From Saprospiraceae bacterium (lineage in GTDB: Bacteria > Bacteroidota > Bacteroidia > Chitinophagales > Saprospiraceae), in contig JAHDHH010000002.1 in assembly GCA_020631405.1 (NCBI GenBank), positions 1 through 64,000 of the forward strand: a DNA stretch of 64,000 nucleotides, in the 5' to 3' direction. The notes below the pieces were generated by a model. The model was given only the letters and a program-made list of their open reading frames with translations. It had not been told where the DNA came from and did no database searches. The position numbers and the translations under genes are program-made. Positions 1-64,000 of the stretch are shown one piece after another; the first letter of the stretch is position 1; each line of letters opens with the position of its first letter.

Positions 1-21
1 GTTCGAATCCCTCCAGTCTCA
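1..21 (+). tRNA. 3' end of a tRNA (partial at window edge)
   Basis: The window opens inside a tRNA. Bases 1-8 give a standard T-loop (G-TTCGAAT), 9-13 the 3' side of the T-stem (CCCTC), 14-20 the 3' acceptor strand (CAGTCTC) and A21 the discriminator. CCA is not encoded. The 5' half and anticodon lie outside the window, so the amino acid cannot be named. The acceptor 5' strand should read GAGACTG. Confidence 0.7.
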
Positions 22-26
22 CAGAT

Positions 27-56
27 AGCTTGTTACGAAAGTAACAGGCTTTTTTT
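27..56 (+). terminator. Hairpin terminator after the tRNA
   Basis: Stem AGCTTGTTAC (27-36) pairs with GTAACAGGCT (41-50), with one G-U pair, around a GAAA tetraloop, and is followed by a run of T to 56. It lies 6 nt past the tRNA discriminator base, as expected of an intrinsic terminator. An identical copy lies at 203-231. Confidence 0.8.
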
Positions 57-158
57 ATGCCTGTCAATGAAATGCTCTCTGCTGCCCATCCGCATCAGCG
101 GTTCACTCCTTTCGAGCACAAATTGTGCTCGATCCTTTCGGAACAGTCGTTCATCTTG
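57..158 (+). pseudogene. Short remnant between two tRNA ends, possible tail of a GIY-YIG-type gene
   Basis: Between the two tRNA 3' ends there is an open frame of about 35 codons from ATG 57 to a stop before 170, with no start-to-domain structure. It contains a near-perfect palindrome (TCGAGCACAA-A-TTGTGCTCGA, 112-132) and an outer 8-bp inverted repeat (CCTGTCAA 60-67, TTGACAGG 156-163). From memory, Bacteroidota often carry small GIY-YIG nuclease genes abutting tRNA ends whose C-terminal coding region resembles this frame. No GIY-YIG motif is present, so this is at best the end of such a gene. It could equally be a non-coding palindromic element. Confidence 0.35.
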
Positions 159-163
159 ACAGG
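60..163. repeat. Nested inverted repeats between the two tRNA ends
   Basis: The outer arms are CCTGTCAA (60-67) and TTGACAGG (156-163). An inner palindrome TCGAGCACAA-A-TTGTGCTCGA lies at 112-132 and is flanked by direct CCTTTCG copies. The block could fold into a cruciform or a long hairpin. Confidence 0.55.
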
Positions 164-164
164 G

Positions 165-197
165 TAGGGGTCGGGGGTTCGAATCCCTCCAGTCTCA
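165..197 (+). pseudogene. Truncated second copy of the tRNA 3' end
   Basis: Bases 177-235 repeat 1-59 almost exactly, the main change being one T fewer in the T-run. The T-stem 5' strand GGGGG is present at 173-177. The upstream 110 bases contain no GAGACTG acceptor 5' strand and no D- or anticodon arm, so this copy cannot be a complete tRNA. The spacing between copies is 176 bp. Confidence 0.7.
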
Positions 198-202
198 CAG
201 AT

Positions 203-231
203 AGCTTGTTACGAAAGTAACAGGCTTTTTT
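203..231 (+). terminator. Second copy of the tRNA-end terminator hairpin
   Basis: Same stem as at 27-50: AGCTTGTTAC (203-212), GAAA loop, GTAACAGGCT (217-226), then six T. It faces the 3' end of the minus-strand reductase gene at 274. Confidence 0.7.
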
Positions 232-273
232 ATGCTTATTTAGGTGAAAAAGGTATATCCTGAACCTACTCTG

Positions 274-1368
274 CTATAAGTCATCATAAGTTATCGCCAC
301 ATCAGCAGACATAGGATGAGATTGGCAAGTCAGAATGTATCCGTTTGCTATTTCCTCATCGTCTAAAGAGAAGCAAGTTTCCATTTCTACTTTTCCACTC
401 GTGGTCTTAGCCATACAACTAGCACATGCACCTGATGTACAGCTGTAAGGTGGGCTTTTGTCCATGTCTAAGATAGACTCCAGGATAGTTTTTTCTTTGG
501 ATACATTGACTGTGAATGTATCGCCATCAAGAGTGACAGTTACGATACCTTCTCCTGCTACATCCTTAGATTTTCCTGCTCCATCAGTTGTAAAGTATTC
601 TTTGTGAATAGCCTTTGTCGGTACTCCTTGAGCGACGAGACTTTGCTCTACGGTCTGGATGAGATTACCCGGTCCACACACGTAGTAATGAGCTTCTTTG
701 TCGTGAGTTGGGTGTTCTCTTAAGTAGTAGTTGATCTTGTCTGCATCAATTCTACCTGTTAGGCCTGACCATGCTGAATCTTTGTTCTTCTTCAGAAAAC
801 CAAATACACCCTTGGATTGCTTGACCTGAGATAGGGTATGTGTGACAAATAGTTGTCCTTCGTGCTTAGCTACTAAGGCATCAAATTCAGTCTTGAAGAT
901 AATATTATCCTCAGTCTTACTCCCATATAGCAAGTGTATCGTTGACCTTTCTTCGTATTCTAGTAACGTCTTAATCATGGACATCACAGGCGTGATCCCA
1001 CTCCCTGCTGCGAAGAAGTAGTGTACCTTACTCTTGTCTGCCTCTGGTAAGACGACGAACTTACCCTCAGGAGCAAGTATCGACAACGTATCACCCGCAT
1101 TGACTTGGTCATTGAGGTAGTTTGATACCTTTCCTCCTTGGACTCGCTTTATAGAAAACTTCAGACCTTCCTCATAGGTAGCACTAGAAAGTGAATAGGC
1201 TCTTCTCAAGGTTTCACCATTCACCACCACTTCTACGGTAAGGTATTGTCCTGCCTTATAAGTAAAGGCTTGCTTAGCTTCTTCTGGAATATTGAGGACT
1301 ATCGACTTAGTGTCTGCCGTCTCTGTTATCACATGTTTTACTGTGAGTGTATACATTGTTTGACTCAT
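274..1368 (-). CDS. PaaE-like ferredoxin-NADP(+) reductase with C-terminal 2Fe-2S domain
   Basis: A 364-residue electron-transfer flavoprotein: an FAD domain (RAYSLSS at about 56-62 binds flavin), an NAD(P) domain (GSGITPV at about 122-128, CGPG at about 231-234) and a plant-type 2Fe-2S domain with Cys310, Cys315, Cys318 and Cys348 (C-x4-C-x2-C...C). This order is that of the PaaE/HmpA-like class that passes electrons from NAD(P)H to an oxygenase or desaturase. No paaABCD genes are nearby, so phenylacetate degradation is not supported and the partner is unknown. The start ATG is 5 nt from a TAnnTTTG box, which suggests a leaderless mRNA. It is transcribed divergently from the ABC-F gene. Confidence 0.9.
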   Translation of the reverse strand: MSQTMYTLTVKHVITETADTKSIVLNIPEEAKQAFTYKAGQYLTVEVVVNGETLRRAYSLSSATYEEGLKFSIKRVQGGKVSNYLNDQVNAGDTLSILAPEGKFVVLPEADKSKVHYFFAAGSGITPVMSMIKTLLEYEERSTIHLLYGSKTEDNIIFKTEFDALVAKHEGQLFVTHTLSQVKQSKGVFGFLKKNKDSAWSGLTGRIDADKINYYLREHPTHDKEAHYYVCGPGNLIQTVEQSLVAQGVPTKAIHKEYFTTDGAGKSKDVAGEGIVTVTLDGDTFTVNVSKEKTILESILDMDKSPPYSCTSGACASCMAKTTSGKVEMETCFSLDDEEIANGYILTCQSHPMSADVAITYDDL

Positions 1369-1373
1369 AATTT

Positions 1374-1381
1374 CAAAGATA
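1374..1381 (-). promoter_or_regulatory. Bacteroidota -7 box TATCTTTG abutting the reductase start
   Basis: On the minus strand TATCTTTG matches the TAnnTTTG element exactly. Only 5 nt separate it from the ATG at 1368, so the predicted transcription start falls on or next to the start codon. No clear -33 TTTG was found at the usual 19-nt spacing. Confidence 0.5.
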
Positions 1382-1548
1382 GAGTGATTGTTTCAAATCA
1401 CTTGAGTTTCGGGTTGAATACTTGTGTTCTAGGATGCTTACTTAACGCTTTCTACTAGATCAGAATACTATTCACAAACAAGAAAGGCGTAAAACAGTTC
1501 ATAGATTCAAGAGTTGAACAAATAAACAGCACTTAGATGTAGAATATA

Positions 1549-1556
1549 TAACTTTG
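1549..1556 (+). promoter_or_regulatory. Bacteroidota -7 box TAACTTTG abutting the ABC-F start
   Basis: TAACTTTG matches TAnnTTTG. The preferred ATG (1563) begins 6 nt after it. This argues against the TTG start at 1554, which lies inside the box, and suggests a leaderless transcript. Confidence 0.5.
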
Positions 1557-1562
1557 CCAACC

Positions 1563-3425
1563 ATGCAGCTACTGAAAATTCAAAACGGAAATAAGAGTTA
1601 CGGAGAGAAGATATTGCTCAAGGATCTCAACTTGACAATATCTCAGGGAGATAAGATTGCACTAGTGGCAAAGAATGGAAGTGGTAAGACCACCTTGCTC
1701 AAAATCATTGCTGGAGAAGAGTCGCTAGACGGTGAAAATGCCTATATCGAGATATCTGACAAGGCTAATCGCTACTACCTGAAGCAAGTTCCAGAATTTC
1801 ACCCTTCAGACACTGTGGAAGACGTCATCTACAATAGTAATAACGAAAAGATTCAGACGGTATACAAGTATGAAAAAGCCATAGCAAGTGGCAATGAAGA
1901 GGAGATCAGAGTTCTATCTCAAACACTAGATGACCTCAAGGCGTGGAACTTTGGCTCAAGGATCAAAGAGGTACTGGATAGGTTGAAGATTAAAGATTTT
2001 CAAAAGGAGATGCAGATGCTCTCTGGTGGACAGCAAAAAAGGGTTGCCCTTGCTCAGATGTTGATAGTAGAGCCAGACTTCATTATCCTAGATGAGCCAA
2101 CTAACCACTTGGATTTAGAAATGATAGAATGGTTAGAAGAGTATTTACAGAGTAAGAATCTAACTCTCTTCATGGTGACCCACGATAGGTATTTTCTCGA
2201 AAGAGTCTGTACTGACATCATAGAATTGGAACAAGGTGATATCTTTCGTCACAAGGGTAACTATACAGAATACCTGCAGAACAAAGAACTTAGGCAGCAA
2301 AATGACCAGATCAAGCATGAGAAATCAAAGAAACTCTACAAAAAAGAGCTAGAATGGGTCAGAAGAATGCCAAAGGCAAGAGGGACTAAGGCAAAGTCTC
2401 GAGTTGGTGCATTTGACGATATCAAAAAGGAAGCAACTAAGCGAAGAGAGAGTGATACCTTCTCCATATCGCTAGACTCGAGTAGACTAGGATCTAAAAT
2501 CCTAGAAGCACATGCCCTGACTAAGTCTTATGGTGACATGAATATGGTGGAGAACTTTACATACAAGTTTAGCAAGGGTGAGAAGATTGGAATCGTAGGG
2601 AATAACGGGGTAGGTAAGTCTACCTTCCTCAATTTATTGACTAAGGAGATTAGACCTGATGGTGGCAAAATAGTAGTTGGTGACACTATCAAATTTGGAT
2701 ACTATACCCAAGACGGACTCAAGCTTCCAGAAGATAAGCGAGTACTAGACGTCATCAGAGATATTGCTGAGTTTATTCCGTTAGAAAAGGGCAAGAAGTT
2801 GACCGCAGAGTCTTTGTTGGAGGCGTTTCTTTTTCCAAGGTCGCAGCAGCAAGTCTATGTATCTCAGCTCAGTGGTGGTGAAAAGCGAAGGCTCTACTTA
2901 TTGACCATATTGATGGAAAATCCCAACTTCCTCATCCTGGATGAGCCTACTAACGACTTAGACATCATCACGCTTAACATCCTCGAAGAGTACTTAGTGA
3001 GTTTTCCTGGCTGTCTGATAGTCGTGACACATGATAGATACTTTTTGGATAAGGTAGTCGACCACCTCTTTATCCTAGAGGGCAATGGAGTCATTAAAGA
3101 CTACAATGGTCTTTATATGGAATATAGGGCAAGTAAGACTGCAGAGAGGTATGACGAGGTCAAGGCTGATGTTCCAGCCGAAAAGCCAAAACAGGTAGAT
3201 AGGGAAAAGCAGAAGCAACTCAAGAATAAGATCAACAAACTAGAAAAGACTCTTGCTGATCTTCAAAAGCGAAAGGCTAAGATCAATGAAATCTTTCTTA
3301 CACTAGAAGATGTGGACGAGATCACTAAACTGTCCAAGGAACTACAACACATCGATGACGACTTAGAAAGTACAGAGATGGAGTGGTTTGAGGCTAGTGA
3401 AGCGATGGAAGAAATGATCGGATAG
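1563..3425 (+). CDS. ABC-F family ATP-binding protein (Uup/EttA-like)
   Basis: A soluble duplicated ATPase of 620 residues from ATG 1563. The first nucleotide-binding domain has a P-loop KNGSGKTT (about 37-44), LSGGQQKR signature and DEPTNHLD Walker B. The second has GNNGVGKST, LSGGEKRR and DEPTNDLD. The lysine/arginine-rich linker between the domains is typical of ribosome-acting ABC-F proteins, and a C-terminal coiled coil (about 545-610) resembles Uup. There are no membrane segments, so it is not a transporter. Expected role: resolving ribosome states or a tolerance function; the subfamily cannot be fixed by eye. A TTG nine bases upstream is a less likely start. Confidence 0.92.
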   Translation: MQLLKIQNGNKSYGEKILLKDLNLTISQGDKIALVAKNGSGKTTLLKIIAGEESLDGENAYIEISDKANRYYLKQVPEFHPSDTVEDVIYNSNNEKIQTVYKYEKAIASGNEEEIRVLSQTLDDLKAWNFGSRIKEVLDRLKIKDFQKEMQMLSGGQQKRVALAQMLIVEPDFIILDEPTNHLDLEMIEWLEEYLQSKNLTLFMVTHDRYFLERVCTDIIELEQGDIFRHKGNYTEYLQNKELRQQNDQIKHEKSKKLYKKELEWVRRMPKARGTKAKSRVGAFDDIKKEATKRRESDTFSISLDSSRLGSKILEAHALTKSYGDMNMVENFTYKFSKGEKIGIVGNNGVGKSTFLNLLTKEIRPDGGKIVVGDTIKFGYYTQDGLKLPEDKRVLDVIRDIAEFIPLEKGKKLTAESLLEAFLFPRSQQQVYVSQLSGGEKRRLYLLTILMENPNFLILDEPTNDLDIITLNILEEYLVSFPGCLIVVTHDRYFLDKVVDHLFILEGNGVIKDYNGLYMEYRASKTAERYDEVKADVPAEKPKQVDREKQKQLKNKINKLEKTLADLQKRKAKINEIFLTLEDVDEITKLSKELQHIDDDLESTEMEWFEASEAMEEMIG

Positions 3426-3434
3426 CCAGTCTTT

Positions 3435-3977
3435 TCAAACTGACTGCTGATATGCTTCTGCTATCCAGCCCTTGAGTTCGGCATCGATGGCATCACTTGA
3501 CTCCAATCTTACCCTATGCGTACACATAGTACCAAATGGTCCTGAGGGTTCTAGCCTGTCAGTAGTGGCCTTGTCTTTGATCTTGAAGCCTAGGTCTATC
3601 CGCGTCTTAGTAGCAGGTTTTATTAGGACGAATTGTCGCTTTCTGATGATACTAACACTGGTCTTTTTAGGAGTAATGGTGACATCATCGCCAAGTGACA
3701 CGAGATAGGCAATCAAGGTATTGTAGATAGGCAGTAGACTCTCTTTGCCTTTGTACTGCGCTGCTACTAGGTCTACTTTCTCATCATCATCCTGCTTAGA
3801 TAGTGAGACAATAGTATTGGCAAACCCATGAGTCAAACCATATACTGTTTTGAGGTGTTTGACAGCTTCACCATGCTTAGCAAATGCTTGTTTAGCTAGA
3901 ATGACCTTCCATTCTTCGAGAGACTTGCCAGTCTTCTCGGGCATATTGGCAATCATGGTTTGTAGTGCTTTGTCCAT
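3435..3977 (-). CDS. DUF4287 and DUF5655 domain protein
   Basis: A 180-residue cytoplasmic protein. The N-terminal half (MPEKTGKSLEEW, then a helix-rich AKHGEAVKHLKTVYGLTHG stretch) fits DUF4287. The C-terminal half (DDVTITPKKTSVSI, FVLIKPATKTRIDLGF) fits DUF5655. Such two-domain proteins are common in Bacteroidota and their function is unknown. It is convergent with the ABC-F gene (9-nt gap) and lies 14 nt after the sulfotransferase gene on the same strand, so it may be the last gene of the long minus-strand run. Nothing visible ties it to polysaccharide synthesis. Confidence 0.85.
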   Translation of the reverse strand: MDKALQTMIANMPEKTGKSLEEWKVILAKQAFAKHGEAVKHLKTVYGLTHGFANTIVSLSKQDDDEKVDLVAAQYKGKESLLPIYNTLIAYLVSLGDDVTITPKKTSVSIIRKRQFVLIKPATKTRIDLGFKIKDKATTDRLEPSGPFGTMCTHRVRLESSDAIDAELKGWIAEAYQQSV

Positions 3978-3991
3978 AAGTGTTCAATTAA

Positions 3992-4882
3992 TTAAGTGTA
4001 ATTCAGAGCTGCTAATATTGCTTCAAATTCAAGGTTGACCTTGTCTATAGTCTCTGGTTTAAGCTTCTTGAGGTAGTCACCTGGTGCCTTGCTTCGGATA
4101 TGGGAGGTCTCTTCACCGGATGGCTTGACGGCATGTTCTGCAGCCTTCAACGATCGAATAAGGTCTTCCGGGACTGTGTCCAAAGCTAAAAATACCATCA
4201 ATTGGTCTAACCATCTATCAAAGTCAGTCACCAAGAGTTCGTAGGGTAGGTTACAGACTGATGGTTGGTGAAGTAGGTGGTCAATATAACCTTGGTAGAC
4301 AGCTTTGACCACTGGGATGTAGTCTAGGACAAATTCGTCAATGGTATGGTCTTCGTAGCGCTTTCTATCAGCGTAAAATTCCTTACTTATCACAATGTGA
4401 CTGAACTTCTTAGAATAATAGAATGATGTCAGTACGTCTCTTGGATCTCTCAACACAAGGATGGATTTATACTGACTTAATGCCTCTATTGGGTAGTACT
4501 CTCGAAGTGGTCCTAGGTAGTAGCCTTTTGGGTTGAACACTGCCTTTCGCTTATTCTCATCAGCAAAGTACTGCTTTGGATTGATGCTTTTTACAGAAAA
4601 ATAAGCTTCCACGTCTGCTGTAGCCATTTGGTTAGCTTGCGCCAGTTGGGCAAGTATGGTAGTAGTGTAGGTAGAGGCACACTTTTGTGTAGTCCAGAGT
4701 AGGATACTTGGATGTTGAGAACTGGTCTTGAGTCGCTTGTTGAGTAGTTGTTTCTCATTGCTGTAGCGAAACCACGTTAATGGCTTAACTACAAGATACA
4801 AGAAGACTAACGGAAACCGCAGTCGAAACTGGGTGACGAGTGAATTGCTCTTTGCCGCCTTGACTATTTGCTCGATGATCAC
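3992..4882 (-). CDS. PAPS-dependent sulfotransferase
   Basis: A 296-residue protein with the two PAPS-binding signatures of the sulfotransferase superfamily: a 5'-phosphosulfate loop TTQKCASTYTT (about 64-74) and a 3'-phosphate motif LRDPRDVLTSFY (about 144-155). It would transfer sulfate from PAPS to a hydroxyl of a carbohydrate or other acceptor. The start GTG overlaps the stop of the Wzy-like gene by GTGA, implying translational coupling. With CysC, CysD and CysN made from the same strand a few genes upstream, the glycan of this cluster is the likely acceptor. This is an inference from context; the family also sulfates lipids and small molecules. Confidence 0.88.
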   Translation of the reverse strand: MIIEQIVKAAKSNSLVTQFRLRFPLVFLYLVVKPLTWFRYSNEKQLLNKRLKTSSQHPSILLWTTQKCASTYTTTILAQLAQANQMATADVEAYFSVKSINPKQYFADENKRKAVFNPKGYYLGPLREYYPIEALSQYKSILVLRDPRDVLTSFYYSKKFSHIVISKEFYADRKRYEDHTIDEFVLDYIPVVKAVYQGYIDHLLHQPSVCNLPYELLVTDFDRWLDQLMVFLALDTVPEDLIRSLKAAEHAVKPSGEETSHIRSKAPGDYLKKLKPETIDKVNLEFEAILAALNYT

Positions 4883-6072
4883 TCGTGGTGTTTTCTGGTC
4901 AGATAAAGGCTATTGCCCAATAAGAAGCCTACTATTGCGGTCATCAATGGGAATGCTGTTAGCAAAATTAATAATAATGTGATACAAGCAAAAAGATGTG
5001 TATCCTCAAACAATTGGCCTCGGAAGCACAGCACTATTCCAATAGGAATCAAAAACCCAAAAATGCCAAGCTGGAATATGATACTTCCTATGCCGCTTAG
5101 TATCCGAGTATAGTCGTCCCTGGTAAAATAGAGGAGGAGCTTGGTAAACTCTGTCTTAGGTAGCCGAAACTGCTCCTGCATATACGCATTGAACTTATTG
5201 TATCCTCTTGGGAGGAATTGATTATCGACCATACCTTTGAATGAGTAGTAGACAAACATAAACCGCTCACTCACACTACCATCCGCTGCAAGAAACAGTA
5301 CGGGATTAGCCACAAGCTCTTCTGCAAGGTTGTAGATTCTCTGGTCTTTCAGGGTCTCGTAAGTCGCCTTGTAAGTGATAAAACCTATGGCAAGTACTAT
5401 GACAGCATACCCAACAGCTCGCTTATTGAACAAGAGGAGTTTGACTCCAATAAAAGCAGCTATCCCTACCGCTAGAGTAAGAGCAGCTGTGGCTGATTGT
5501 GCTAACATGATTAGTTGGAAGAGGAGGAGGATGAGGACCCACCATACCTTCTTCAATGGATAGTTAATCAATCCTATGATAGCAAATAAGATACACATGG
5601 TGCCATATTGCGAGGGTTCTGTAGAGATACTTGTGACACCTCTTACCTCCGAGTCAATACCACGACCGCCGCCATTGAGTAAGAAAGTCATAAAAAAGGG
5701 ATAGACGTAAGTCTGTACAACACCAATAAACAACCAAATCAGATTGATACCAGCATAGAACTTAAAGTCTAGTTTCTTGACTTCATAGAACGAAACATAG
5801 GAAGCCCAAGTCACCAGGAGGATCGAAAAATAGTTGGCGACATCTCTGAGACTATTGAAATTGATTGGATTGAAGCAGAGCAACAGTAAGGCGAAGACTA
5901 AACAAGCTCCGAACAAGTATATCGACAAAGGCAACTTCTTTCTATAGCAAAGTGCTATTGGGATGATAGAGAGCAGCAAGGCATTGGGTTGGGTATCTGT
6001 ACCCAACTTTAGAAAATCTAAAAATGGGAAAAAGCAAAAGATGAAGAAGAGGTATATGAATAGCTTTTTCAA
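4879..6072 (-). CDS. O-antigen/exopolysaccharide polymerase-like membrane protein (Wzy/Wzx-cluster)
   Basis: A 397-residue, strongly hydrophobic protein with about ten to eleven predicted membrane segments and a large periplasmic loop near residues 235-330 rich in charged and aromatic residues, the usual layout of O-antigen polymerases and ligases. Sequence motifs in this family are weak, so the call rests on topology and on its place between two flippases and a sulfotransferase. It starts at TTG 6070-6072 (MKKLFIYLFFIF), 6 nt after a TAnnTTTG box, so it may head its own leaderless transcript. Its end overlaps the sulfotransferase start. Confidence 0.75.
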   Translation of the reverse strand: MKKLFIYLFFIFCFFPFLDFLKLGTDTQPNALLLSIIPIALCYRKKLPLSIYLFGACLVFALLLLCFNPINFNSLRDVANYFSILLVTWASYVSFYEVKKLDFKFYAGINLIWLFIGVVQTYVYPFFMTFLLNGGGRGIDSEVRGVTSISTEPSQYGTMCILFAIIGLINYPLKKVWWVLILLLFQLIMLAQSATAALTLAVGIAAFIGVKLLLFNKRAVGYAVIVLAIGFITYKATYETLKDQRIYNLAEELVANPVLFLAADGSVSERFMFVYYSFKGMVDNQFLPRGYNKFNAYMQEQFRLPKTEFTKLLLYFTRDDYTRILSGIGSIIFQLGIFGFLIPIGIVLCFRGQLFEDTHLFACITLLLILLTAFPLMTAIVGFLLGNSLYLTRKHHE

Positions 6073-6078
6073 TGACTA

Positions 6079-6086
6079 CAAAGATA
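6079..6086 (-). promoter_or_regulatory. Bacteroidota -7 box TATCTTTG abutting the polymerase start
   Basis: TATCTTTG on the minus strand, 6 nt from the TTG start of the Wzy-like gene. Same sequence and nearly the same spacing as the box of the PaaE-like gene (1374-1381). Confidence 0.45.
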
Positions 6087-6193
6087 CTAGTCTTGGTCCT
6101 TTTTAGGTCTTTTAGTAGTTACAAGTAGTATATCACCGATCATTTACTTAAAATCCTTAGAAAACACTTGTGAATATAGGTTGGATTATAGTC

Positions 6194-7429
6194 TTAGATT
6201 AACTCTCGTTTAGCTCTCAAATAGGACATCCAGACGATAATGCATTTTAGGGTCATAGCAAATCCAAAGGCTAGCACTGCTCCAAGAATTGACAATTGTT
6301 GGACAAAGTAAATCGACAAAATGGCGCAGGAAATTACTGTAATCAAACTGATCAGCAGGTAGGTCTTAAACCTTCCAAAGCCATAAAGCACATAGGCATA
6401 TACCGCAGTCAATTGCATGGGTAGTGTAAAGATACTCATGATGATAAACACATCCTTGTGCAATGCAATTTCTGGTGTGTAGACTAGTCTTAGCACCCAA
6501 CCACCCAAGAAGTATACGCCAATAATAAAACCAATAGTCATCAGGAACATGATGATACTACTCTTCTTGACAAGGTTGGAGACGGCTTGTTTGTTCTTGT
6601 TCTGGATGTAAGTGGATAGTGAAGGCAACGTACTATTGACCAAAGCAAAGCCAGTATAACTCATCGTCTGTAGGAAGACAAAGAGAGAGGTAAATACACC
6701 AACTAGCTCAGAATGGTTATAATACTCTAGGGCATATTTGGGTGTCTGAGCACTAAGGGAATCAAACAATGCTACTAAACCTAGAGGTAAACCAACAATT
6801 GCAAGGCTTTTAAATTGAGTAAAAGAAATCCACTTATAGGAAACTAAAGATTGTTGTACTCTATCAAAGAACAGGAAGACTAGGGCGAGACCAGCTAGTA
6901 TAATCATGAAGAATTCAACTATAGTTGGCTTAAACACAAATAATCCAAGTAATATTGGAAGTCCGAGTGCTAAGCTTCTATAGATTTGACTCATGCCAAT
7001 GCTTTTTGAAGCTTCTGCTTTGAGGAAGTAACCATAGCTCCACTCAAATAAACCATCAAAAGCTCGAAACAGAACTAATACTATAAACAAGGAATAAATA
7101 CGAGCATCTAGGACAACGTATGAAATAGAACTAGCCACGATAAATGCAAGAATCAATGAAACAACTCTTAATAGGCTAAATGCACTCTTACTATACTCAT
7201 CTCCCTTAGTAGTAATAAGAACTCTGATGTTCATATTAAAAAACAAGAAGACTGGAGAACAAATAGAAAGTATCAATGCATACTCACTAAACTCATCAAG
7301 GGAGAAATGCTTTGTTAAATAACTGGTCCCAAGAAACTGCATTCCAAACAAAAGCATTCCACTTAAAAAGTACCAGTTGAAATGCCTGAAATACTTATGA
7401 TTGATATAATATGATAGATTTTTTTTCAG
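6194..7429 (-). CDS. Polysaccharide flippase (Wzx/MATE-like), probable non-ATG start
   Basis: A polytopic membrane protein of the oligosaccharide flippase superfamily that would move lipid-linked glycan repeat units across the inner membrane. The first ATG (7357) falls inside the first transmembrane helix. The frame stays open upstream to a stop at about 7463-7465 and encodes a plausible N-terminus (NHKYFRHFNWYFLSG, then the usual FSLDEFSEYALILS). No ATG, GTG or TTG occurs there; CTG at 7427-7429 followed by KKNLSYY is the most natural candidate, so that end is given. The gene looks AT-richer than the cys genes, suggesting separate acquisition. It is the second flippase of the cluster. Confidence 0.8.
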   Translation of the reverse strand: MKKNLSYYINHKYFRHFNWYFLSGMLLFGMQFLGTSYLTKHFSLDEFSEYALILSICSPVFLFFNMNIRVLITTKGDEYSKSAFSLLRVVSLILAFIVASSISYVVLDARIYSLFIVLVLFRAFDGLFEWSYGYFLKAEASKSIGMSQIYRSLALGLPILLGLFVFKPTIVEFFMIILAGLALVFLFFDRVQQSLVSYKWISFTQFKSLAIVGLPLGLVALFDSLSAQTPKYALEYYNHSELVGVFTSLFVFLQTMSYTGFALVNSTLPSLSTYIQNKNKQAVSNLVKKSSIIMFLMTIGFIIGVYFLGGWVLRLVYTPEIALHKDVFIIMSIFTLPMQLTAVYAYVLYGFGRFKTYLLISLITVISCAILSIYFVQQLSILGAVLAFGFAMTLKCIIVWMSYLRAKRELI

Positions 7430-7490
7430 AGTATCAAAAGTCCAAATTTCTTTTGATTTGGTTCAATAAATATGTATTTAAATATTAAGT

Positions 7491-8171
7491 CTAGTATTTG
7501 GGTAAGCTTGAAACCTCCCAAAGCCCTAATGATTTATCTGGATATCTACCGCCATGTTCAGAACACTTTTCATTAATAAGTTGAATCGGTCTAGGAAAGT
7601 TAAATGGAGGTAATTCTAAATTAATATTCCTCCAATCACCAGTAACAATATCTTTGTTTTTTGTATTGGCAGGAAAAGTAGTAGCAATTAGATATTTAGA
7701 ACCACTTCGCTTAATATTGTTAATGGATTTATGAATATTATCATAAGACAGATGAACTAAACAATCTCTTACGAAAACTACATCAGACTTGGGTAAAGTA
7801 TCAGTAATGAGATTTAGTTTTTTAAATGAAACAGTAGCCTTGCTATATTTTGAGTTGTTGTCGCTAATAAGTTGTTGTACAATATCAGCTCCTATATACT
7901 CAATACCTTGAAGATTAACATTCTTCATCCAAAAGAAATCACCACAAGGAATATCAAGCATGGATTTAATTGAATATTTACTTAGAATTTTATCCAATTC
8001 TTCTTGAAGGAATTTAGTTTGCTCACTATTTGATCCTTCTCCAGAAACACTCTCACCGTCACCCCAATAGTTTTTTTTGTAGATATCAGTGAAGACATCT
8101 TCCGCAGATTTTGATCTGTACTTGAGCTTAAGTACTTGTGTTCTTATTTTTTTGATGATTTTGCTAATCAA
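7491..8171 (-). CDS. Class I SAM-dependent methyltransferase
   Basis: 226 residues with a Rossmann SAM-binding motif MLDIPCGDFFWM (about 73-84), an acidic end of strand 2 (YIGADI) and a post-strand-4 motif VFVRDCLVHLSYDNI. The N-terminus is lysine-rich and probably peripheral. Neighbouring flippase and polymerase genes suggest methylation of a sugar in the exported glycan, but the substrate cannot be read from sequence. The frame starts at TTG 8169-8171, and a TATATTTG box at 8188-8195 precedes it. Base composition is strongly AT-rich compared with the flanking genes. Confidence 0.82.
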   Translation of the reverse strand: MISKIIKKIRTQVLKLKYRSKSAEDVFTDIYKKNYWGDGESVSGEGSNSEQTKFLQEELDKILSKYSIKSMLDIPCGDFFWMKNVNLQGIEYIGADIVQQLISDNNSKYSKATVSFKKLNLITDTLPKSDVVFVRDCLVHLSYDNIHKSINNIKRSGSKYLIATTFPANTKNKDIVTGDWRNINLELPPFNFPRPIQLINEKCSEHGGRYPDKSLGLWEVSSLPKY

Positions 8172-8187
8172 TTGCTCTTATTTTAAA

Positions 8188-8195
8188 CAAATATA
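8188..8195 (-). promoter_or_regulatory. Candidate -7 box TATATTTG before the methyltransferase
   Basis: TATATTTG matches TAnnTTTG on the minus strand. A start about 7 nt downstream would leave a leader of roughly 10 nt before TTG 8171. The local AT-richness makes chance matches more likely here. Confidence 0.3.
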
Positions 8196-8199
8196 ATAT

Positions 8200-8388
8200 T
8201 TATTCAGGGATTTGATCTTCAATGCATTGCACACCATTACACACTTCCCACCTATCGCTAAATCCAACCTTAGAAACAAATTGAAAATTTGATTGACCTA
8301 AATTTGTAATTAAATGGATACACTCAAAAGAATTAAATATGCCTGCTAATAATATGCAAAGTAATAAGAAGTGTCTTTTATTTGACAT
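8200..8388 (-). CDS. Small hypothetical protein with hydrophobic N-terminus
   Basis: 62 codons beginning directly after the stop codon of the upstream flippase (TGA at 8389-8391, ATG at 8386-8388). The N-terminus is a membrane or signal segment (KRHFLLLCILLAGIF) and the C-terminal part has two cysteines in EVCNGVQCIED. No family is recognised. The exact junction with the flippase favours a real, coupled gene. It could also be the residue of a longer membrane protein eroded during cluster rearrangement. Confidence 0.4.
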   Translation of the reverse strand: MSNKRHFLLLCILLAGIFNSFECIHLITNLGQSNFQFVSKVGFSDRWEVCNGVQCIEDQIPE

Positions 8389-9663
8389 TCAAAGACCCAC
8401 ACTAATATTTAGGTTTCTCTTGCAAATATACCAAGACAGTAGATTCACAGTGATTAGTCCTATAGAAGAACCAATAGCGGCACCAAGGGCACCAAGTGTG
8501 GGTATAAGCACCAAGTTAAGGAGGGCATTGATGAGGACACTTGCTAACATGACTTTGACGTAGATGTGCTGGAGGTTGGTCATTTTCATTACTACGCCAA
8601 CTGGTCCGGCAATTACATTGACTAATTGTCCAATTGAGAGGATAATTAATATCGTGTACATCGAAGAGAAAGACTCTCCAAATATATCAAGTATCCACCG
8701 ACCAAAGAGAAGGTAAGTCACTAAGACGAATAGGGCTAGTCCCAGAGACCAAGTCAAGATATAGACGATATCTTTCCTCAGCTTACTTCGATCCTTGCTT
8801 TCGAATGAAGCAGCTATTTTGGGAGCAAGTAAGGTGTTAAATGCCATCAAAGGCAGTGAAACAAAACTTGCAAACTTAAACGCCACATGGTAGTGACCAA
8901 TCACCTCGGGTGCAACATAGGCGTTGAGGATCATTTTATCTATCCACTCATTGCAGAATACGAGCATTGTCGCAAGGAAAAAGGGCAGAGAATATCCGAG
9001 TAGGCTAGCGACAGATTCTCTAGTATTTGATTGAGAGTCTCGATCCTGAACTATTAAGCGCCAGGTGAAGGCAAAGGCAACAATGAGACCTATTGCTGTC
9101 AGCCAGGCAAGGACCAGTGGGTAGAGTGAGTCTCCTGGCACTTTGAACAGCCAGAGAATCACCAAGGCAATACTAGGAGCGACAAGGTAGGACAGTACTG
9201 AGGAGAGTGTTATCCAGCGGAAAGCCCTAAAGTATTCGACAAAGATGACCATAAACCCATAAGCGAGGCTTCCTAACAAGTAGGTCCAGAGTGGTAGTGT
9301 GGGCAAGTAACCTGGGATCAAGGTATGCAACAGGCTAACAACCAAGGTGGTAACACCTATAGAGACTATACTCGTACAAGCCAGCGAAGTCCCAAGCAGT
9401 CTGCTGTATGATTGCTGTGTATTTGGGTAGTGGGCACCAATATGCTTGACTATGTAGGTGCCCAAGCCGAGGTTAGCAGAGGTGCCAATGATATGTGTGA
9501 TCATCAGAAAAATGACAAACTCTCCATAGATATTGTCCCCTAGGTAGTTGGTGATATACCAGATAAATCCAAATTGTAGTAACAAGGCAAGTAGTCGTAT
9601 GATGAGTACTTGACCTCCAGCACGTAGCATGGTGAAAACACTAGAAAGTATTTTCGATGGCAT
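8389..9663 (-). CDS. Polysaccharide flippase (Wzx-like)
   Basis: A 424-residue protein with about 12-14 membrane segments and the features of lipid-linked oligosaccharide flippases: an N-terminal YITNYLGDNIYGEFVIF region, a central VAPEVIGHYHVAFKFAS segment and a late GPVGVVMKMTN. It would translocate undecaprenyl-linked units made by cytoplasmic glycosyltransferases, none of which lie in this window. It follows cysN with a 60-nt gap on the same strand, linking sulfate activation with glycan export. It differs clearly from the second flippase at 6194-7429, so it is not a recent duplicate. Confidence 0.88.
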   Translation of the reverse strand: MPSKILSSVFTMLRAGGQVLIIRLLALLLQFGFIWYITNYLGDNIYGEFVIFLMITHIIGTSANLGLGTYIVKHIGAHYPNTQQSYSRLLGTSLACTSIVSIGVTTLVVSLLHTLIPGYLPTLPLWTYLLGSLAYGFMVIFVEYFRAFRWITLSSVLSYLVAPSIALVILWLFKVPGDSLYPLVLAWLTAIGLIVAFAFTWRLIVQDRDSQSNTRESVASLLGYSLPFFLATMLVFCNEWIDKMILNAYVAPEVIGHYHVAFKFASFVSLPLMAFNTLLAPKIAASFESKDRSKLRKDIVYILTWSLGLALFVLVTYLLFGRWILDIFGESFSSMYTILIILSIGQLVNVIAGPVGVVMKMTNLQHIYVKVMLASVLINALLNLVLIPTLGALGAAIGSSIGLITVNLLSWYICKRNLNISVGL

Positions 9664-9723
9664 AGATTAATTTGTCTTGAGTTATCTAATTATAACTCTT
9701 TCTTAGCTAGGCTAGTATACTAA

Positions 9724-10986
9724 TTAGATAATCATCCCAGCGGCAACTGTATTGTTTGTGCCTTCGTCTATCAAGATTACACTACCTGTAATTCTGTTAG
9801 TCCTGTATGGATCAGCAAACAGTGGCTTTGTGGTTCTAATTTGGATTCTAGCGATATCATTCATACCTACTTTGATATTTTCCTCATCTCGGTGCAGGCT
9901 ATTGATATCAAGTCTGTATCTGATTTTCTTTACCACGCATCTTGCTTCTTGAGAAGTATGCATGATAGTATACTTGCTATTTTCGTTCAACTGATGGTCC
10001 GAACTAAACCAACAGATCATCAAGTCAATATCTTGAGTTACCTCTGGCTTGTTGTTTTCTCTGACTATCATGTCACCTCTACTGAGGTCGAAGTCTTCTG
10101 CTAACTGTAGTGTCACAGACTGTGGAGGGAAAGCCTCTTCTTGCTCTCCATCTGCACCATCTATCTGACTTATTGTAGTAGTAAATCCAGAAGGAAGGAG
10201 CATGACCTTATCTCCTTTTTTCAGGACACCACCAGCTACTCTACCTGCATATCCTCGATAGTCATGAAATTCATCACTATATGGTCTTACGACATATTGT
10301 ACAGGGAATCTTACATCAATAAAGTTGTGATCGGAAGCGATGTGTACATTCTCTAGGTAGTAAATCAATGTTGGTCCTTCGTACCAAGGTGTATTTTTAG
10401 ACCTATTCACGACATTATCTCCAAGTAAGGCTGAAATTGGAATAAAGTGAACATCCTTTACATCAAGCTTAGCTGCAAATGCTTCGAATTCTTCTTGAAT
10501 CTTGTTGTATTGCTCTTGACTAAAATCAACTAAGTCCATTTTGTTGATACAACATACCAAGTGAGGTATTTGTAACAGTGATGCTATGATTGCATGCCTT
10601 TTAGTTTGCTCAACTACTCCTTGTCTAGCATCGATTAGAATCAGTGCTACATTGGCAGTAGAGGCACCAGTGACCATGTTACGAGTATACTGAGTATGAC
10701 CAGGTGTATCAGCTATAATGAACTTCCTCTTTGGAGTAGAGAAGTACCTGTAGGCCACATCAATAGTGATCCCTTGCTCTCTTTCTGACTTCAGACCATC
10801 TGTGAGTAAGGCTAGGTTGATTTCTGCCTCACCCATTCTTTCACTAGTCTTCTTGATTTGATCATACTGATCTTGGTAGATAGACTTACTATCGTAGAGT
10901 AACCTTCCGATAAGGGTTGACTTACCATCATCTACACTACCTGCCGTGGTGAATCTTAATAATTCGCTTGATTTATAATCTGCCAT
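9724..10986 (-). CDS. cysN: Sulfate adenylyltransferase subunit 1, GTPase
   Basis: A 420-residue GTP-binding subunit of ATP sulfurylase that couples GTP hydrolysis to formation of APS from sulfate and ATP with CysD. Visible motifs: G1 GSVDDGKST (16-24), G3 DTPGHTQYTRNM, G4 NKMD, then EF-Tu-like domains 2 and 3. The length matches CysN alone and not a CysNC fusion; the APS kinase is a separate upstream gene. Unusually, a four-helix-bundle gene separates it from cysD. Confidence 0.95.
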   Translation of the reverse strand: MADYKSSELLRFTTAGSVDDGKSTLIGRLLYDSKSIYQDQYDQIKKTSERMGEAEINLALLTDGLKSEREQGITIDVAYRYFSTPKRKFIIADTPGHTQYTRNMVTGASTANVALILIDARQGVVEQTKRHAIIASLLQIPHLVCCINKMDLVDFSQEQYNKIQEEFEAFAAKLDVKDVHFIPISALLGDNVVNRSKNTPWYEGPTLIYYLENVHIASDHNFIDVRFPVQYVVRPYSDEFHDYRGYAGRVAGGVLKKGDKVMLLPSGFTTTISQIDGADGEQEEAFPPQSVTLQLAEDFDLSRGDMIVRENNKPEVTQDIDLMICWFSSDHQLNENSKYTIMHTSQEARCVVKKIRYRLDINSLHRDEENIKVGMNDIARIQIRTTKPLFADPYRTNRITGSVILIDEGTNNTVAAGMII

Positions 10987-11022
10987 ATGTTTGCTTGGCT
11001 CAAGGCCCTTTATAGTTTAATG

Positions 11023-11427
11023 TTGAATAGTTTAAGGTTTATGGTTTTCGCTGTAATTGAGTTTTCCTTAAACCGCTCAACATCTTTGAAATTTCTTTAA
11101 TTAATTCCCGAATGTCTGTCAAATCATTTTCAGTTAAATATTCTAAGTCATTTGCTATTACAGAAGCACTTAATACTTCTATAAGACTACTAAAAGCTAT
11201 TTCTGTAAAGCGAGCTTGTTCTTTTCCAGAGAACCTAGATGTACCTTCAGCAATATTTAATGTTACCGATATACTTGCTCTTCTGAGTTGTGAAGTCAAA
11301 CCAAACTGTTCCGCTTTCGGAAAGCTTAAAGTCGTACTGTAAATCTTTTTATTGAGTTCTCGACTCTTATTCCAAACAGATAACTTTTCAAAAGAGAACA
11401 TTGAATTGTATTGCTTTAAACATTCAA
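11023..11427. repeat. Imperfect inverted repeats flanking the four-helix-bundle gene
   Basis: TTGAATAGTTTAAGG (11023-11037) and GCTTTAAACATTCAA (11413-11427) are imperfect inverted copies, differing by a one-base indel and the ends. They lie in A/T-rich spacers with further TTTAA/TGTTGAA words. Flanking repeats of this kind would fit insertion of the enclosed gene as a unit. Confidence 0.45.
11039..11401 (-). CDS. Four-helix-bundle protein (23S rRNA intervening-sequence protein family)
   Basis: 120 residues with the family pattern: MFSFEKLSVWNKSREL at the N-terminus, FPKAEQFGLTSQLRRASISV, then NIAEGTSR and a C-terminal helix ending KMLSGLRKTQLQRK. Family members occur in 23S rRNA intervening sequences, and free-standing copies are scattered in Bacteroidota genomes; the molecular function is not established. 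The gene sits between cysD and cysN, two genes whose products form one enzyme, with 44 and 52 bp of A/T-rich spacer and weak inverted repeats at both sides. It therefore looks inserted without breaking the operon. Confidence 0.9.
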   Translation of the reverse strand: MFSFEKLSVWNKSRELNKKIYSTTLSFPKAEQFGLTSQLRRASISVTLNIAEGTSRFSGKEQARFTEIAFSSLIEVLSASVIANDLEYLTENDLTDIRELIKEISKMLSGLRKTQLQRKP

Positions 11428-11445
11428 CTTTATTCTTTAAACATC

Positions 11446-12348
11446 TTAAAAATACCCCTTCTTCTTTCTATCCTCCATACTCGTCTCACTTCTCTTATCA
11501 TCTGTTCTACCGCCTCTTTCGGTCATCCTAGTAGTTGCTATTTCTTCGATGATTGCTTCTATATCTTTGGCATCTGACTTCCATACACCTGTACAGGTCA
11601 CATCACCTATCGTTCTACATCTTACAGTCTCCATAAAGACTTTTTCTTCTGGTTTCTTAGGGATGAACTCACTGTCTGCGAGTAAGACACCGTCTCTTTC
11701 GAATACACTTCTCTCATGAGCAAAGTATAGCGAAGGCAAAGGCACCTCTTCCATCGCAAGGTACTGCCACACATCTAGTTCTGTCCAGTTACTGATTGGA
11801 AATACTCTAAAATGCTCTCCCATGAAGTGCTTAGAATTAAAGATATTCCACAGCTCAGGTCTTTGATTTTTTGGATCCCACTGGCCGAATTCGTCTCTAT
11901 GTGAGAAGAATCTTTCTTTGGCTCTAGCCTTTTCCTCATCTCTTCTTGCGCCACCTAGCGCCGCATCAAACTTGCCTTTTTCGAGTTCGTCAAGGAGTAC
12001 AGCAGTCTGAAGTCCATTCCTACTTGCATTGAATCCTTTCTCTTCTCTTGCCTTACCACTATCTATAGACTCTTGTACAGAACCTACAATTAGTTTAGCA
12101 TTCATTCTTGCGACTAGTTCATCTCTATATTGAATCGTCTCTGGAAAGTTGTGTCCAGTATCAATGTGTAATAGCGTAAACGGAATTCTAGCTGGGTAAA
12201 AAGCCTTGTAAGCTAAGTGTACCATTAAGATAGAATCCTTTCCTCCAGAGAACATGAGTACAGGATTTTCAAACTGTGCCGCTACTTCACGCATGACATA
12301 GATTGATTCTGCTTCTAGTTCTTTTAAGTGATTAATGTGATAGTTCAT
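11446..12348 (-). CDS. cysD: Sulfate adenylyltransferase subunit 2
   Basis: 300 residues of the PP-loop adenylyltransferase subunit that makes APS. The PP-loop SGGKDS lies at 34-39, followed by LLHIDTGHNFPETI, a conserved RRDEEKARAKERFFSHRD segment and FPISNWTELDVW. The length is normal for CysD. It lies 6 nt after cysC and is presumably co-transcribed with cysC upstream and, through the inserted gene, with cysN downstream. Confidence 0.96.
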   Translation of the reverse strand: MNYHINHLKELEAESIYVMREVAAQFENPVLMFSGGKDSILMVHLAYKAFYPARIPFTLLHIDTGHNFPETIQYRDELVARMNAKLIVGSVQESIDSGKAREEKGFNASRNGLQTAVLLDELEKGKFDAALGGARRDEEKARAKERFFSHRDEFGQWDPKNQRPELWNIFNSKHFMGEHFRVFPISNWTELDVWQYLAMEEVPLPSLYFAHERSVFERDGVLLADSEFIPKKPEEKVFMETVRCRTIGDVTCTGVWKSDAKDIEAIIEEIATTRMTERGGRTDDKRSETSMEDRKKKGYF

Positions 12349-12354
12349 AACTTG

Positions 12355-12954
12355 TTATGCTTTGCCGATTAATGGCAAGATTTTATTGAAAACTAATGTA
12401 ACAGACTCTTCCAAGCTCTGTTGATCTGTTCTTATTTCTAAATATGGATTTTGTGGTGCCTCATAAGGTGAGTCTATCCCAGTGAATCCTTTGATTTCTC
12501 CATTTCTAGCCTTTTGGTAGAGTCCTTTGACATCTCTCTCTTCGCAGACTTCAAGAGGAGCATTGATATAAATCTCTAGAAAGTCATCCTTGCCTATAAT
12601 CTCTTGAGCCATTGCTCTAATCTCCCTCGTAGGACTGACGAAACTATTAATACAGACGATACCTGCCTGCGTAAATAATTTTGATACCTCAGCTATCCTT
12701 CTAATATTCTCGGCTCTATCTTCTAGACTAAAACCTAAGTTATTGCAAATACCAGTCCGAGTATTGTCTCCATCAAGAACCATTGTCTGAAATCCCTTGG
12801 CATGGAGTAGTTTTTCAAAAGCTATAGCAATCGTACTCTTACCTGACCCTGAAAGACCAGTCATCCATATCACCTTAGCGGTTTGATTGAGCTGTTGCTC
12901 TTTTTCATCTCTTCCTAGGAGTCTGTCAAATATCGGATGGATGTTATCAGCCAT
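12355..12954 (-). CDS. cysC: Adenylylsulfate (APS) kinase
   Basis: 199 residues from ATG 12954; the longer frame starting at 13020 overlaps the DUF2061 gene and adds no conserved sequence. Walker A GLSGSGKST (33-41), DGDNTRTGICNNLGFS and RAENIRRIAEV are diagnostic for APS kinase, which phosphorylates APS to PAPS. The start is 2 nt from the DUF2061 stop, implying coupled translation. No CysH-type PAPS reductase or sulfite reductase is in the window, so the product most likely supplies the sulfotransferase at 3992-4882. Confidence 0.95.
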   Translation of the reverse strand: MADNIHPIFDRLLGRDEKEQQLNQTAKVIWMTGLSGSGKSTIAIAFEKLLHAKGFQTMVLDGDNTRTGICNNLGFSLEDRAENIRRIAEVSKLFTQAGIVCINSFVSPTREIRAMAQEIIGKDDFLEIYINAPLEVCEERDVKGLYQKARNGEIKGFTGIDSPYEAPQNPYLEIRTDQQSLEESVTLVFNKILPLIGKA

Positions 12955-12956
12955 GG

Positions 12957-13202
12957 TTAATCTTCCTTGGGTTTGTTTGGTATGATAGTTCTGACGGTAC
13001 CACGAGGCACAAGTAACCAAGCACGTTCATGTAGATAGTAAATTACTAACTTTATTACGAATTCTAAGGCACCAAGCTCTAATGCAAAACTGATATCACC
13101 TGTTTTGAAATAGGCAATAGCAATAAGAGTGCTTGTCGCTATAATTCTCCAAGTTAGACCCTTGAGGAAACTCCGTAAATGTGATTCTTTAAGATCCGAC
13201 AT
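12957..13202 (-). CDS. DUF2061 membrane protein, first gene of the sulfate-activation operon
   Basis: 81 residues with two predicted membrane segments (TWRIIATSTLIAIAYF and LEFVIKLVIYYLHERAW), matching DUF2061. This small domain is found repeatedly beside, or fused to, sulfate-activation genes. The function is unproven; a role at the membrane linked to sulfate uptake or to a membrane-associated CysC is conceivable. A TATCTTTG box about 60 nt upstream may be the operon promoter. Confidence 0.88.
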   Translation of the reverse strand: MSDLKESHLRSFLKGLTWRIIATSTLIAIAYFKTGDISFALELGALEFVIKLVIYYLHERAWLLVPRGTVRTIIPNKPKED

Positions 13203-13262
13203 TTATATTTTTTGTATTCTAAAAGAGTTAGAAAAAAATGTTGGTAGATAGTAATTGGGCGG

Positions 13263-13270
13263 CAAAGATA
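13263..13270 (-). promoter_or_regulatory. Candidate -7 box TATCTTTG of the cys operon
   Basis: Minus-strand TATCTTTG lies about 60 nt before the DUF2061 start in an otherwise gene-free stretch. No exact -33 TTTG was found at 19 nt. Confidence 0.4.
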
Positions 13271-13313
13271 CTATTAGTTCACGATATAGTAAAAAGGCGA
13301 TACTAAAATAATA

Positions 13314-13341
13314 AAGCCCCCTAGAGTGAACTAGGAGGCTT
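13314..13341 (-). terminator. Hairpin terminator after mscL
   Basis: AAGCCCCCTAG (13314-13324) pairs with CTAGGAGGCTT (13331-13341), with one mismatch, around a 6-nt loop. T-rich flanks on both strands would let it work in either direction; the minus-strand mscL gene ends 29 nt before it. Confidence 0.75.
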
Positions 13342-13369
13342 CGTTATTTTTGTCAATACTAAAAGAAGC

Positions 13370-13753
13370 TTACTTCTTTACAGCATCTCTAATTTCTGCC
13401 AATAATTCTTGGTCAGCTGTTGGACCAGGTGCTGGTGCAGCTCCCATAAATTTGATTTTAGATTTTGCAATCATAAAGAGTACCCATCCTACTATCAATA
13501 AGTTGATAATAGAGTTGATCCACTTTCCATATCTAATTGCATTAGCAGGAGATCCATCCTCGTTTACTTTGTCTCCAAGAGCTATCATCATATCTGCAAA
13601 GTCAATACCTCCTGCGAAGTGACCAACTATTGGCATGATAATATCAGCAACGAAACCGTTTACAACAAGGCCGACTGCCGTAGCAAGTATAAAGGCAATT
13701 GCGAAATCAATCACATTCCCAGTCATAATAAATTCCTTAAATTCTTTTAACAT
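13370..13753 (-). CDS. mscL: Large-conductance mechanosensitive channel
   Basis: A 127-residue inner-membrane channel that opens under high membrane tension to release solutes. The N-terminal helix EFKEFIMTGNVIDFAIAF with the glycine/alanine-rich pore-lining TM1, a periplasmic loop and a second TM (NSIINLLIVGWVLFMIAKS) match MscL. A short cytoplasmic helix (DQELLAEIRDAVKK) closes it. The length is normal. It is monocistronic, with a hairpin terminator downstream and a TAGTTTTG box about 50 nt upstream. Confidence 0.96.
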   Translation of the reverse strand: MLKEFKEFIMTGNVIDFAIAFILATAVGLVVNGFVADIIMPIVGHFAGGIDFADMMIALGDKVNEDGSPANAIRYGKWINSIINLLIVGWVLFMIAKSKIKFMGAAPAPGPTADQELLAEIRDAVKK

Positions 13754-13802
13754 GACGTTTTGTTTTAGTTATTAAATATTTTGGTTTACCGTGTTTAGAC
13801 GG

Positions 13803-13810
13803 CAAAACTA
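13803..13810 (-). promoter_or_regulatory. Candidate -7 box TAGTTTTG of mscL
   Basis: TAGTTTTG on the minus strand, about 50 nt before the mscL ATG; matches TAnnTTTG exactly. The -33 element is not obvious. Confidence 0.35.
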
Positions 13811-13867
13811 CTCCTATGGTAACAGATAAAAAAACATTATATCACTAATTATAATGTGTAACATGTT

Positions 13868-13893
13868 AAAAACCTATAGACTAGTGAGGTTTT
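13868..13893 (-). terminator. Probable terminator after glyS
   Basis: AAAACCT (13869-13875) and AGGTTTT (13887-13893) form a short stem around an 11-nt loop, followed on the minus strand by T residues. It lies about 25 nt after the glyS stop. Short stem, so moderate support. Confidence 0.45.
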
Positions 13894-13916
13894 AGCCAAA
13901 AGTTAAAGACAAAATA

Positions 13917-15449
13917 TTACATCAAGTTAGCTAAATCAGTCTCTTTTAATACTATGCTAATAGCTTCTTCCTTACTTAATCTTTGCTGTTCGAGGGTGTC
14001 TCTATCTCTGAGTGTTACTGTACCGTCTTCTAGTGTTTGATGATCAATAGTCACACAATATGGAGTACCAATAGCATCTTGTCTTCTGTATCTTCTTCCA
14101 ATAGCATCTTTCTCATCATACTGTGTTGTTGTATGTTTTTTGAATTCTCCAAGGAGGTCTTTAGCAGTCTTAACCAGGTGTTCATCATTTTTCAATAATG
14201 GCAATACAGCTACTTTGATTGGTGCTATAGCCTTAGGAAGCTTCATCACTACCCTTGTACTGACCTGACCTTTGTCGTTGGTTAACTCTTCCTCTTGAAG
14301 CGCTAGACTCATCACTGCAAGAAACATCCTATCACAACCCAATGATGTCTCTACTACATAGGGCACATAGTTTTCGTTGAGCTCTGGGTCAAAGTATTGT
14401 ACCTTTCTTCCAGAGTATTCTTGATGTTGACTGAGGTCAAAGTCTGTTCTAGAGTGAATACCTTCTAGTTCTTTGAACCCAAAAGGAAATTCGAATTCAA
14501 TATCCACGGCTGCGTTGGCATAGTGAGCAAGATTCTCATGATTATGGAATCTCAACTTGTCAGGTGATGTGCCAAGTGCCTCATGCCAAGCCATTCTCTT
14601 AGCCTTCCATGCTTCGTAAAACTCCATTTCGGTGCCTGGTCTTACGAAGAATTGCATCTCCATTTGCTCAAATTCTCGCATTCTAAAGATGAACTGTCTA
14701 GCGACGATTTCATTTCTAAATGCCTTACCAATTTGTGCTATACCGAATGGGAGTTTTTGTCTTGATGTCTTTTGTACATTCAGAAAGTTGACAAAGATAC
14801 CTTGAGCTGTTTCTGGTCTGAGGTAGAGTTTGCCTTCTTCTCCTGAAATGTTGCCAAGCTGAGTATTGAACATAAGGTTAAACTGTCTTACATCAGTCCA
14901 ATTCTTAGTGCCACTGACTGGACAAGCTATCTCACATTCCTCAATCAGTAGTTTGAGGTCTTCCATATCTTCAGAACTTAGAGCCTTGTTCATACGGTCA
15001 AGCGTCTGGTCTATTTTAGCCTGTCTTTCGACAATCCTTCCATTCGTTGATCTGAATTGAGCTTCGTCAAAATCATCACCAAATTTCTTTGCTGCCTTGA
15101 CTACATCTTTTTTGATCTTAGCCTCAATCTTATCACAATACTCTTCGATAAGCTGGTCAGCTCTATATCTCTTCTTAGAATCCTTATTATCTACTAATGG
15201 GTCATTGAATGCGTCAACATGACCTGATGCCTTCCATATTTTGGGATGCATAAATATTGCAGAGTCAATACCCACGATATTATCATGCATTTGTACCATA
15301 CTCTTCCACCAATACGCCTTGATGTTGTTTTTGAGTTCTACTCCATTAGGACCATAATCATAGACGGCAGCTAGACCATCATATAGCTCACTAGATTGGT
15401 AGATAAATCCATATTCTTTGCAGTGTGATACAAGACTTTTAAAATCCAT
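13917..15449 (-). CDS. glyS: Glycine--tRNA ligase, single-chain dimeric type
   Basis: A 510-residue class II synthetase of the archaeal/eukaryotic-like alpha2 type used by Bacteroidota, not the alpha2beta2 bacterial type. Motif 2 lies in the FRNEIVARQFIFRMREFEQ stretch, the glycine pocket in GIHSRTDFDLSQHQ, and motif 3 in VETSLGCDRMFLAV. The C-terminal anticodon-binding domain spans about 400-500 (IKVAVLPLLKN). It charges tRNA-Gly in the cytoplasm. A well-formed Bacteroidota promoter precedes it. Confidence 0.96.
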   Translation of the reverse strand: MDFKSLVSHCKEYGFIYQSSELYDGLAAVYDYGPNGVELKNNIKAYWWKSMVQMHDNIVGIDSAIFMHPKIWKASGHVDAFNDPLVDNKDSKKRYRADQLIEEYCDKIEAKIKKDVVKAAKKFGDDFDEAQFRSTNGRIVERQAKIDQTLDRMNKALSSEDMEDLKLLIEECEIACPVSGTKNWTDVRQFNLMFNTQLGNISGEEGKLYLRPETAQGIFVNFLNVQKTSRQKLPFGIAQIGKAFRNEIVARQFIFRMREFEQMEMQFFVRPGTEMEFYEAWKAKRMAWHEALGTSPDKLRFHNHENLAHYANAAVDIEFEFPFGFKELEGIHSRTDFDLSQHQEYSGRKVQYFDPELNENYVPYVVETSLGCDRMFLAVMSLALQEEELTNDKGQVSTRVVMKLPKAIAPIKVAVLPLLKNDEHLVKTAKDLLGEFKKHTTTQYDEKDAIGRRYRRQDAIGTPYCVTIDHQTLEDGTVTLRDRDTLEQQRLSKEEAISIVLKETDLANLM

Positions 15450-15477
15450 TGATTGTAAATTATATCTGAAAAAAACA

Positions 15478-15506
15478 CAAAGGTAGTAATACCGTGAACT
15501 TTACAA
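15478..15506 (-). promoter_or_regulatory. glyS promoter: -33 TTG and -7 TACCTTTG
   Basis: On the minus strand TTG (15504-15506) and TACCTTTG (15478-15485) are separated by 18 nt, close to the Bacteroidota consensus TTTG-N19-TAnnTTTG. Initiation about 7 nt downstream would give a leader near 20 nt for glyS. This is the best two-part promoter match seen in the window. Confidence 0.6.
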
Positions 15507-15535
15507 CATGATATGCATTAGACTATAAAAAGACT

Positions 15536-15697
15536 ATGTTTTCATTTTTAAAGGCAGACCCCAAGAAAAAGCTCCAAAAGCGCTACGAACAATTACTCAA
15601 AGAATCCTTCGAATTGTCAACAACTGATAGATCAGCTAGTGACAAAAAGAGAATGGAAGCTGAGGAGGTAGCTAAGCAATTAGATGAGATGACTTAA
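15536..15697 (+). CDS. Lacal_2735 family small protein
   Basis: A 53-codon gene on the plus strand. The sequence opens MFSFLKADPKKKLQKRYEQ and continues ESFELSTTDRSASDKKRME, the pattern of the short Lacal_2735/DUF6435 family of Bacteroidota: an N-terminal FxFLKxDPKKKL followed by a charged coiled-coil-like helix. The function is unknown. It is divergent from glyS and convergent with the FKBP gene. A weak GTTGC...GCAAC stem-loop follows its stop. Confidence 0.75.
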   Translation: MFSFLKADPKKKLQKRYEQLLKESFELSTTDRSASDKKRMEAEEVAKQLDEMT

Positions 15698-15744
15698 GCG
15701 TTGCTTTTATACAAGAAGAGCAACTGAAATCATAAAAAAGTAGT

Positions 15745-16209
15745 CTAATTGACGGTAATCAATTCAATGTTGAACAGTAATATTGCGTTGTTTCTGACAC
15801 CTGATGGAGGAGTATCACCATAGGCCAAGGGAGAGGGAATAAGCAAGGTGCCTTTACCTCCTTCTGAGAATTTGGGTATTCCAAGTTGCCAGCCTTCAAT
15901 AACTTGTGATAGTCCAAAAGTAGAAGGTTCGCCTCTATCATAACTACTATCAAACTTGATTCCATCAAGGTATAACCCTTCATAATGCACTGTCACTTGG
16001 TCAGTGATGAGAGGTGACTCTCCAGTACCTTGTTCTGTAATAATATAAAAGACGCCTTCTGGTGTCTGCTCTGCTGTCAGATTGTTGTCAAGAAGATATT
16101 GCTCTATTGTTTCGATGTCATCTTCTAGTTGCTTTTCTTCTTTATTACATGAGGTCACTAGCACGGTAGAAAGACATAACAGGTAGACGTACAGGGTTGA
16201 AAATTTCAT
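15745..16209 (-). CDS. FKBP-type peptidyl-prolyl isomerase, lipoprotein
   Basis: 154 residues. A lipoprotein signal ends in VTSC with the lipidated Cys21, then a short acidic helix, then a single FKBP domain (VTVHYEGLYLDGIKFDSS, VIEGWQLGIPKFSEGGKG, PLAYGDTPPSG). It should act as a prolyl isomerase or foldase on the periplasmic side of an envelope membrane. The single-domain length is normal for Bacteroidota FKBP lipoproteins. It is divergent from the methylmalonyl-CoA mutase operon. Confidence 0.92.
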   Translation of the reverse strand: MKFSTLYVYLLCLSTVLVTSCNKEEKQLEDDIETIEQYLLDNNLTAEQTPEGVFYIITEQGTGESPLITDQVTVHYEGLYLDGIKFDSSYDRGEPSTFGLSQVIEGWQLGIPKFSEGGKGTLLIPSPLAYGDTPPSGVRNNAILLFNIELITVN

Positions 16210-16326
16210 CTTTTGTTTTTAATTTCGACAAAAGTCATGATTTGCTTTGGTAAATTCTGAAAAAAGTGCTGAATTTATTCTTTTGAGTACGATTGCACTA
16301 TACTTTTAGCAAATAAAGAGATATCT

Positions 16327-17190
16327 ATGGAATTACCAGAATTATCAGAGCTATATCATCAGTTTGAAATTCCTGAATTTGAGGAATGGAAGAATAAGGT
16401 TGCTAGTGGATTGGAGCGAGAGCAGGCCAAACCTTTTGCAAGCAATTATATTCCATCTGCTCCTAGGCATCATAAGCAGCATAGTTTGGAAACAGGTGCC
16501 GTCTTAATGGTCGACGATGATGCCGCTGAAGTGAACAAAGTCCTCCTTTTCCTACTTAGTCAAGGTATTCAAGCAATAGAAATTTCGTTTAAGTCTGAGG
16601 TTAATTCATCACACTTAGCAGCATTATTGGAGGACGTCACCGTAGAGTATATCCACATTTTTTGGAATGTAGATAGTGCAGTTAAGGTGGTGATAGAAGA
16701 CTATTGGAAGACTAACCATCTTGAGGAGTCTAGGCATACATTTATACAATCTGCTATGTACATCCAAGGCACCTTGGACCATTTGCAGCAAGCAGTAGGA
16801 GTACTTAAGCCAGAGGAGAAAGTGTATATAGAATTAACTATTGGCACTGAATATATCAAAGAAGTTGCAAAACTTAGGGCAGTACACACTATGCTTGCGG
16901 AGATAGGAAGGCAAGAATATTGTTTGATTGCTAAGTTTATGCCCTCCTTAGCACTCGACAATGATACTAGGATGATAGCTAATACTATAATGGCTTTAGC
17001 AGCTATGGTCGGAGGATGCACTTATGCATTTCCTTATAATCAACCTACTGAGTCAGATGCAGTCAGGCTAGCTTCCAACATCATACAGATCTTGAAGTTT
17101 GAGTCAAAACTAGAGCTATTGAGTGATCCACTCGCTGGTAGTTACTTGGTTGAAGAATTGACACAGTCATATTTAATAACGCAGAATTAA
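16327..17190 (+). CDS. mutA: Methylmalonyl-CoA mutase small subunit, shortened
   Basis: 287 residues homologous to the non-catalytic small subunit, which forms a heterodimer with MutB. The N-terminal ELPELSELYHQFEIPEFEEWKNKV stretch is split here as ELPELSEL and EFEEWKNKV, and the C-terminal DPLAGSYLVEELTQ typical of the TIM-barrel end is kept. Usual small subunits have about 450-640 residues including a degenerate B12-type domain. Here that domain and part of the barrel are absent, with no frameshift visible and mutB following 9 nt later. It therefore seems a naturally compact subunit. Confidence 0.85.
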   Translation: MELPELSELYHQFEIPEFEEWKNKVASGLEREQAKPFASNYIPSAPRHHKQHSLETGAVLMVDDDAAEVNKVLLFLLSQGIQAIEISFKSEVNSSHLAALLEDVTVEYIHIFWNVDSAVKVVIEDYWKTNHLEESRHTFIQSAMYIQGTLDHLQQAVGVLKPEEKVYIELTIGTEYIKEVAKLRAVHTMLAEIGRQEYCLIAKFMPSLALDNDTRMIANTIMALAAMVGGCTYAFPYNQPTESDAVRLASNIIQILKFESKLELLSDPLAGSYLVEELTQSYLITQN

Positions 17191-17199
17191 AGTAGACTG

Positions 17200-19284
<2,085 letters not shown>

Positions 19285-19349
19285 ATAGATAAGGTTTCAA
19301 AGCAGAAAAGGTGTCATTCAGTAGTCAAATGTCTATATTGAGATTGGTT

Positions 19350-20105
19350 ATGCATATTTATAAATCTATAGTAGAGGGAAAGTCCAAGGGAACAAAGTCG
19401 TTGGCAGTATTAATTGACCCAGACAAGGTCAAACTGGCTAATGTCAATAAGATAGTTGCTAATGCTATTAGAGCCAATGTTGATTACTTTTTTGTTGGAG
19501 GTAGTCTGATATTGAACAACATGTTAGACCAGGTTGTCGATAGGATAAAGGCAATAAGCGAAATCCCAGTCATCCTCTTTCCAGGTAACTCTTTTCAAAT
19601 CAGTTATAATGCAGATGCTATTTTGTTTTTAAGCTTGATTTCTGGCCGAAATGCAGAATTGCTTATCGGCAAACATGTGGTCACTGCTCCATATCTTAAG
19701 CAATCAAACTTAGAAATACTCTCTACAGGATACATGCTAGTGGATGGAGGCACTCCGACGACGGTTTCCTATATGAGCAATACTACACCAATACCCAATA
19801 ACAAACCCGATATTGCTGTCTGTACAGCAATGGCAGGAGAGATGCTTGGACTATCGCAGCTCTATCTGGATGCAGGTAGTGGGGCTAAGCACACCATATC
19901 TGAAGACTTAATCGCAAAGGTATCATCATCTGTCAATGTGCCAATAATAGTCGGAGGTGGAATTAAGACACCTAAGCAAGCTAATAGCATCATAACTGCG
20001 GGAGCAGATATTATAGTCGTAGGCAATGCTTTTGAATCAGATCCAGACCTGATTATGGATATGTCTGTTGCAGTTCATCAAGAAAACAGAAATGTTATAT
20101 CCTAA
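19350..20105 (+). CDS. Geranylgeranylglyceryl/heptaprenylglyceryl phosphate synthase
   Basis: About 251 residues from ATG 19350; upstream GTG 19311 and ATG 19329 would add 13 or 7 residues of no clear homology. A TIM-barrel prenyltransferase that joins glycerol-1-phosphate to a polyprenyl diphosphate, making the ether lipid precursor best known from archaea. Motifs: LAVLIDPDKV, DYFFVGGSLI, VILFPGN, YLDAGSGAKH, VPIIVGGGI and IIVVGNAFE. Homologues occur in many Bacteroidota, but their lipid product there is poorly defined. It lies between mutB and rsgA on the same strand, 3 nt before rsgA. Confidence 0.9.
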   Translation: MHIYKSIVEGKSKGTKSLAVLIDPDKVKLANVNKIVANAIRANVDYFFVGGSLILNNMLDQVVDRIKAISEIPVILFPGNSFQISYNADAILFLSLISGRNAELLIGKHVVTAPYLKQSNLEILSTGYMLVDGGTPTTVSYMSNTTPIPNNKPDIAVCTAMAGEMLGLSQLYLDAGSGAKHTISEDLIAKVSSSVNVPIIVGGGIKTPKQANSIITAGADIIVVGNAFESDPDLIMDMSVAVHQENRNVIS

Positions 20106-20108
20106 TTA

Positions 20109-21056
20109 ATGAAGCAAGGAATCGTTGTAAGATCTACAGGCAGTTGGTACGAAGTAAGGTTGGAGTCGGGAGATGTCATTCCTTGTCGGATGGTGGGTAA
20201 ATTTAGACTTCAAGACAAACCAGTCACCAACCCTGTGGCAGTAGGAGACAAGGTAGAAGTAGAAATGGTGGACGGTGAAGATACTGCTATGATTAAGTCC
20301 ATTGGAGATAGAGACAACTATGTCATCAGGCAATCTCCTAGGAAGAAACACTACCTCCACATTCTTGCTGCCAATATCGATCAAGCCATGCTGGTAATCA
20401 CGATTGCCAGCCCAAAACTCAAGCAAGGATTCATAGATAGGTTCTTACTCATGACAGAGCCTTATGATATCCCAGTCCATATAGTATTCAATAAGTCAGA
20501 CCTCTATAATACAGAAGACTTCTTGACCTTCGAGTATTTAGAAGAGGTCTATCATAAGATTGGCTATCAAGTACACCTTGTATCCTCAGTCACCGGAGAA
20601 GGATTAGATAACATCCGTCATATCTTAAAAGACAACCTTACCCTCATCGCAGGACAATCAGGAGTGGGCAAGTCTACATTTATCAATAAGCTCCAACCCG
20701 AACTGGCACTTAGGGTAGGAGATATTTCGGATTATACAGGCAAGGGTCAACATACGACCACATTTGCAGAAATGTTTGAATTAAAGGGTGGAGGACAGAT
20801 TATAGACACTCCAGGTATCAAAACACTGAGTTTCAACCACTTTGAGACTATGGATATAGCACATAACTTTAAAGAAATATTTGCAGAAGCAACTAACTGC
20901 AAATTCGATGACTGCTACCACAGAGAAGAGCCAAAATGTGCCGTAAAAGCAGCCATAGAAGCAGGGGAAATTAGTGAATTACGCTATTTCAACTACCTAC
21001 AATTATTAGATGAAGTAGAAGGTCAGAACTATTGGGAGAGGAAGAAGGATTATTGA
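20109..21056 (+). CDS. rsgA: Small ribosomal subunit biogenesis GTPase RsgA
   Basis: A 315-residue circularly permuted GTPase that checks 30S subunit maturation. An N-terminal OB fold (about 1-80) precedes the permuted motifs in the order G4 NKSD, G1 GQSGVGKST (about 184), G3 DTPG. A C-terminal zinc finger CKFDDCYHREEPKC binds metal. The length is standard. It starts 3 nt after the GGGP synthase stop, so it is translated from the same mRNA. Confidence 0.96.
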   Translation: MKQGIVVRSTGSWYEVRLESGDVIPCRMVGKFRLQDKPVTNPVAVGDKVEVEMVDGEDTAMIKSIGDRDNYVIRQSPRKKHYLHILAANIDQAMLVITIASPKLKQGFIDRFLLMTEPYDIPVHIVFNKSDLYNTEDFLTFEYLEEVYHKIGYQVHLVSSVTGEGLDNIRHILKDNLTLIAGQSGVGKSTFINKLQPELALRVGDISDYTGKGQHTTTFAEMFELKGGGQIIDTPGIKTLSFNHFETMDIAHNFKEIFAEATNCKFDDCYHREEPKCAVKAAIEAGEISELRYFNYLQLLDEVEGQNYWERKKDY

Positions 21057-21117
21057 AAACATCTTATTGTTGTCACGCCTGTATTTTGTCAAGAAGTTTT
21101 GCAGAATTCAAAATTAC

Positions 21118-21151
21118 ATTAACTTAGATGCTCGTCCTTAGTTAAGTTAAT
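21118..21151. promoter_or_regulatory. Inverted repeat upstream of the giant secreted protein
   Basis: ATTAACTTA (21118-21126) and TAAGTTAAT (21143-21151) are perfect 9-bp inverted arms with a 16-nt spacer, in the 175-bp gap between rsgA and the giant gene. No T-run follows, so an operator or leader structure is more likely than a terminator. Confidence 0.4.
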
Positions 21152-21231
21152 CTGCATTTGCACTTGGATAAGGAAGGAAAGCGAAAGACACCCTATTTCT
21201 TGAAGGATTAGAAATCATCAAATTGAATAAG

Positions 21232-24200
21232 ATGACTAGGGAAGTGTTATGTTTTATCAAAGAGGTATTTGTATTACCTACTTTAGTTGCCAGCAGTGTT
21301 GTATTCATATTACTATGTACCTCAATCGTCGTCGTTGCGCAACCAAGTAATGACGATTGTATCAATGCAATAGAATTATTTAGCCCCTGTAATCCAGTCG
21401 TTGGAACAATAGAAGATGCTACTGATTCTGGGATTAATGATTGTCCGGGAAACTCTAACAATGATGTTTGGTACTATTTTATTGCCAATGCTGAATCGTA
21501 TGAAATTGAGGTTGATGGATTTGGCAATTTTATATTTGGATTTGATGCTGTAATTGGTGTATATACAGGAGACTGTAATAACCTATCTAATGTAGACTGT
21601 GAAGACGGTTCTTTTTTTGGTGGTGCCACGGAAGACCTTACGCTTACAGGTTTGACTATAGGACAGACGTATTATATACAAGTTTATGATTTTGATAATA
21701 GCGACCCAAGTAATGAAGGGTTTGATATTTGTATTGAAGAAATCGTAGGTGACTGTGGGCAGTCTAATGTACAAGCAACAATACTTTCTTGTACAAACTG
21801 CACGATTAATGATGGCTCAGCGCAAGGAAATCAGTTTGGGGATCCTAATTTGGAAGTCACAGCAAATGGATGTGGTCCCGTCACCATATTACTAGAATAT
21901 TCATTTGATTGGACACAAGGTAGCGGAAATAACTGGATTCATGGTATTTCTTATACAGCAGGCCCAGCATGGACAGGATTCGAGGACTTTACTCCACCGG
22001 GATGGATATTCATGCCAAATGGGGTTACTGGCTCTTGCAGTGGGGATTCATATGGACCAGGATATTACTACGATACTCCACAAAATGATGACTCCTCTTG
22101 TGGTGGCGATGTAGATGATTCCAACCCAGGAGATAATTGGGGAGTAGATTGTGGTCTCGACTCTAACGATGGAGATTGCCCTAATTTTCAATTTGAATTG
22201 ACCTATTGTACTAATAATTCTACACCTACCCAATTTACAGAAAGCGTCTCCTTCTCAGTGACAGAGGATGGCGCTTCAGGAGGATGGGATATTAATGGGT
22301 TTTGTAACCTTGAGAACTTTTTCAATGTTACTATCAACAGTGTCTGTGGTCCACAAGCAGATTTTGCTGACCCACCTGTAGATTTTTGTACAGCTCCTAA
22401 TTTTGACTTAATGAATTCTACTGGAGGATATGATATAGGAACTGAGTGGACTGGCAGCGTAGTTATAGGAGCAGGGGACCCCAATGCTAGCATGAGTTAC
22501 TGTGATAACATTGGAAATACAACCCTTTTCCATACTGTTGGAGAAAATGATTGTTATGATGGTCCTAGCGTACAATCATATGAAGTGTACGAGCCAGAGA
22601 TACAGAATGTTATGGTTAGTGCTACTGAAGGTTGTGGGGATACAGAAGTAATGCTCTCGGCGGATGTTGACATTGTTAATATCGCTGGTTTTCAAGATTG
22701 GTTTACAACAGTCTCAGAAGGAGGTAATACAGGGGCAGGTACCTTAGAGTTTGTAGATCAAGATGGAGCAACCTATGTGCCAGGGATGATCACACTGACT
22801 GCAGAAGCTTGTGAGGAAAAAATCTACACACTAACTCCTCAACTGAATACTGGATGTGCTGCATGCGATGTAGTAGGACCTCCTATCATGGTTACAGTCT
22901 ACCCATCTTTTACCCTAGACTTACTGCCTATGGCAGAATGTGGAACAGCATATGCCCATGTACTTGGTACTGACGGTACTATCTGTGATATGGTCGAAGT
23001 CAATTGTCCTAATCCAGGAGATATTGCATCAGCAGCTTATGACTTCATGGAAGCAGTTGGTACTGCATGTGTGTTAGATGTTAATGGGATGATAGAGTGT
23101 TCGTGTTATATTTGCAACGCGGATGCAGGCACAGTAGATCCAGTGCCACCCACCTGTCTAGATGATATTTTTACTGTAACTGTGAGTGGATATTTTGATG
23201 ATCCAGATTATGTTGAGTATGTATTAGTAGTTGATGATAGTGGGGTAATCATAGAGTTTGGTCCGCCTCCTTATGATTTCGCAGCATCAGTATGTGAGGA
23301 CTACTCATTCTACAGTTACAACTATGATAGCAACGACCCACTCGTTGTCTTACCAATGGCAGGAACAACAATAGTCAATGATATAGATTGCACAGTTGCC
23401 TGTTGTGATTTGACAGGACCAGTAGTTCAAACTTTCGGAGAGACGGGAAGTGTTATGCTTAATGTGCCTCCTGACGTTACTGTCGAATGTGATGTAATAC
23501 CTACAGAAGACGGATCAGGGGCATCTATCTCAGGAAATACCTGTCCCGTTGACCTGGTCTTTGATGGTGAAACTATAGATCCGGGTTCATGCCAGTACGA
23601 TTATACTGCTACATATCAGTGGACTGCAACCGACGAATGTGGCAATGTCATAGTAGAGGATTACACCATTACGGTTGAGGACACAACACCTCCGACCTTT
23701 GACAATCCACCTACACCTGTGCCGGATATCCTCTGTGGAGGTGTTCTGCCACCACAGGAGACATTAACAGGGTCTGACAACTGTGGGACTGTCATGATTA
23801 CGGAGTCTGCTTCGCCATTTACACCCGACGATTGTGCTGGATACTCAGTAACCTATACCTGGGATATTGAAGATGAATGTTCAAATAGTGATCAAACTAG
23901 TTTGACAATTACTATTCTTGGTGATCCTGACCCGCCTCTGCTTATCGTACCTAATGATATTGTAGTCTCATGTGAATTGATTCCTTCAGAGGATGGGAGT
24001 AGTGCTACGGCTACAGACAACTGTACTGAAGATGATGATATAGTGATCATATACCAAGGAGAAACCGATAATAGTGCCAGCGGGTGTCCATATGAAATCA
24101 TCAGGACTTGGAATGCAGTCGACCTTTGTGGAAACGATACTGGCCCAATCACTCAAACAATTAATGTTCAAGATACCGAACTACCAATAATAGAAAATGT

Positions 24201-27200
24201 TCCTCCTGATCTTACTCTTAACTGTATTTCAGAATTTGATATAACCATTCAAGATCTCAATTGGACTGACAACTGTGCTTTAGGTGGTGTGGCCATTGGA
24301 GTTCAAGACCCAGTTGATGTCACTGTTTTTAATTGTGCTGGAGGTACAATTACACGAACTTGGGAAGTGACTGATGACTGCGACAATACCACAACAGAAA
24401 TACAAACGATTACCATAGAACCTTATCCAGAAGTGATGTGGGTTAATCCTCCTGGACCGGTTGTGCTTTCTTGCTCAGATCCGATACCGTCTATAGATCC
24501 AAATGATTATCCACTTGGTTATGCAAGTTCAGGGACTGGATGTACTGAAACAGGAACAGTCAACCCCTCAATTATAGGCATGATAACAACATGTAATACC
24601 ACGATGACCCTTGAGTGGACATACACGGATATGGAAGGCTGTAGTACCATTACACATTCACAAGTATATACACTTATTGACGCAGATAGTCCAGAATTGC
24701 AAAATGAACCTGCTGATATTACCTATGATTGCTTTGCTGACCTGCCACCGATGACTAACCTAGATTGGATAGATACTTGTGATGGGACAAGTACGGCTAT
24801 AGGTGTAGAAAATGGCACTATCACTAATTGTGAAGGAGGAAATATTACCAGAACATGGGTAGCAATTGATGCTTGTGGCAACCAAGATTCCCATACACAG
24901 AATATTACAGTTTTACCTGTACCAGATATTACTTGGACGACCAGTTTACCTCCTGCTCAGATAAGTATAGAATGCATGATACCGTTAGTCATTCCAGATG
25001 CCATTGACCTAGACTATGCAAACAATGCTACTGTTATTGATTGCGAAGAGTCCGGTACAGTAAACGCAGTCGAGTCTGGGGCATTGACAACATGTGGCAG
25101 TCAACTTGTCCGAACGTGGACTACTCCAAATCCGGACTGCGGTCCACCATTAGTTTTCATACAGACATTAACGCTAGAAGATACATCTCCACCAGTATTT
25201 ATTAATACCCCGCCGCCAGCGTTAAACTTGACTTGTATCAATGATGTGCCAACTACCGTCGATCTTACCTGGGAAGATACTTGTGACGGAACAGGTACAG
25301 TACCTTATGTCGAGACAGGATCACTTGACCCTTGTACTGGAGGAAGTATTAGTAGAACATGGGAATACACAGATATCTGTGGAAATGGACCTGTACAATT
25401 CGTGCAAGTTATCTCCCTAGTACCACCTACTCCAATGGCATGTGACGACATAGATGCTTGTACTATAAATGATATGTTGATTGTTGACTGTAATGGCACA
25501 ATATGCCAACCTTGTCAGGGAGAAGTTACTGATTGTAGCGGCGAGACAGAATTGGTAGCATGCGATGATATAGATCCATGTACCATCAATGATGTCATAG
25601 AACTTGCCTGTGATGGTACGATCTGTACACCTTGCCAAGGAGAGGTCACAGATTGTGATACAGGGTTGACTTTTCAAGAGCCATGTTCTGATGATGACCC
25701 ATGTACCATCAATGACATGAGGACTATCGATTGCCAAAATCAAATTTGTATTCCTTGTACTGGTACACCAAACCCTACACCTGACCCTTCATTATCAGGT
25801 CCGAGTCTTGTCTGCGAAGGAGAACAAACTACGCTATCAGCCACAGGATGTGCTGGAGATGTGATTTGGTATGATGATCCATTAGGTACTAATATAATCA
25901 ACATTGGGCCTACATTTGATACTCCAGTGATTACTGGACCTGTTACCTTCTATGCGATATGTGACGTTGATGGATGTGAGTCTAACCTAGTTTCCATAGC
26001 CCTTGATATTATACAGCCACAGCTACCTACAGTTACAGGAGATGATGTCATTTGCAAGGATGAGTTGTCCATCCTTGATGCTGGACCAGGCTTTGTGAGC
26101 TATGATTGGGGTACAGGGACAGGGCAGACCTTGACAGTCACGATGTCTGGAACATATACTGTGACTGTGACAGATAGTAATGGTTGTGTAAGTACAGATG
26201 ACTTTACTGTACAGGTAATTGACCCACAAATACCAAACATTGGAGGGTCTTTGACTTATTGTATTGGCGGTAGTACAACACTCAGTTTGGGTACTGACTT
26301 TGTAGATTATATCTGGAATCCAAATGGAGAAACAACCAATTCAATAGATGTCAGTGTTTCTGGAACTTACTCAGTAACCACCACTGATAGCAATGGTTGT
26401 ACCGCTAGTTCGTCGGTGCAAATATCGGAATCTAGCACACTAGATCCACAGATTATTGGTAGCCTTGTCCTTTGTGAAAACGAGGCGTCTGTGCTTTCAG
26501 TAGGATCTTTTTCGACTTATACTTGGTCACCAGGAGGAGAGACAACAGCAAGTATTAATATCAATGCAAGTGGCACTTATTCGGTCTTGGTCACAGATTC
26601 TAATGGTTGTACTGGTACGAGTTCAGTCAACATTATAGATAATGACATATCTCCTGTAATGATAGTAGGAGACGATCTAATATGTGAGGGGACATCTACA
26701 ACACTAGATGCATTTGGAATAGACTATACAAATTATCAATGGTCAAACGGTAGTGTCAATTCTTCTGTATCAGTAATGGATGATATTGACTACACGGTAC
26801 AAGTGACAGATATCAATGGTTGTACTTCCTCCAGTACAATATCAATTGATTATTACCCAACAACTGCATTAGTTATAGAGGGGGACTTAATTATATGTCC
26901 AGGACAGTCAACAACACTGTCCTCCCAGTCGGTCTATGACCAGTATAGTTGGTCACCAGGAGGAGAAACTACATCCTCTATACTAGTAGGAAGCGCAGGC
27001 ACTTATGTCTTAGAAGTCACTGATAATAATGGTTGTACTCTTTCCAGTTCGGTCAACGTGACATCTCAATCAGACTTACAAGTCTTTATTCAAGGCAGTT
27101 TGTCTTATTGTGTCGGCTCAAGCACAGAATTAGACGCCGGTAATTGGACATCTTACCAATGGAGTCCAAATGGAGAAATAAGTCAAGTAATTACAGCGAA

Positions 27201-30200
27201 TGCAGAGGGCAATTATTCAGTACAGGTTACTGATGATAATGGTTGTCAGTTTTCATCTACTGTAAATGTGATAGAAGATTCAGAGTTATCTCCTACCATT
27301 TATGGTGATTTTTTGACTTGTGAGAATTCTGAAGTAGAGATTTTTGTATTGAGTGCTTCTTATTCTAACATAGTCTGGAGTGACAATACTGTAGGGGATT
27401 TTATCTTTGTAGGTCCTGGAACATATACTGTCACAGTTACGGATAATACTGGGTGTACTGGGTCATCTACAGTAACAGTCACAGAGCAAGAAGTAAGTGA
27501 TGTTTCAATAAGCGGATTGACTGAGATTTGTCAAGGTAATACAACAGAATTAGTAGCAGATGCTGGGTTTGATGACTATGTCTGGTCTAATGGATTGACC
27601 TCAGAGAGTATCATAGTCAATGTTTCAGGTGTCTATGACGTAACTGTCACAGATGATGTGGGATGTACTGCAAGTTCTGAGGTATTGGTTGAGGTTTCTA
27701 CAATTACTCAACCCAACATAATAGGTGACACACAATTTTGTGCTACTGGTAGTACAAACTTATCTGTAAGCGGATACTCATCATACCTCTGGAGTACTGG
27801 AGAGACCAATGCAAATATAGAAGCAACAAGTCCAGGTAGTTATTCGGTTGTAGTGACAGATATCTTTGGTTGTACTAACAGCTCAAGTATTTCTATAATA
27901 GAAAATAGTCTTCCTAGTGTACAGATTCAGGGTTCTAATTCTTATTGTTTAGGAGGGTTTACTGAGCTATCTGTTGATAATGGGTTTGACTCTATACTCT
28001 GGAGTACAGGACAGACTACACCTACTATACAAGTAATGCAAGAAGGTGTTGTAGAGGTTGTGGTTACTGATATCAATGGCTGTAGTGCAAGTTCGATGGT
28101 AGCTATCGTAGAGTCCACAGAGCTATCGCCAACAATATCAGGCATACTCACAGTATGCCAAGGAGGTCTTACTACATTGATCGCAGATGGAAACTATCCA
28201 ATGGTTGAGTGGAGTACAAGTGAATCTACAGAGTCCATTGAAGTTGGAGAAGGGGATTATACTGTAACAGTGACAGATAACTCTGGTTGTACAGGGAGTT
28301 CGGAGGTTACAGTAAGTAGTCAGCAAGCAGCAGATGTTTCCATATCTGGAGACAATGAGTTTTGTGAAGGGTTTACTACTCAATTAGATGCTTCTAGTGG
28401 TTTTGTACTCTATCAATGGACTGGTGGAGTAATGGGTGCAACCTTGACTGTAACATCAAGTGGAATGTATGGAATAACAGCAACAGATGCCATTGGGTGT
28501 ACTGCCACTTCGTCAATACAGGTAAACAGCGTGAGCCTCAATCCTCCAACTATCCTTGGAGATACTCTCTTTTGCGAGGATAGTGTTACTACTCTTGATG
28601 GTGGTCAATATGCTTCTTACTCATGGAGTACCACTGAAACAACACCTAGCATTATGGTAAACGAGTCTGGACAAATTGCTTTGACTGTCACTGATGACAA
28701 TGGCTGTACCAATAGCACAGCGGTGATTGTACAAGCTCAAGCTCTTCCAGAACCGGTTATAGTAGGGTCTACATCTTTTTGCCTGGGAGGTTCGGCGTCA
28801 CTTAATCTTGACCAATCTTATGTATCAGTGCTATGGAGTACTGGTGAATCTACTCCGACTATTACTACTTCTGATATTGGTACTATTTCAGTAATTGTCA
28901 CTGATGTTATTGGGTGTACTGGATCGTCAGAGGTAATGATATCTCTAGAAGAGTTCTTATCACCAAATATCGGCGGCGACCTTGAGTTTTGTTCAGGAGA
29001 GACCTCTACATTAGATGGGGGTGGAGCTTTCGAAACATGGGTATGGAGTACTACTGAAACAACACAAACTATTGATGTTACTCAAGCAGGGTCTTATTCT
29101 GTGACAGTCTCAGATGCTACAGGCTGTACTGGGTCGTCAGAGGTAGTAGTCACAACACTGCAGAATCCAGAACCTACGATTACAGGTCAACTAGAGCTCT
29201 GTCTCAATCAAACGACAACATTGGGTGTTTCAGAAGAGTATACAAGTTACTCATGGAGTGACGGTGAAATATCTGATACTACCCTTGTATCCATTGCAGG
29301 TACGTATTCTGTGATGGTTACGGATTCCCTAGGATGTGTTGGATCTTCTCAGGTTGATGTCGTCATTTATCAACTTCCAATGGTGGGTATAGAGACAGTC
29401 TGCGACCCAACCATGCAATTTTATTCTGTAGTTGTAAATACTGATGGAGATATCGTCACTGCTGGCGCAAATACTGTGACCAATACTAATGGCCAATTTG
29501 TAATAGACAACATCGAAACAGATACAAGTGTGGAGGTATATATTCAGAACAGTGCTACTTCTTGTGATACAACTATCAATGTTTTGCCTCCAAACTGTGA
29601 TTGCTTAGCTATTGCCGATGCAGGGTCTAATCAAGAAATTAATTGTGATGAGCCATCTACCTTACTTGGAGGACAGGATACCAGTATTGGTAGTGGCTTT
29701 TCTTATATCTGGTACAATGAAGATGGCGATATTGTAGGTAATGAAATCACCTATACTGCAAGCCTTGGAGGTATATACACCCTAGAGGTAGTCGATGAGT
29801 CTAATGCTTGCTCGACTTCAAGTACAGTTGAAGTCATAGACACCAGCAACGAACCAATAGCAATCATCTATGCACAACCAGATAATGTTATTGATTGCGT
29901 AGTGGACGTTGTTACTCTCTCTACGGATGCTCAAACTAATGTGGAATATACCTGGATTGTTGGAAAGCTAGAAACTACAAACAATTTACAAATCGAAATC
30001 ACTGAGCAATCAAGTGTGACCCTCATGGCGGTGGATACGATTACAGGTTGTTCTGCTGAGTCATCAGTATTTATAGAGGATCAAGAAGAATATCCTTTAC
30101 TATTGATTGGTAATCCAGACATATTGACTTGTATCAATACAGCTATTACTATTGACGCCTCTGGTTCGCAATCAGGTGTAGATATAGTCTACCAATGGTA

Positions 30201-31365
30201 TGACGAAAGTGGACCTATAGACTTAGAAAATGGCAATACTCTCGATGTATTCCTTGATGGAACCTACTTCATTGAAGCGATAGATACCACTAACAACTGT
30301 ACTAATATTGATTCTGTAGAGGTAGTACTGGTCGAAAATTTTCCAAGCATAAGTGCCTCTGAGGATACCATACTTCCTTGTGATCAGGACGAAATTAATT
30401 TGAATGTTAACTTGACTTCTTCAGAGACAGTCCTCTACAGTTGGACTACAGAGGATGGCAATATTCTTGGAAACACTAACGATACTTCTGTTGCGGTCAA
30501 TGCGTCTGGGTGGTACTATGTTGTTGTAGAAGATGCTCTTAGCGGCTGTACGACTATTGATTCAGTATTTGTTGATGGTAATGTTCCGCCTAGTCTTGCC
30601 GAACAAGACATTATTCAACCTATCTGTGCTAATCCAGAGGGAGGAGAGATAGTAGTAAATCTCAGTAGTGGAGGTACTCCACCACTAACATACTCTATTG
30701 GTGATGATCAAAACAGTACTGGAGTATTCACAGGGCTTGGACCAGGTAGTTATACGGTTCAAGTTGTTGATGCATTGGGATGTTCTGCCGATACTACATT
30801 GGTACTTGAAAGCTTGAATGAGGTGGAACTTGGGGTTGACGAACCCTCAATTAACTCGACCTATGGCGGCACAGAGACTATTGAATTGATCACTAATGTG
30901 CCTGAATCAGAAATAGCTGAAGTGCAATGGTCTCCGGTACTTCCATTTGACTGTATTAATTGCTTAACTCTCACGTTTGAGAATATCACAATGAGCCAAG
31001 AATACTTAGTGACCTTGATTGATATAGAAGGATGTTTGGATACGACGTTCTTCCAGTTTATTATCGAACAAGAAGAAGATATTTTTGTGCCAAACATTGT
31101 CAATCCTAACAATGATGTGAACAATACTTTCTACCCACTATCTGGAACTGATGGAGTGATAGTGAAGCAGATGCAGGTCTATGATCGATGGGGTAATTTG
31201 GTATTTATTGGAAGTGACTTTGAGACTAATGATCCGCAGTTTGGTTGGGACGGCACATTCAATGGTGTTCAAGTAGAGGCTGGTGTCTATGTGTACTACT
31301 TCGAATTTGACTTCCCAGGATTGGGTAGTATTGTCAAGGCAGGAGATGTCACTGTGGTGTTCTAA
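21232..31365 (+). CDS. Giant modular secreted protein with 16 Ig-like repeats and T9SS type B (gliding-associated) C-terminal domain
   Basis: About 3,377 residues from ATG 21232 (an in-frame TTG lies 9 nt upstream). Order: signal peptide (hydrophobic 10-35, cleavage near VVAQ); a domain with NDDCINAIELFSPCNP and VWYYFIANAESYEIEV; cysteine-rich regions; HYR-like modules about 745-1390 (ATDECGNV, EDTTPPTF); three tandem Cys-rich modules about 1405-1516 (CDDIDACTIND type); sixteen Ig-like repeats of about 70 residues, 1597-2724, each with a G-x-L-x-x-C start, a YxWSxGE core and a YxVTVTDxxGCT end; further PKD/Ig-like domains; and a C-terminal VYDRWGNLVF...GVYVYYFEF domain that directs T9SS export. 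Probably a cell-surface or released adhesin or matrix protein. No enzyme domain was found. No stop or frameshift interrupts it. Confidence 0.93.
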   Translation: MTREVLCFIKEVFVLPTLVASSVVFILLCTSIVVVAQPSNDDCINAIELFSPCNPVVGTIEDATDSGINDCPGNSNNDVWYYFIANAESYEIEVDGFGNFIFGFDAVIGVYTGDCNNLSNVDCEDGSFFGGATEDLTLTGLTIGQTYYIQVYDFDNSDPSNEGFDICIEEIVGDCGQSNVQATILSCTNCTINDGSAQGNQFGDPNLEVTANGCGPVTILLEYSFDWTQGSGNNWIHGISYTAGPAWTGFEDFTPPGWIFMPNGVTGSCSGDSYGPGYYYDTPQNDDSSCGGDVDDSNPGDNWGVDCGLDSNDGDCPNFQFELTYCTNNSTPTQFTESVSFSVTEDGASGGWDINGFCNLENFFNVTINSVCGPQADFADPPVDFCTAPNFDLMNSTGGYDIGTEWTGSVVIGAGDPNASMSYCDNIGNTTLFHTVGENDCYDGPSVQSYEVYEPEIQNVMVSATEGCGDTEVMLSADVDIVNIAGFQDWFTTVSEGGNTGAGTLEFVDQDGATYVPGMITLTAEACEEKIYTLTPQLNTGCAACDVVGPPIMVTVYPSFTLDLLPMAECGTAYAHVLGTDGTICDMVEVNCPNPGDIASAAYDFMEAVGTACVLDVNGMIECSCYICNADAGTVDPVPPTCLDDIFTVTVSGYFDDPDYVEYVLVVDDSGVIIEFGPPPYDFAASVCEDYSFYSYNYDSNDPLVVLPMAGTTIVNDIDCTVACCDLTGPVVQTFGETGSVMLNVPPDVTVECDVIPTEDGSGASISGNTCPVDLVFDGETIDPGSCQYDYTATYQWTATDECGNVIVEDYTITVEDTTPPTFDNPPTPVPDILCGGVLPPQETLTGSDNCGTVMITESASPFTPDDCAGYSVTYTWDIEDECSNSDQTSLTITILGDPDPPLLIVPNDIVVSCELIPSEDGSSATATDNCTEDDDIVIIYQGETDNSASGCPYEIIRTWNAVDLCGNDTGPITQTINVQDTELPIIENVPPDLTLNCISEFDITIQDLNWTDNCALGGVAIGVQDPVDVTVFNCAGGTITRTWEVTDDCDNTTTEIQTITIEPYPEVMWVNPPGPVVLSCSDPIPSIDPNDYPLGYASSGTGCTETGTVNPSIIGMITTCNTTMTLEWTYTDMEGCSTITHSQVYTLIDADSPELQNEPADITYDCFADLPPMTNLDWIDTCDGTSTAIGVENGTITNCEGGNITRTWVAIDACGNQDSHTQNITVLPVPDITWTTSLPPAQISIECMIPLVIPDAIDLDYANNATVIDCEESGTVNAVESGALTTCGSQLVRTWTTPNPDCGPPLVFIQTLTLEDTSPPVFINTPPPALNLTCINDVPTTVDLTWEDTCDGTGTVPYVETGSLDPCTGGSISRTWEYTDICGNGPVQFVQVISLVPPTPMACDDIDACTINDMLIVDCNGTICQPCQGEVTDCSGETELVACDDIDPCTINDVIELACDGTICTPCQGEVTDCDTGLTFQEPCSDDDPCTINDMRTIDCQNQICIPCTGTPNPTPDPSLSGPSLVCEGEQTTLSATGCAGDVIWYDDPLGTNIINIGPTFDTPVITGPVTFYAICDVDGCESNLVSIALDIIQPQLPTVTGDDVICKDELSILDAGPGFVSYDWGTGTGQTLTVTMSGTYTVTVTDSNGCVSTDDFTVQVIDPQIPNIGGSLTYCIGGSTTLSLGTDFVDYIWNPNGETTNSIDVSVSGTYSVTTTDSNGCTASSSVQISESSTLDPQIIGSLVLCENEASVLSVGSFSTYTWSPGGETTASININASGTYSVLVTDSNGCTGTSSVNIIDNDISPVMIVGDDLICEGTSTTLDAFGIDYTNYQWSNGSVNSSVSVMDDIDYTVQVTDINGCTSSSTISIDYYPTTALVIEGDLIICPGQSTTLSSQSVYDQYSWSPGGETTSSILVGSAGTYVLEVTDNNGCTLSSSVNVTSQSDLQVFIQGSLSYCVGSSTELDAGNWTSYQWSPNGEISQVITANAEGNYSVQVTDDNGCQFSSTVNVIEDSELSPTIYGDFLTCENSEVEIFVLSASYSNIVWSDNTVGDFIFVGPGTYTVTVTDNTGCTGSSTVTVTEQEVSDVSISGLTEICQGNTTELVADAGFDDYVWSNGLTSESIIVNVSGVYDVTVTDDVGCTASSEVLVEVSTITQPNIIGDTQFCATGSTNLSVSGYSSYLWSTGETNANIEATSPGSYSVVVTDIFGCTNSSSISIIENSLPSVQIQGSNSYCLGGFTELSVDNGFDSILWSTGQTTPTIQVMQEGVVEVVVTDINGCSASSMVAIVESTELSPTISGILTVCQGGLTTLIADGNYPMVEWSTSESTESIEVGEGDYTVTVTDNSGCTGSSEVTVSSQQAADVSISGDNEFCEGFTTQLDASSGFVLYQWTGGVMGATLTVTSSGMYGITATDAIGCTATSSIQVNSVSLNPPTILGDTLFCEDSVTTLDGGQYASYSWSTTETTPSIMVNESGQIALTVTDDNGCTNSTAVIVQAQALPEPVIVGSTSFCLGGSASLNLDQSYVSVLWSTGESTPTITTSDIGTISVIVTDVIGCTGSSEVMISLEEFLSPNIGGDLEFCSGETSTLDGGGAFETWVWSTTETTQTIDVTQAGSYSVTVSDATGCTGSSEVVVTTLQNPEPTITGQLELCLNQTTTLGVSEEYTSYSWSDGEISDTTLVSIAGTYSVMVTDSLGCVGSSQVDVVIYQLPMVGIETVCDPTMQFYSVVVNTDGDIVTAGANTVTNTNGQFVIDNIETDTSVEVYIQNSATSCDTTINVLPPNCDCLAIADAGSNQEINCDEPSTLLGGQDTSIGSGFSYIWYNEDGDIVGNEITYTASLGGIYTLEVVDESNACSTSSTVEVIDTSNEPIAIIYAQPDNVIDCVVDVVTLSTDAQTNVEYTWIVGKLETTNNLQIEITEQSSVTLMAVDTITGCSAESSVFIEDQEEYPLLLIGNPDILTCINTAITIDASGSQSGVDIVYQWYDESGPIDLENGNTLDVFLDGTYFIEAIDTTNNCTNIDSVEVVLVENFPSISASEDTILPCDQDEINLNVNLTSSETVLYSWTTEDGNILGNTNDTSVAVNASGWYYVVVEDALSGCTTIDSVFVDGNVPPSLAEQDIIQPICANPEGGEIVVNLSSGGTPPLTYSIGDDQNSTGVFTGLGPGSYTVQVVDALGCSADTTLVLESLNEVELGVDEPSINSTYGGTETIELITNVPESEIAEVQWSPVLPFDCINCLTLTFENITMSQEYLVTLIDIEGCLDTTFFQFIIEQEEDIFVPNIVNPNNDVNNTFYPLSGTDGVIVKQMQVYDRWGNLVFIGSDFETNDPQFGWDGTFNGVQVEAGVYVYYFEFDFPGLGSIVKAGDVTVVF
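25437..25770 (+). repeat. Three tandem cysteine-rich modules inside the giant gene
   Basis: Three successive modules of about 35-40 codons, each with a CDDIDACTIND-type opening, a xxDCNGTICxPC middle and an acidic TDC end. Related modules (CDDGDACTSND) appear in the metalloprotease at 59767-62817. Confidence 0.7.
26014..29394 (+). repeat. Sixteen tandem Ig-like coding repeats of about 211 bp
   Basis: Counting the recurrent YxVxVTDxxGCTxSS motif gives sixteen copies over about 3.38 kb, or 70.4 codons each. Copies are diverged at DNA level; short words such as ggttgtac and tactgg recur but no long perfect repeat was seen. This argues for old duplication under selection. Confidence 0.85.
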
Positions 31366-31392
31366 AATCTAAGATTCAGGACACTTAGACTA

Positions 31393-33879
31393 TTACGGTA
31401 CTTGGACACGACTTAAGAGTTCATCCTTCTCGTTCCCCTTGTAGTCTTTGAGTTTCGCAATACAATGTTCTTTAAGTTCGTCTACAGCTTTTTGATAAAA
31501 ATAAGTTTTGTAGGTGTCAGAACTTGCCTCACTCAGTGCTCTAATATGCTCTAGACTAGTAACCGCCTCTTGTAGGCTTGCTGTCTTTGAAAGTTTGATA
31601 TAGTCAGTCAAGCAGTAGTATACATCTTGATTAATCGCTTGATTGACATAGGTCCTGTAGAATGGTAAGTCCTCAAGGCTAGGATTGACTGACTTAATAT
31701 CTGATACTACTGCTAGGTAGGGCAGTGGATTAGTAAGTAATACAGAATCAATGATACCCTCTAAGTCGCTTGGATTCAGAGCATATAGAATGTACATTGC
31801 TTCTGATTGGACATTGTAGGATGCATCACCCATGCCAACGGTTGCATTACGCAAGGCAATGTCTTTTGACCTAAACGCAAGCGTCTCCAAGGCTTTCTTC
31901 CTTACGGAAAAATGCTTATCACTAAGCAGAATTTCTTCAAGTTCAGTAGTGGAGTAATAGTCTGGATAGTGTGCTAAGGCTAACATTCTGAACTCATGAA
32001 ATGGATGTATTTTATACTTGGCAATAGTGCTTTGATCTAACTCTGGTACATTGTCAAACCCTAGTTTAATGTCCTGGTATTCTGTAGAATACTTCAATAG
32101 GGTTGCATACCAATCTTGAGATTGTGGCGCCTCTTCAAATCCTGCTAATAAGTCGTGAGTCCCGTCAAAAACCAAGGCTCCGACCTCTTTGCTTGTGTTG
32201 TATACTAGAGAGTCTACTGACTTATCAATAGTCCAATGCAGTGTATCACTACTACCATCTTGATAGTAAATTATTGGTCTGACATCAAAGTGAAATAATG
32301 GGACATCCTTGGTAATTGCTTGGCCTTGTTCTACTTTGATAACTATGCTTTGGTCCAAGACTTCGTACTCTACATCTAACATTGGTTGCCCAGAAGCGAA
32401 GTACCATTGATTAAAGAAAGGATTGAGGTCGAGGCCTGTTATTTCTTCATAGGCCAGTCTGAGGTCATGTGCCTCGACACTAGAAAAAGCGTTGTCCTTG
32501 AGATAGAGATTGAGACCGGCAAAAAAAGCTGCATCGCCTAGTTTGTTTCGCAACATATGTAATACCAAGCCACCCTTATTGTAGCTATGCACATCAAACA
32601 TGTCTTCTTTATTGCCATAATGGAAGTCTATCAAATCATGCGAACCATTGGTCAATACTGTCGTGAGGTAGCTTTGTAGCTCTTCTACTCGATGTTTTTC
32701 GGCTTCATAGCTGCCATACTTATGTTCTAGCCAAAGGTATTCTCCATAGTTAGCAAAACCCTCATTCATCGTAAGATTTGACCAGCTTTCACATGTCACT
32801 AAGTCACCAAACCAGTGATGAAACAACTCATGAGCCACAATCTTATCATTGGGCTCGTCTACAAGGGTACGACCATCATTCTGTACGAATTCGCCAAAGA
32901 TTACTGCTGAGGTATTCTCCATAGCACCTGAGACATAGTCAGAGGCGATCACCTGACTATATTTATCCCACGGATATGGATAACCGAGCATTTCTCCGAA
33001 GAATTGCACCATCTCTGGAGTATGATTAAATACTTCCTTGGCATAGGGCTCGTACTCAGGATAGACCATGTATTGGTAAAGAATGTCATCTTTTACCTCC
33101 TCAACTACTGCATAGTCACCAATAGCGAGCATAAATAAATAGGGTGCATGTGGTAGTTCTTGTTTCCAATAATCCTGTCGCATCCCATTTTCAAGAGTTT
33201 TAGAAGAGATTAGCTTACCATTCGACAGTGTCACTAGTGTATCAGGTACTGTCACATAGACTTCCTGACTACACCGCTCATTTGGCTTATCTACTGTTGG
33301 AAACCATTTAGAGTTATACTCAGTCTCACCTTGTGTCCAAATCTGTGTCGGCTTATCAGGGTAAATGCCTTTTGGGTCAATGAAGAAGAGACCTTTGTTT
33401 GAAGTGATGGCTGTACTGTTTTGCTCCGTTGCACTCGGATGTGCAGTGTAAGTTATTGCAATGGTAAGAGTCTCTGCCTTAGTATATTTTCTATCTAGAA
33501 ATATTGTGACTTGAAGACCATCATAGTCATATTCAAGTGCTTTAGAGTTCATGGAAATACTGTGAATGTCGAAGCCTTTAGCATCAAGCATAACTTCTTC
33601 AATTGGGTAAAAAAGCGGTGCTAAATCCAAAGTAGCCTCTCCAATTACGGCCTCAGCTTCCCAATCAAAACTCAGTTCTAGATTGGTATGGAGCAAGTCT
33701 ATTGTTCTTTGGGTTGTTGTTCTATAAGGATTGTTTTTAGACACATTGATATCCCGTGGTGCAGTTACGAAAACAGTATCTAGGAGTTGTTGGTCGTATT
33801 GAGAGAGATCAAAAGCTTTCTTTGTACACCCACTTAAGAGGCAGATTAGAGTTAGGGCAGAGGCGATATGGTTTAGCAT
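31393..33879 (-). CDS. M1 family aminopeptidase, lipoprotein
   Basis: 828 residues. A lipoprotein signal ends LLSGC (Cys18), so the enzyme is probably anchored at an envelope membrane. The exopeptidase motif GAMEN (about 314) and the zinc site HELFHHWFGD followed by NEGFANYGEY (HExxH-x18-E, about 347-375) define an M1 aminopeptidase removing N-terminal residues from peptides. The C-terminal region (about 590-828) resembles the helical or HEAT-like domain of this family. It is convergent with the giant gene (27-nt gap). A TAGTTTTG box lies 23 nt before the start. Confidence 0.95.
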   Translation of the reverse strand: MLNHIASALTLICLLSGCTKKAFDLSQYDQQLLDTVFVTAPRDINVSKNNPYRTTTQRTIDLLHTNLELSFDWEAEAVIGEATLDLAPLFYPIEEVMLDAKGFDIHSISMNSKALEYDYDGLQVTIFLDRKYTKAETLTIAITYTAHPSATEQNSTAITSNKGLFFIDPKGIYPDKPTQIWTQGETEYNSKWFPTVDKPNERCSQEVYVTVPDTLVTLSNGKLISSKTLENGMRQDYWKQELPHAPYLFMLAIGDYAVVEEVKDDILYQYMVYPEYEPYAKEVFNHTPEMVQFFGEMLGYPYPWDKYSQVIASDYVSGAMENTSAVIFGEFVQNDGRTLVDEPNDKIVAHELFHHWFGDLVTCESWSNLTMNEGFANYGEYLWLEHKYGSYEAEKHRVEELQSYLTTVLTNGSHDLIDFHYGNKEDMFDVHSYNKGGLVLHMLRNKLGDAAFFAGLNLYLKDNAFSSVEAHDLRLAYEEITGLDLNPFFNQWYFASGQPMLDVEYEVLDQSIVIKVEQGQAITKDVPLFHFDVRPIIYYQDGSSDTLHWTIDKSVDSLVYNTSKEVGALVFDGTHDLLAGFEEAPQSQDWYATLLKYSTEYQDIKLGFDNVPELDQSTIAKYKIHPFHEFRMLALAHYPDYYSTTELEEILLSDKHFSVRKKALETLAFRSKDIALRNATVGMGDASYNVQSEAMYILYALNPSDLEGIIDSVLLTNPLPYLAVVSDIKSVNPSLEDLPFYRTYVNQAINQDVYYCLTDYIKLSKTASLQEAVTSLEHIRALSEASSDTYKTYFYQKAVDELKEHCIAKLKDYKGNEKDELLSRVQVP

Positions 33880-33902
33880 AGGGCTTTTTACTATATAAGA
33901 TG

Positions 33903-33910
33903 CAAAACTA
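33903..33910 (-). promoter_or_regulatory. Candidate -7 box TAGTTTTG of the M1 aminopeptidase
   Basis: Minus-strand TAGTTTTG fits TAnnTTTG, 23 nt before the ATG, predicting a leader of about 15 nt. No clear -33 TTTG. Confidence 0.4.
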
Positions 33911-33984
33911 TCAATCTAGGTGTAAATGAAGTATACCTAGATCCAGAATTTCGTCAATATAACTGATGAAATAAACATTAAAGG

Positions 33985-36021
33985 TCACTTGATTACTGTC
34001 ACATCACCGATGAGGTTTTTTTCGATTGTATTTTCAGTGTATTCGATATGATAGACATAGACACCTGCCTCCGTTTGTATTGGGGTCCAACCATCTCTTA
34101 TTTGATTAGCTATACAGTTTGACTTGCTATACACATTGTTACCCCATCTATCGTAAATAGAAAGTGAATAGAGCATATCTACATCACTTTGTAGGAAGAA
34201 AGAAGAATTGATTTCATCTCCTAGAGTACTCACAGAATTAGGCACGAAGAGAACCGCTTTCGCAAATGTAACCTTGATTGTATCGCTGGCAACGCAGCCA
34301 TTGATATCTTTAACTTCAATAGTATAATATGTGTCTATAGGATTTATAATTTGAGGACTTGGGCAATCAGAGCAACTTAAATATTGTGAATGACTCCAAG
34401 TATAAGAGACGACGCTAGCTGAATACACGGGTTCTAAGTAGAGAGTATTGGAGTACCAGATGTTCTCTAAGTTATTGCCAACTACAGTTGGTGGCTCTAG
34501 TACCGATATTGTGATGGTATCAGAATAAAGACAGCCGTTCTGAGAAGTGATAGATATGCCAATACTCTCTGCAGAATCGAATATTCTAGAGTTTTGTATA
34601 GTATCATCTTCCCAGATTACAGACTCCACATCTCCCTCTATCGTAACTTCTATTTGTTCGCCTTGACAGATAATATTGTCATTTTGATAAATTAGATTAT
34701 CATCAAAATAGGTATAGAGTATTTCATTGTAGATGGAGTCACAACCAGAATTACTATGTAAAGTATCGTAGTATGTTCCTACTGAGGTAAGATAGGTTTC
34801 GTCATATAAGAGACTATCATTAGGACAAGAGAAGAACTCTATATAATTCAATGTAGGAATAATGTCATAAGAGAATATAAAGGTGTCTCTAAATTCACAA
34901 AATCCATCACTGAGACTGTAGTGATATTGACCCGCTGAGTCTAAGTACTGAGTATTTAGAGATGAGTTGTCGTTCCACACAACTGAAAACTCTGACGGTA
35001 ACTCTATAGCAACAAGATCTTCTATACAAGCGGAAAAATCACTAATAGGACTATGGTCAATAGCTGGCAATACAGTGATGGCATTGGTGAATGTCTCAGT
35101 AAACGAACCACCGCAATGAGATACATCTACATTGATGTCATAAGTACCAGGTGTATCATAACATACTGTAAGAGTAGGATCAGAACTAGTAAGTATGTCA
35201 CTACCAGGTAAAACCCAACTGATCTCTGGCTCAAATCCTGAGTGATTACAAGAAAGCTCAAAGCAACTCATAACACAAATAGTATCATTGGGTATAGTTA
35301 AAGAGAGACTGTCAGGTATTTCGGCAAGAAAGAAATTATCATAGGCTACAAAAGTATGGGAGAATGTAATATTTTCTAATCCAAGAATGTTTTCTGCCTC
35401 TTCAAAGACTCCTACCGTCATAACCGTGTGATCTTCTGTTGGAATGTAGCAATGTATAAACTTTTTCCAAACTCCAAATGACAAATCTGGAATAGTATCT
35501 AGTTCTATTTGAGCATCTAGGATGATAGCCTCAAAAGGAATGCCTGGAATTACGTCTTCTTCAACAAATTCATCCGAAAAGTAGACCCCATAATGCGAGA
35601 GAGGTGTTTCGTCATCAAACGGTATCGTCAGGTAGTAGGATAGCAGGTACGGAATGCCGGCATGCAATGTGTCAAGCAAGTTGACTTGGAGATATTCTCG
35701 ATGATCATAGATGTTCGAGTTTATCCACGGATCTAGTACCGTAGCTACATATCCATTACCATCTTGTGGGTTGCAGAAACTGTAATCAATATAGTAATCA
35801 GACAATGGGTCGTCAGTACAAATCAGATTGAAATAACGAGGAGAAGTACTTCTAGCTGTCCAGTCATGAATGACTGTTTTAATATCAGCTGCATAAAGAT
35901 CGTAGTCACAATCATAAAAAGATTCAAAGCTTGGGTTGGGAATAAGGTTATCTTGCCCAAAGAGACAAAAGCTTTGACCAATGAATAGAACAAGTATAAA
36001 TATTTGGCATTTTTGAATCAT
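33985..36021 (-). CDS. Secreted PKD-type protein with T9SS type B sorting domain
   Basis: About 678 residues from ATG 36021. The longer GTG frame (36045) would begin inside a terminator hairpin, and the signal peptide MIQKCQIFILVLFIG starts at this ATG. Regions: an N-terminal domain beginning LIPNPSFESFYDCD, a carbohydrate-binding-like opening common in Bacteroidota; a PKD-like domain around 250-325 (SWVLPGSDIL, CYDTPGTYDINVDV); further Ig-like modules; and a C-terminal YDRWGNNVY...GVYVYHIEY gliding-associated domain for T9SS export. Function unknown, probably a surface or matrix protein. Confidence 0.88.
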   Translation of the reverse strand: MIQKCQIFILVLFIGQSFCLFGQDNLIPNPSFESFYDCDYDLYAADIKTVIHDWTARSTSPRYFNLICTDDPLSDYYIDYSFCNPQDGNGYVATVLDPWINSNIYDHREYLQVNLLDTLHAGIPYLLSYYLTIPFDDETPLSHYGVYFSDEFVEEDVIPGIPFEAIILDAQIELDTIPDLSFGVWKKFIHCYIPTEDHTVMTVGVFEEAENILGLENITFSHTFVAYDNFFLAEIPDSLSLTIPNDTICVMSCFELSCNHSGFEPEISWVLPGSDILTSSDPTLTVCYDTPGTYDINVDVSHCGGSFTETFTNAITVLPAIDHSPISDFSACIEDLVAIELPSEFSVVWNDNSSLNTQYLDSAGQYHYSLSDGFCEFRDTFIFSYDIIPTLNYIEFFSCPNDSLLYDETYLTSVGTYYDTLHSNSGCDSIYNEILYTYFDDNLIYQNDNIICQGEQIEVTIEGDVESVIWEDDTIQNSRIFDSAESIGISITSQNGCLYSDTITISVLEPPTVVGNNLENIWYSNTLYLEPVYSASVVSYTWSHSQYLSCSDCPSPQIINPIDTYYTIEVKDINGCVASDTIKVTFAKAVLFVPNSVSTLGDEINSSFFLQSDVDMLYSLSIYDRWGNNVYSKSNCIANQIRDGWTPIQTEAGVYVYHIEYTENTIEKNLIGDVTVIK

Positions 36022-36034
36022 ATAAATTAAAATA

Positions 36035-36077
36035 AAGTACCTCACCTAATCTATTTTTGAGATAAAGTGAGGTACTT
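36035..36077 (-). terminator. Perfect 11-bp hairpin between two T9SS genes
   Basis: AAGTACCTCAC (36035-36045) pairs perfectly with GTGAGGTACTT (36067-36077) around a 21-nt loop, followed on the minus strand by a T-rich tract. It ends transcription of the gene at 36085-37539 and lies only 14 nt before the next gene's ATG. Confidence 0.65.
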
Positions 36078-36084
36078 GTTTAAA

Positions 36085-37539
36085 CTAGAGCTTTATTACT
36101 TTATCAGAATAAATTTTGCCATTAACCTCAATAAAATACAAGTAAAAACCGCTAACTAGTTCATTAAATGGCACACTTGTTTTTGTACTACTTAACTCTA
36201 TATTTTGATGAATAACAGTTTGTCCTTTTGAATTTTGTATGACCAAAACTCCATTAGAATTAATTAAGGACGGCGAGATATCCAAAATCAAATCATTCAT
36301 TATTGGATTTTGAACAATTGCTATCTTGTCCTCAGCGTCAGAGATTTTATAGACTAAGTCATTATCTTGAAGTGTCATAACAGAACAATCTTTACCTTCT
36401 TGGAAGTAATAACTGTCTGTAACTGTTCCACTATCACAACCATCATCATAACTGATATCGAGCCTATAACATTGGCAATCAATATTATCTGGTACAGTCA
36501 TAGAAAATGGTCCAATGATAAACATGTTAGAAATATTTACAGTTGTCTCAGGTATAATAATGTTACCTTGATTACCAGTATCACAATTTCTATCAACCAA
36601 AGTGTAACTAAGCTCTGAGCTTGAATTATACTCTACATTATAGAATGTAAACTTGAATTGATTAAAAAGAAGATCGAATGTATCAACACCACCTGTCATT
36701 TGAGTGCCTGGTGGAGATGTTGCTGGTACTACAGTTGAAGTATTTGGTGCAAAACCCACTGTTACATAACTATCATAAGATAAGTTGTTTTCTGCTGATA
36801 TGTAAATATGTTTCGTTGTACTTACACTACAATTGTTATTGCTAGAACTATCACAACAGAATCCATACTTTAAGACATATGGACCTCCAGCCGGTAAGTC
36901 ATTTATTATAGGGGTCAAATTTATATCATTACTGGTGGTTCTTGTGGAGTCAAAAGCAAGTAAATTACCATCTAAATCGAAGACATCAACCTTTAAACAT
37001 CTATCTGGGTAACCAAAAGAGAGACCTGGAATAGATAATGTAAGTTCGTCACTTGGACATAGTTTAATATCAGGGCTATTTACAGAATTTAATTCAACTT
37101 CGTGTTCAGAAAGTCCGTAATATGTCAATATGTCTCCATTTCCCGGTGTTCTCAATCCTCTAAAATTTTGACCATTAATTTTACCTGTAGTCGGAAGAGT
37201 TTGAAACAGTTGAATCGTACACCTACTAGTATCATTGACTTCGAAATTGCCTGAACTTATAGAGGTTTGCTGCTGCAAGTAACCAGATATTAAGTTGCCT
37301 GGGCAAAACCTACCATCTCGGTCTAGAGTAATCTCTTTACACCAAGGCTCTCCACCCCTTAAAACATAGTGTTTTGTATCTGAATTAGTAAGATCAAGTT
37401 CTTGACCTCCACAAGCATCAATAAATGTATAACATTCACAATCGCTGTTAAGGCTAATGTCAATTTGGGCATTAAGATTATTGCATATCATTGCTAAGTA
37501 CATGACGGTACTAGCAATGAAAAATATCATATTTTTCAT
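36085..37539 (-). CDS. Secreted hypothetical protein with T9SS type A sorting domain
   Basis: 484 residues. A signal peptide (IFFIASTVMYLAMICN) is followed by a cysteine-containing body with no recognised catalytic domain (CECYTFIDACGGQELDL, DRCLKVDVFDLDGNLLAF, CQCYRLDISYDDGC). The C-terminal 75 residues (about 410-484) form a type A T9SS tail (IVQNPIMNDLILDIS, VIQNSKGQTV, GFYLYFIEVNG, DKVIKL). The even cysteine pattern suggests disulfide-stabilised beta domains. It looks AT-richer than the aminopeptidase next to it. Function unknown. Confidence 0.85.
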   Translation of the reverse strand: MKNMIFFIASTVMYLAMICNNLNAQIDISLNSDCECYTFIDACGGQELDLTNSDTKHYVLRGGEPWCKEITLDRDGRFCPGNLISGYLQQQTSISSGNFEVNDTSRCTIQLFQTLPTTGKINGQNFRGLRTPGNGDILTYYGLSEHEVELNSVNSPDIKLCPSDELTLSIPGLSFGYPDRCLKVDVFDLDGNLLAFDSTRTTSNDINLTPIINDLPAGGPYVLKYGFCCDSSSNNNCSVSTTKHIYISAENNLSYDSYVTVGFAPNTSTVVPATSPPGTQMTGGVDTFDLLFNQFKFTFYNVEYNSSSELSYTLVDRNCDTGNQGNIIIPETTVNISNMFIIGPFSMTVPDNIDCQCYRLDISYDDGCDSGTVTDSYYFQEGKDCSVMTLQDNDLVYKISDAEDKIAIVQNPIMNDLILDISPSLINSNGVLVIQNSKGQTVIHQNIELSSTKTSVPFNELVSGFYLYFIEVNGKIYSDKVIKL

Positions 37540-37566
37540 TGTTCAATTTTTTAGTTTAAAATGTTT

Positions 37567-37596
37567 GTTTAAACGGAAGTTGTTTAAACGGAAGTT
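37567..37596. repeat. Tandem 15-bp direct repeat upstream of a T9SS gene
   Basis: GTTTAAACGGAAGTT occurs twice without a gap (37567-37581, 37582-37596), about 30 nt before the ATG at 37539. Each copy contains the palindrome GTTTAAAC. It may be a paired activator or repressor site, or a simple duplication. Confidence 0.6.
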
Positions 37597-37723
37597 GCTG
37601 AACGTTCAAATGTAAGTAACACGTTTCATTTAAACAGAATTAAATTTTGCATTTCTATACCGTTTTTGTTGTATTGTGTTACGCAGGACATATTGAACTA
37701 CTAGAAACGTTTAAGAAAGCCTA

Positions 37724-39523
37724 TCAACTATGACCGTCTATAATGTCAATCAACTCATCACCAAACTTCTCTAACTTGACCTTGCCGATTCCTTCTATCC
37801 CTAGCAATGCTGCTTTAGTTTTGGGTACATCAGATGCTAGATGCTTCAGTGTCCGATCCCCGAAGATGACAAAGGCAGGTACATTCATGTCTTTGGCTCT
37901 AGCGGCTCTCCATGATCTGAGCTTTTGGAAGAGGTCTTTATCTAGATCTAAGGCATTGAGAATGACTTTTTCTTTCTTAGCAGGCTTTGTATAGTCTTGT
38001 TTTTTATAGACAGTGATATCTATTTGTTTTTCTCCTTTGAGGACGGAGGCAGTTAGCGGAGTAGGCTTAAGTTTAGAGTGGTCAGTCACATCAAGTTGGA
38101 TGAGACCTTGATTGATGAATTGAGTGACATAGTGATTCCATTCCAAGAAGCTGAGATCTCGACCTATGCCATAAGTTTTGATTTGGTCATAGCCTTGCAT
38201 CCGGATTTCCTGTTTGAATGAGCCTCTAAGGATATCTACTAACATACCGATACCAACTTGGGCATTAGTCCTAATGATTGCGGATAGGGCCATCTGAGCA
38301 TATTTGGTGCCATCAATGGTAGTCGGAGGATTGATACAGTTGTCACAGTGACCACAGGCCTCTTCTCGATACTCTCCAAAGTAGTTGAGCACTGTATTGG
38401 TCCGACAATTAGCGGAAGTAGCGTAATCCCACATCCTGTCCAACTTTATTGTCTGTACCTCCTTAAATGCTGACTGTGCAGGACTGTCATCGATGAATTT
38501 TTGGAGATTGAGCTTGTCACCCCAAGAGTAGAAGAGTAATGCCTCAGATTCTTCTCCATCTCTACCTGCTCTGCCGATCTCTTGGTAGTAGCCCTCGATA
38601 TTCTTAGGCATATTGTAGTGGATAACCCATCGAATATTGGGTTTGTCAATACCCATACCAAAGGCAATCGTAGCACAGATTACATGTACTTCATCATCCT
38701 GAAACTTCCTTTGGATGTCACTTCTCTCATTGCCAGGTAGACCAGCGTGATAGGCTCTTGCTTTGATGCCTTTTGCGGCTAACTTACTGGCTACCGCTTC
38801 TGTGCTCTTCCTGCTTAGACAATACACTATCCCGCATTCTCTAGGTTTTTGTTGGACAAAGGAGAGTATTTGCTCTATTCTTTTCTGCCCTGGCTTACAA
38901 TAGGTGGTGATATTAGTCCTTTCGAACGAACTGAGGGAGAGGTGGGCATCTTTAAGATTGAGCTGTTTGATAATGTCTTGCTGAGTCGAAGCATCAGCTG
39001 TTGCCGTCAAGGCTATAGTTGGCACCTGTGGGAATAGCTCTTTCAGTCTTCCAAGGGCGACATATTCTGGTCTGAAGTCATTACCCCATACAGAGACACA
39101 GTGAGCTTCATCAATGGCTATTAGTGAGATATTCTGCTGACGTATGTAGTCTTGAAAGTGGGGTGTCATGAGCCGTTCTGGAGAGACATAGAGCAGGGTC
39201 AGCTCTCCTTGCTTGATATCGTATTCTATCTGTGAGATAGTCGCTTGGTCATGGTTGCTATGCATTGCTTCTGCCTTGACACCGAGTTGCTTCATAGCAG
39301 AAACCTGATCATTCATCAAAGCAATTAGAGGAGATATCACTAGAGTCAAACCTTTGAATGCTAGAGCTGGTATCTGGTAGCAAAGCGACTTACCACCACC
39401 AGTAGGCATGATCACTAAACTATCCTTACCTGATAGGGTCAGTTCTATGATTTCTTCTTGGGCTCCTCTAAATGTGGAATAACCAAAGGTATCTTTGAGT
39501 ATTGAGTGAATGTTGCTGATAAT
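37724..39523 (-). CDS. recQ: ATP-dependent DNA helicase RecQ, probable ATT start
   Basis: A superfamily 2 helicase with MPTGGGKS (motif I), DEAHCVSVWG (II), ALTATAD (III), a helicase C domain (HAGLPGNERS, GRAGRDGEES), an RQC zinc region (CGHCDNC) and a C-terminal HRDC domain (RSWRAARAKDMNVPAFVIF). The first GTG (39415) lies just before motif I. Upstream the frame encodes the conserved DTFGYSTFRGAQEEII, so translation must begin earlier. Only ATT codons (best 39521-39523) are available before the in-frame stop near 39539. The coordinates use that ATT, giving about 599 residues. Acts in recombination and fork repair. Confidence 0.92.
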   Translation of the reverse strand: MISNIHSILKDTFGYSTFRGAQEEIIELTLSGKDSLVIMPTGGGKSLCYQIPALAFKGLTLVISPLIALMNDQVSAMKQLGVKAEAMHSNHDQATISQIEYDIKQGELTLLYVSPERLMTPHFQDYIRQQNISLIAIDEAHCVSVWGNDFRPEYVALGRLKELFPQVPTIALTATADASTQQDIIKQLNLKDAHLSLSSFERTNITTYCKPGQKRIEQILSFVQQKPRECGIVYCLSRKSTEAVASKLAAKGIKARAYHAGLPGNERSDIQRKFQDDEVHVICATIAFGMGIDKPNIRWVIHYNMPKNIEGYYQEIGRAGRDGEESEALLFYSWGDKLNLQKFIDDSPAQSAFKEVQTIKLDRMWDYATSANCRTNTVLNYFGEYREEACGHCDNCINPPTTIDGTKYAQMALSAIIRTNAQVGIGMLVDILRGSFKQEIRMQGYDQIKTYGIGRDLSFLEWNHYVTQFINQGLIQLDVTDHSKLKPTPLTASVLKGEKQIDITVYKKQDYTKPAKKEKVILNALDLDKDLFQKLRSWRAARAKDMNVPAFVIFGDRTLKHLASDVPKTKAALLGIEGIGKVKLEKFGDELIDIIDGHS

Positions 39524-39662
39524 ATTGGGTATTAGACCTTAAAATTACAATTTAATCCGATAGAGAACCCAATATGGATGCTATGATGAATAGAGAATAT
39601 TCGACATGAAAAAGAAACGGATAGTTCCAGCTCTTTTTCATGTCAAATGGAATGCACCTTTG

Positions 39663-42194
39663 CTACATGGCAGCTTTAAGCCCACACTCTAAGAACTCAT
39701 CATAAGCATCTACACCTTCTTTGTAGCCTCTAGGAGCAGACATGACTTCTTCTTTAGTGTTCATGATGATGTATAGCGGTTGTGAGTTTTGTTGGAAGTT
39801 AGTGATCTGGAAGTCAGCCCACTTGTTACCTACGTTTCTAAGTTTTTTGTAATCACTCTCTTTTCCTGCATAAAGCAATTCGTCAAGTGCCTCATCATCA
39901 TCTACATAGAGTGATACTAGGACAAAGTCATCATTCAACTTGTTTCTAACCTTATCAACTACCCAGATATGCTCTTCTGTCTTTCTACAATTGACACAAC
40001 CATATCCTGTAAAATCCAAAAATACTGGCTTGTTTACTTCTTTTGCGTAAGCGATACCGTCGTAGTAGTCTTTAAAGCAATTGATATTATTAGCACACTT
40101 GGTATATGATGGATACTTAGCCTTGATTGTTTTGTCTACTTCAGGTGATGGATTGAAGAAGTTGTAGTGTGATGGTGGTGCAAGCCCACTAGTCAAACTT
40201 GGCGTATTATAACTTCCTGTCTTAGGATTAATCGTGAAGCCCATCGCTAGATATGCCACTAATCCAAATGTCGCTGCGATGCCCAACCATCTTCCAGGCT
40301 TGATATCTTTTATCTTGAGTGGACCATCATGCGGGAATCTGATAATACCCATGAGGTAGAGTGCTAGTCCGATAAAAATCAGGATCCATAGTCCTAAGAA
40401 CAACTCGTACCTGAGGAGTCCCCAGTGATTAGTCATATCTGCTACAGACAAGAATTTTAGTGCCAATGCAAGCTCTAAGAACCCAAGTACCACTTTTACG
40501 GTAGTCATCCATGACCCAGACCTAGGCAGTGAATTCAACCAAGCTGGGAAGGCTGCAAAAAGTCCAAAAGGCAAGGCTAGTGCAGTAGAAAATCCAAGCA
40601 TCACCATAAAAGGACCAATGTAGCTACCGCTCGATGCTACTTGTACTAGAGCTGTTCCAATGATAGGTCCTGTACAGGAGAAAGAGACTAGCGCTAATGT
40701 GAATGCCATAAAGAAGATTCCAATCAATCCACCTTTATCGGCCATCTGATCACTCTTAGTTGACCAAGAGCTCGGCAAGGCAATCTCAAAGTAGCCAAAG
40801 AATGAAAAAGCAAAGGCGATGAATATCAAGAAAAACAACGTATTAGCTATCCAATTGGTAGAGAGTCGATTCAGGGCTTCTGGTCCAAGTAAGGCCGTAA
40901 CTGCCAATCCGATTGATACGAAGATTACAATGATTGATAGACCATAGATAAGTCCATTCATCCATCCTTTTCGCTTAGTATCCTTAGTAAAGAAACTTAC
41001 GGTGATCGGGATCATTGGGAAGATACACGGGAGTAGGATTGCTAATAATCCACCCAAGAATCCACCGATGAATATGCCCCACATACTGCTACTCTCTTCT
41101 ACTTCGTCTCCACCACAGTCTGCTTTTGGATTAGAGTAGGTAGAGAATATGGAAGGAATTCGTTGATCTAATATTTTACCATCTGTAGGAGCTGCTTTGT
41201 CAGCAGAAGTACTACCATTTGCCGCCGTTGGGATTGCTGAAGACAGATTGGCAAAGTCAAAACTAAATTCTACATCAGTCGGAGGTAGGCATGTCTTATC
41301 ATTGCAAGTCATATAAGATAAGTAACCTGGATAAGCAACTGACTTGTCTGCCACCTTGACCGTCTGAGTTATTGTAAAGGGTTCGTCATCAAGAAATTTG
41401 ATCACATTAGCACCATCGAAGAGTTTGTCTGGCCCTTCTTTTCTATGGCCGACCTCAGTAGATTCGCCAACAAACGTCAAACCGTCAGTAGATTCGAAGG
41501 TAATTGCTGTAGGCAGTGGACCGCCTTCTTCGGTATATTGTGAGTAGACATTCCAGCCTTTTTCCATGGTGGCTGTGTAGACAAGGTCAAATACTCCACC
41601 TTTCTCTACCACCTTAATGTCCCAAGATACTGGATTGAGCATCCCACCTTTTGGAGGCATCTCCGAGTGTGAGTCATCGGTATTAGCTGCATCTATCCCA
41701 GACACAGCACCAATTGCGCCACTTGTATCACCACCTTTTATTGACTTTAAGTCAAAAGAAAACTCTACAAAATCAGGAGGTAGGCACCTCTTGTCGTCGC
41801 AAGTCATGTACTCGAGTTCACCTGTCATTGGTTTAGAATAGTCAATTGCCTTGACCTTCTGGCGAATGATAAATGGTCTCTTGGATGTGAACTTGGTAAC
41901 ATTTATATCAAACAATGGGTCAATACCTGTTTTCTTCTTACCTAGTTCCTTGGCTTTACCTAGTTTTTCGAATGCTGCTTCGTCAGTATAAGTAATCGTT
42001 GTAGGGACAGGTCCTCCTTCGTCAGTAAATTGAGAGTAGACATTCCATCCCTCGTCAATATCAGCTCTGTAAATAAACATAAACTCGTCACCTTCAAGGT
42101 GCTCAGCAGAGATATCCCATTTGACTGGAGTCAAAATCTGAGCAGACAAAGAAAAGGCGAGAATAAGGCTGAATACAGTAGATAGGAACTTCAT
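39663..42194 (-). CDS. dsbD: Thiol:disulfide interchange protein DsbD with duplicated N-terminal domain
   Basis: 843 residues. After a signal peptide (MKFLSTVFSLILAFSLSAQ) come two homologous DsbD-alpha-like domains, about 20-155 and 185-325. Each has GWNVYSQ(F/Y)T(D/E)EGGP and a cysteine pair in YMTC-x4-CLPP. Then a CcdA-like eight-helix membrane domain with redox cysteines in LLPCIFPMIP and SCTGPIIG, and a C-terminal thioredoxin-like domain with GCVNCRK. It carries electrons from cytoplasmic thioredoxin to periplasmic thiol proteins. The usual E. coli protein has one alpha domain, so two redox-competent copies are unusual. Confidence 0.93.
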   Translation of the reverse strand: MKFLSTVFSLILAFSLSAQILTPVKWDISAEHLEGDEFMFIYRADIDEGWNVYSQFTDEGGPVPTTITYTDEAAFEKLGKAKELGKKKTGIDPLFDINVTKFTSKRPFIIRQKVKAIDYSKPMTGELEYMTCDDKRCLPPDFVEFSFDLKSIKGGDTSGAIGAVSGIDAANTDDSHSEMPPKGGMLNPVSWDIKVVEKGGVFDLVYTATMEKGWNVYSQYTEEGGPLPTAITFESTDGLTFVGESTEVGHRKEGPDKLFDGANVIKFLDDEPFTITQTVKVADKSVAYPGYLSYMTCNDKTCLPPTDVEFSFDFANLSSAIPTAANGSTSADKAAPTDGKILDQRIPSIFSTYSNPKADCGGDEVEESSSMWGIFIGGFLGGLLAILLPCIFPMIPITVSFFTKDTKRKGWMNGLIYGLSIIVIFVSIGLAVTALLGPEALNRLSTNWIANTLFFLIFIAFAFSFFGYFEIALPSSWSTKSDQMADKGGLIGIFFMAFTLALVSFSCTGPIIGTALVQVASSGSYIGPFMVMLGFSTALALPFGLFAAFPAWLNSLPRSGSWMTTVKVVLGFLELALALKFLSVADMTNHWGLLRYELFLGLWILIFIGLALYLMGIIRFPHDGPLKIKDIKPGRWLGIAATFGLVAYLAMGFTINPKTGSYNTPSLTSGLAPPSHYNFFNPSPEVDKTIKAKYPSYTKCANNINCFKDYYDGIAYAKEVNKPVFLDFTGYGCVNCRKTEEHIWVVDKVRNKLNDDFVLVSLYVDDDEALDELLYAGKESDYKKLRNVGNKWADFQITNFQQNSQPLYIIMNTKEEVMSAPRGYKEGVDAYDEFLECGLKAAM

Positions 42195-42367
42195 AGTTTG
42201 ATATGCTTGAATGAGTATTTCGCTTTGTAGATATATATGAATTGCGAAGCTACAAAAAATGTAATGTAAATCTATACGGAGTTAGGGGTCTTGAGTTGTC
42301 AGCAAGCTTACGATTAACTGATGTTTAACACTATAGACTTTCTCCGAATCGATAAGTAGAGTTGTAG

Positions 42368-42454
42368 GATTTTGCTTTTAGGGAAGTAGACGCAGCTGAC
42401 TACAAACTCAATAAAGAAGAATTAGAAAAAGCAATGAGGTATATAGCTGAATAA
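42368..42454 (+). pseudogene. Possible 3' remnant of a lost gene
   Basis: A frame running from just after a TAG to TAA encodes FREVDAADYKLNKEELEK-type helical, charged sequence ending RYIAE, with no usable start for the first 19 codons. The amino-acid content looks protein-like, unlike the flanking spacer. The parent family is not recognised; it may be chance. Confidence 0.25.
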
Positions 42455-42457
42455 TAA

Positions 42458-42492
42458 AAAGCCCATAGCAATGTCATTCACTATAGGCTTTT
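42458..42492 (-). terminator. Hairpin terminator after the beta-repeat secreted protein
   Basis: AAAGCCCATAG (42458-42468) pairs with CTATAGGCTTT (42481-42491), with one mismatch, and is followed on the minus strand by T-rich sequence. It lies 24 nt after the stop of the gene at 42515. Confidence 0.7.
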
Positions 42493-42514
42493 AATCACTA
42501 GGAAACTGTTTTGA

Positions 42515-43432
42515 TTATAGTAGGCTTACTTTGCCGTCTTCTGTTTTGATTAGAATTCTTCCGTTTCCTTCGCATGTCGTATCGATATGTTTTGTTTCAT
42601 CTGTTTGATTCTTGACCAAGTATTTTGCCTCAGCATAATTGAATGCACTATCCTCGTGATTGATGATCACCTGCCCGCAGAATTCTGCTACCTGCATAGA
42701 GACATAGCCATCTTCGCTATGAATATTGAGCCTTGCGTCGGGAGTCGTATTACCACTTACTTTAATGTTACCGTCTTCAGTATTAAGAGTAGCAGTGGTC
42801 AAGGTAGTGTTTTGGAGGTCGATATTGCCATCTTCAACATCAACTGTTAGGATTTCAAATGACGAGTCTTTCGCATTTAGGTCTCCATCAGTAGTGTTAT
42901 AAATTAGGTTGGTCATACAGTTTTCCATGTCAAGACCACCATCATCAGTCTTGATAGTAATTGACTCTCCGATACATTGATTGAGGTGTATATCACCATC
43001 CTGGTTGACTATGGTAATTTCATTATTAATGTTGCTGATAGTATAGTCATCATCTTCACCATTTAGAGTCAGTCTAGTATTCAATGGCACTTCTAGTTCT
43101 ATGGTATAATTGACTTCACCATTGATTGAAATTGAATAATTAAGTTCTTCGTCTTGGTTTGCAATGTCTGAGATAGCGAGCCCAACTTCTGTAGGGATGA
43201 CCTGTAGTTCGAAGGGTTTGTTGGTCCAATATTTACCAATGACTTGGCGTTCTACTTTGATTAAGACATCTGATCTGTCAGTGCCGACTATTGTGATGTC
43301 TGCATCATTTGTTAGCATTGTAATCATACCTTGATCAGTGATTGGGTAGACTTCATTGAAACTATAATTTTCTTGAGCAAATGTTGGCGTGAAGCCGAAT
43401 AGGATAAGTAGAGTTTTGATAATATTTTTCAT
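42515..43432 (-). CDS. Secreted DUF4097-like beta-repeat protein
   Basis: About 305 residues from ATG 43432, where a signal peptide begins (MKNIIKTLLILFGF, cleavage after TFAQ); the longer frame from 43474 adds only unlikely sequence. The body is a run of short beta-strand repeats with recurrent NxDGDIxL or TEDGNIKV motifs (NQDGDIHL, TTDGDLNA, VEDGNIDL, TEDGNIKV, SEDGYVSM, TEDGKVSLL). This predicts a beta-solenoid like the DUF4097 putative-adhesin family. No T9SS tail is visible, so it is probably periplasmic or outer-membrane associated. Divergent from the GH92 gene. Confidence 0.75.
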   Translation of the reverse strand: MKNIIKTLLILFGFTPTFAQENYSFNEVYPITDQGMITMLTNDADITIVGTDRSDVLIKVERQVIGKYWTNKPFELQVIPTEVGLAISDIANQDEELNYSISINGEVNYTIELEVPLNTRLTLNGEDDDYTISNINNEITIVNQDGDIHLNQCIGESITIKTDDGGLDMENCMTNLIYNTTDGDLNAKDSSFEILTVDVEDGNIDLQNTTLTTATLNTEDGNIKVSGNTTPDARLNIHSEDGYVSMQVAEFCGQVIINHEDSAFNYAEAKYLVKNQTDETKHIDTTCEGNGRILIKTEDGKVSLL

Positions 43433-43507
43433 AATGTTGCTTGTTTTGTGAAGAGTACGCAGCTGAGATATCAAAAGTTACAAGGATGGCCAAGCAATTA
43501 TTTTTCT

Positions 43508-43515
43508 TAAGTTTG
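43508..43515 (+). promoter_or_regulatory. Candidate -7 box TAAGTTTG of the GH92 gene
   Basis: TAAGTTTG matches TAnnTTTG 20 nt before the GH92 ATG, predicting a leader near 14 nt. The -33 element is unclear. Confidence 0.4.
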
Positions 43516-43535
43516 GAATACACAAGATCTTTTTC

Positions 43536-46463
43536 ATGAAAAACATCTCCATTCTTACCTTGATGATAGTGTTGTGTAGTCAGGTAGTAAAGGCTCAGAC
43601 TACTACTGTAGACTATGTTGACCCTTTGATAGGAACAGGTGGTCATGGACACACCTTCCCTGGTCCTACAATGCCGTTTGGGATGGTACAGTTGAGTCCA
43701 GATACGAGGTTAGTAGGTTGGGATGGCTGCAGTGGATATCATTATACAGATAGTGTAGTATATGGATTTAGTCATACTCATTTGAGTGGGACTGGAGTAT
43801 CAGACTATGGAGATGTCTTGTTGATGCCATTCACAGGAGAGACACAGTTTCAAAATGGGGCTGATGGTCGGCCAGGCTATAGTTCACCATTCAATAAAGA
43901 TAAAGAAGTCGCCAAAGCAGGATATTACAAGACACACCTTGAAGACTATGCTATTGATGTTGAGTTGACCACTACACTAAGGACAGGCTTACACCGATAT
44001 ACCTTTCCAATTGGGATTGAGCAGAAGGTCATGCTAGACTTAGTCCATCGAGACATGGTTACTGAATCATACTTCCATCAAGTAAGTGAAACAGAAATAG
44101 AAGGCTATCGCTATTCCAAGGCATGGGCTGAAGATCAAAAACTGCATTTCTCAATCAAGTTTAACCGAGTAATCCAGTCAACAGAATTAGAAGTGGACGG
44201 TCAGATGTCCGCAGCAGTACAAGAGGTAAATAGCAGGGCGATAAGGTCTGCATTGACGTTTGCACCAAGTGACAAACCGTTGATGGTTCAGGTTGGTATT
44301 TCTTTTGTGGATATAGCTGGGGCTAGGCAGAACCTTGAAACTGAGTTTGCTGGTTGGGATTTTGAAGCAGCGGTGACAGCAAATCAAGCCGCATGGCAGA
44401 AGGTGCTAGGCAAAATAGAAGTAACCTCGTCAGATTCAGACAAGTTAGTGGTCTTTTATTCAGCACTATACCATACAATGATAGCACCAAACCTATTCAG
44501 CGATGTGGATGGTAGATACCTTGGCACTGACCTAGCAATCCATCATGCAGGACTTGGACATGAGCAATATACTATCTTCTCACTTTGGGATACATATCGG
44601 GCTACACACCCACTTTATACCATTATTGATCAGGAGAGGACAACCCACTTTGTCAACACATTTCTGAATCAATATAAGCAAGGAGGGAGGCTGCCAATGT
44701 GGGAGTTAGCTGGAAATTATACGGGATGTATGATTGGATACCATGCAGTGCCAGTGATTAGCGATGCTTATATCAAGGGTATCAGGGGGTTTGATGCCGA
44801 ACTAGCATTGACGGCAATGATGGCAAGTGCAACTGCTCAGAGACTTGGTATCCCTGATTATATTGCATCAGGATTTCTCCCAGGAGAGGCTGAAGCCGAA
44901 TGTGTCTCAAAGACCCTAGAATATGCCTACGATGACTGGACTATAGCCGTCATGGCTCAAAAGATGGGTAAGAAATCGATAGCACAAGAATATTTCCAAA
45001 GAGGTCAATACTATAAAAATGTGCTAGACCCAGAGACAGGATTTATGAGAGCTAGGTTGAATAACAGATGGTTTCACCCATTTGACCCTGCAGAGGTCAA
45101 CTTTAACTACACTGAGGCTAATGCTTGGCAATACAGCTACTACGTCCCTCAAGATATCGAGGGTTGGAAGCAATTGATAGGTGGAGATATTGGCTTGAGC
45201 CAAAAACTTGATGCCCTATTTGCTGCAGAGAGTGAAACTATAGGAAGACACCAGGTAGATATTACTGGACTAATTGGTCAGTATGCCCATGGCAACGAAC
45301 CAAGTCACCACATTGCCTACCTGTATAATTACTGCGGTGAGAGTCACAAGACACAGGCACTCACTCGACAGATTATGGACGAACTCTACTCCATACAACC
45401 TGATGGTTATTCTGGCAATGAAGATTGTGGTCAAATGTCTGCATGGTTAGTCATGAGTGCTATGGGTTTCTACCCAGTGACACCAGGCAGTGAAGACTAT
45501 GTACTTGGTTCGCCTTGGTTAGATAGCGTAATTATTCACCTTGAGAATGGAAAGACATTTACCATCAACGCCGAGAATAATCAGGACTCCAGCCCATACA
45601 TTGCAACTATGCAACTCAACGGAACAGACTACTCTAAGACCTACGTCACACATAGCGACATTCTCAATGGTGGAAATCTAGACATCACCATGTCGCCAGA
45701 ACCGAACACTCGATTTAGCCAGGCAATTACTGACAGACCAGTCAGTAAGATTGAATCTATGCCAATAGTCGCAGTGCCAGCGGTCATGAGTGGGAGCAAG
45801 GCATTCTTTGGACAGACTGAAGTCGTACTCTCTACTATTACACCTGATGCTCAGATCAAGTATACTATCAACCAAGGAGAAATTCGGGAGTATACCCAAC
45901 CCATCAGGATTACTTCAGATGCCGAACTAGAAGTTTGGGCTTCTAAGCCTGGGCATATCGATAGTAAAACAGCTCGCAGCAGTTTCCTAAAAATGGAAGA
46001 AGATAGGACTATCAAGCTTGAGACCCAATATGGCAATCACTATGCGGCAGGCGGAGATAAGGCACTCATAGATTACATCAAAGGAGGCAATGATTACCGA
46101 ACTGGGGCATGGCAAGGGTATGAAGGAGTGGATTTTATAGCAACTATTGACCTTGGAAAGCAAAAAGCACTATCGACGATAAGTATCAACTTCCTCCAAG
46201 ATGAGAATAGCTGGATCTTTATGCCATCAGAAGTAGAGTTTTACTATGCTAAGAATGGAAAGAAGTTTCACAAGCTAGCGACGACAACTACTCAGATTAC
46301 TCCAAAGGATAAGGGAACAATCATAGCAGACTTTACAGTACATGGAGACTTCAAGGCGAGATATATCAAGGTAGTAGGAAAGACACTTGGTATATGCCCA
46401 GACTATCACAAAGGAGCAGGTGGTAAGTGTTGGATATTTGCTGATGAGATTACGATAGAGTAG
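43536..46463 (+). CDS. GH92 family alpha-mannosidase
   Basis: 975 residues. A signal peptide (ISILTLMIVLCSQVVKAQ) precedes the two GH92 domains: VDYVDPLIGTGGHGHTFPG and MPFGMVQLSPDT near the start, HTHLSGTGVSDYGD, then YAHGNEPSHHIAYLYN and GNEDCGQMSAWLVMSAMGFYP in the catalytic alpha/alpha barrel. The conserved acids of that region are present. GH92 enzymes are calcium-dependent exo-mannosidases acting on alpha-mannan or N-glycan mannose. After about residue 740 come a chitobiase-like module and a discoidin-like carbohydrate-binding module (AIDLGKQ-like TIDLGKQKALSTISI). No SusCD pair is nearby, so it is not part of a classical PUL. Confidence 0.94.
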   Translation: MKNISILTLMIVLCSQVVKAQTTTVDYVDPLIGTGGHGHTFPGPTMPFGMVQLSPDTRLVGWDGCSGYHYTDSVVYGFSHTHLSGTGVSDYGDVLLMPFTGETQFQNGADGRPGYSSPFNKDKEVAKAGYYKTHLEDYAIDVELTTTLRTGLHRYTFPIGIEQKVMLDLVHRDMVTESYFHQVSETEIEGYRYSKAWAEDQKLHFSIKFNRVIQSTELEVDGQMSAAVQEVNSRAIRSALTFAPSDKPLMVQVGISFVDIAGARQNLETEFAGWDFEAAVTANQAAWQKVLGKIEVTSSDSDKLVVFYSALYHTMIAPNLFSDVDGRYLGTDLAIHHAGLGHEQYTIFSLWDTYRATHPLYTIIDQERTTHFVNTFLNQYKQGGRLPMWELAGNYTGCMIGYHAVPVISDAYIKGIRGFDAELALTAMMASATAQRLGIPDYIASGFLPGEAEAECVSKTLEYAYDDWTIAVMAQKMGKKSIAQEYFQRGQYYKNVLDPETGFMRARLNNRWFHPFDPAEVNFNYTEANAWQYSYYVPQDIEGWKQLIGGDIGLSQKLDALFAAESETIGRHQVDITGLIGQYAHGNEPSHHIAYLYNYCGESHKTQALTRQIMDELYSIQPDGYSGNEDCGQMSAWLVMSAMGFYPVTPGSEDYVLGSPWLDSVIIHLENGKTFTINAENNQDSSPYIATMQLNGTDYSKTYVTHSDILNGGNLDITMSPEPNTRFSQAITDRPVSKIESMPIVAVPAVMSGSKAFFGQTEVVLSTITPDAQIKYTINQGEIREYTQPIRITSDAELEVWASKPGHIDSKTARSSFLKMEEDRTIKLETQYGNHYAAGGDKALIDYIKGGNDYRTGAWQGYEGVDFIATIDLGKQKALSTISINFLQDENSWIFMPSEVEFYYAKNGKKFHKLATTTTQITPKDKGTIIADFTVHGDFKARYIKVVGKTLGICPDYHKGAGGKCWIFADEITIE

Positions 46464-46591
46464 GAGGGTAGTAGGCTTGTCAGATAGAGATAGTCATCTA
46501 ACATTTAAATGCAAGGGTATACTTATTAAGTAATGGATGATGAGTTAAAAACTACTTACAAACTACAATAGACGAAAAAACCAACATATAT

Positions 46592-46610
46592 TAGTCGTAT
46601 AATTCGACTA
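46592..46610. promoter_or_regulatory. Inverted repeat overlapping the dnaE start codon
   Basis: TAGTCG (46592-46597) and CGACTA (46605-46610) are perfect 6-bp inverted arms with a 7-nt A/T spacer. The last A is the first base of the ATG, so a bound protein would block initiation. It could be an operator. Confidence 0.4.
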
Positions 46611-49579
46611 TGTATTTGGCATCCCACTCTTATTACTCACTCAAGTATGGTACTCTCTCACCCGAAGACCTAGTAATACTGGCTAGTCAGGCAGGAGCTA
46701 CAGCCATGGTACTGACTGACATCAACAATACCTCGAGCAGCTATGCATTCTACTGTGCCTGTCAGAAGTATGGTGTCAAACCCATCTACGGAATAGAGTT
46801 TCGACAGTTTGCCGATCCGACATCCTCAAAGATAGACCATAGCCAGTACCTCTATACTGGGATAGCAAAGAATGCAGAAGGGATCAAAGAACTCAACGAC
46901 ATCCTCACTCAAGCCTCCTTGCAGCAGGAGCTACTTCCCACGGAGGCACCGCACCTAGACAATGCCTACATTATCTACCGCTCTATACCCAAGGGGATCA
47001 ACCACTTGCGTGACAATGAATACATCGGTGTCAGACCCACAGAAGTCAATAAGCTCTACACCTCTTACCTAAAGAACTTCTTGCATAAGCTAGTCGTCTT
47101 TGCTCCGATTACATTCGCAGATAGAGATGGCTACAAGACACATAAGCTACTCCGCTGTATCGATATTAATACTGTACTTGGCAAACTAGATGACAAGTAC
47201 TGCGCCAACGCTTCAGAGTATTGCTACACTACTGACCAAGTCAAGCAAATCTACCAACAATACCCAGAGATACTGGCTAATACGACCAAACTACTCGACA
47301 ATTGTACCTTCGACATGCCTAAGGCCAAGACGAATAATCGCAAGACATTCACAGGGAGTAAGCAAGATGATATGACCCTACTCAACAAGTTAGGCGTCAG
47401 TGGTTGCATCCGTCGTTACGGGCCTCGTAATAAAAAAGCTATGGACAGGACGCTGTCAGAGCTCAAGGTCATAGACAAGCTTGGCTTCTCGCCCTACTTT
47501 TTGATCACTTGGGATATCGTACGCTATGCTCACTCGGTAGGTTACCACCATGTCGGTCGTGGTAGCGGGGCCAACTCTATCGTAGCCTATAATCTCAATA
47601 TCACCGATGTAGACCCAATGGAACTAGACCTCTATTTCGAACGCTTCATCAACCCGCATCGGAGTTCGCCACCAGACTTTGATATAGACTTCTCGTGGGA
47701 TGAGAGAGATGATGTGACCGATTATATCTTCAAGCGCTATGGCCGGGAGCATACCGCCTTGCTTGCCACTTATAATACCTTCAAGGGCAAGTCCATCATC
47801 CGCGAGCTAGGCAAGGTCTTTGGTCTACCCAAAAAAGACATCGACACCATCGTCCACGAGCCACTTGCTAGCGAAAAGCACCACCCGTATGCCAAGTTCA
47901 TCTTTAAGTATGGTAAGCGGATAGAGGGATTTCCCAATTACCTCAGTATCCATGCAGGAGGTATCCTCATCAGCGAACGACCACTCAGCTATCACACAGC
48001 ACTCCAGCTCATGCCCAAGGGATTTCCGATAGTCCACTTTGACATGTATGGAGCCGAAGATCTGGAGTTTCACAAGTATGACATCTTGAGTCAGCGTGGT
48101 CTTGGACACATCAAGGATGCCGTATCACTCGTAGCCAGTAACCAGGGAAAGTCAGTCGATATCCACAATGTAGCGGAGATCAAAGAAGATCCTAATGTCA
48201 AGGCAAGACTCAAGGCAGGTCTGTGCATTGGTTGCTTCTATATAGAGTCTCCTGCTATGCGTGGTCTACTGACTAAGATTGGTTGTGATAATTATATCCA
48301 CCTAGTAGCGGCTAGTTCTATCATCCGACCAGGAGTGGCTAAGTCTGGGATGATGCGAGAGTACATCCACCGCTACCACAACCCCGAGTCCTTTACCTAT
48401 ATTCATCCGATATTTGAGCGGCACTTGGGAGAGACCTTTGGCGTGATGGTCTACCAAGAGGATGTGATGAAGATCGTCCACCACTTTGCCGGCTTAGACC
48501 TTGATGAGTCAGATGTACTCCGTAGGATTATGACAGGTAAGAAGAAGACCTCTGATACATTCAAGCGACTGCAAGAGAAGTATTTTAGAAATTGTAAGGA
48601 ACGAGGCTACCCCGATGACTTGACCCTTGAGGTGTGGAGGCAGATAGCGAGCTTTAGTGGTTACTCTTTTTGTAAGGCTCACTCGGCTAGCTTTGCTGTG
48701 GAGTCCTTCCAGAGTCTCTATCTCAAGACCTACTATCCGATAGAATTCATGGTAGCAGTGATTAATAACTTTGGTGGCTTTTATAATACTGAGCTCTACG
48801 TCCATGAGGCTAGGATGTCCGGTGCTACCATCGAGGCACCCTGTGTCAACCATAGTACCAATCTCACTAATCTCTATGGCACGACAATCTACATTGGATT
48901 TATTCATATCTCCGAATTAGAGAAGAAGGTAGCTAGAGCCATCGTCCAAGAGAGGCAGGACAATGGCGAGTATGAGAGCCTAGAGGAGTTCGTCTCCAGA
49001 GTCACTATATCACGAGAGCAGTTAGAGATATTGATACGCATCGGAGCATTTCGCTTTACAGAGCAGAATAAGTACGAACTCATGTGGGAGAAGAATGCAG
49101 TCCATAATCCACTTGCCAAGCAGCAGAATAACACCGCAAGACTCTTCCAAGCGGCATCAGAGCAGTACGACCTTCCAGTGCTAGAAGAGGGTAGGCATGA
49201 GCAAGCCTTCGACGAGATAGAATTGTTAGGCTTTCCGCTTTGCTCACCATTTGACCTTGTTGCAGAGACACCACCAGCCCATATCTACTGTGCTGATATG
49301 AAGAAGTATACTGGCAAGGTTGTCAATATGCTTGGCTACTATGTCGCAAGGAAGCATGTGACGACCTCCACCAAGAAGCTGATGAGCTTTGGTACTTGGC
49401 TAGACGAGCAAGGCCACTTCTTTGATACTACCCACTTTCCGCCAAGTATGGCAAGATATCCATTCAGAGGAAAAGGAGTCTACTTGATTACTGGCAAGAT
49501 AGTCTTGGACTTTGACTTCCCAAGTCTAGAGGTAATCCGCATGCAGAAGCTGCCTTATGTTGCTGATGAGCGGTATTGA
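46610..49579 (+). CDS. DNA polymerase III alpha subunit, short DnaE (error-prone DnaE2-like) type
   Basis: 989 residues. An N-terminal PHP domain opens YLASHSYYSLKYGTLSPED. The C-family polymerase core carries GRGSGANSIVAYNLNI and the catalytic-aspartate motif PDFDIDFSW (about 354), followed by VYQEDVMKIVHHFAG, GYSFCKAHSASFA and HhH/OB regions. The replicative DnaE is usually longer (about 1,150-1,500 residues), so this is more likely the accessory translesion-type polymerase found beside ImuA/ImuB or DinB in Bacteroidota. No imuA, imuB or dinB partner lies here. Its DNA looks more GC-rich than its neighbours, hinting at separate origin. A terminator follows. Confidence 0.88.
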   Translation: MYLASHSYYSLKYGTLSPEDLVILASQAGATAMVLTDINNTSSSYAFYCACQKYGVKPIYGIEFRQFADPTSSKIDHSQYLYTGIAKNAEGIKELNDILTQASLQQELLPTEAPHLDNAYIIYRSIPKGINHLRDNEYIGVRPTEVNKLYTSYLKNFLHKLVVFAPITFADRDGYKTHKLLRCIDINTVLGKLDDKYCANASEYCYTTDQVKQIYQQYPEILANTTKLLDNCTFDMPKAKTNNRKTFTGSKQDDMTLLNKLGVSGCIRRYGPRNKKAMDRTLSELKVIDKLGFSPYFLITWDIVRYAHSVGYHHVGRGSGANSIVAYNLNITDVDPMELDLYFERFINPHRSSPPDFDIDFSWDERDDVTDYIFKRYGREHTALLATYNTFKGKSIIRELGKVFGLPKKDIDTIVHEPLASEKHHPYAKFIFKYGKRIEGFPNYLSIHAGGILISERPLSYHTALQLMPKGFPIVHFDMYGAEDLEFHKYDILSQRGLGHIKDAVSLVASNQGKSVDIHNVAEIKEDPNVKARLKAGLCIGCFYIESPAMRGLLTKIGCDNYIHLVAASSIIRPGVAKSGMMREYIHRYHNPESFTYIHPIFERHLGETFGVMVYQEDVMKIVHHFAGLDLDESDVLRRIMTGKKKTSDTFKRLQEKYFRNCKERGYPDDLTLEVWRQIASFSGYSFCKAHSASFAVESFQSLYLKTYYPIEFMVAVINNFGGFYNTELYVHEARMSGATIEAPCVNHSTNLTNLYGTTIYIGFIHISELEKKVARAIVQERQDNGEYESLEEFVSRVTISREQLEILIRIGAFRFTEQNKYELMWEKNAVHNPLAKQQNNTARLFQAASEQYDLPVLEEGRHEQAFDEIELLGFPLCSPFDLVAETPPAHIYCADMKKYTGKVVNMLGYYVARKHVTTSTKKLMSFGTWLDEQGHFFDTTHFPPSMARYPFRGKGVYLITGKIVLDFDFPSLEVIRMQKLPYVADERY

Positions 49580-49607
49580 TTGTGCTGTAATCCACTACTA
49601 AATAGAC

Positions 49608-49641
49608 AAAAACACATTAAATATATTTGTAATGTGTTTTT
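49608..49641 (+). terminator. Terminator after dnaE
   Basis: AAAAACACATTA (49608-49619) pairs perfectly with TAATGTGTTTTT (49630-49641) around a 10-nt loop. The downstream arm supplies the T-run. It lies about 28 nt past the stop. Confidence 0.75.
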
Positions 49642-49708
49642 ATTGTGTTACATTTACCGTTCATCTTAGGATGAGATTGATTGATGACACCTTAAATATT
49701 AAACCCAG

Positions 49709-50122
49709 ATGAAAATTTCAACATTGTTTACAATGGTACTTTGTGTAATCTCTATGACAGGCTTTGCACAAGCTCCTACCGTCAACACATCACCCCAAAA
49801 AATATTTGAGAAGCCTAGTATACTGCATGACTCTGATGAGTTGTACTTTTCTGTAATGACAAAGTCAGAGTCTGTTGACTTCTCTAGAGTAGCTTATAAG
49901 AAGACTAACAGCGAACTTGTATTCTCTACTGATCAGATTATAGAGTATATCGAGGTATACAAGCAAGACAAACTTTACTTGAAGAGAATTCCAGTATTTA
50001 CAAACAATCTTTATATCAACATGAAGAACTTCGAACGAGGGCTTTATAAGATACACATGCTGACTAATCAAGATGATGAGCCAGTAGTGGCACATGTGCT
50101 TAAGAAACATTCAAGTTTGTAA
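49709..50122 (+). CDS. Small secreted protein with T9SS-tail-like C-terminus, function unknown
   Basis: 137 residues. A signal peptide (MKISTLFTMVLCVISMTGFAQ) is followed by about 115 residues predicted beta-rich. The last 55 residues (YIEVYKQDKLYLKRIPVF, then ERGLYKIHML) resemble the beta-sandwich of type A T9SS tails, which normally cap a much larger protein. Here almost nothing precedes it, so it could be a stand-alone surface module. No family is assigned. It is monocistronic: a strong terminator directly follows. Confidence 0.7.
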   Translation: MKISTLFTMVLCVISMTGFAQAPTVNTSPQKIFEKPSILHDSDELYFSVMTKSESVDFSRVAYKKTNSELVFSTDQIIEYIEVYKQDKLYLKRIPVFTNNLYINMKNFERGLYKIHMLTNQDDEPVVAHVLKKHSSL

Positions 50123-50150
50123 GAAAAACATAACATTCTACTTTTTAGAG

Positions 50151-50188
50151 ATAGAGTTATTAGAAATAATAACTCTATTTTTGTTTTT
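50151..50188 (+). terminator. Strong terminator running into the nadK start
   Basis: A perfect 12-bp stem ATAGAGTTATTA (50151-50162) with TAATAACTCTAT (50167-50178), a GAAA tetraloop and a T-rich tail to 50188. The ATG of nadK begins at the next base. Confidence 0.85.
50176..50183 (+). promoter_or_regulatory. -7 box TATTTTTG overlapping the terminator and abutting nadK
   Basis: TATTTTTG matches TAnnTTTG and lies within the terminator T-tract, 5 nt before the nadK ATG. Initiation here would give a leaderless nadK mRNA. The T-rich context makes a chance match possible. Confidence 0.4.
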
Positions 50189-51073
50189 ATGTCGACTAAC
50201 AAAGTACTCATCTATGGTCAAAGGCTGGAGCCAAGGGACCTCAGCTATGTAGAAACGATCTCTACAGCACTGACTCAATATGGCTATAGCATCTATACCT
50301 CTCCAGAATATCACACCTTACTAGCAGCTAACCAGCTAGATACAAGATATGACATACAGGCTGACCCAAACCCAAGAGGCGATGGGTATTTAGCGTTATT
50401 TTCATTGGGAGGCGATGGGACGATACTCAATGCTTCTAAGTGGATAGGCGATGGCTCAATCCCAATACTTGGCATCAACCTTGGTAGATTAGGCTTCCTA
50501 TCCTCGATAGAGAACACCAAGATCAATGAAGCTGTAGCCCAATGGCATGAAGGACAGTTTGAAATAGCACGGAGGGGCATGCTCAGACTCGATTGTGATA
50601 GACCATTGTTTTCTGACTTTCCCTATGCCTTGAATGACTTTACCATCCATAAGAAGGATACATCTTCAATGATTACTATCCACACTTACCTGAATGGTGA
50701 AGAGTTAAATAGTTACTGGGCAGATGGATTAATCGTCAGTACTGCAACGGGATCGACAGGATATTCGTTAAGTTGTGGAGGACCTATTGTATATCCAGGA
50801 TCGGGAAATATTGTCATCACACCAGTAGCTCCGCATAACCTAAATGTGAGGCCGATGGTACTCCCTGATACGGTGGAGTTGAAATTAGAAGTAGAAGGAA
50901 GGGCAGACTCGTTCTTGTGTACATTGGATTCAAGATTTGAAACCATAACAAAAAGTGATACTTTAACAATCAAAAAAGGTGACTTTGACACTAGGATGAT
51001 CAGTCTAAAGGACCAAAGCTTTATGAAAACCATCAGGAATAAACTTTCTTGGGGCTTAGATAAAAGAAATTAG
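50189..51073 (+). CDS. nadK: NAD kinase
   Basis: 294 residues. Phosphorylates NAD+ to NADP+ in the cytoplasm. The diagnostic GGDGT motif lies in LFSLGGDGTILNASK, followed by LGINLGRLGFLS, then TGSTGYSLSCGGPIVYP and ITPVAPHNLNVRP. N-terminus, length and C-terminal beta-sandwich are all normal, supporting the first ATG although it directly follows a terminator. The stop overlaps the GTG start of the next gene by one base. Confidence 0.96.
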   Translation: MSTNKVLIYGQRLEPRDLSYVETISTALTQYGYSIYTSPEYHTLLAANQLDTRYDIQADPNPRGDGYLALFSLGGDGTILNASKWIGDGSIPILGINLGRLGFLSSIENTKINEAVAQWHEGQFEIARRGMLRLDCDRPLFSDFPYALNDFTIHKKDTSSMITIHTYLNGEELNSYWADGLIVSTATGSTGYSLSCGGPIVYPGSGNIVITPVAPHNLNVRPMVLPDTVELKLEVEGRADSFLCTLDSRFETITKSDTLTIKKGDFDTRMISLKDQSFMKTIRNKLSWGLDKRN

Positions 51074-51741
51074 TGAAAGGACTACAACAAACATATCAAC
51101 GATCTACGTACTTTGATTTTCTCAAAATCGAGACTAAGAGTTGGCGTGAGAAAGTCAGATTCTTCGAAAGAAGATACGAAGACATCATAGACCTAGACTA
51201 CAAGGATCAGTTGGAGATCTGGTACGATTATGCAATCGCATGTCACGAACTTGGCGAATACTCTAAATATAATAGCATCGCAGAAGAGCTGATCCCCTCG
51301 GTCATCAAGAACAACATTACCCATATTAGAGAAGAGAATGTCTACAATAATTTGCTCTACAGGAAGGCCTGTAGCCTTATCCAACTCAATGAGGTAGATA
51401 GTGGACTTTACATTCTTTCAGAATTGGTAAAAATAGATGGCAATAATACCTTGTACATCAAGACCTACATACAGACAGCTCTCCATCGAGCCCTGCAAGT
51501 CCCAGAAACTCTCAAAAAAGGCTGCGTATTTAGCGTTATCATGTTTATCATATTAAGTATAGCAGAGCTCTTAGTTGTCTCTCCATTTATTGAAGATTGG
51601 ATGACTACACTTGCTTTCTTTAAAATGACCTTTCTTCTTCTTAGCTTTGTGCCTGCACTAGTGTACTTTACAGTGGAATATTTCAAAAGTCAGAGAAATA
51701 TTTACCAGATAGTAAAATATGCTAAAAACAAGCAAAAATAG
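51073..51741 (+). CDS. Hypothetical protein with TPR-like N-terminus and two C-terminal membrane helices
   Basis: 222 residues starting at GTG 51073, one base overlapping the nadK stop (TAGTG), which indicates translational coupling. The first 140 residues are helical with a tetratricopeptide-like rhythm (WYDYAIACHELGEYSKYNSIAEEL, shown as WYDYAIACHELGEY and SKYNSIAEEL). Two membrane segments follow (FSVIMFIILSIAELLVV and MTFLLLSFVPALVYFTV) and a basic tail. No family recognised. The coupling suggests co-expression with NAD kinase, perhaps only by operon position. Confidence 0.65.
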   Translation: MKGLQQTYQRSTYFDFLKIETKSWREKVRFFERRYEDIIDLDYKDQLEIWYDYAIACHELGEYSKYNSIAEELIPSVIKNNITHIREENVYNNLLYRKACSLIQLNEVDSGLYILSELVKIDGNNTLYIKTYIQTALHRALQVPETLKKGCVFSVIMFIILSIAELLVVSPFIEDWMTTLAFFKMTFLLLSFVPALVYFTVEYFKSQRNIYQIVKYAKNKQK

Positions 51742-51846
51742 CAGCATCAGTTATACTCATTTGCCATAATGGCAGTTATTTACCTATGGTATACTTTGTG
51801 TACTATTTACTATGTCTATAAATACAACAGAATTTAAAAGAAAACC

Positions 51847-54800
51847 ATGTTCAACTTTATAAAGAAAGTGTTCGGAACTAAGTACGATAGAGATGTCAAA
51901 GAATACTCTCCAATCGTCGCAATCATCAACGACCACTTTAAGAGCTACGAGTCATTGTCCAATGACCAACTTAGAAACAAAACGCTAGAATTCAGAACAA
52001 GAATCGCTGAGTATCTCAAAGGAATAGATGATGACATCAATAATATCAAAGCTGAAATCGCTAAGGAAGAAGACCTTATAGCTAAGGAAGACCTCTACAA
52101 CGAACTAGACAAGTTTGTAGAACAGCGAGATACCCATCTAGAAGAAGTACTCAAGGATATTCTTCCTGAGGCATTCGCAGTAGTCAAAGAGACTGCAAGG
52201 AGATTCATGCAGAACACCACTATAGAAGTCACGGCCACAGACCACGATAGAGACCTTGCTGCAGCTAACACCTATGTCACGATATCTGGAGACAAGGCTC
52301 AATGGGCCAACTCATGGAAGGCAGCAGGTGGAGATATTACTTGGAATATGATGCACTATGATGTGCAGTTGATCGGTGGTATGGTACTCCATGATGGTAA
52401 GATAGCCGAGATGCAGACAGGAGAAGGTAAGACCCTAGTCGCAACCTTGCCTGCCTACCTCAATGGATTGACAGGTCAAGGTGTCCATGTCGTCACAGTC
52501 AACGACTACCTAGCCAAAAGAGATAGCGAGTGGATAGGACCAATCTTCGAATTTTTATTCTTGACGGTAGACTGTATTGATAAGTACAAGCCTCACTCTC
52601 CAGGAAGAAAGGCAGCCTATAAAAAAGATATTACCTACGGGACTAACAACGAATTTGGATTTGACTACCTGAGGGACAACATGGTCAGAAGTCAAGAAGA
52701 AAAAGTACAAGGAAAGCACCACTTTGCCATGATAGATGAGGTGGATTCTGTACTCGTCGATGATGCTAGGACACCTCTCATCATCTCTGGTCCTGTAGAG
52801 AAAGGAGAAGAAGAACAAGAATACCAAGAGCTCAACCCAAAAGTCAAGAGACTCGTAGAAGCTCAACGAAAGTTGGCAACGGCTTACCTTGCTGAAGCTA
52901 AAAAACTCTTCAAGGAAGGAAGTATCTCTCATGAAGAGGGAGAAGCAGGAATGGCACTACTCAGAGCATACAAAGCCTTACCTAAGTATAGACCATTAAT
53001 CAAGTTCTTAAGTGAAGATGGCGCCAAGGTAATGCTCCAAAAGGCAGAAAACTTCTACATGCAAGAGCAGTCAAAAAACATGCATGTCGTAGATGAGCCA
53101 CTACTCTTTACCATTGATGAGAAGAATAGGAATGTAGAACTGACAGAAAAGGGTGTCATGTTTCTATCTAATAATGAAAATGACCCTGAGTTCTTCGTCA
53201 TGCCTGACATTACGCTAGAGATGCAGGAACTCAGAAAGCGAGAGATAGAAGAAGGTGTCAAGCTCACAGACGAGATCACTGCACTGAGCACAGACTTTAG
53301 CATCAAGTCAAGAAGACTGCATGGCGTAAGCCAATTGCTCAAAGCTTATACCCTATTTGAAAATAATGATGAGTACATCGTAGTAGATGGACAAGTCAAG
53401 ATAGTAGATGAGCAGACAGGTAGGATGATGGAAGGTAGAAGGTACTCTGATGGACTTCACCAAGCACTAGAGGCTAAGGAGAATGTCAAGATTGGAGACA
53501 TCACACAGACCTATGCTACTATCACACTACAGAACCTCTTCAGAATGTATCACAAGCTATCTGGAATGACAGGTACTGCCGAGACAGAAGCAGGAGAGCT
53601 TTGGGAAATCTATAAACTAGATGTAGTAGTCATACCTACCAATAGACCTATCGTCAGAGAAGATAAGGATGACTTAGTCTACAAGACAGCTAGAGAGAAG
53701 TACAATGCTGTTATAGATGACATAGAAATACTGACACAGGGTGGAAGACCAGTCTTAGTCGGAACTACCTCAGTAGATATCTCTGAGAAACTCAGTCGGA
53801 TGCTCCAACTGAAGAATATCAAGCACAACGTCCTCAATGCCAAGCAGCATCAACGTGAAGCAGATATCGTAGCAGAAGCAGGAAGACCAGGCAATGTCAC
53901 TATTGCAACCAATATGGCCGGTAGAGGTACAGATATCAAACTTACAGACGAAGTCAAAGCTGCAGGTGGTCTAGCCATAGTAGCAACAGAACGTCATGAT
54001 AGTAGGAGGGTAGATAGGCAGTTGAGAGGTAGGGCAGGAAGACAGGGAGACCCAGGATCTTCTCAATTCTATGTGTCATTAGAAGACAAACTGATGAGAC
54101 TCTTTAACTCAGAGAGGATTGCTGGCTTGATGGATAAGATGGGTCATAAGGATGGTGAAGTAATTCAGCATAATATGGTCTCTAAGTCTATAGGAAATGC
54201 TCAGAAAAAAGTAGAAGAAAACAACTTTGGTATCAGAAAAAGACTCCTCGAGTATGATGATGTCATGAATATCCAAAGAGAAGCTATTTATACTAAGAGA
54301 AAGAATGCACTATCTGGAGAGAGACTCTCAGTGGATCTCAACAACATGTTTTTGTCTTATACTGAGTCAATAGTCGAAGGTGCAAAAGATGGTGGATATA
54401 GTTACGATGATTTCATGACACAGTCTGTCTCTACATTGGGTGTAGACCCAGACTTTGATGCAGCTTACTATAATGAAGCATCAATCAAAGACATTGTTGC
54501 CACTTACCAAAAACAAGTCTTAGAAGCATACGAAAGAAAGGGTGAAAGTATCAAGGAAGTCTTACTACCAATCATAGACAATGTCCATAAGAACGAAGGA
54601 CATCGATACAAGAGAATTTCAATACCATTTACTGATGGATCAGAAAAGGCTCTACCAGTATCAGCAGACCTAGCTAAGGCACTAGATACAGAGGGAGACT
54701 CTATCATGAAAGATCTAGAAATGGCTATAGCGCTAGCGATTATAGATCAGAACTGGAAAAATCACTTGAGGTCAATGGACGAATTGAAAGATTCAGTACA

Positions 54801-55152
54801 GTCAGCATCATTTGAGCAAAAAGATCCACTAGTGATCTATAAAATGGAAGCATACAATCAGTTTGAAAATCTGATTTTCAATATCAATCAAGATGTCTGC
54901 TCTTACTTGCTCAAAGGCAAATTGCTCCTAGCAAAGCCAGAGGATGTCAAAGAAGCCAAAGTCAACAAGACTGACTTTAGTAAGTCAAGCGCTGGCAGAG
55001 ACTATGCTAGGCAAAAGGCCGCTGCAGCTTCAGCGGGACAAGCTCAGAGACAAGCTCCAGTGACCTTCAAAAGAGAAGAAAAGAAAGTAGGACGTAATGA
55101 ACCTTGCCCTTGTGGAAGTGGCAAGAAGTTCAAGCAGTGTCACGGTAGGTAG
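51847..55152 (+). CDS. secA: Preprotein translocase ATPase SecA
   Basis: 1,101 residues. The motor that drives unfolded proteins through SecYEG. Walker A in MQTGEGKTLVATLPAYL, the DEAD-like box in MIDEVDSVLVDDARTPLI, the preprotein cross-linking domain around 230-430, the second ATPase fold with TNMAGRGTDIKL and RQLRGRAGRQGDPGSS, the helical scaffold and a C-terminal zinc-binding SEC-C tail (NEPCPCGSGKKFKQCHG). It is longer than the E. coli protein by about 200 residues because of insertions common in Bacteroidota, including a lysine/glutamate-rich one near 330-360. Supplies the Sec step used by all the T9SS cargo of this window. Confidence 0.97.
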   Translation: MFNFIKKVFGTKYDRDVKEYSPIVAIINDHFKSYESLSNDQLRNKTLEFRTRIAEYLKGIDDDINNIKAEIAKEEDLIAKEDLYNELDKFVEQRDTHLEEVLKDILPEAFAVVKETARRFMQNTTIEVTATDHDRDLAAANTYVTISGDKAQWANSWKAAGGDITWNMMHYDVQLIGGMVLHDGKIAEMQTGEGKTLVATLPAYLNGLTGQGVHVVTVNDYLAKRDSEWIGPIFEFLFLTVDCIDKYKPHSPGRKAAYKKDITYGTNNEFGFDYLRDNMVRSQEEKVQGKHHFAMIDEVDSVLVDDARTPLIISGPVEKGEEEQEYQELNPKVKRLVEAQRKLATAYLAEAKKLFKEGSISHEEGEAGMALLRAYKALPKYRPLIKFLSEDGAKVMLQKAENFYMQEQSKNMHVVDEPLLFTIDEKNRNVELTEKGVMFLSNNENDPEFFVMPDITLEMQELRKREIEEGVKLTDEITALSTDFSIKSRRLHGVSQLLKAYTLFENNDEYIVVDGQVKIVDEQTGRMMEGRRYSDGLHQALEAKENVKIGDITQTYATITLQNLFRMYHKLSGMTGTAETEAGELWEIYKLDVVVIPTNRPIVREDKDDLVYKTAREKYNAVIDDIEILTQGGRPVLVGTTSVDISEKLSRMLQLKNIKHNVLNAKQHQREADIVAEAGRPGNVTIATNMAGRGTDIKLTDEVKAAGGLAIVATERHDSRRVDRQLRGRAGRQGDPGSSQFYVSLEDKLMRLFNSERIAGLMDKMGHKDGEVIQHNMVSKSIGNAQKKVEENNFGIRKRLLEYDDVMNIQREAIYTKRKNALSGERLSVDLNNMFLSYTESIVEGAKDGGYSYDDFMTQSVSTLGVDPDFDAAYYNEASIKDIVATYQKQVLEAYERKGESIKEVLLPIIDNVHKNEGHRYKRISIPFTDGSEKALPVSADLAKALDTEGDSIMKDLEMAIALAIIDQNWKNHLRSMDELKDSVQSASFEQKDPLVIYKMEAYNQFENLIFNINQDVCSYLLKGKLLLAKPEDVKEAKVNKTDFSKSSAGRDYARQKAAAASAGQAQRQAPVTFKREEKKVGRNEPCPCGSGKKFKQCHGR

Positions 55153-55337
55153 TTTGCGCTATCATTGACCATTTGGGTATTTACTAGCAATTCATCTCTG
55201 GCTAATAAGGGTAGAGTTACTGCTAGTAGATACTGCATGGGTCATATCTGAGGTGATGTATCAATATTTGCTTTTAGTCAAGTGGGTTGATACAACTATA
55301 ATCACTATTTTCGTTATTTCTTGACAATAGCCATTGT

Positions 55338-55721
55338 ATGAAGTATATAATTCCGATTCTGTGTTTAGTCCTGTGTGCTATCCAAGGCGATGCACAAGTG
55401 ACATTTTCTGAAGATAGCGCTGTGCAATCACTGATGTCAAGATTCACTTCTTTGCAAAAGCAACAGATCTCTCTCAAAGCATGGAGAATACAAGTAGTCA
55501 CCACTACTGATAGGAGAAATATGGAGTCAGCAATCACCAAGCTTTCACAGAAGTACCCTGAGCTCTCTCATGAGTGGAAGCATGCGAGTCCATATTATCA
55601 ACTTAAGGTCGGAGCATTCGAGGATAAGCAAGATCTTCAGAACTTACTCATTACTCTCAAAAGAGATTTTCCAAGTGCTATTCCTGTGATGGACGATATT
55701 GAGAAGTCTGAGCTACTTTAA
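55338..55721 (+). CDS. Secreted SPOR-like protein
   Basis: 127 residues. A signal peptide (MKYIIPILCLVLCAIQGDAQ) precedes a single domain with the SPOR pattern: WRIQVVTTTDRRNMESAI at the start and YYQLKVGAFEDKQDLQNLL at the second half, ending FPSAIPVMDDI. SPOR domains bind denuded peptidoglycan at division or growth sites. Its place 12 nt upstream of rodA fits a cell-wall growth role. The call rests on pattern only; the family is divergent. Confidence 0.75.
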   Translation: MKYIIPILCLVLCAIQGDAQVTFSEDSAVQSLMSRFTSLQKQQISLKAWRIQVVTTTDRRNMESAITKLSQKYPELSHEWKHASPYYQLKVGAFEDKQDLQNLLITLKRDFPSAIPVMDDIEKSELL

Positions 55722-55733
55722 CCCTCAGTCCCG

Positions 55734-57143
55734 ATGTCAACATATTCCCAAAAAGCTAGTGTAACAAGTATAGATGGTATTACACTATCTGTATTTCTGT
55801 CGCTACTCTTCATTGGGTGGTTGATGCTCACAGCTGTCAACTATAGTGACCAAGAGAGTGAAGTATTTTCATTGATTGATGCTCTCACTAGTGGCAATTC
55901 GTTTTACTATGTTGTAGCCTTGGGAGTATTCTTTATAGGCTTGATCGTAGATTATAAGTTTTGGAATTCCTTCTCCTGGATTATTTATGGTGTGGGGATA
56001 TTTCTGCTCTTTGCTGTCTTGATATTTGGTAATGAGGTCAAAGGTGCCACTTCATGGTTCAGCTTAGGTGGCTTTAGTTTTCAGCCCTCAGAATTTGCAA
56101 AATGGACAACCATTCTGATGCTGTCCAGTTACCTTGGACTAGCCAATGTCAATATTCAAAGTATAAGAAATCTAGTTATAGCGTTAGGGATTTTAGCTAT
56201 TCCAATCTTCTTTATCATGTTGCAGCCAGATGCTGGCTCGGCCCTAGTCTTCACGTCTCTAGCAATAGTGTTTTATCGTGCTGGTATGAATCCACTTGTG
56301 TTCATTGTCCTATTTGCACTTATTGGAGTAGTCATAGGATCATTACTCTTTGGTATCCAACCAATGCTACCAGCCCTTATTCTAGGAGGCATGCTCTTAT
56401 TGATATTCCAACAAAAACAATCAACAGTCTTTCTCGGTATATGGGCTGTATTAGTCCTCTTTGCCATAGCCTTTGGAAGGTTTGTAGATTTGTATATCAT
56501 CACATTGTCTCTAGTAGCATTGTTTCTAGGGTTTGCTGCTTTTACAGCAATGAAACAACGTATCCAACCAGTAGTATTGACTATGTTATTAACATTCAGT
56601 GCTATAGGTATTGCCTTTGCTTCGGACTTTGGATATAATACCATCTTGAAGCCACACCAACAAGATAGGATCAATGTATGGTTGCACCCAGATAAGTGTG
56701 ACCCACAAGGCTCACTCTACAATGTCAATCAATCAAAGACAGCAATTGGGTCAGGTGGAGTATTAGGCAAGGGATTTCTAGAAGGTACAATGACAAAGCT
56801 AAACTACGTCCCAGAGCAATCTACCGATTTTATCTTCAGTACCTTGGGTGAGGAGCAAGGTTTTATAGGAGCTCTTGGTGTGTTAATACTGTTTTTTATC
56901 TTATTAGTAAGGCTTACAGTATTAGCAGAACGATCCAAAAACGATTTTATCAAATACTATGGATATGGCATTGCAGCTATTTTATTTTTTCAAGTATTTG
57001 TCAATATTGGTATGACCATGGGTATCATGCCAGTGATAGGTATTCCTCTTCCTTTCATTAGTAAGGGAGGGACAGCCTTAGTTATTTTTTCATTTATGAT
57101 TGGTTCAATGTTGCGCATGGACATGGACAGAAACAAACGATAG
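55734..57143 (+). CDS. rodA: Rod shape-determining protein RodA (SEDS family)
   Basis: 469 residues with about ten to twelve membrane segments and SEDS signatures: SFQPSEFAKW (catalytic-region helix), FIMLQPDAGSALVF, then YVPEQSTDFIFSTLGEEQGF and GIPLPFISKGGTALV. SEDS proteins polymerise glycan strands of peptidoglycan with a class B PBP, here for side-wall growth. It is somewhat longer than typical RodA because of extra membrane sequence between about 180 and 300. It lies between a SPOR-like gene and tgt, with 4 nt to tgt. Confidence 0.93.
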   Translation: MSTYSQKASVTSIDGITLSVFLSLLFIGWLMLTAVNYSDQESEVFSLIDALTSGNSFYYVVALGVFFIGLIVDYKFWNSFSWIIYGVGIFLLFAVLIFGNEVKGATSWFSLGGFSFQPSEFAKWTTILMLSSYLGLANVNIQSIRNLVIALGILAIPIFFIMLQPDAGSALVFTSLAIVFYRAGMNPLVFIVLFALIGVVIGSLLFGIQPMLPALILGGMLLLIFQQKQSTVFLGIWAVLVLFAIAFGRFVDLYIITLSLVALFLGFAAFTAMKQRIQPVVLTMLLTFSAIGIAFASDFGYNTILKPHQQDRINVWLHPDKCDPQGSLYNVNQSKTAIGSGGVLGKGFLEGTMTKLNYVPEQSTDFIFSTLGEEQGFIGALGVLILFFILLVRLTVLAERSKNDFIKYYGYGIAAILFFQVFVNIGMTMGIMPVIGIPLPFISKGGTALVIFSFMIGSMLRMDMDRNKR

Positions 57144-57147
57144 CATT

Positions 57148-58278
57148 TTGAAATTTACGATACAACATACAGATAAGCAATCGAAGGCTAGGGCAGGAAT
57201 CTTAGCTACAGACCATGGAGATATACAGACACCTATTTTTATGCCAGTAGGTACCCTTGGGACAGTCAAGGGTTTGCACCAAGCTGAGTTAGAGAATGCT
57301 GTCAAAGCCCAGATCATATTGGGTAATACCTACCACCTCTACCTCAGACCAAAGACTGATATAATCCAACAAGCAGGTGGACTACATAAATTTATTCATT
57401 GGGACAAACCAATACTGACAGATAGCGGTGGCTACCAAGTCTACTCACTGAGTGGTCAGCGCAAGATTGTAGAAGAGGGAGTTCACTTTAGATCGCATAT
57501 CGATGGGAGTAAACACTTTTTTACACCAGAAAGCATCATGGATATTCAGCGAATAATTGGCGCTGATATTATTATGGCATTTGATGAGTGTACTCCATAT
57601 CCATGCGAGTATAATTATGCCAAACGATCCATAGCAAGGACACATAGGTGGTTAGATAGATGTTTTGATCAGTTCAACGCTACAGAACCTATATATGATT
57701 ACAAGCAGACTCTAGCACCGATAGTACAGGGAAGTACATACAAAGACCTCAGAAAAGAGTCAGCAGAATATATTGCAGAAAAAGGAGCAGAAATCAATGC
57801 AATCGGTGGCCTCTCTGTAGGGGAGCCACATGAAGATATGTATGGCATGACAGATGTCTGCTGTGAGATTTTACCAGAAGACAAGGCAAGATATCTGATG
57901 GGTGTCGGACTTCCAGAGAATATCCTAGAGTGCATTGCCTTAGGTATTGATATGTTTGACTGTGTACTGCCTAGTAGGAATGCCAGACATGGACTGCTCT
58001 ACACATTTGAAGGGGTCATACACATGAAAAATAAAAAGTGGGAAAATGACTTCTCCCCAATTGATGCATCATTCGAAAACCATACTTCTTCATTTTACTC
58101 TAAGGCATATTTGCGACACTTATTCCATGTCAAAGAGTTGCTAGCGGCACAGATAGCAACTCTTCATAATCTGACATTCTACCTCAAGTTGGTCACCATC
58201 GCAAGAGAAAAAATACAAGAAGGGACTTTCGGGAGTTGGAAGGATTATATAATACCAAGGCTCAGGACCAAGTTATAG
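57148..58278 (+). CDS. tgt: tRNA-guanine(34) transglycosylase, lacking the usual zinc cysteines
   Basis: 376 residues from TTG 57148 (MKFTIQHTDKQSKARAG); the longer ATG frame at 57100 lies within rodA. Exchanges guanine 34 for a queuosine precursor in GU(N) tRNAs. Motifs: HGDIQTPIFMPVG, LTDSGGYQVYS with the catalytic Asp region, DECTPYP, GGLSVGEP and LPSRNARHG. The zinc-binding CxCxxC normally placed between DFSPID and the YSRAYLRHL-type segment is absent: the stretch reads ASFENHTSSFYSKAYLRHL. The lineage may replace the zinc site structurally. Confidence 0.94.
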   Translation: MKFTIQHTDKQSKARAGILATDHGDIQTPIFMPVGTLGTVKGLHQAELENAVKAQIILGNTYHLYLRPKTDIIQQAGGLHKFIHWDKPILTDSGGYQVYSLSGQRKIVEEGVHFRSHIDGSKHFFTPESIMDIQRIIGADIIMAFDECTPYPCEYNYAKRSIARTHRWLDRCFDQFNATEPIYDYKQTLAPIVQGSTYKDLRKESAEYIAEKGAEINAIGGLSVGEPHEDMYGMTDVCCEILPEDKARYLMGVGLPENILECIALGIDMFDCVLPSRNARHGLLYTFEGVIHMKNKKWENDFSPIDASFENHTSSFYSKAYLRHLFHVKELLAAQIATLHNLTFYLKLVTIAREKIQEGTFGSWKDYIIPRLRTKL

Positions 58279-58283
58279 TCTAG

Positions 58284-59375
58284 ATGTTTAAAAAACTCGA
58301 TCGCTATATCATCAAAAAGTACCTTGGTACATTCTTTTATACTATTCTATTGATTAGTATGATTGCTATAGTGATTGACTTTAGTGAGAAGGTCGAGAAA
58401 TTGCTCAATCCAGAACTGACCTTAAGTCGAGTACTTTTTGAATACTACCTCAATTTTATCCCCTGGATCAATGGCTTACTTTGGCCACTCTTTGCCTTGC
58501 TCTCAGTGATCTTTTTCACATCAAGGATGGCAAAGAATGCAGAAATCATATCAATATTAAGTTCGGGAGTGAGCTACTATCGCTTTTTGCAACCCTATTT
58601 GATTGCTGGGACTTTTCTTGCATCTCTTCTTTGGATTGGCAATAACTATGTGATTCCAAGAAGTACTAAGATTAAGAATGACTTCGAACAGGAATTTATT
58701 AATAGTAATTCGACCAAGTCACTCGGCTACAATACTCACTTCTTTCTAGACCCGGACGAGAAAGTGTATTTGAGATATTATAGGTCAAAAGACACTACTG
58801 GAACGACATTCAGGTTTGAGCAGTTCGATGAAGATATGCAGCTTAAGTACATGCTCAAGGCAGCAAAGATTACACTAGCAAAAGCACCTAATGTATGGAC
58901 CCTTCATGACTACGAAAAACGAAGTTTCAATGGGCTTAAGGAGACTCTAGTTAATGGAAAGGGGGAAACGATGGACACTACACTTAACCTGACACCTGCG
59001 GACTTTGTTAGAAATAAGAAGATCATGGAAAACATGACAAGTACAGACTTAAGAGAATTTATCAATATAGAACGAGGTAGAGGTCTGGACACTGCACAAG
59101 CAATGTTGATTGAACTGCATAGGAGGAGTGCCGACCCGGTTACCATTATCATATTGACATTGATGGGAGCAGCTATTGCATCTCGAAAGGTCAGAGGTGG
59201 TCTTGGCTTTCACCTAGCCTCTGGGGTAATTCTCGGTGCTTTGTTTGTCTTAGTTTCGCGATTTAGCATGACAATAGCCAACAACCTATCACTGAACCCT
59301 GCCTTAGGTATGTGGTTGCCAAACATCCTATTCGTCTGCTTAGCTGCGTATCTCATTGCCAAGGCACAGAAGTAA
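58284..59375 (+). CDS. LptF/LptG family lipopolysaccharide export permease
   Basis: 363 residues with six predicted membrane helices: three N-terminal (FYTILLISMIAIVIDF), a periplasmic jellyroll domain about 110-265, and three C-terminal. This is the YjgP/YjgQ arrangement. With LptB it extracts LPS from the inner membrane toward the LptC/A bridge. One such gene beside tgt is a frequent arrangement in Bacteroidota. Whether it is the F or G paralogue cannot be decided here. Starts 5 nt after the tgt stop. Confidence 0.9.
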   Translation: MFKKLDRYIIKKYLGTFFYTILLISMIAIVIDFSEKVEKLLNPELTLSRVLFEYYLNFIPWINGLLWPLFALLSVIFFTSRMAKNAEIISILSSGVSYYRFLQPYLIAGTFLASLLWIGNNYVIPRSTKIKNDFEQEFINSNSTKSLGYNTHFFLDPDEKVYLRYYRSKDTTGTTFRFEQFDEDMQLKYMLKAAKITLAKAPNVWTLHDYEKRSFNGLKETLVNGKGETMDTTLNLTPADFVRNKKIMENMTSTDLREFINIERGRGLDTAQAMLIELHRRSADPVTIIILTLMGAAIASRKVRGGLGFHLASGVILGALFVLVSRFSMTIANNLSLNPALGMWLPNILFVCLAAYLIAKAQK

Positions 59376-59766
59376 AGTTCAAGGTTAGCCTTACTTTAAT
59401 TAGGTTATTTCTCCCATTTGTAAATCTGACAATTTCAGTATTTACCCTGACAGCAAAATTTAACATTATTGTTTTCTTTGAATATACATTCGATAGAATA
59501 TTGATTACTCATGGTTCATAGCGGATAATTTCAATTCTAGGATTATTTACTCTAAAAACATGAGTATGTTGCTAGAAAATCGAAATTGGTCAATTGGCCA
59601 ATAACCAGTCTCTTATTTTTATATAGCTTAAGTTGGAAGTCTTAAGCACTTCTATTCAAAATTAAGCCTATGCTTAATGGGTCTTCTTATTGTATGTATT
59701 AGAGTTTCATAACTACTCAAAACAGTTTACGTATTCTATATATTTATTTACCTCAAAAAAAAAGCA
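59376..59766. other. 391-bp intergenic region, no gene found
   Basis: A/T-rich sequence between the permease and the metalloprotease. It has no plausible frame with a signal peptide or domain, no tRNA-like arms and no strong terminator. Short frames here look random. The last 60 bases, rich in TATTTA and ending with a nine-A run just before the ATG, probably hold the promoter and A-rich initiation region of the metalloprotease gene. Confidence 0.5.
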
Positions 59767-62700
59767 ATGAAAAACATTAACCCCATTTTTACCTTTGTTT
59801 TGTTGGTCCTTTTCTCCAGTTCTGCTTTTGCTCAACATGGACTTTGGGACAAACATCAACAAGAATTCGAGTCCTTGAATAAAAAAAATGCCTTGAGCCC
59901 ACTCCTATCTTTAGATCAAAAAGATGCTACACTAACAGGGTTTACTAATCATGAAGTCTTAAGCATTGATAGGTCAATAACTACGGAGATATATACCGAC
60001 CACCCTGCTCAGCTTAAGCTAAGCATTCCTTTTCAAGGATCTGCCCTTGAGCTACTGTTGATAGAGAATGACATCTATACTGACAAGACTATATTCAAAT
60101 TGGGTGACGGTTCTTTCATTGGCAAATCTGCAGATAGGGGAATACATTACTATGGAGTCATGAGTGACGATCACAATGCCTTGGTATCTATCAGTATTTA
60201 CAAAAATGAAATTGTTGGCCTCATTTCGCAAAATGACCAGCAACTTACCCTTGCAAAGCAAGAAAGCAAAGACAACTATATACTATACAAAACCAAGGAT
60301 GTTATTGATCCACCTACATTCTCTTGTGATACAGATGATGTAGATCACTTTATAGGCAATAGCGAAGAGAAGGTAGTCTTTGATGTGAATAATTGTGTAA
60401 ACATGTACATAGAGGTCGATCACGATATTTACAATACCTATGGTTCTACCACAGCCACATTAAACTACATTACAGCAGTGTTCAATCAAGTCAGTACCCT
60501 TTATGCCAATGAGTCAATTGACTTCAACATAAGTGAATTGGTCATTTGGGATTTACCTGACCCATATACAGGACCTAGCACGTCTAATTACCTTACCCAG
60601 TTTAGAAATACATTGAATGGAAACTACAATGGCGATCTTGCCCACCTTGTAGGATTCAGTGGGGGCGGAGGCGTAGCTTATGTCGATGTACTTTGCAACA
60701 GTTACTATGGTGTTGGGTATAGCGCTATCACGACTTCATACAACACAGTACCTAGTTATTCTTGGACAGTAGAAGTGCTAACCCACGAGATAGGGCATAA
60801 CCTAGGATCTCAGCATACTCATGCTTGTGCATGGAATGGAAATAATACAGCAATAGATGGATGTGGGCCTGCAGCAGGTTATTCTGAAGGCTGTGATGCA
60901 CCGGTTCCATCTTCTGGAACAATTATGAGTTATTGCCACCTTGTCTCAGGAATTGGTATTGATTTCAATCTTGGCTTCGGTACTCAACCAGGAGATAGAA
61001 TTAGAAACGAAGTCTATAATGCTAGCTGTCTATCCCCTTGTTCTGGTGGTGGTTGTACGACCATAGGCGACGCATGCGATGATGGAGATGCGTGTACTAG
61101 TAATGATACGGTTGATGCTAACTGTGACTGTCTGGGTATCTATACTGATGCCGATAATGATGGGTACTGTATAGGAGACGACCCCAATGACAATGATCAG
61201 TGTATACCTGATGGGTCTGGTCCACTATGTAACAGTGACTGTACAGTAGAGGACTATCAAGGATTTGAAGCTGGCTGGGGCATATGGAATGATGGAGGGT
61301 CAGACGTAGCAAGAGTATTGAGCACAACTTATAGTACTGACTCATATAGTATCCGACTTAGAGACAATAGTGGTGTGGCATCTGCGACCACTACAGGCAA
61401 CTTACTTATGTCAAGTTATGAAAGTATCGAAGTAGCATTTTCATACTTTCCTGTTAGTATGGAGAATACTGAAGATTTCTTTTTAGAAGTCTCGACAGAC
61501 AATGGTTCATCATTTACCATTGTAGAATCTTGGGTGAGAGGAGTAGACTTTGATAATAATACAGCGTATAGCGAGAATGTAGCAATATCTGGCTTTACAT
61601 TGACCGACCAAACACAGATAAGATTCAGGTGTGATGCCTCTGGTAATAGTGATTGGATCTACTTAGACGAGGTCTATATCTCTGGATGTGGGAGTTCTGG
61701 AGGTGGTGGATGTACTACTGTCGGTGATCCTTGTGACGATGGAGATGATTGTACAAGCGGCGAGACTATTGATGCTAGTTGTAATTGTAGCGGTGGCGTA
61801 TTCCAAGATATGGATGATGATGGAATCTGTGATGCAGAGGACTTATGTCCAAACATGGATGACAACCTTATAGGTAGTGGATGTGATGATGGTGATGATT
61901 GTACGGTCGATGATACCTACATGGCTGATTGTAGTTGTCAAGGTAGTTATGTAGATGCTGACAATGATGGATACTGTGTAGGAGAAGATGACGACGACAA
62001 TGACCCTTGTGTACCTGACAACAGTGGCCCAGGGTGTGATACCGGTGACCCGTGTATTGATGTGGACTTTGAAGACTTTGAATCAGGTTGGGGAATTTGG
62101 AATGATGGAGGAGCAGATTGCAGAAGATCTACTAATACTAATGCTCCAGGAGGAAGTACTTCAATCAGACTACGAGATGATTCTAACTCGTCAGTAATGT
62201 ATACTGATGTACTTAACCTTGGCGGATATACCAGCTTTGATGTGAGCTTTTCGTTCAAGTCTTTATCATTTGCTAATGGAGAGAGTTTCTTATTGGAGTA
62301 TTCTACTAATGGAGGCTCATCTTATAGTGCAGCAGGAGAGTGGGTTAATGGAGTACATTTTAACAATGGGTCTATTTACTCAGGATCGATTAGTATGTCT
62401 GGTGTGACACTTTCAACGAGTACTACATTTAGGTTTAGATGTGATGCTAGTACTAATGCTGATAGAGTCTTTATAGATGATATAGCAATAGAAGCATGTG
62501 GATTGGGTAGTACGCCAGCAGGATTGGTTGGCAATGAGGACAGTTTAGACCAAGTAGAATTAGAAGTCAATCAAGAATTGGAGGTCTATCCGAACCCTCT
62601 TACTAGAGGCAATGACTTAGTCATAGAGTTGAGTGTCATCCCTAATGAGGTGTCAGTTGCTCTTTATAACCTACAAGGACAGCAGGTCTATAGTCAGTTG

Positions 62701-62817
62701 GTGCAACCGGATGGACATAAGATTATGCTATCTACACATGACCTTGAACCAGGCGCTTACATCTGTATAGTACATTCAAGTGATCAAACTTGGACTAAGA
62801 AACTGATAGTCCAATAA
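59767..62817 (+). CDS. Secreted reprolysin-like metalloprotease with T9SS type A sorting domain
   Basis: 1,016 residues. Signal peptide (FTFVLLVLFSSSAFAQ), a propeptide-like region about 25-200, then a zinc protease domain with HEIGHNLGSQHTH (HExxHxxGxxH, about 340-352) and a Met-turn IMSYC (about 386). Then Cys-rich modules of the CDDGDACTSND type alternate with two copies of a jellyroll-like domain that opens GWGIWNDGG (about 500-640 and 770-915). The C-terminal tail (VYPNPLTRG, LYNLQGQQVYS, LIVQ) is a T9SS type A signal. Expected to be an extracellular endopeptidase, possibly for nutrient or matrix breakdown. Confidence 0.92.
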   Translation: MKNINPIFTFVLLVLFSSSAFAQHGLWDKHQQEFESLNKKNALSPLLSLDQKDATLTGFTNHEVLSIDRSITTEIYTDHPAQLKLSIPFQGSALELLLIENDIYTDKTIFKLGDGSFIGKSADRGIHYYGVMSDDHNALVSISIYKNEIVGLISQNDQQLTLAKQESKDNYILYKTKDVIDPPTFSCDTDDVDHFIGNSEEKVVFDVNNCVNMYIEVDHDIYNTYGSTTATLNYITAVFNQVSTLYANESIDFNISELVIWDLPDPYTGPSTSNYLTQFRNTLNGNYNGDLAHLVGFSGGGGVAYVDVLCNSYYGVGYSAITTSYNTVPSYSWTVEVLTHEIGHNLGSQHTHACAWNGNNTAIDGCGPAAGYSEGCDAPVPSSGTIMSYCHLVSGIGIDFNLGFGTQPGDRIRNEVYNASCLSPCSGGGCTTIGDACDDGDACTSNDTVDANCDCLGIYTDADNDGYCIGDDPNDNDQCIPDGSGPLCNSDCTVEDYQGFEAGWGIWNDGGSDVARVLSTTYSTDSYSIRLRDNSGVASATTTGNLLMSSYESIEVAFSYFPVSMENTEDFFLEVSTDNGSSFTIVESWVRGVDFDNNTAYSENVAISGFTLTDQTQIRFRCDASGNSDWIYLDEVYISGCGSSGGGGCTTVGDPCDDGDDCTSGETIDASCNCSGGVFQDMDDDGICDAEDLCPNMDDNLIGSGCDDGDDCTVDDTYMADCSCQGSYVDADNDGYCVGEDDDDNDPCVPDNSGPGCDTGDPCIDVDFEDFESGWGIWNDGGADCRRSTNTNAPGGSTSIRLRDDSNSSVMYTDVLNLGGYTSFDVSFSFKSLSFANGESFLLEYSTNGGSSYSAAGEWVNGVHFNNGSIYSGSISMSGVTLSTSTTFRFRCDASTNADRVFIDDIAIEACGLGSTPAGLVGNEDSLDQVELEVNQELEVYPNPLTRGNDLVIELSVIPNEVSVALYNLQGQQVYSQLVQPDGHKIMLSTHDLEPGAYICIVHSSDQTWTKKLIVQ
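61054..62060 (+). repeat. Repeated Cys-rich and jellyroll modules in the metalloprotease
   Basis: Modules starting CDDGD(A/D)CT and followed by DADNDGYC or DMDDDGICD calcium-like acidic loops occur at about 61070, 61730 and 61885. The DxDxDG spacing resembles thrombospondin type 3 or dockerin-like calcium loops. Confidence 0.55.
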
Positions 62818-62841
62818 TCTAAAATAATATTAAGAGAAGTG

Positions 62842-62877
62842 AAAGCAGTGGTGGTAGCAATACTATCACTGCTTTTT
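62842..62877. terminator. Bidirectional terminator between convergent genes
   Basis: A 15-bp stem (62842-62856 with 62861-62875, two G-U pairs) around a GCAA tetraloop, with T-rich tails on both strands. It serves the metalloprotease and the convergent esterase gene. Confidence 0.8.
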
Positions 62878-62894
62878 CTTATACTATAGCCTAC

Positions 62895-63998
62895 TTAGTT
62901 GCAAGGATCTACTTCAATGAGTAGCTCTGTACCAGCTTCTACACTAAAACCATTACCAAGGCATATGGTATCTGACAACATGGATACAGTATTATTTGCT
63001 GGAATACTTGCCTCAGAAGTTAGCGATTCGGAAGAGGTGTAAACTCCAGAGGTCAGTGTTCCATTCAAAGAAACAACCGCATCACAAGTACCGCATTGGA
63101 CATTGAAATATTCAGTAATATAATCTTTCTGTGTCTGGTTAGTACTGTGACCAGCGTCTCCTCTGAGGTGGACTACTTGACCATCAAGGTAGCTGTACTC
63201 ATAGACGGTAGAAGTCCCAAGTTGGACCCCATCACTGGATAATTGACTACCTGTATAACCTTCGTGTTGGGCCATGAGGTAGATAGCCAACTGAGCATCG
63301 AGGAAGTTTAACCCCATAAAACCGCCACCATAGTAAGGAATCACCCCATCGTTCGTATTACAAATACTCAGATGCCTCCTACCAAGTATTGGTACCGTAG
63401 GCGTATCATAGCCACTATAGGGCAGACTACTATCTGTCATACCACTAGGATAGTGAAACTGTCCATCATGGTAATTAGCCTCTGTCAGTTGAGATACTAC
63501 AGCACAGATGATATCTACTCCTGGGTTAGTATTTTCTACAAATACCCTATTGGCTAGGGATGCACCATTAGAAGATCCTAGTATTCTGATTTGATTAGGG
63601 TTGATATTGTCGTAGCCTTGAAGTATGCTGACTAAGTCATCAATCATTTCTGTATCTGGCGCTTCGCTAGGTTCATTTGAAATATTCCAGTTATTGGGAC
63701 CATTGTCATTATATCCAGTTGGTCCTATTAAGATATGGCATGGCAGGTCTAACTCCCAAGCATTGACCATTCCACCTCCATTACCACCAAATCCATGAAG
63801 TAAAATACAAACAGGAAACCCACCAGTAGGCTCAGGGCCTGCAGGCACATGTATAGCCATTGGATATGTCCAGCCATTGGGTTCTTGAGACCATGTTTTA
63901 GTGATTGTTATGGCCGTTGTCTCTGAGATTGATTGACTATGGATCAATGAGCAACAACTCAAAGTCAAAACCATTAAAAAGAGTAGTTTTTTAATAAG
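62895..63998 (-). CDS. Secreted alpha/beta-hydrolase esterase with 3-coathanger-type C-terminal domain (5' end cut)
   Basis: At least 359 residues. The in-frame sequence upstream of ATG 63974 reads LIKKLLFL, so the signal peptide starts earlier and the true start is at or beyond the window edge. The hydrolase domain has the oxyanion region ILLHGFGGNGG, nucleophile elbow LGSSNGAS (about 138-145) and a probable catalytic His in GDAGHST. It resembles poly(3-hydroxybutyrate)/feruloyl-type esterases. The last 60 residues (TSGVYTSSESLTSEASI, ICLGNGFSVEAGTEL) match the 3-coathanger stack domain seen in secreted Bacteroidota proteins. Substrate unknown. Confidence 0.82.
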   Translation of the reverse strand, partial: LIKKLLFLMVLTLSCCSLIHSQSISETTAITITKTWSQEPNGWTYPMAIHVPAGPEPTGGFPVCILLHGFGGNGGGMVNAWELDLPCHILIGPTGYNDNGPNNWNISNEPSEAPDTEMIDDLVSILQGYDNINPNQIRILGSSNGASLANRVFVENTNPGVDIICAVVSQLTEANYHDGQFHYPSGMTDSSLPYSGYDTPTVPILGRRHLSICNTNDGVIPYYGGGFMGLNFLDAQLAIYLMAQHEGYTGSQLSSDGVQLGTSTVYEYSYLDGQVVHLRGDAGHSTNQTQKDYITEYFNVQCGTCDAVVSLNGTLTSGVYTSSESLTSEASIPANNTVSMLSDTICLGNGFSVEAGTELLIEVDPCN

Positions 63999-64000
63999 AT

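Follow-up and report, generated by a model that had tools for sequence, protein, structure and literature searches.

The window analysed here is a 64,000-nt stretch of DNA from a Saprospiraceae bacterium. It lies at the very start of a contig of 143.6 kb in a genome of 3.79 Mb, and the G+C content of the sequence read is 39%. Four genes in the window are preceded by an exact TAnnTTTG box (Table 1): a divergent pair encoding a PaaE-like ferredoxin reductase and an ABC-F ATPase, a gene for a hydrophobic protein read from a TTG codon, and the NAD kinase gene nadK. The boxes lie at the positions given in the preliminary description, 5, 6, 6 and 5 nt from the start codons, whereas the two divergent starts are separated by 194 nt (1369-1562) and not by 185 nt as stated there. 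Elsewhere in the window, a 55-nt sequence occurs twice (1-55 and 177-231; 100% identical, 176 nt apart). Its beginning resembles a tRNA 3′ end (GTTCGAATCCCTCCAGTCTCA), and it ends in a terminator-like hairpin; no complete tRNA was found in the window, and the repeat may represent a tRNA gene truncated at the contig end together with a copy of its 3′ part. The largest ORF of the window, of 3380 aa, occupies positions 21223-31365.

Table 1. Boxes, genes and hairpin at the four loci of the window
Feature	Position	Strand	Remarks
PaaE-like ferredoxin reductase gene	274..1368	-	FAD/NAD domains and 2Fe-2S ferredoxin
Candidate -7 box TATCTTTG	1374..1381	-	exact TAnnTTTG, 5 nt before ATG 1368
Candidate -7 box TAACTTTG	1549..1556	+	exact TAnnTTTG, 6 nt before ATG 1563
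ABC-F ATPase gene (EttA/Uup type)	1563..3425	+	
Gene for hydrophobic 397-aa protein	4879..6072	-	conserved in the genus
TATCTTTG	6079..6086	-	exact TAnnTTTG, 6 nt before TTG 6072; doubtful promoter
Terminator-like hairpin	50147..50182	+	16 bp, T-rich tail; -17.8 kcal/mol, z -4.28
Candidate -7 box TATTTTTG	50176..50183	+	exact TAnnTTTG, 5 nt before ATG 50189
NAD kinase gene (nadK)	50189..51073	+	NF002521, 356.6 bits, cut-off 309

To place these boxes in a genomic context, we recorded the distance d, in nt, from TAnnTTTG to the first ATG in 1.84 Mb of the window's genome. A simple codon-based home-made script called 1210 genes in this sample, so that some genes were missed, and genes without a same-strand gene at most 60 nt upstream were taken as the first of their unit (n = 833). 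Two backgrounds were used, namely shuffled upstream sequences (0.60 boxes per position) and the rate before all ATG trinucleotides. Among the 833 first-of-unit genes, 25 boxes were found at d = 4-6, compared to 1.8 expected from the shuffles and 1.6 (1.61) from the ATG trinucleotides. This peak was separate from the leadered genes, which formed a broad hump of 81 boxes at d = 16-30; 8 boxes lay at d = 7-9 and only 6 in the valley at d = 10-15. A single box was found at d = 0-3, a near-absence that fits this picture, as such boxes would start transcription within the coding sequence. When the window was excluded, 22 boxes remained at d = 4-6 (Poisson P 3e-17), and another start rule gave the same picture with 19 boxes, the peak being stable under two or three start rules. 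Of the surplus of boxes over background up to 100 nt from the start, those at d = 4-6 accounted for 13% (95% bootstrap 8-19%). Another genus of the family showed the peak as well, with 6 boxes at d = 4-6 (P 4e-9) and 4 at d = 7-9 in 400 kb; few TAnnTTTG boxes were present in the pooled GTDB Saprospiraceae loci. The histogram had been proposed in the preliminary description as a check on its view that the recurrence of the spacing exceeded chance, and the sharp peak bears this out genome-wide; the window alone is hardly a test. Of the four window loci, only those at 1368, 1563 and 50189, and not TTG 6072, count towards the genome-wide enrichment.

We also compared raw counts of box-5nt-ATG and box-2nt-ATG in the whole genomes of 118 members of the phylum. 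Most families showed no clear difference between the two, and the excess of box-5nt-ATG was clear only in some of them (285 vs 175 in family f10 and 171 vs 62 in family f30). The window's own genome showed no excess at d = 5 in these counts (84, vs 87 at d = 2), presumably because it was swamped by matches inside genes. In four genomes, G135, G121, G125 and G133, the excess of box-5nt-ATG was large (32 vs 3, 32 vs 6, 21 vs 2 and 25 vs 5, respectively), which suggests lineages richer in leaderless genes.

The near boxes look like the promoters of leadered genes and unlike chance matches. The form TAHHTTTG, in which neither free position is a G, made up 96% of 26 boxes at d = 4-6 and 87% of leadered boxes, compared to 53% of the 1090 intragenic boxes (P 3e-6 for d = 4-6 vs intragenic boxes), and all four window boxes fit it. 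Avoidance of G at both free positions is also a property of the mapped -7 elements of Flavobacterium johnsoniae (PMC6847099). Likewise, the A+T fraction 5-8 nt upstream of the box was 0.79 at d = 4-6 and 0.80 for leadered boxes, compared to 0.54 inside genes. The TTTG/TTG element near -33 was not enriched even at leadered boxes, a TTG in that region being present at 12% of the d = 4-6 boxes, 22% of the leadered boxes and 20% of those inside genes. Since this element is weak or not findable in the mapped promoters of F. johnsoniae as well (PMC6847099), its absence does not exclude that the near boxes belong to sigma-ABfr. In the leaderless class, a T preceded the start codon in 64% of cases vs 37% (P 0.01). 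The spacer was not significantly poorer in A than that of other genes (P 0.07 and 0.59), and an A-poor spacer was therefore dropped as a mark of leaderlessness. Members of the set start nearly always with ATG, but the search favoured ATG; GTG and TTG made up 12% of the first-of-unit starts called.

Conservation differed among the window loci. At the divergent pair, the boxes are partly conserved in the genus sequences compared. The reductase ortholog in G003 reads TATCTTTG-cctg-ATG, with a 4-nt spacer, that in G002 has no box, and that in G001 was unreadable at a contig end. Upstream of the ABC-F gene, where TAACTTTG is the sole exact plus-strand box in the divergent gap, the orthologs in G001 and G003 have the one-mismatch form TACCTTCG at 7-8 nt, and that in G002 has no box. 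G002 thus retains the gene order yet lacks both boxes, and the divergent pair does not hold as a conserved unit. At four distant loci from other families, an exact box was seen 4-5 nt before an ABC-F start. The 397-aa protein gave no NCBIfam or Pfam match, and its orthologs in all three genus genomes examined (3/3) start with ATG or GTG and have no box at 4-9 nt. With the box in 0/3 genus orthologs and the TTG start not conserved, TTG 6072 is not supported as a leaderless member, and for that locus alone a chance match or a wrong start call is somewhat the likelier explanation.

By contrast with TTG 6072, the nadK box was kept in 4/4 genus genomes, at 5 nt in the window's own genome, 4 nt in G002, 5 nt in G001 and 7 nt in G003, and the upstream sequence was otherwise different in two of the four. 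Outside the genus, no exact box was found at 4-9 nt before nadK. In the window's genome and in G002, where the hairpin region is near-identical, the hairpin's 3′ arm and T-rich tail overlap with the box. From its sequence, the hairpin looks like the terminator of the preceding gene, and because of this overlap promoter and terminator seem to share bases. In G001 and G003 the box is not built from a hairpin tail.

Exact boxes before orthologs in relatives were counted for the leaderless-type genes lepA, guaA and nadK in 20 genomes, comprising the window's own, three of the genus and the rest from the family and order. An exact box was present at 4-8 nt before lepA in 16/20 genomes and at 4-7 nt before guaA in 10/20. 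With the probability of a chance box at 0.4% in each genome, 16/20 is essentially impossible by accident, although the genomes share ancestry. Protein alignment fixes the starts of both genes at or adjoining that codon. In many families the lepA box lies at 6-8 nt and not at 4-5 nt. We then scanned lepA across the class in 395 genomes for TTTG only, not the full box, 0-30 nt before the start, and obtained matches in 211/395. Among the 130 matches listed, 61 lay at 4-9 nt, 4 at 0-3 nt and 23 at 10-15 nt, and the 4-9 nt spacing occurred in 33/48 families among the matches listed. In family f68 all ten genomes listed had TTTG at 16-19 nt, and in family f16 it lay mostly at 14 nt; judged by this spacing, lepA is probably leadered in both.

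Besides the window genes, the set includes guaA, lepA and genes for an SMC protein, NAD synthase, phosphoglucomutase, panD, an amino-acid kinase, a photolyase, a uracil-DNA-glycosylase-type protein and RsmE- and RlmI-type RNA methyltransferases, some of these names being derived from family matches. The leadered genes include some whose products were recognised by their N-terminal sequences as seryl- and glycyl-tRNA synthetases, a prfC-like factor and another ABC-F protein. Because translation genes are thus also found among the leadered genes, no functional bias is claimed for the leaderless set.

The positions, the peak, the promoter signature and the conservation observed argue that the near boxes are -7 elements of sigma-ABfr, the housekeeping sigma factor of Bacteroidota, giving leaderless mRNAs that form a small distinct class, a reading to which we assign a probability of about 85%. 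In F. johnsoniae, RNA starts 4-5 nt past the box (PMC6847099); by analogy, a box at 4-6 nt would place the RNA 5′ end at the start codon or no more than 2 nt off. Sigma-ABfr would use an ordinary -7 box lying 4-6 nt from the gene, transcription would begin on the A of the start codon or at most about 2 nt away, and the ribosome with initiator tRNA would recognise the 5′-terminal AUG without upstream contact. We infer that the near-box genes are translated by this leaderless route, and they would stand beside the usual leadered genes as about 3% of first-of-unit genes (exact box) and about 13% of detectable boxes. The defined leaderless set that had been predicted from the window is accordingly retained as a class, on the strength of the peak, its lower edge, the valley, the signature and the conservation at lepA, guaA and nadK; TTG 6072 is not supported as part of it, and the other three window loci are plausible members.

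The leaderless mRNAs might in addition be regulatory, their expression tracking initiation factors or 70S ribosomes, which would add to the preferred explanation and not exclude it. In other systems, leaderless translation is sensitive to the ratio of IF2 to IF3 (PMC10783764), and the set includes lepA, the ABC-F ATPase and the RsmE- and RlmI-type methyltransferases; the occurrence of translation genes among the leadered genes counts against such a role, which we regard as unlikely, and nothing was found in favour of the start-codon-coupled regulation raised in the preliminary description. It is still less probable that the promoters are real but start RNA a few nt off, yielding leaders of only about 3-8 nt, which the normal leadered route would translate. 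The box-to-start spacing is known from other Bacteroidota only, and the 6-8 nt spacing of lepA in many families would suit such leaders. Against them, the distribution breaks off sharply below 4 nt and has a valley at 10-15 nt, as expected if leaders of about 5-10 nt are disfavoured. Finally, an origin of the near boxes in chance or in wrong start calls is highly improbable and, for the class as a whole, already refuted: TAnnTTTG is a frequent motif overall (70 in the window vs 53 expected) and starts are predictions, the reductase gene having a second in-frame ATG at 1356 and TTG 6072 not being conserved, but the peak persists under two or three start rules and without the window, the boxes avoid G where the motif leaves the base free, and protein alignment pins down the starts of lepA and guaA.

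Leaderless mRNAs as such are an arrangement of a known kind in a known phylum. They make up 5.5% of mapped mRNAs in Flavobacterium psychrophilum (PMC9723704), about 3.7% of 5′ UTRs are under 10 nt in Bacteroides thetaiotaomicron (PMC7366714), and in F. johnsoniae the figure for leaders of at most 10 nt is 13% (PMC6847099). The phylum, the -7 box and the low share of genes are common to those cases and ours, whereas those were mapped by RNA-seq and ours rests on position, signature and conservation. A 2011 survey of TA-led leaderless genes counted genes with a -10-like box some 10-12 bp upstream of their start as leaderless, searched for the sigma-70-like TANNNT, and assigned leaderless genes to only 1/37 Bacteroidetes/Chlorobi genomes (PMC3160421). 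A box close to the start is thus read as leaderless in both studies, and it is the use of TAnnTTTG in place of TANNNT that makes the class visible here. The newest element is the recurrence of the arrangement at lepA; an open-access literature search found no description of recurrent leaderless lepA or guaA across an order, which leaves such absence unproven. In mycobacteria the share of leaderless genes is far higher, and the sigma factor differs from that of the window's bacterium. There, too, leaderless genes are a normal feature of the genome (PMC4633059).

We tentatively consider, while thinking it rather unlikely, that leaderless lepA and guaA are old and selected in many Bacteroidia families and that the supply of the ribosome factor encoded by lepA, elongation factor 4, is coupled to the cell's ability to initiate on leaderless mRNAs (by a 70S or IF2-driven route). 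To our knowledge, Shine-Dalgarno sequences are not used in Bacteroidota, and start-codon choice in the phylum is still debated. A test based on sequence alone splits leaderless from leadered genes, and lepA, guaA and nadK provide concrete genes for measuring leaderless initiation.
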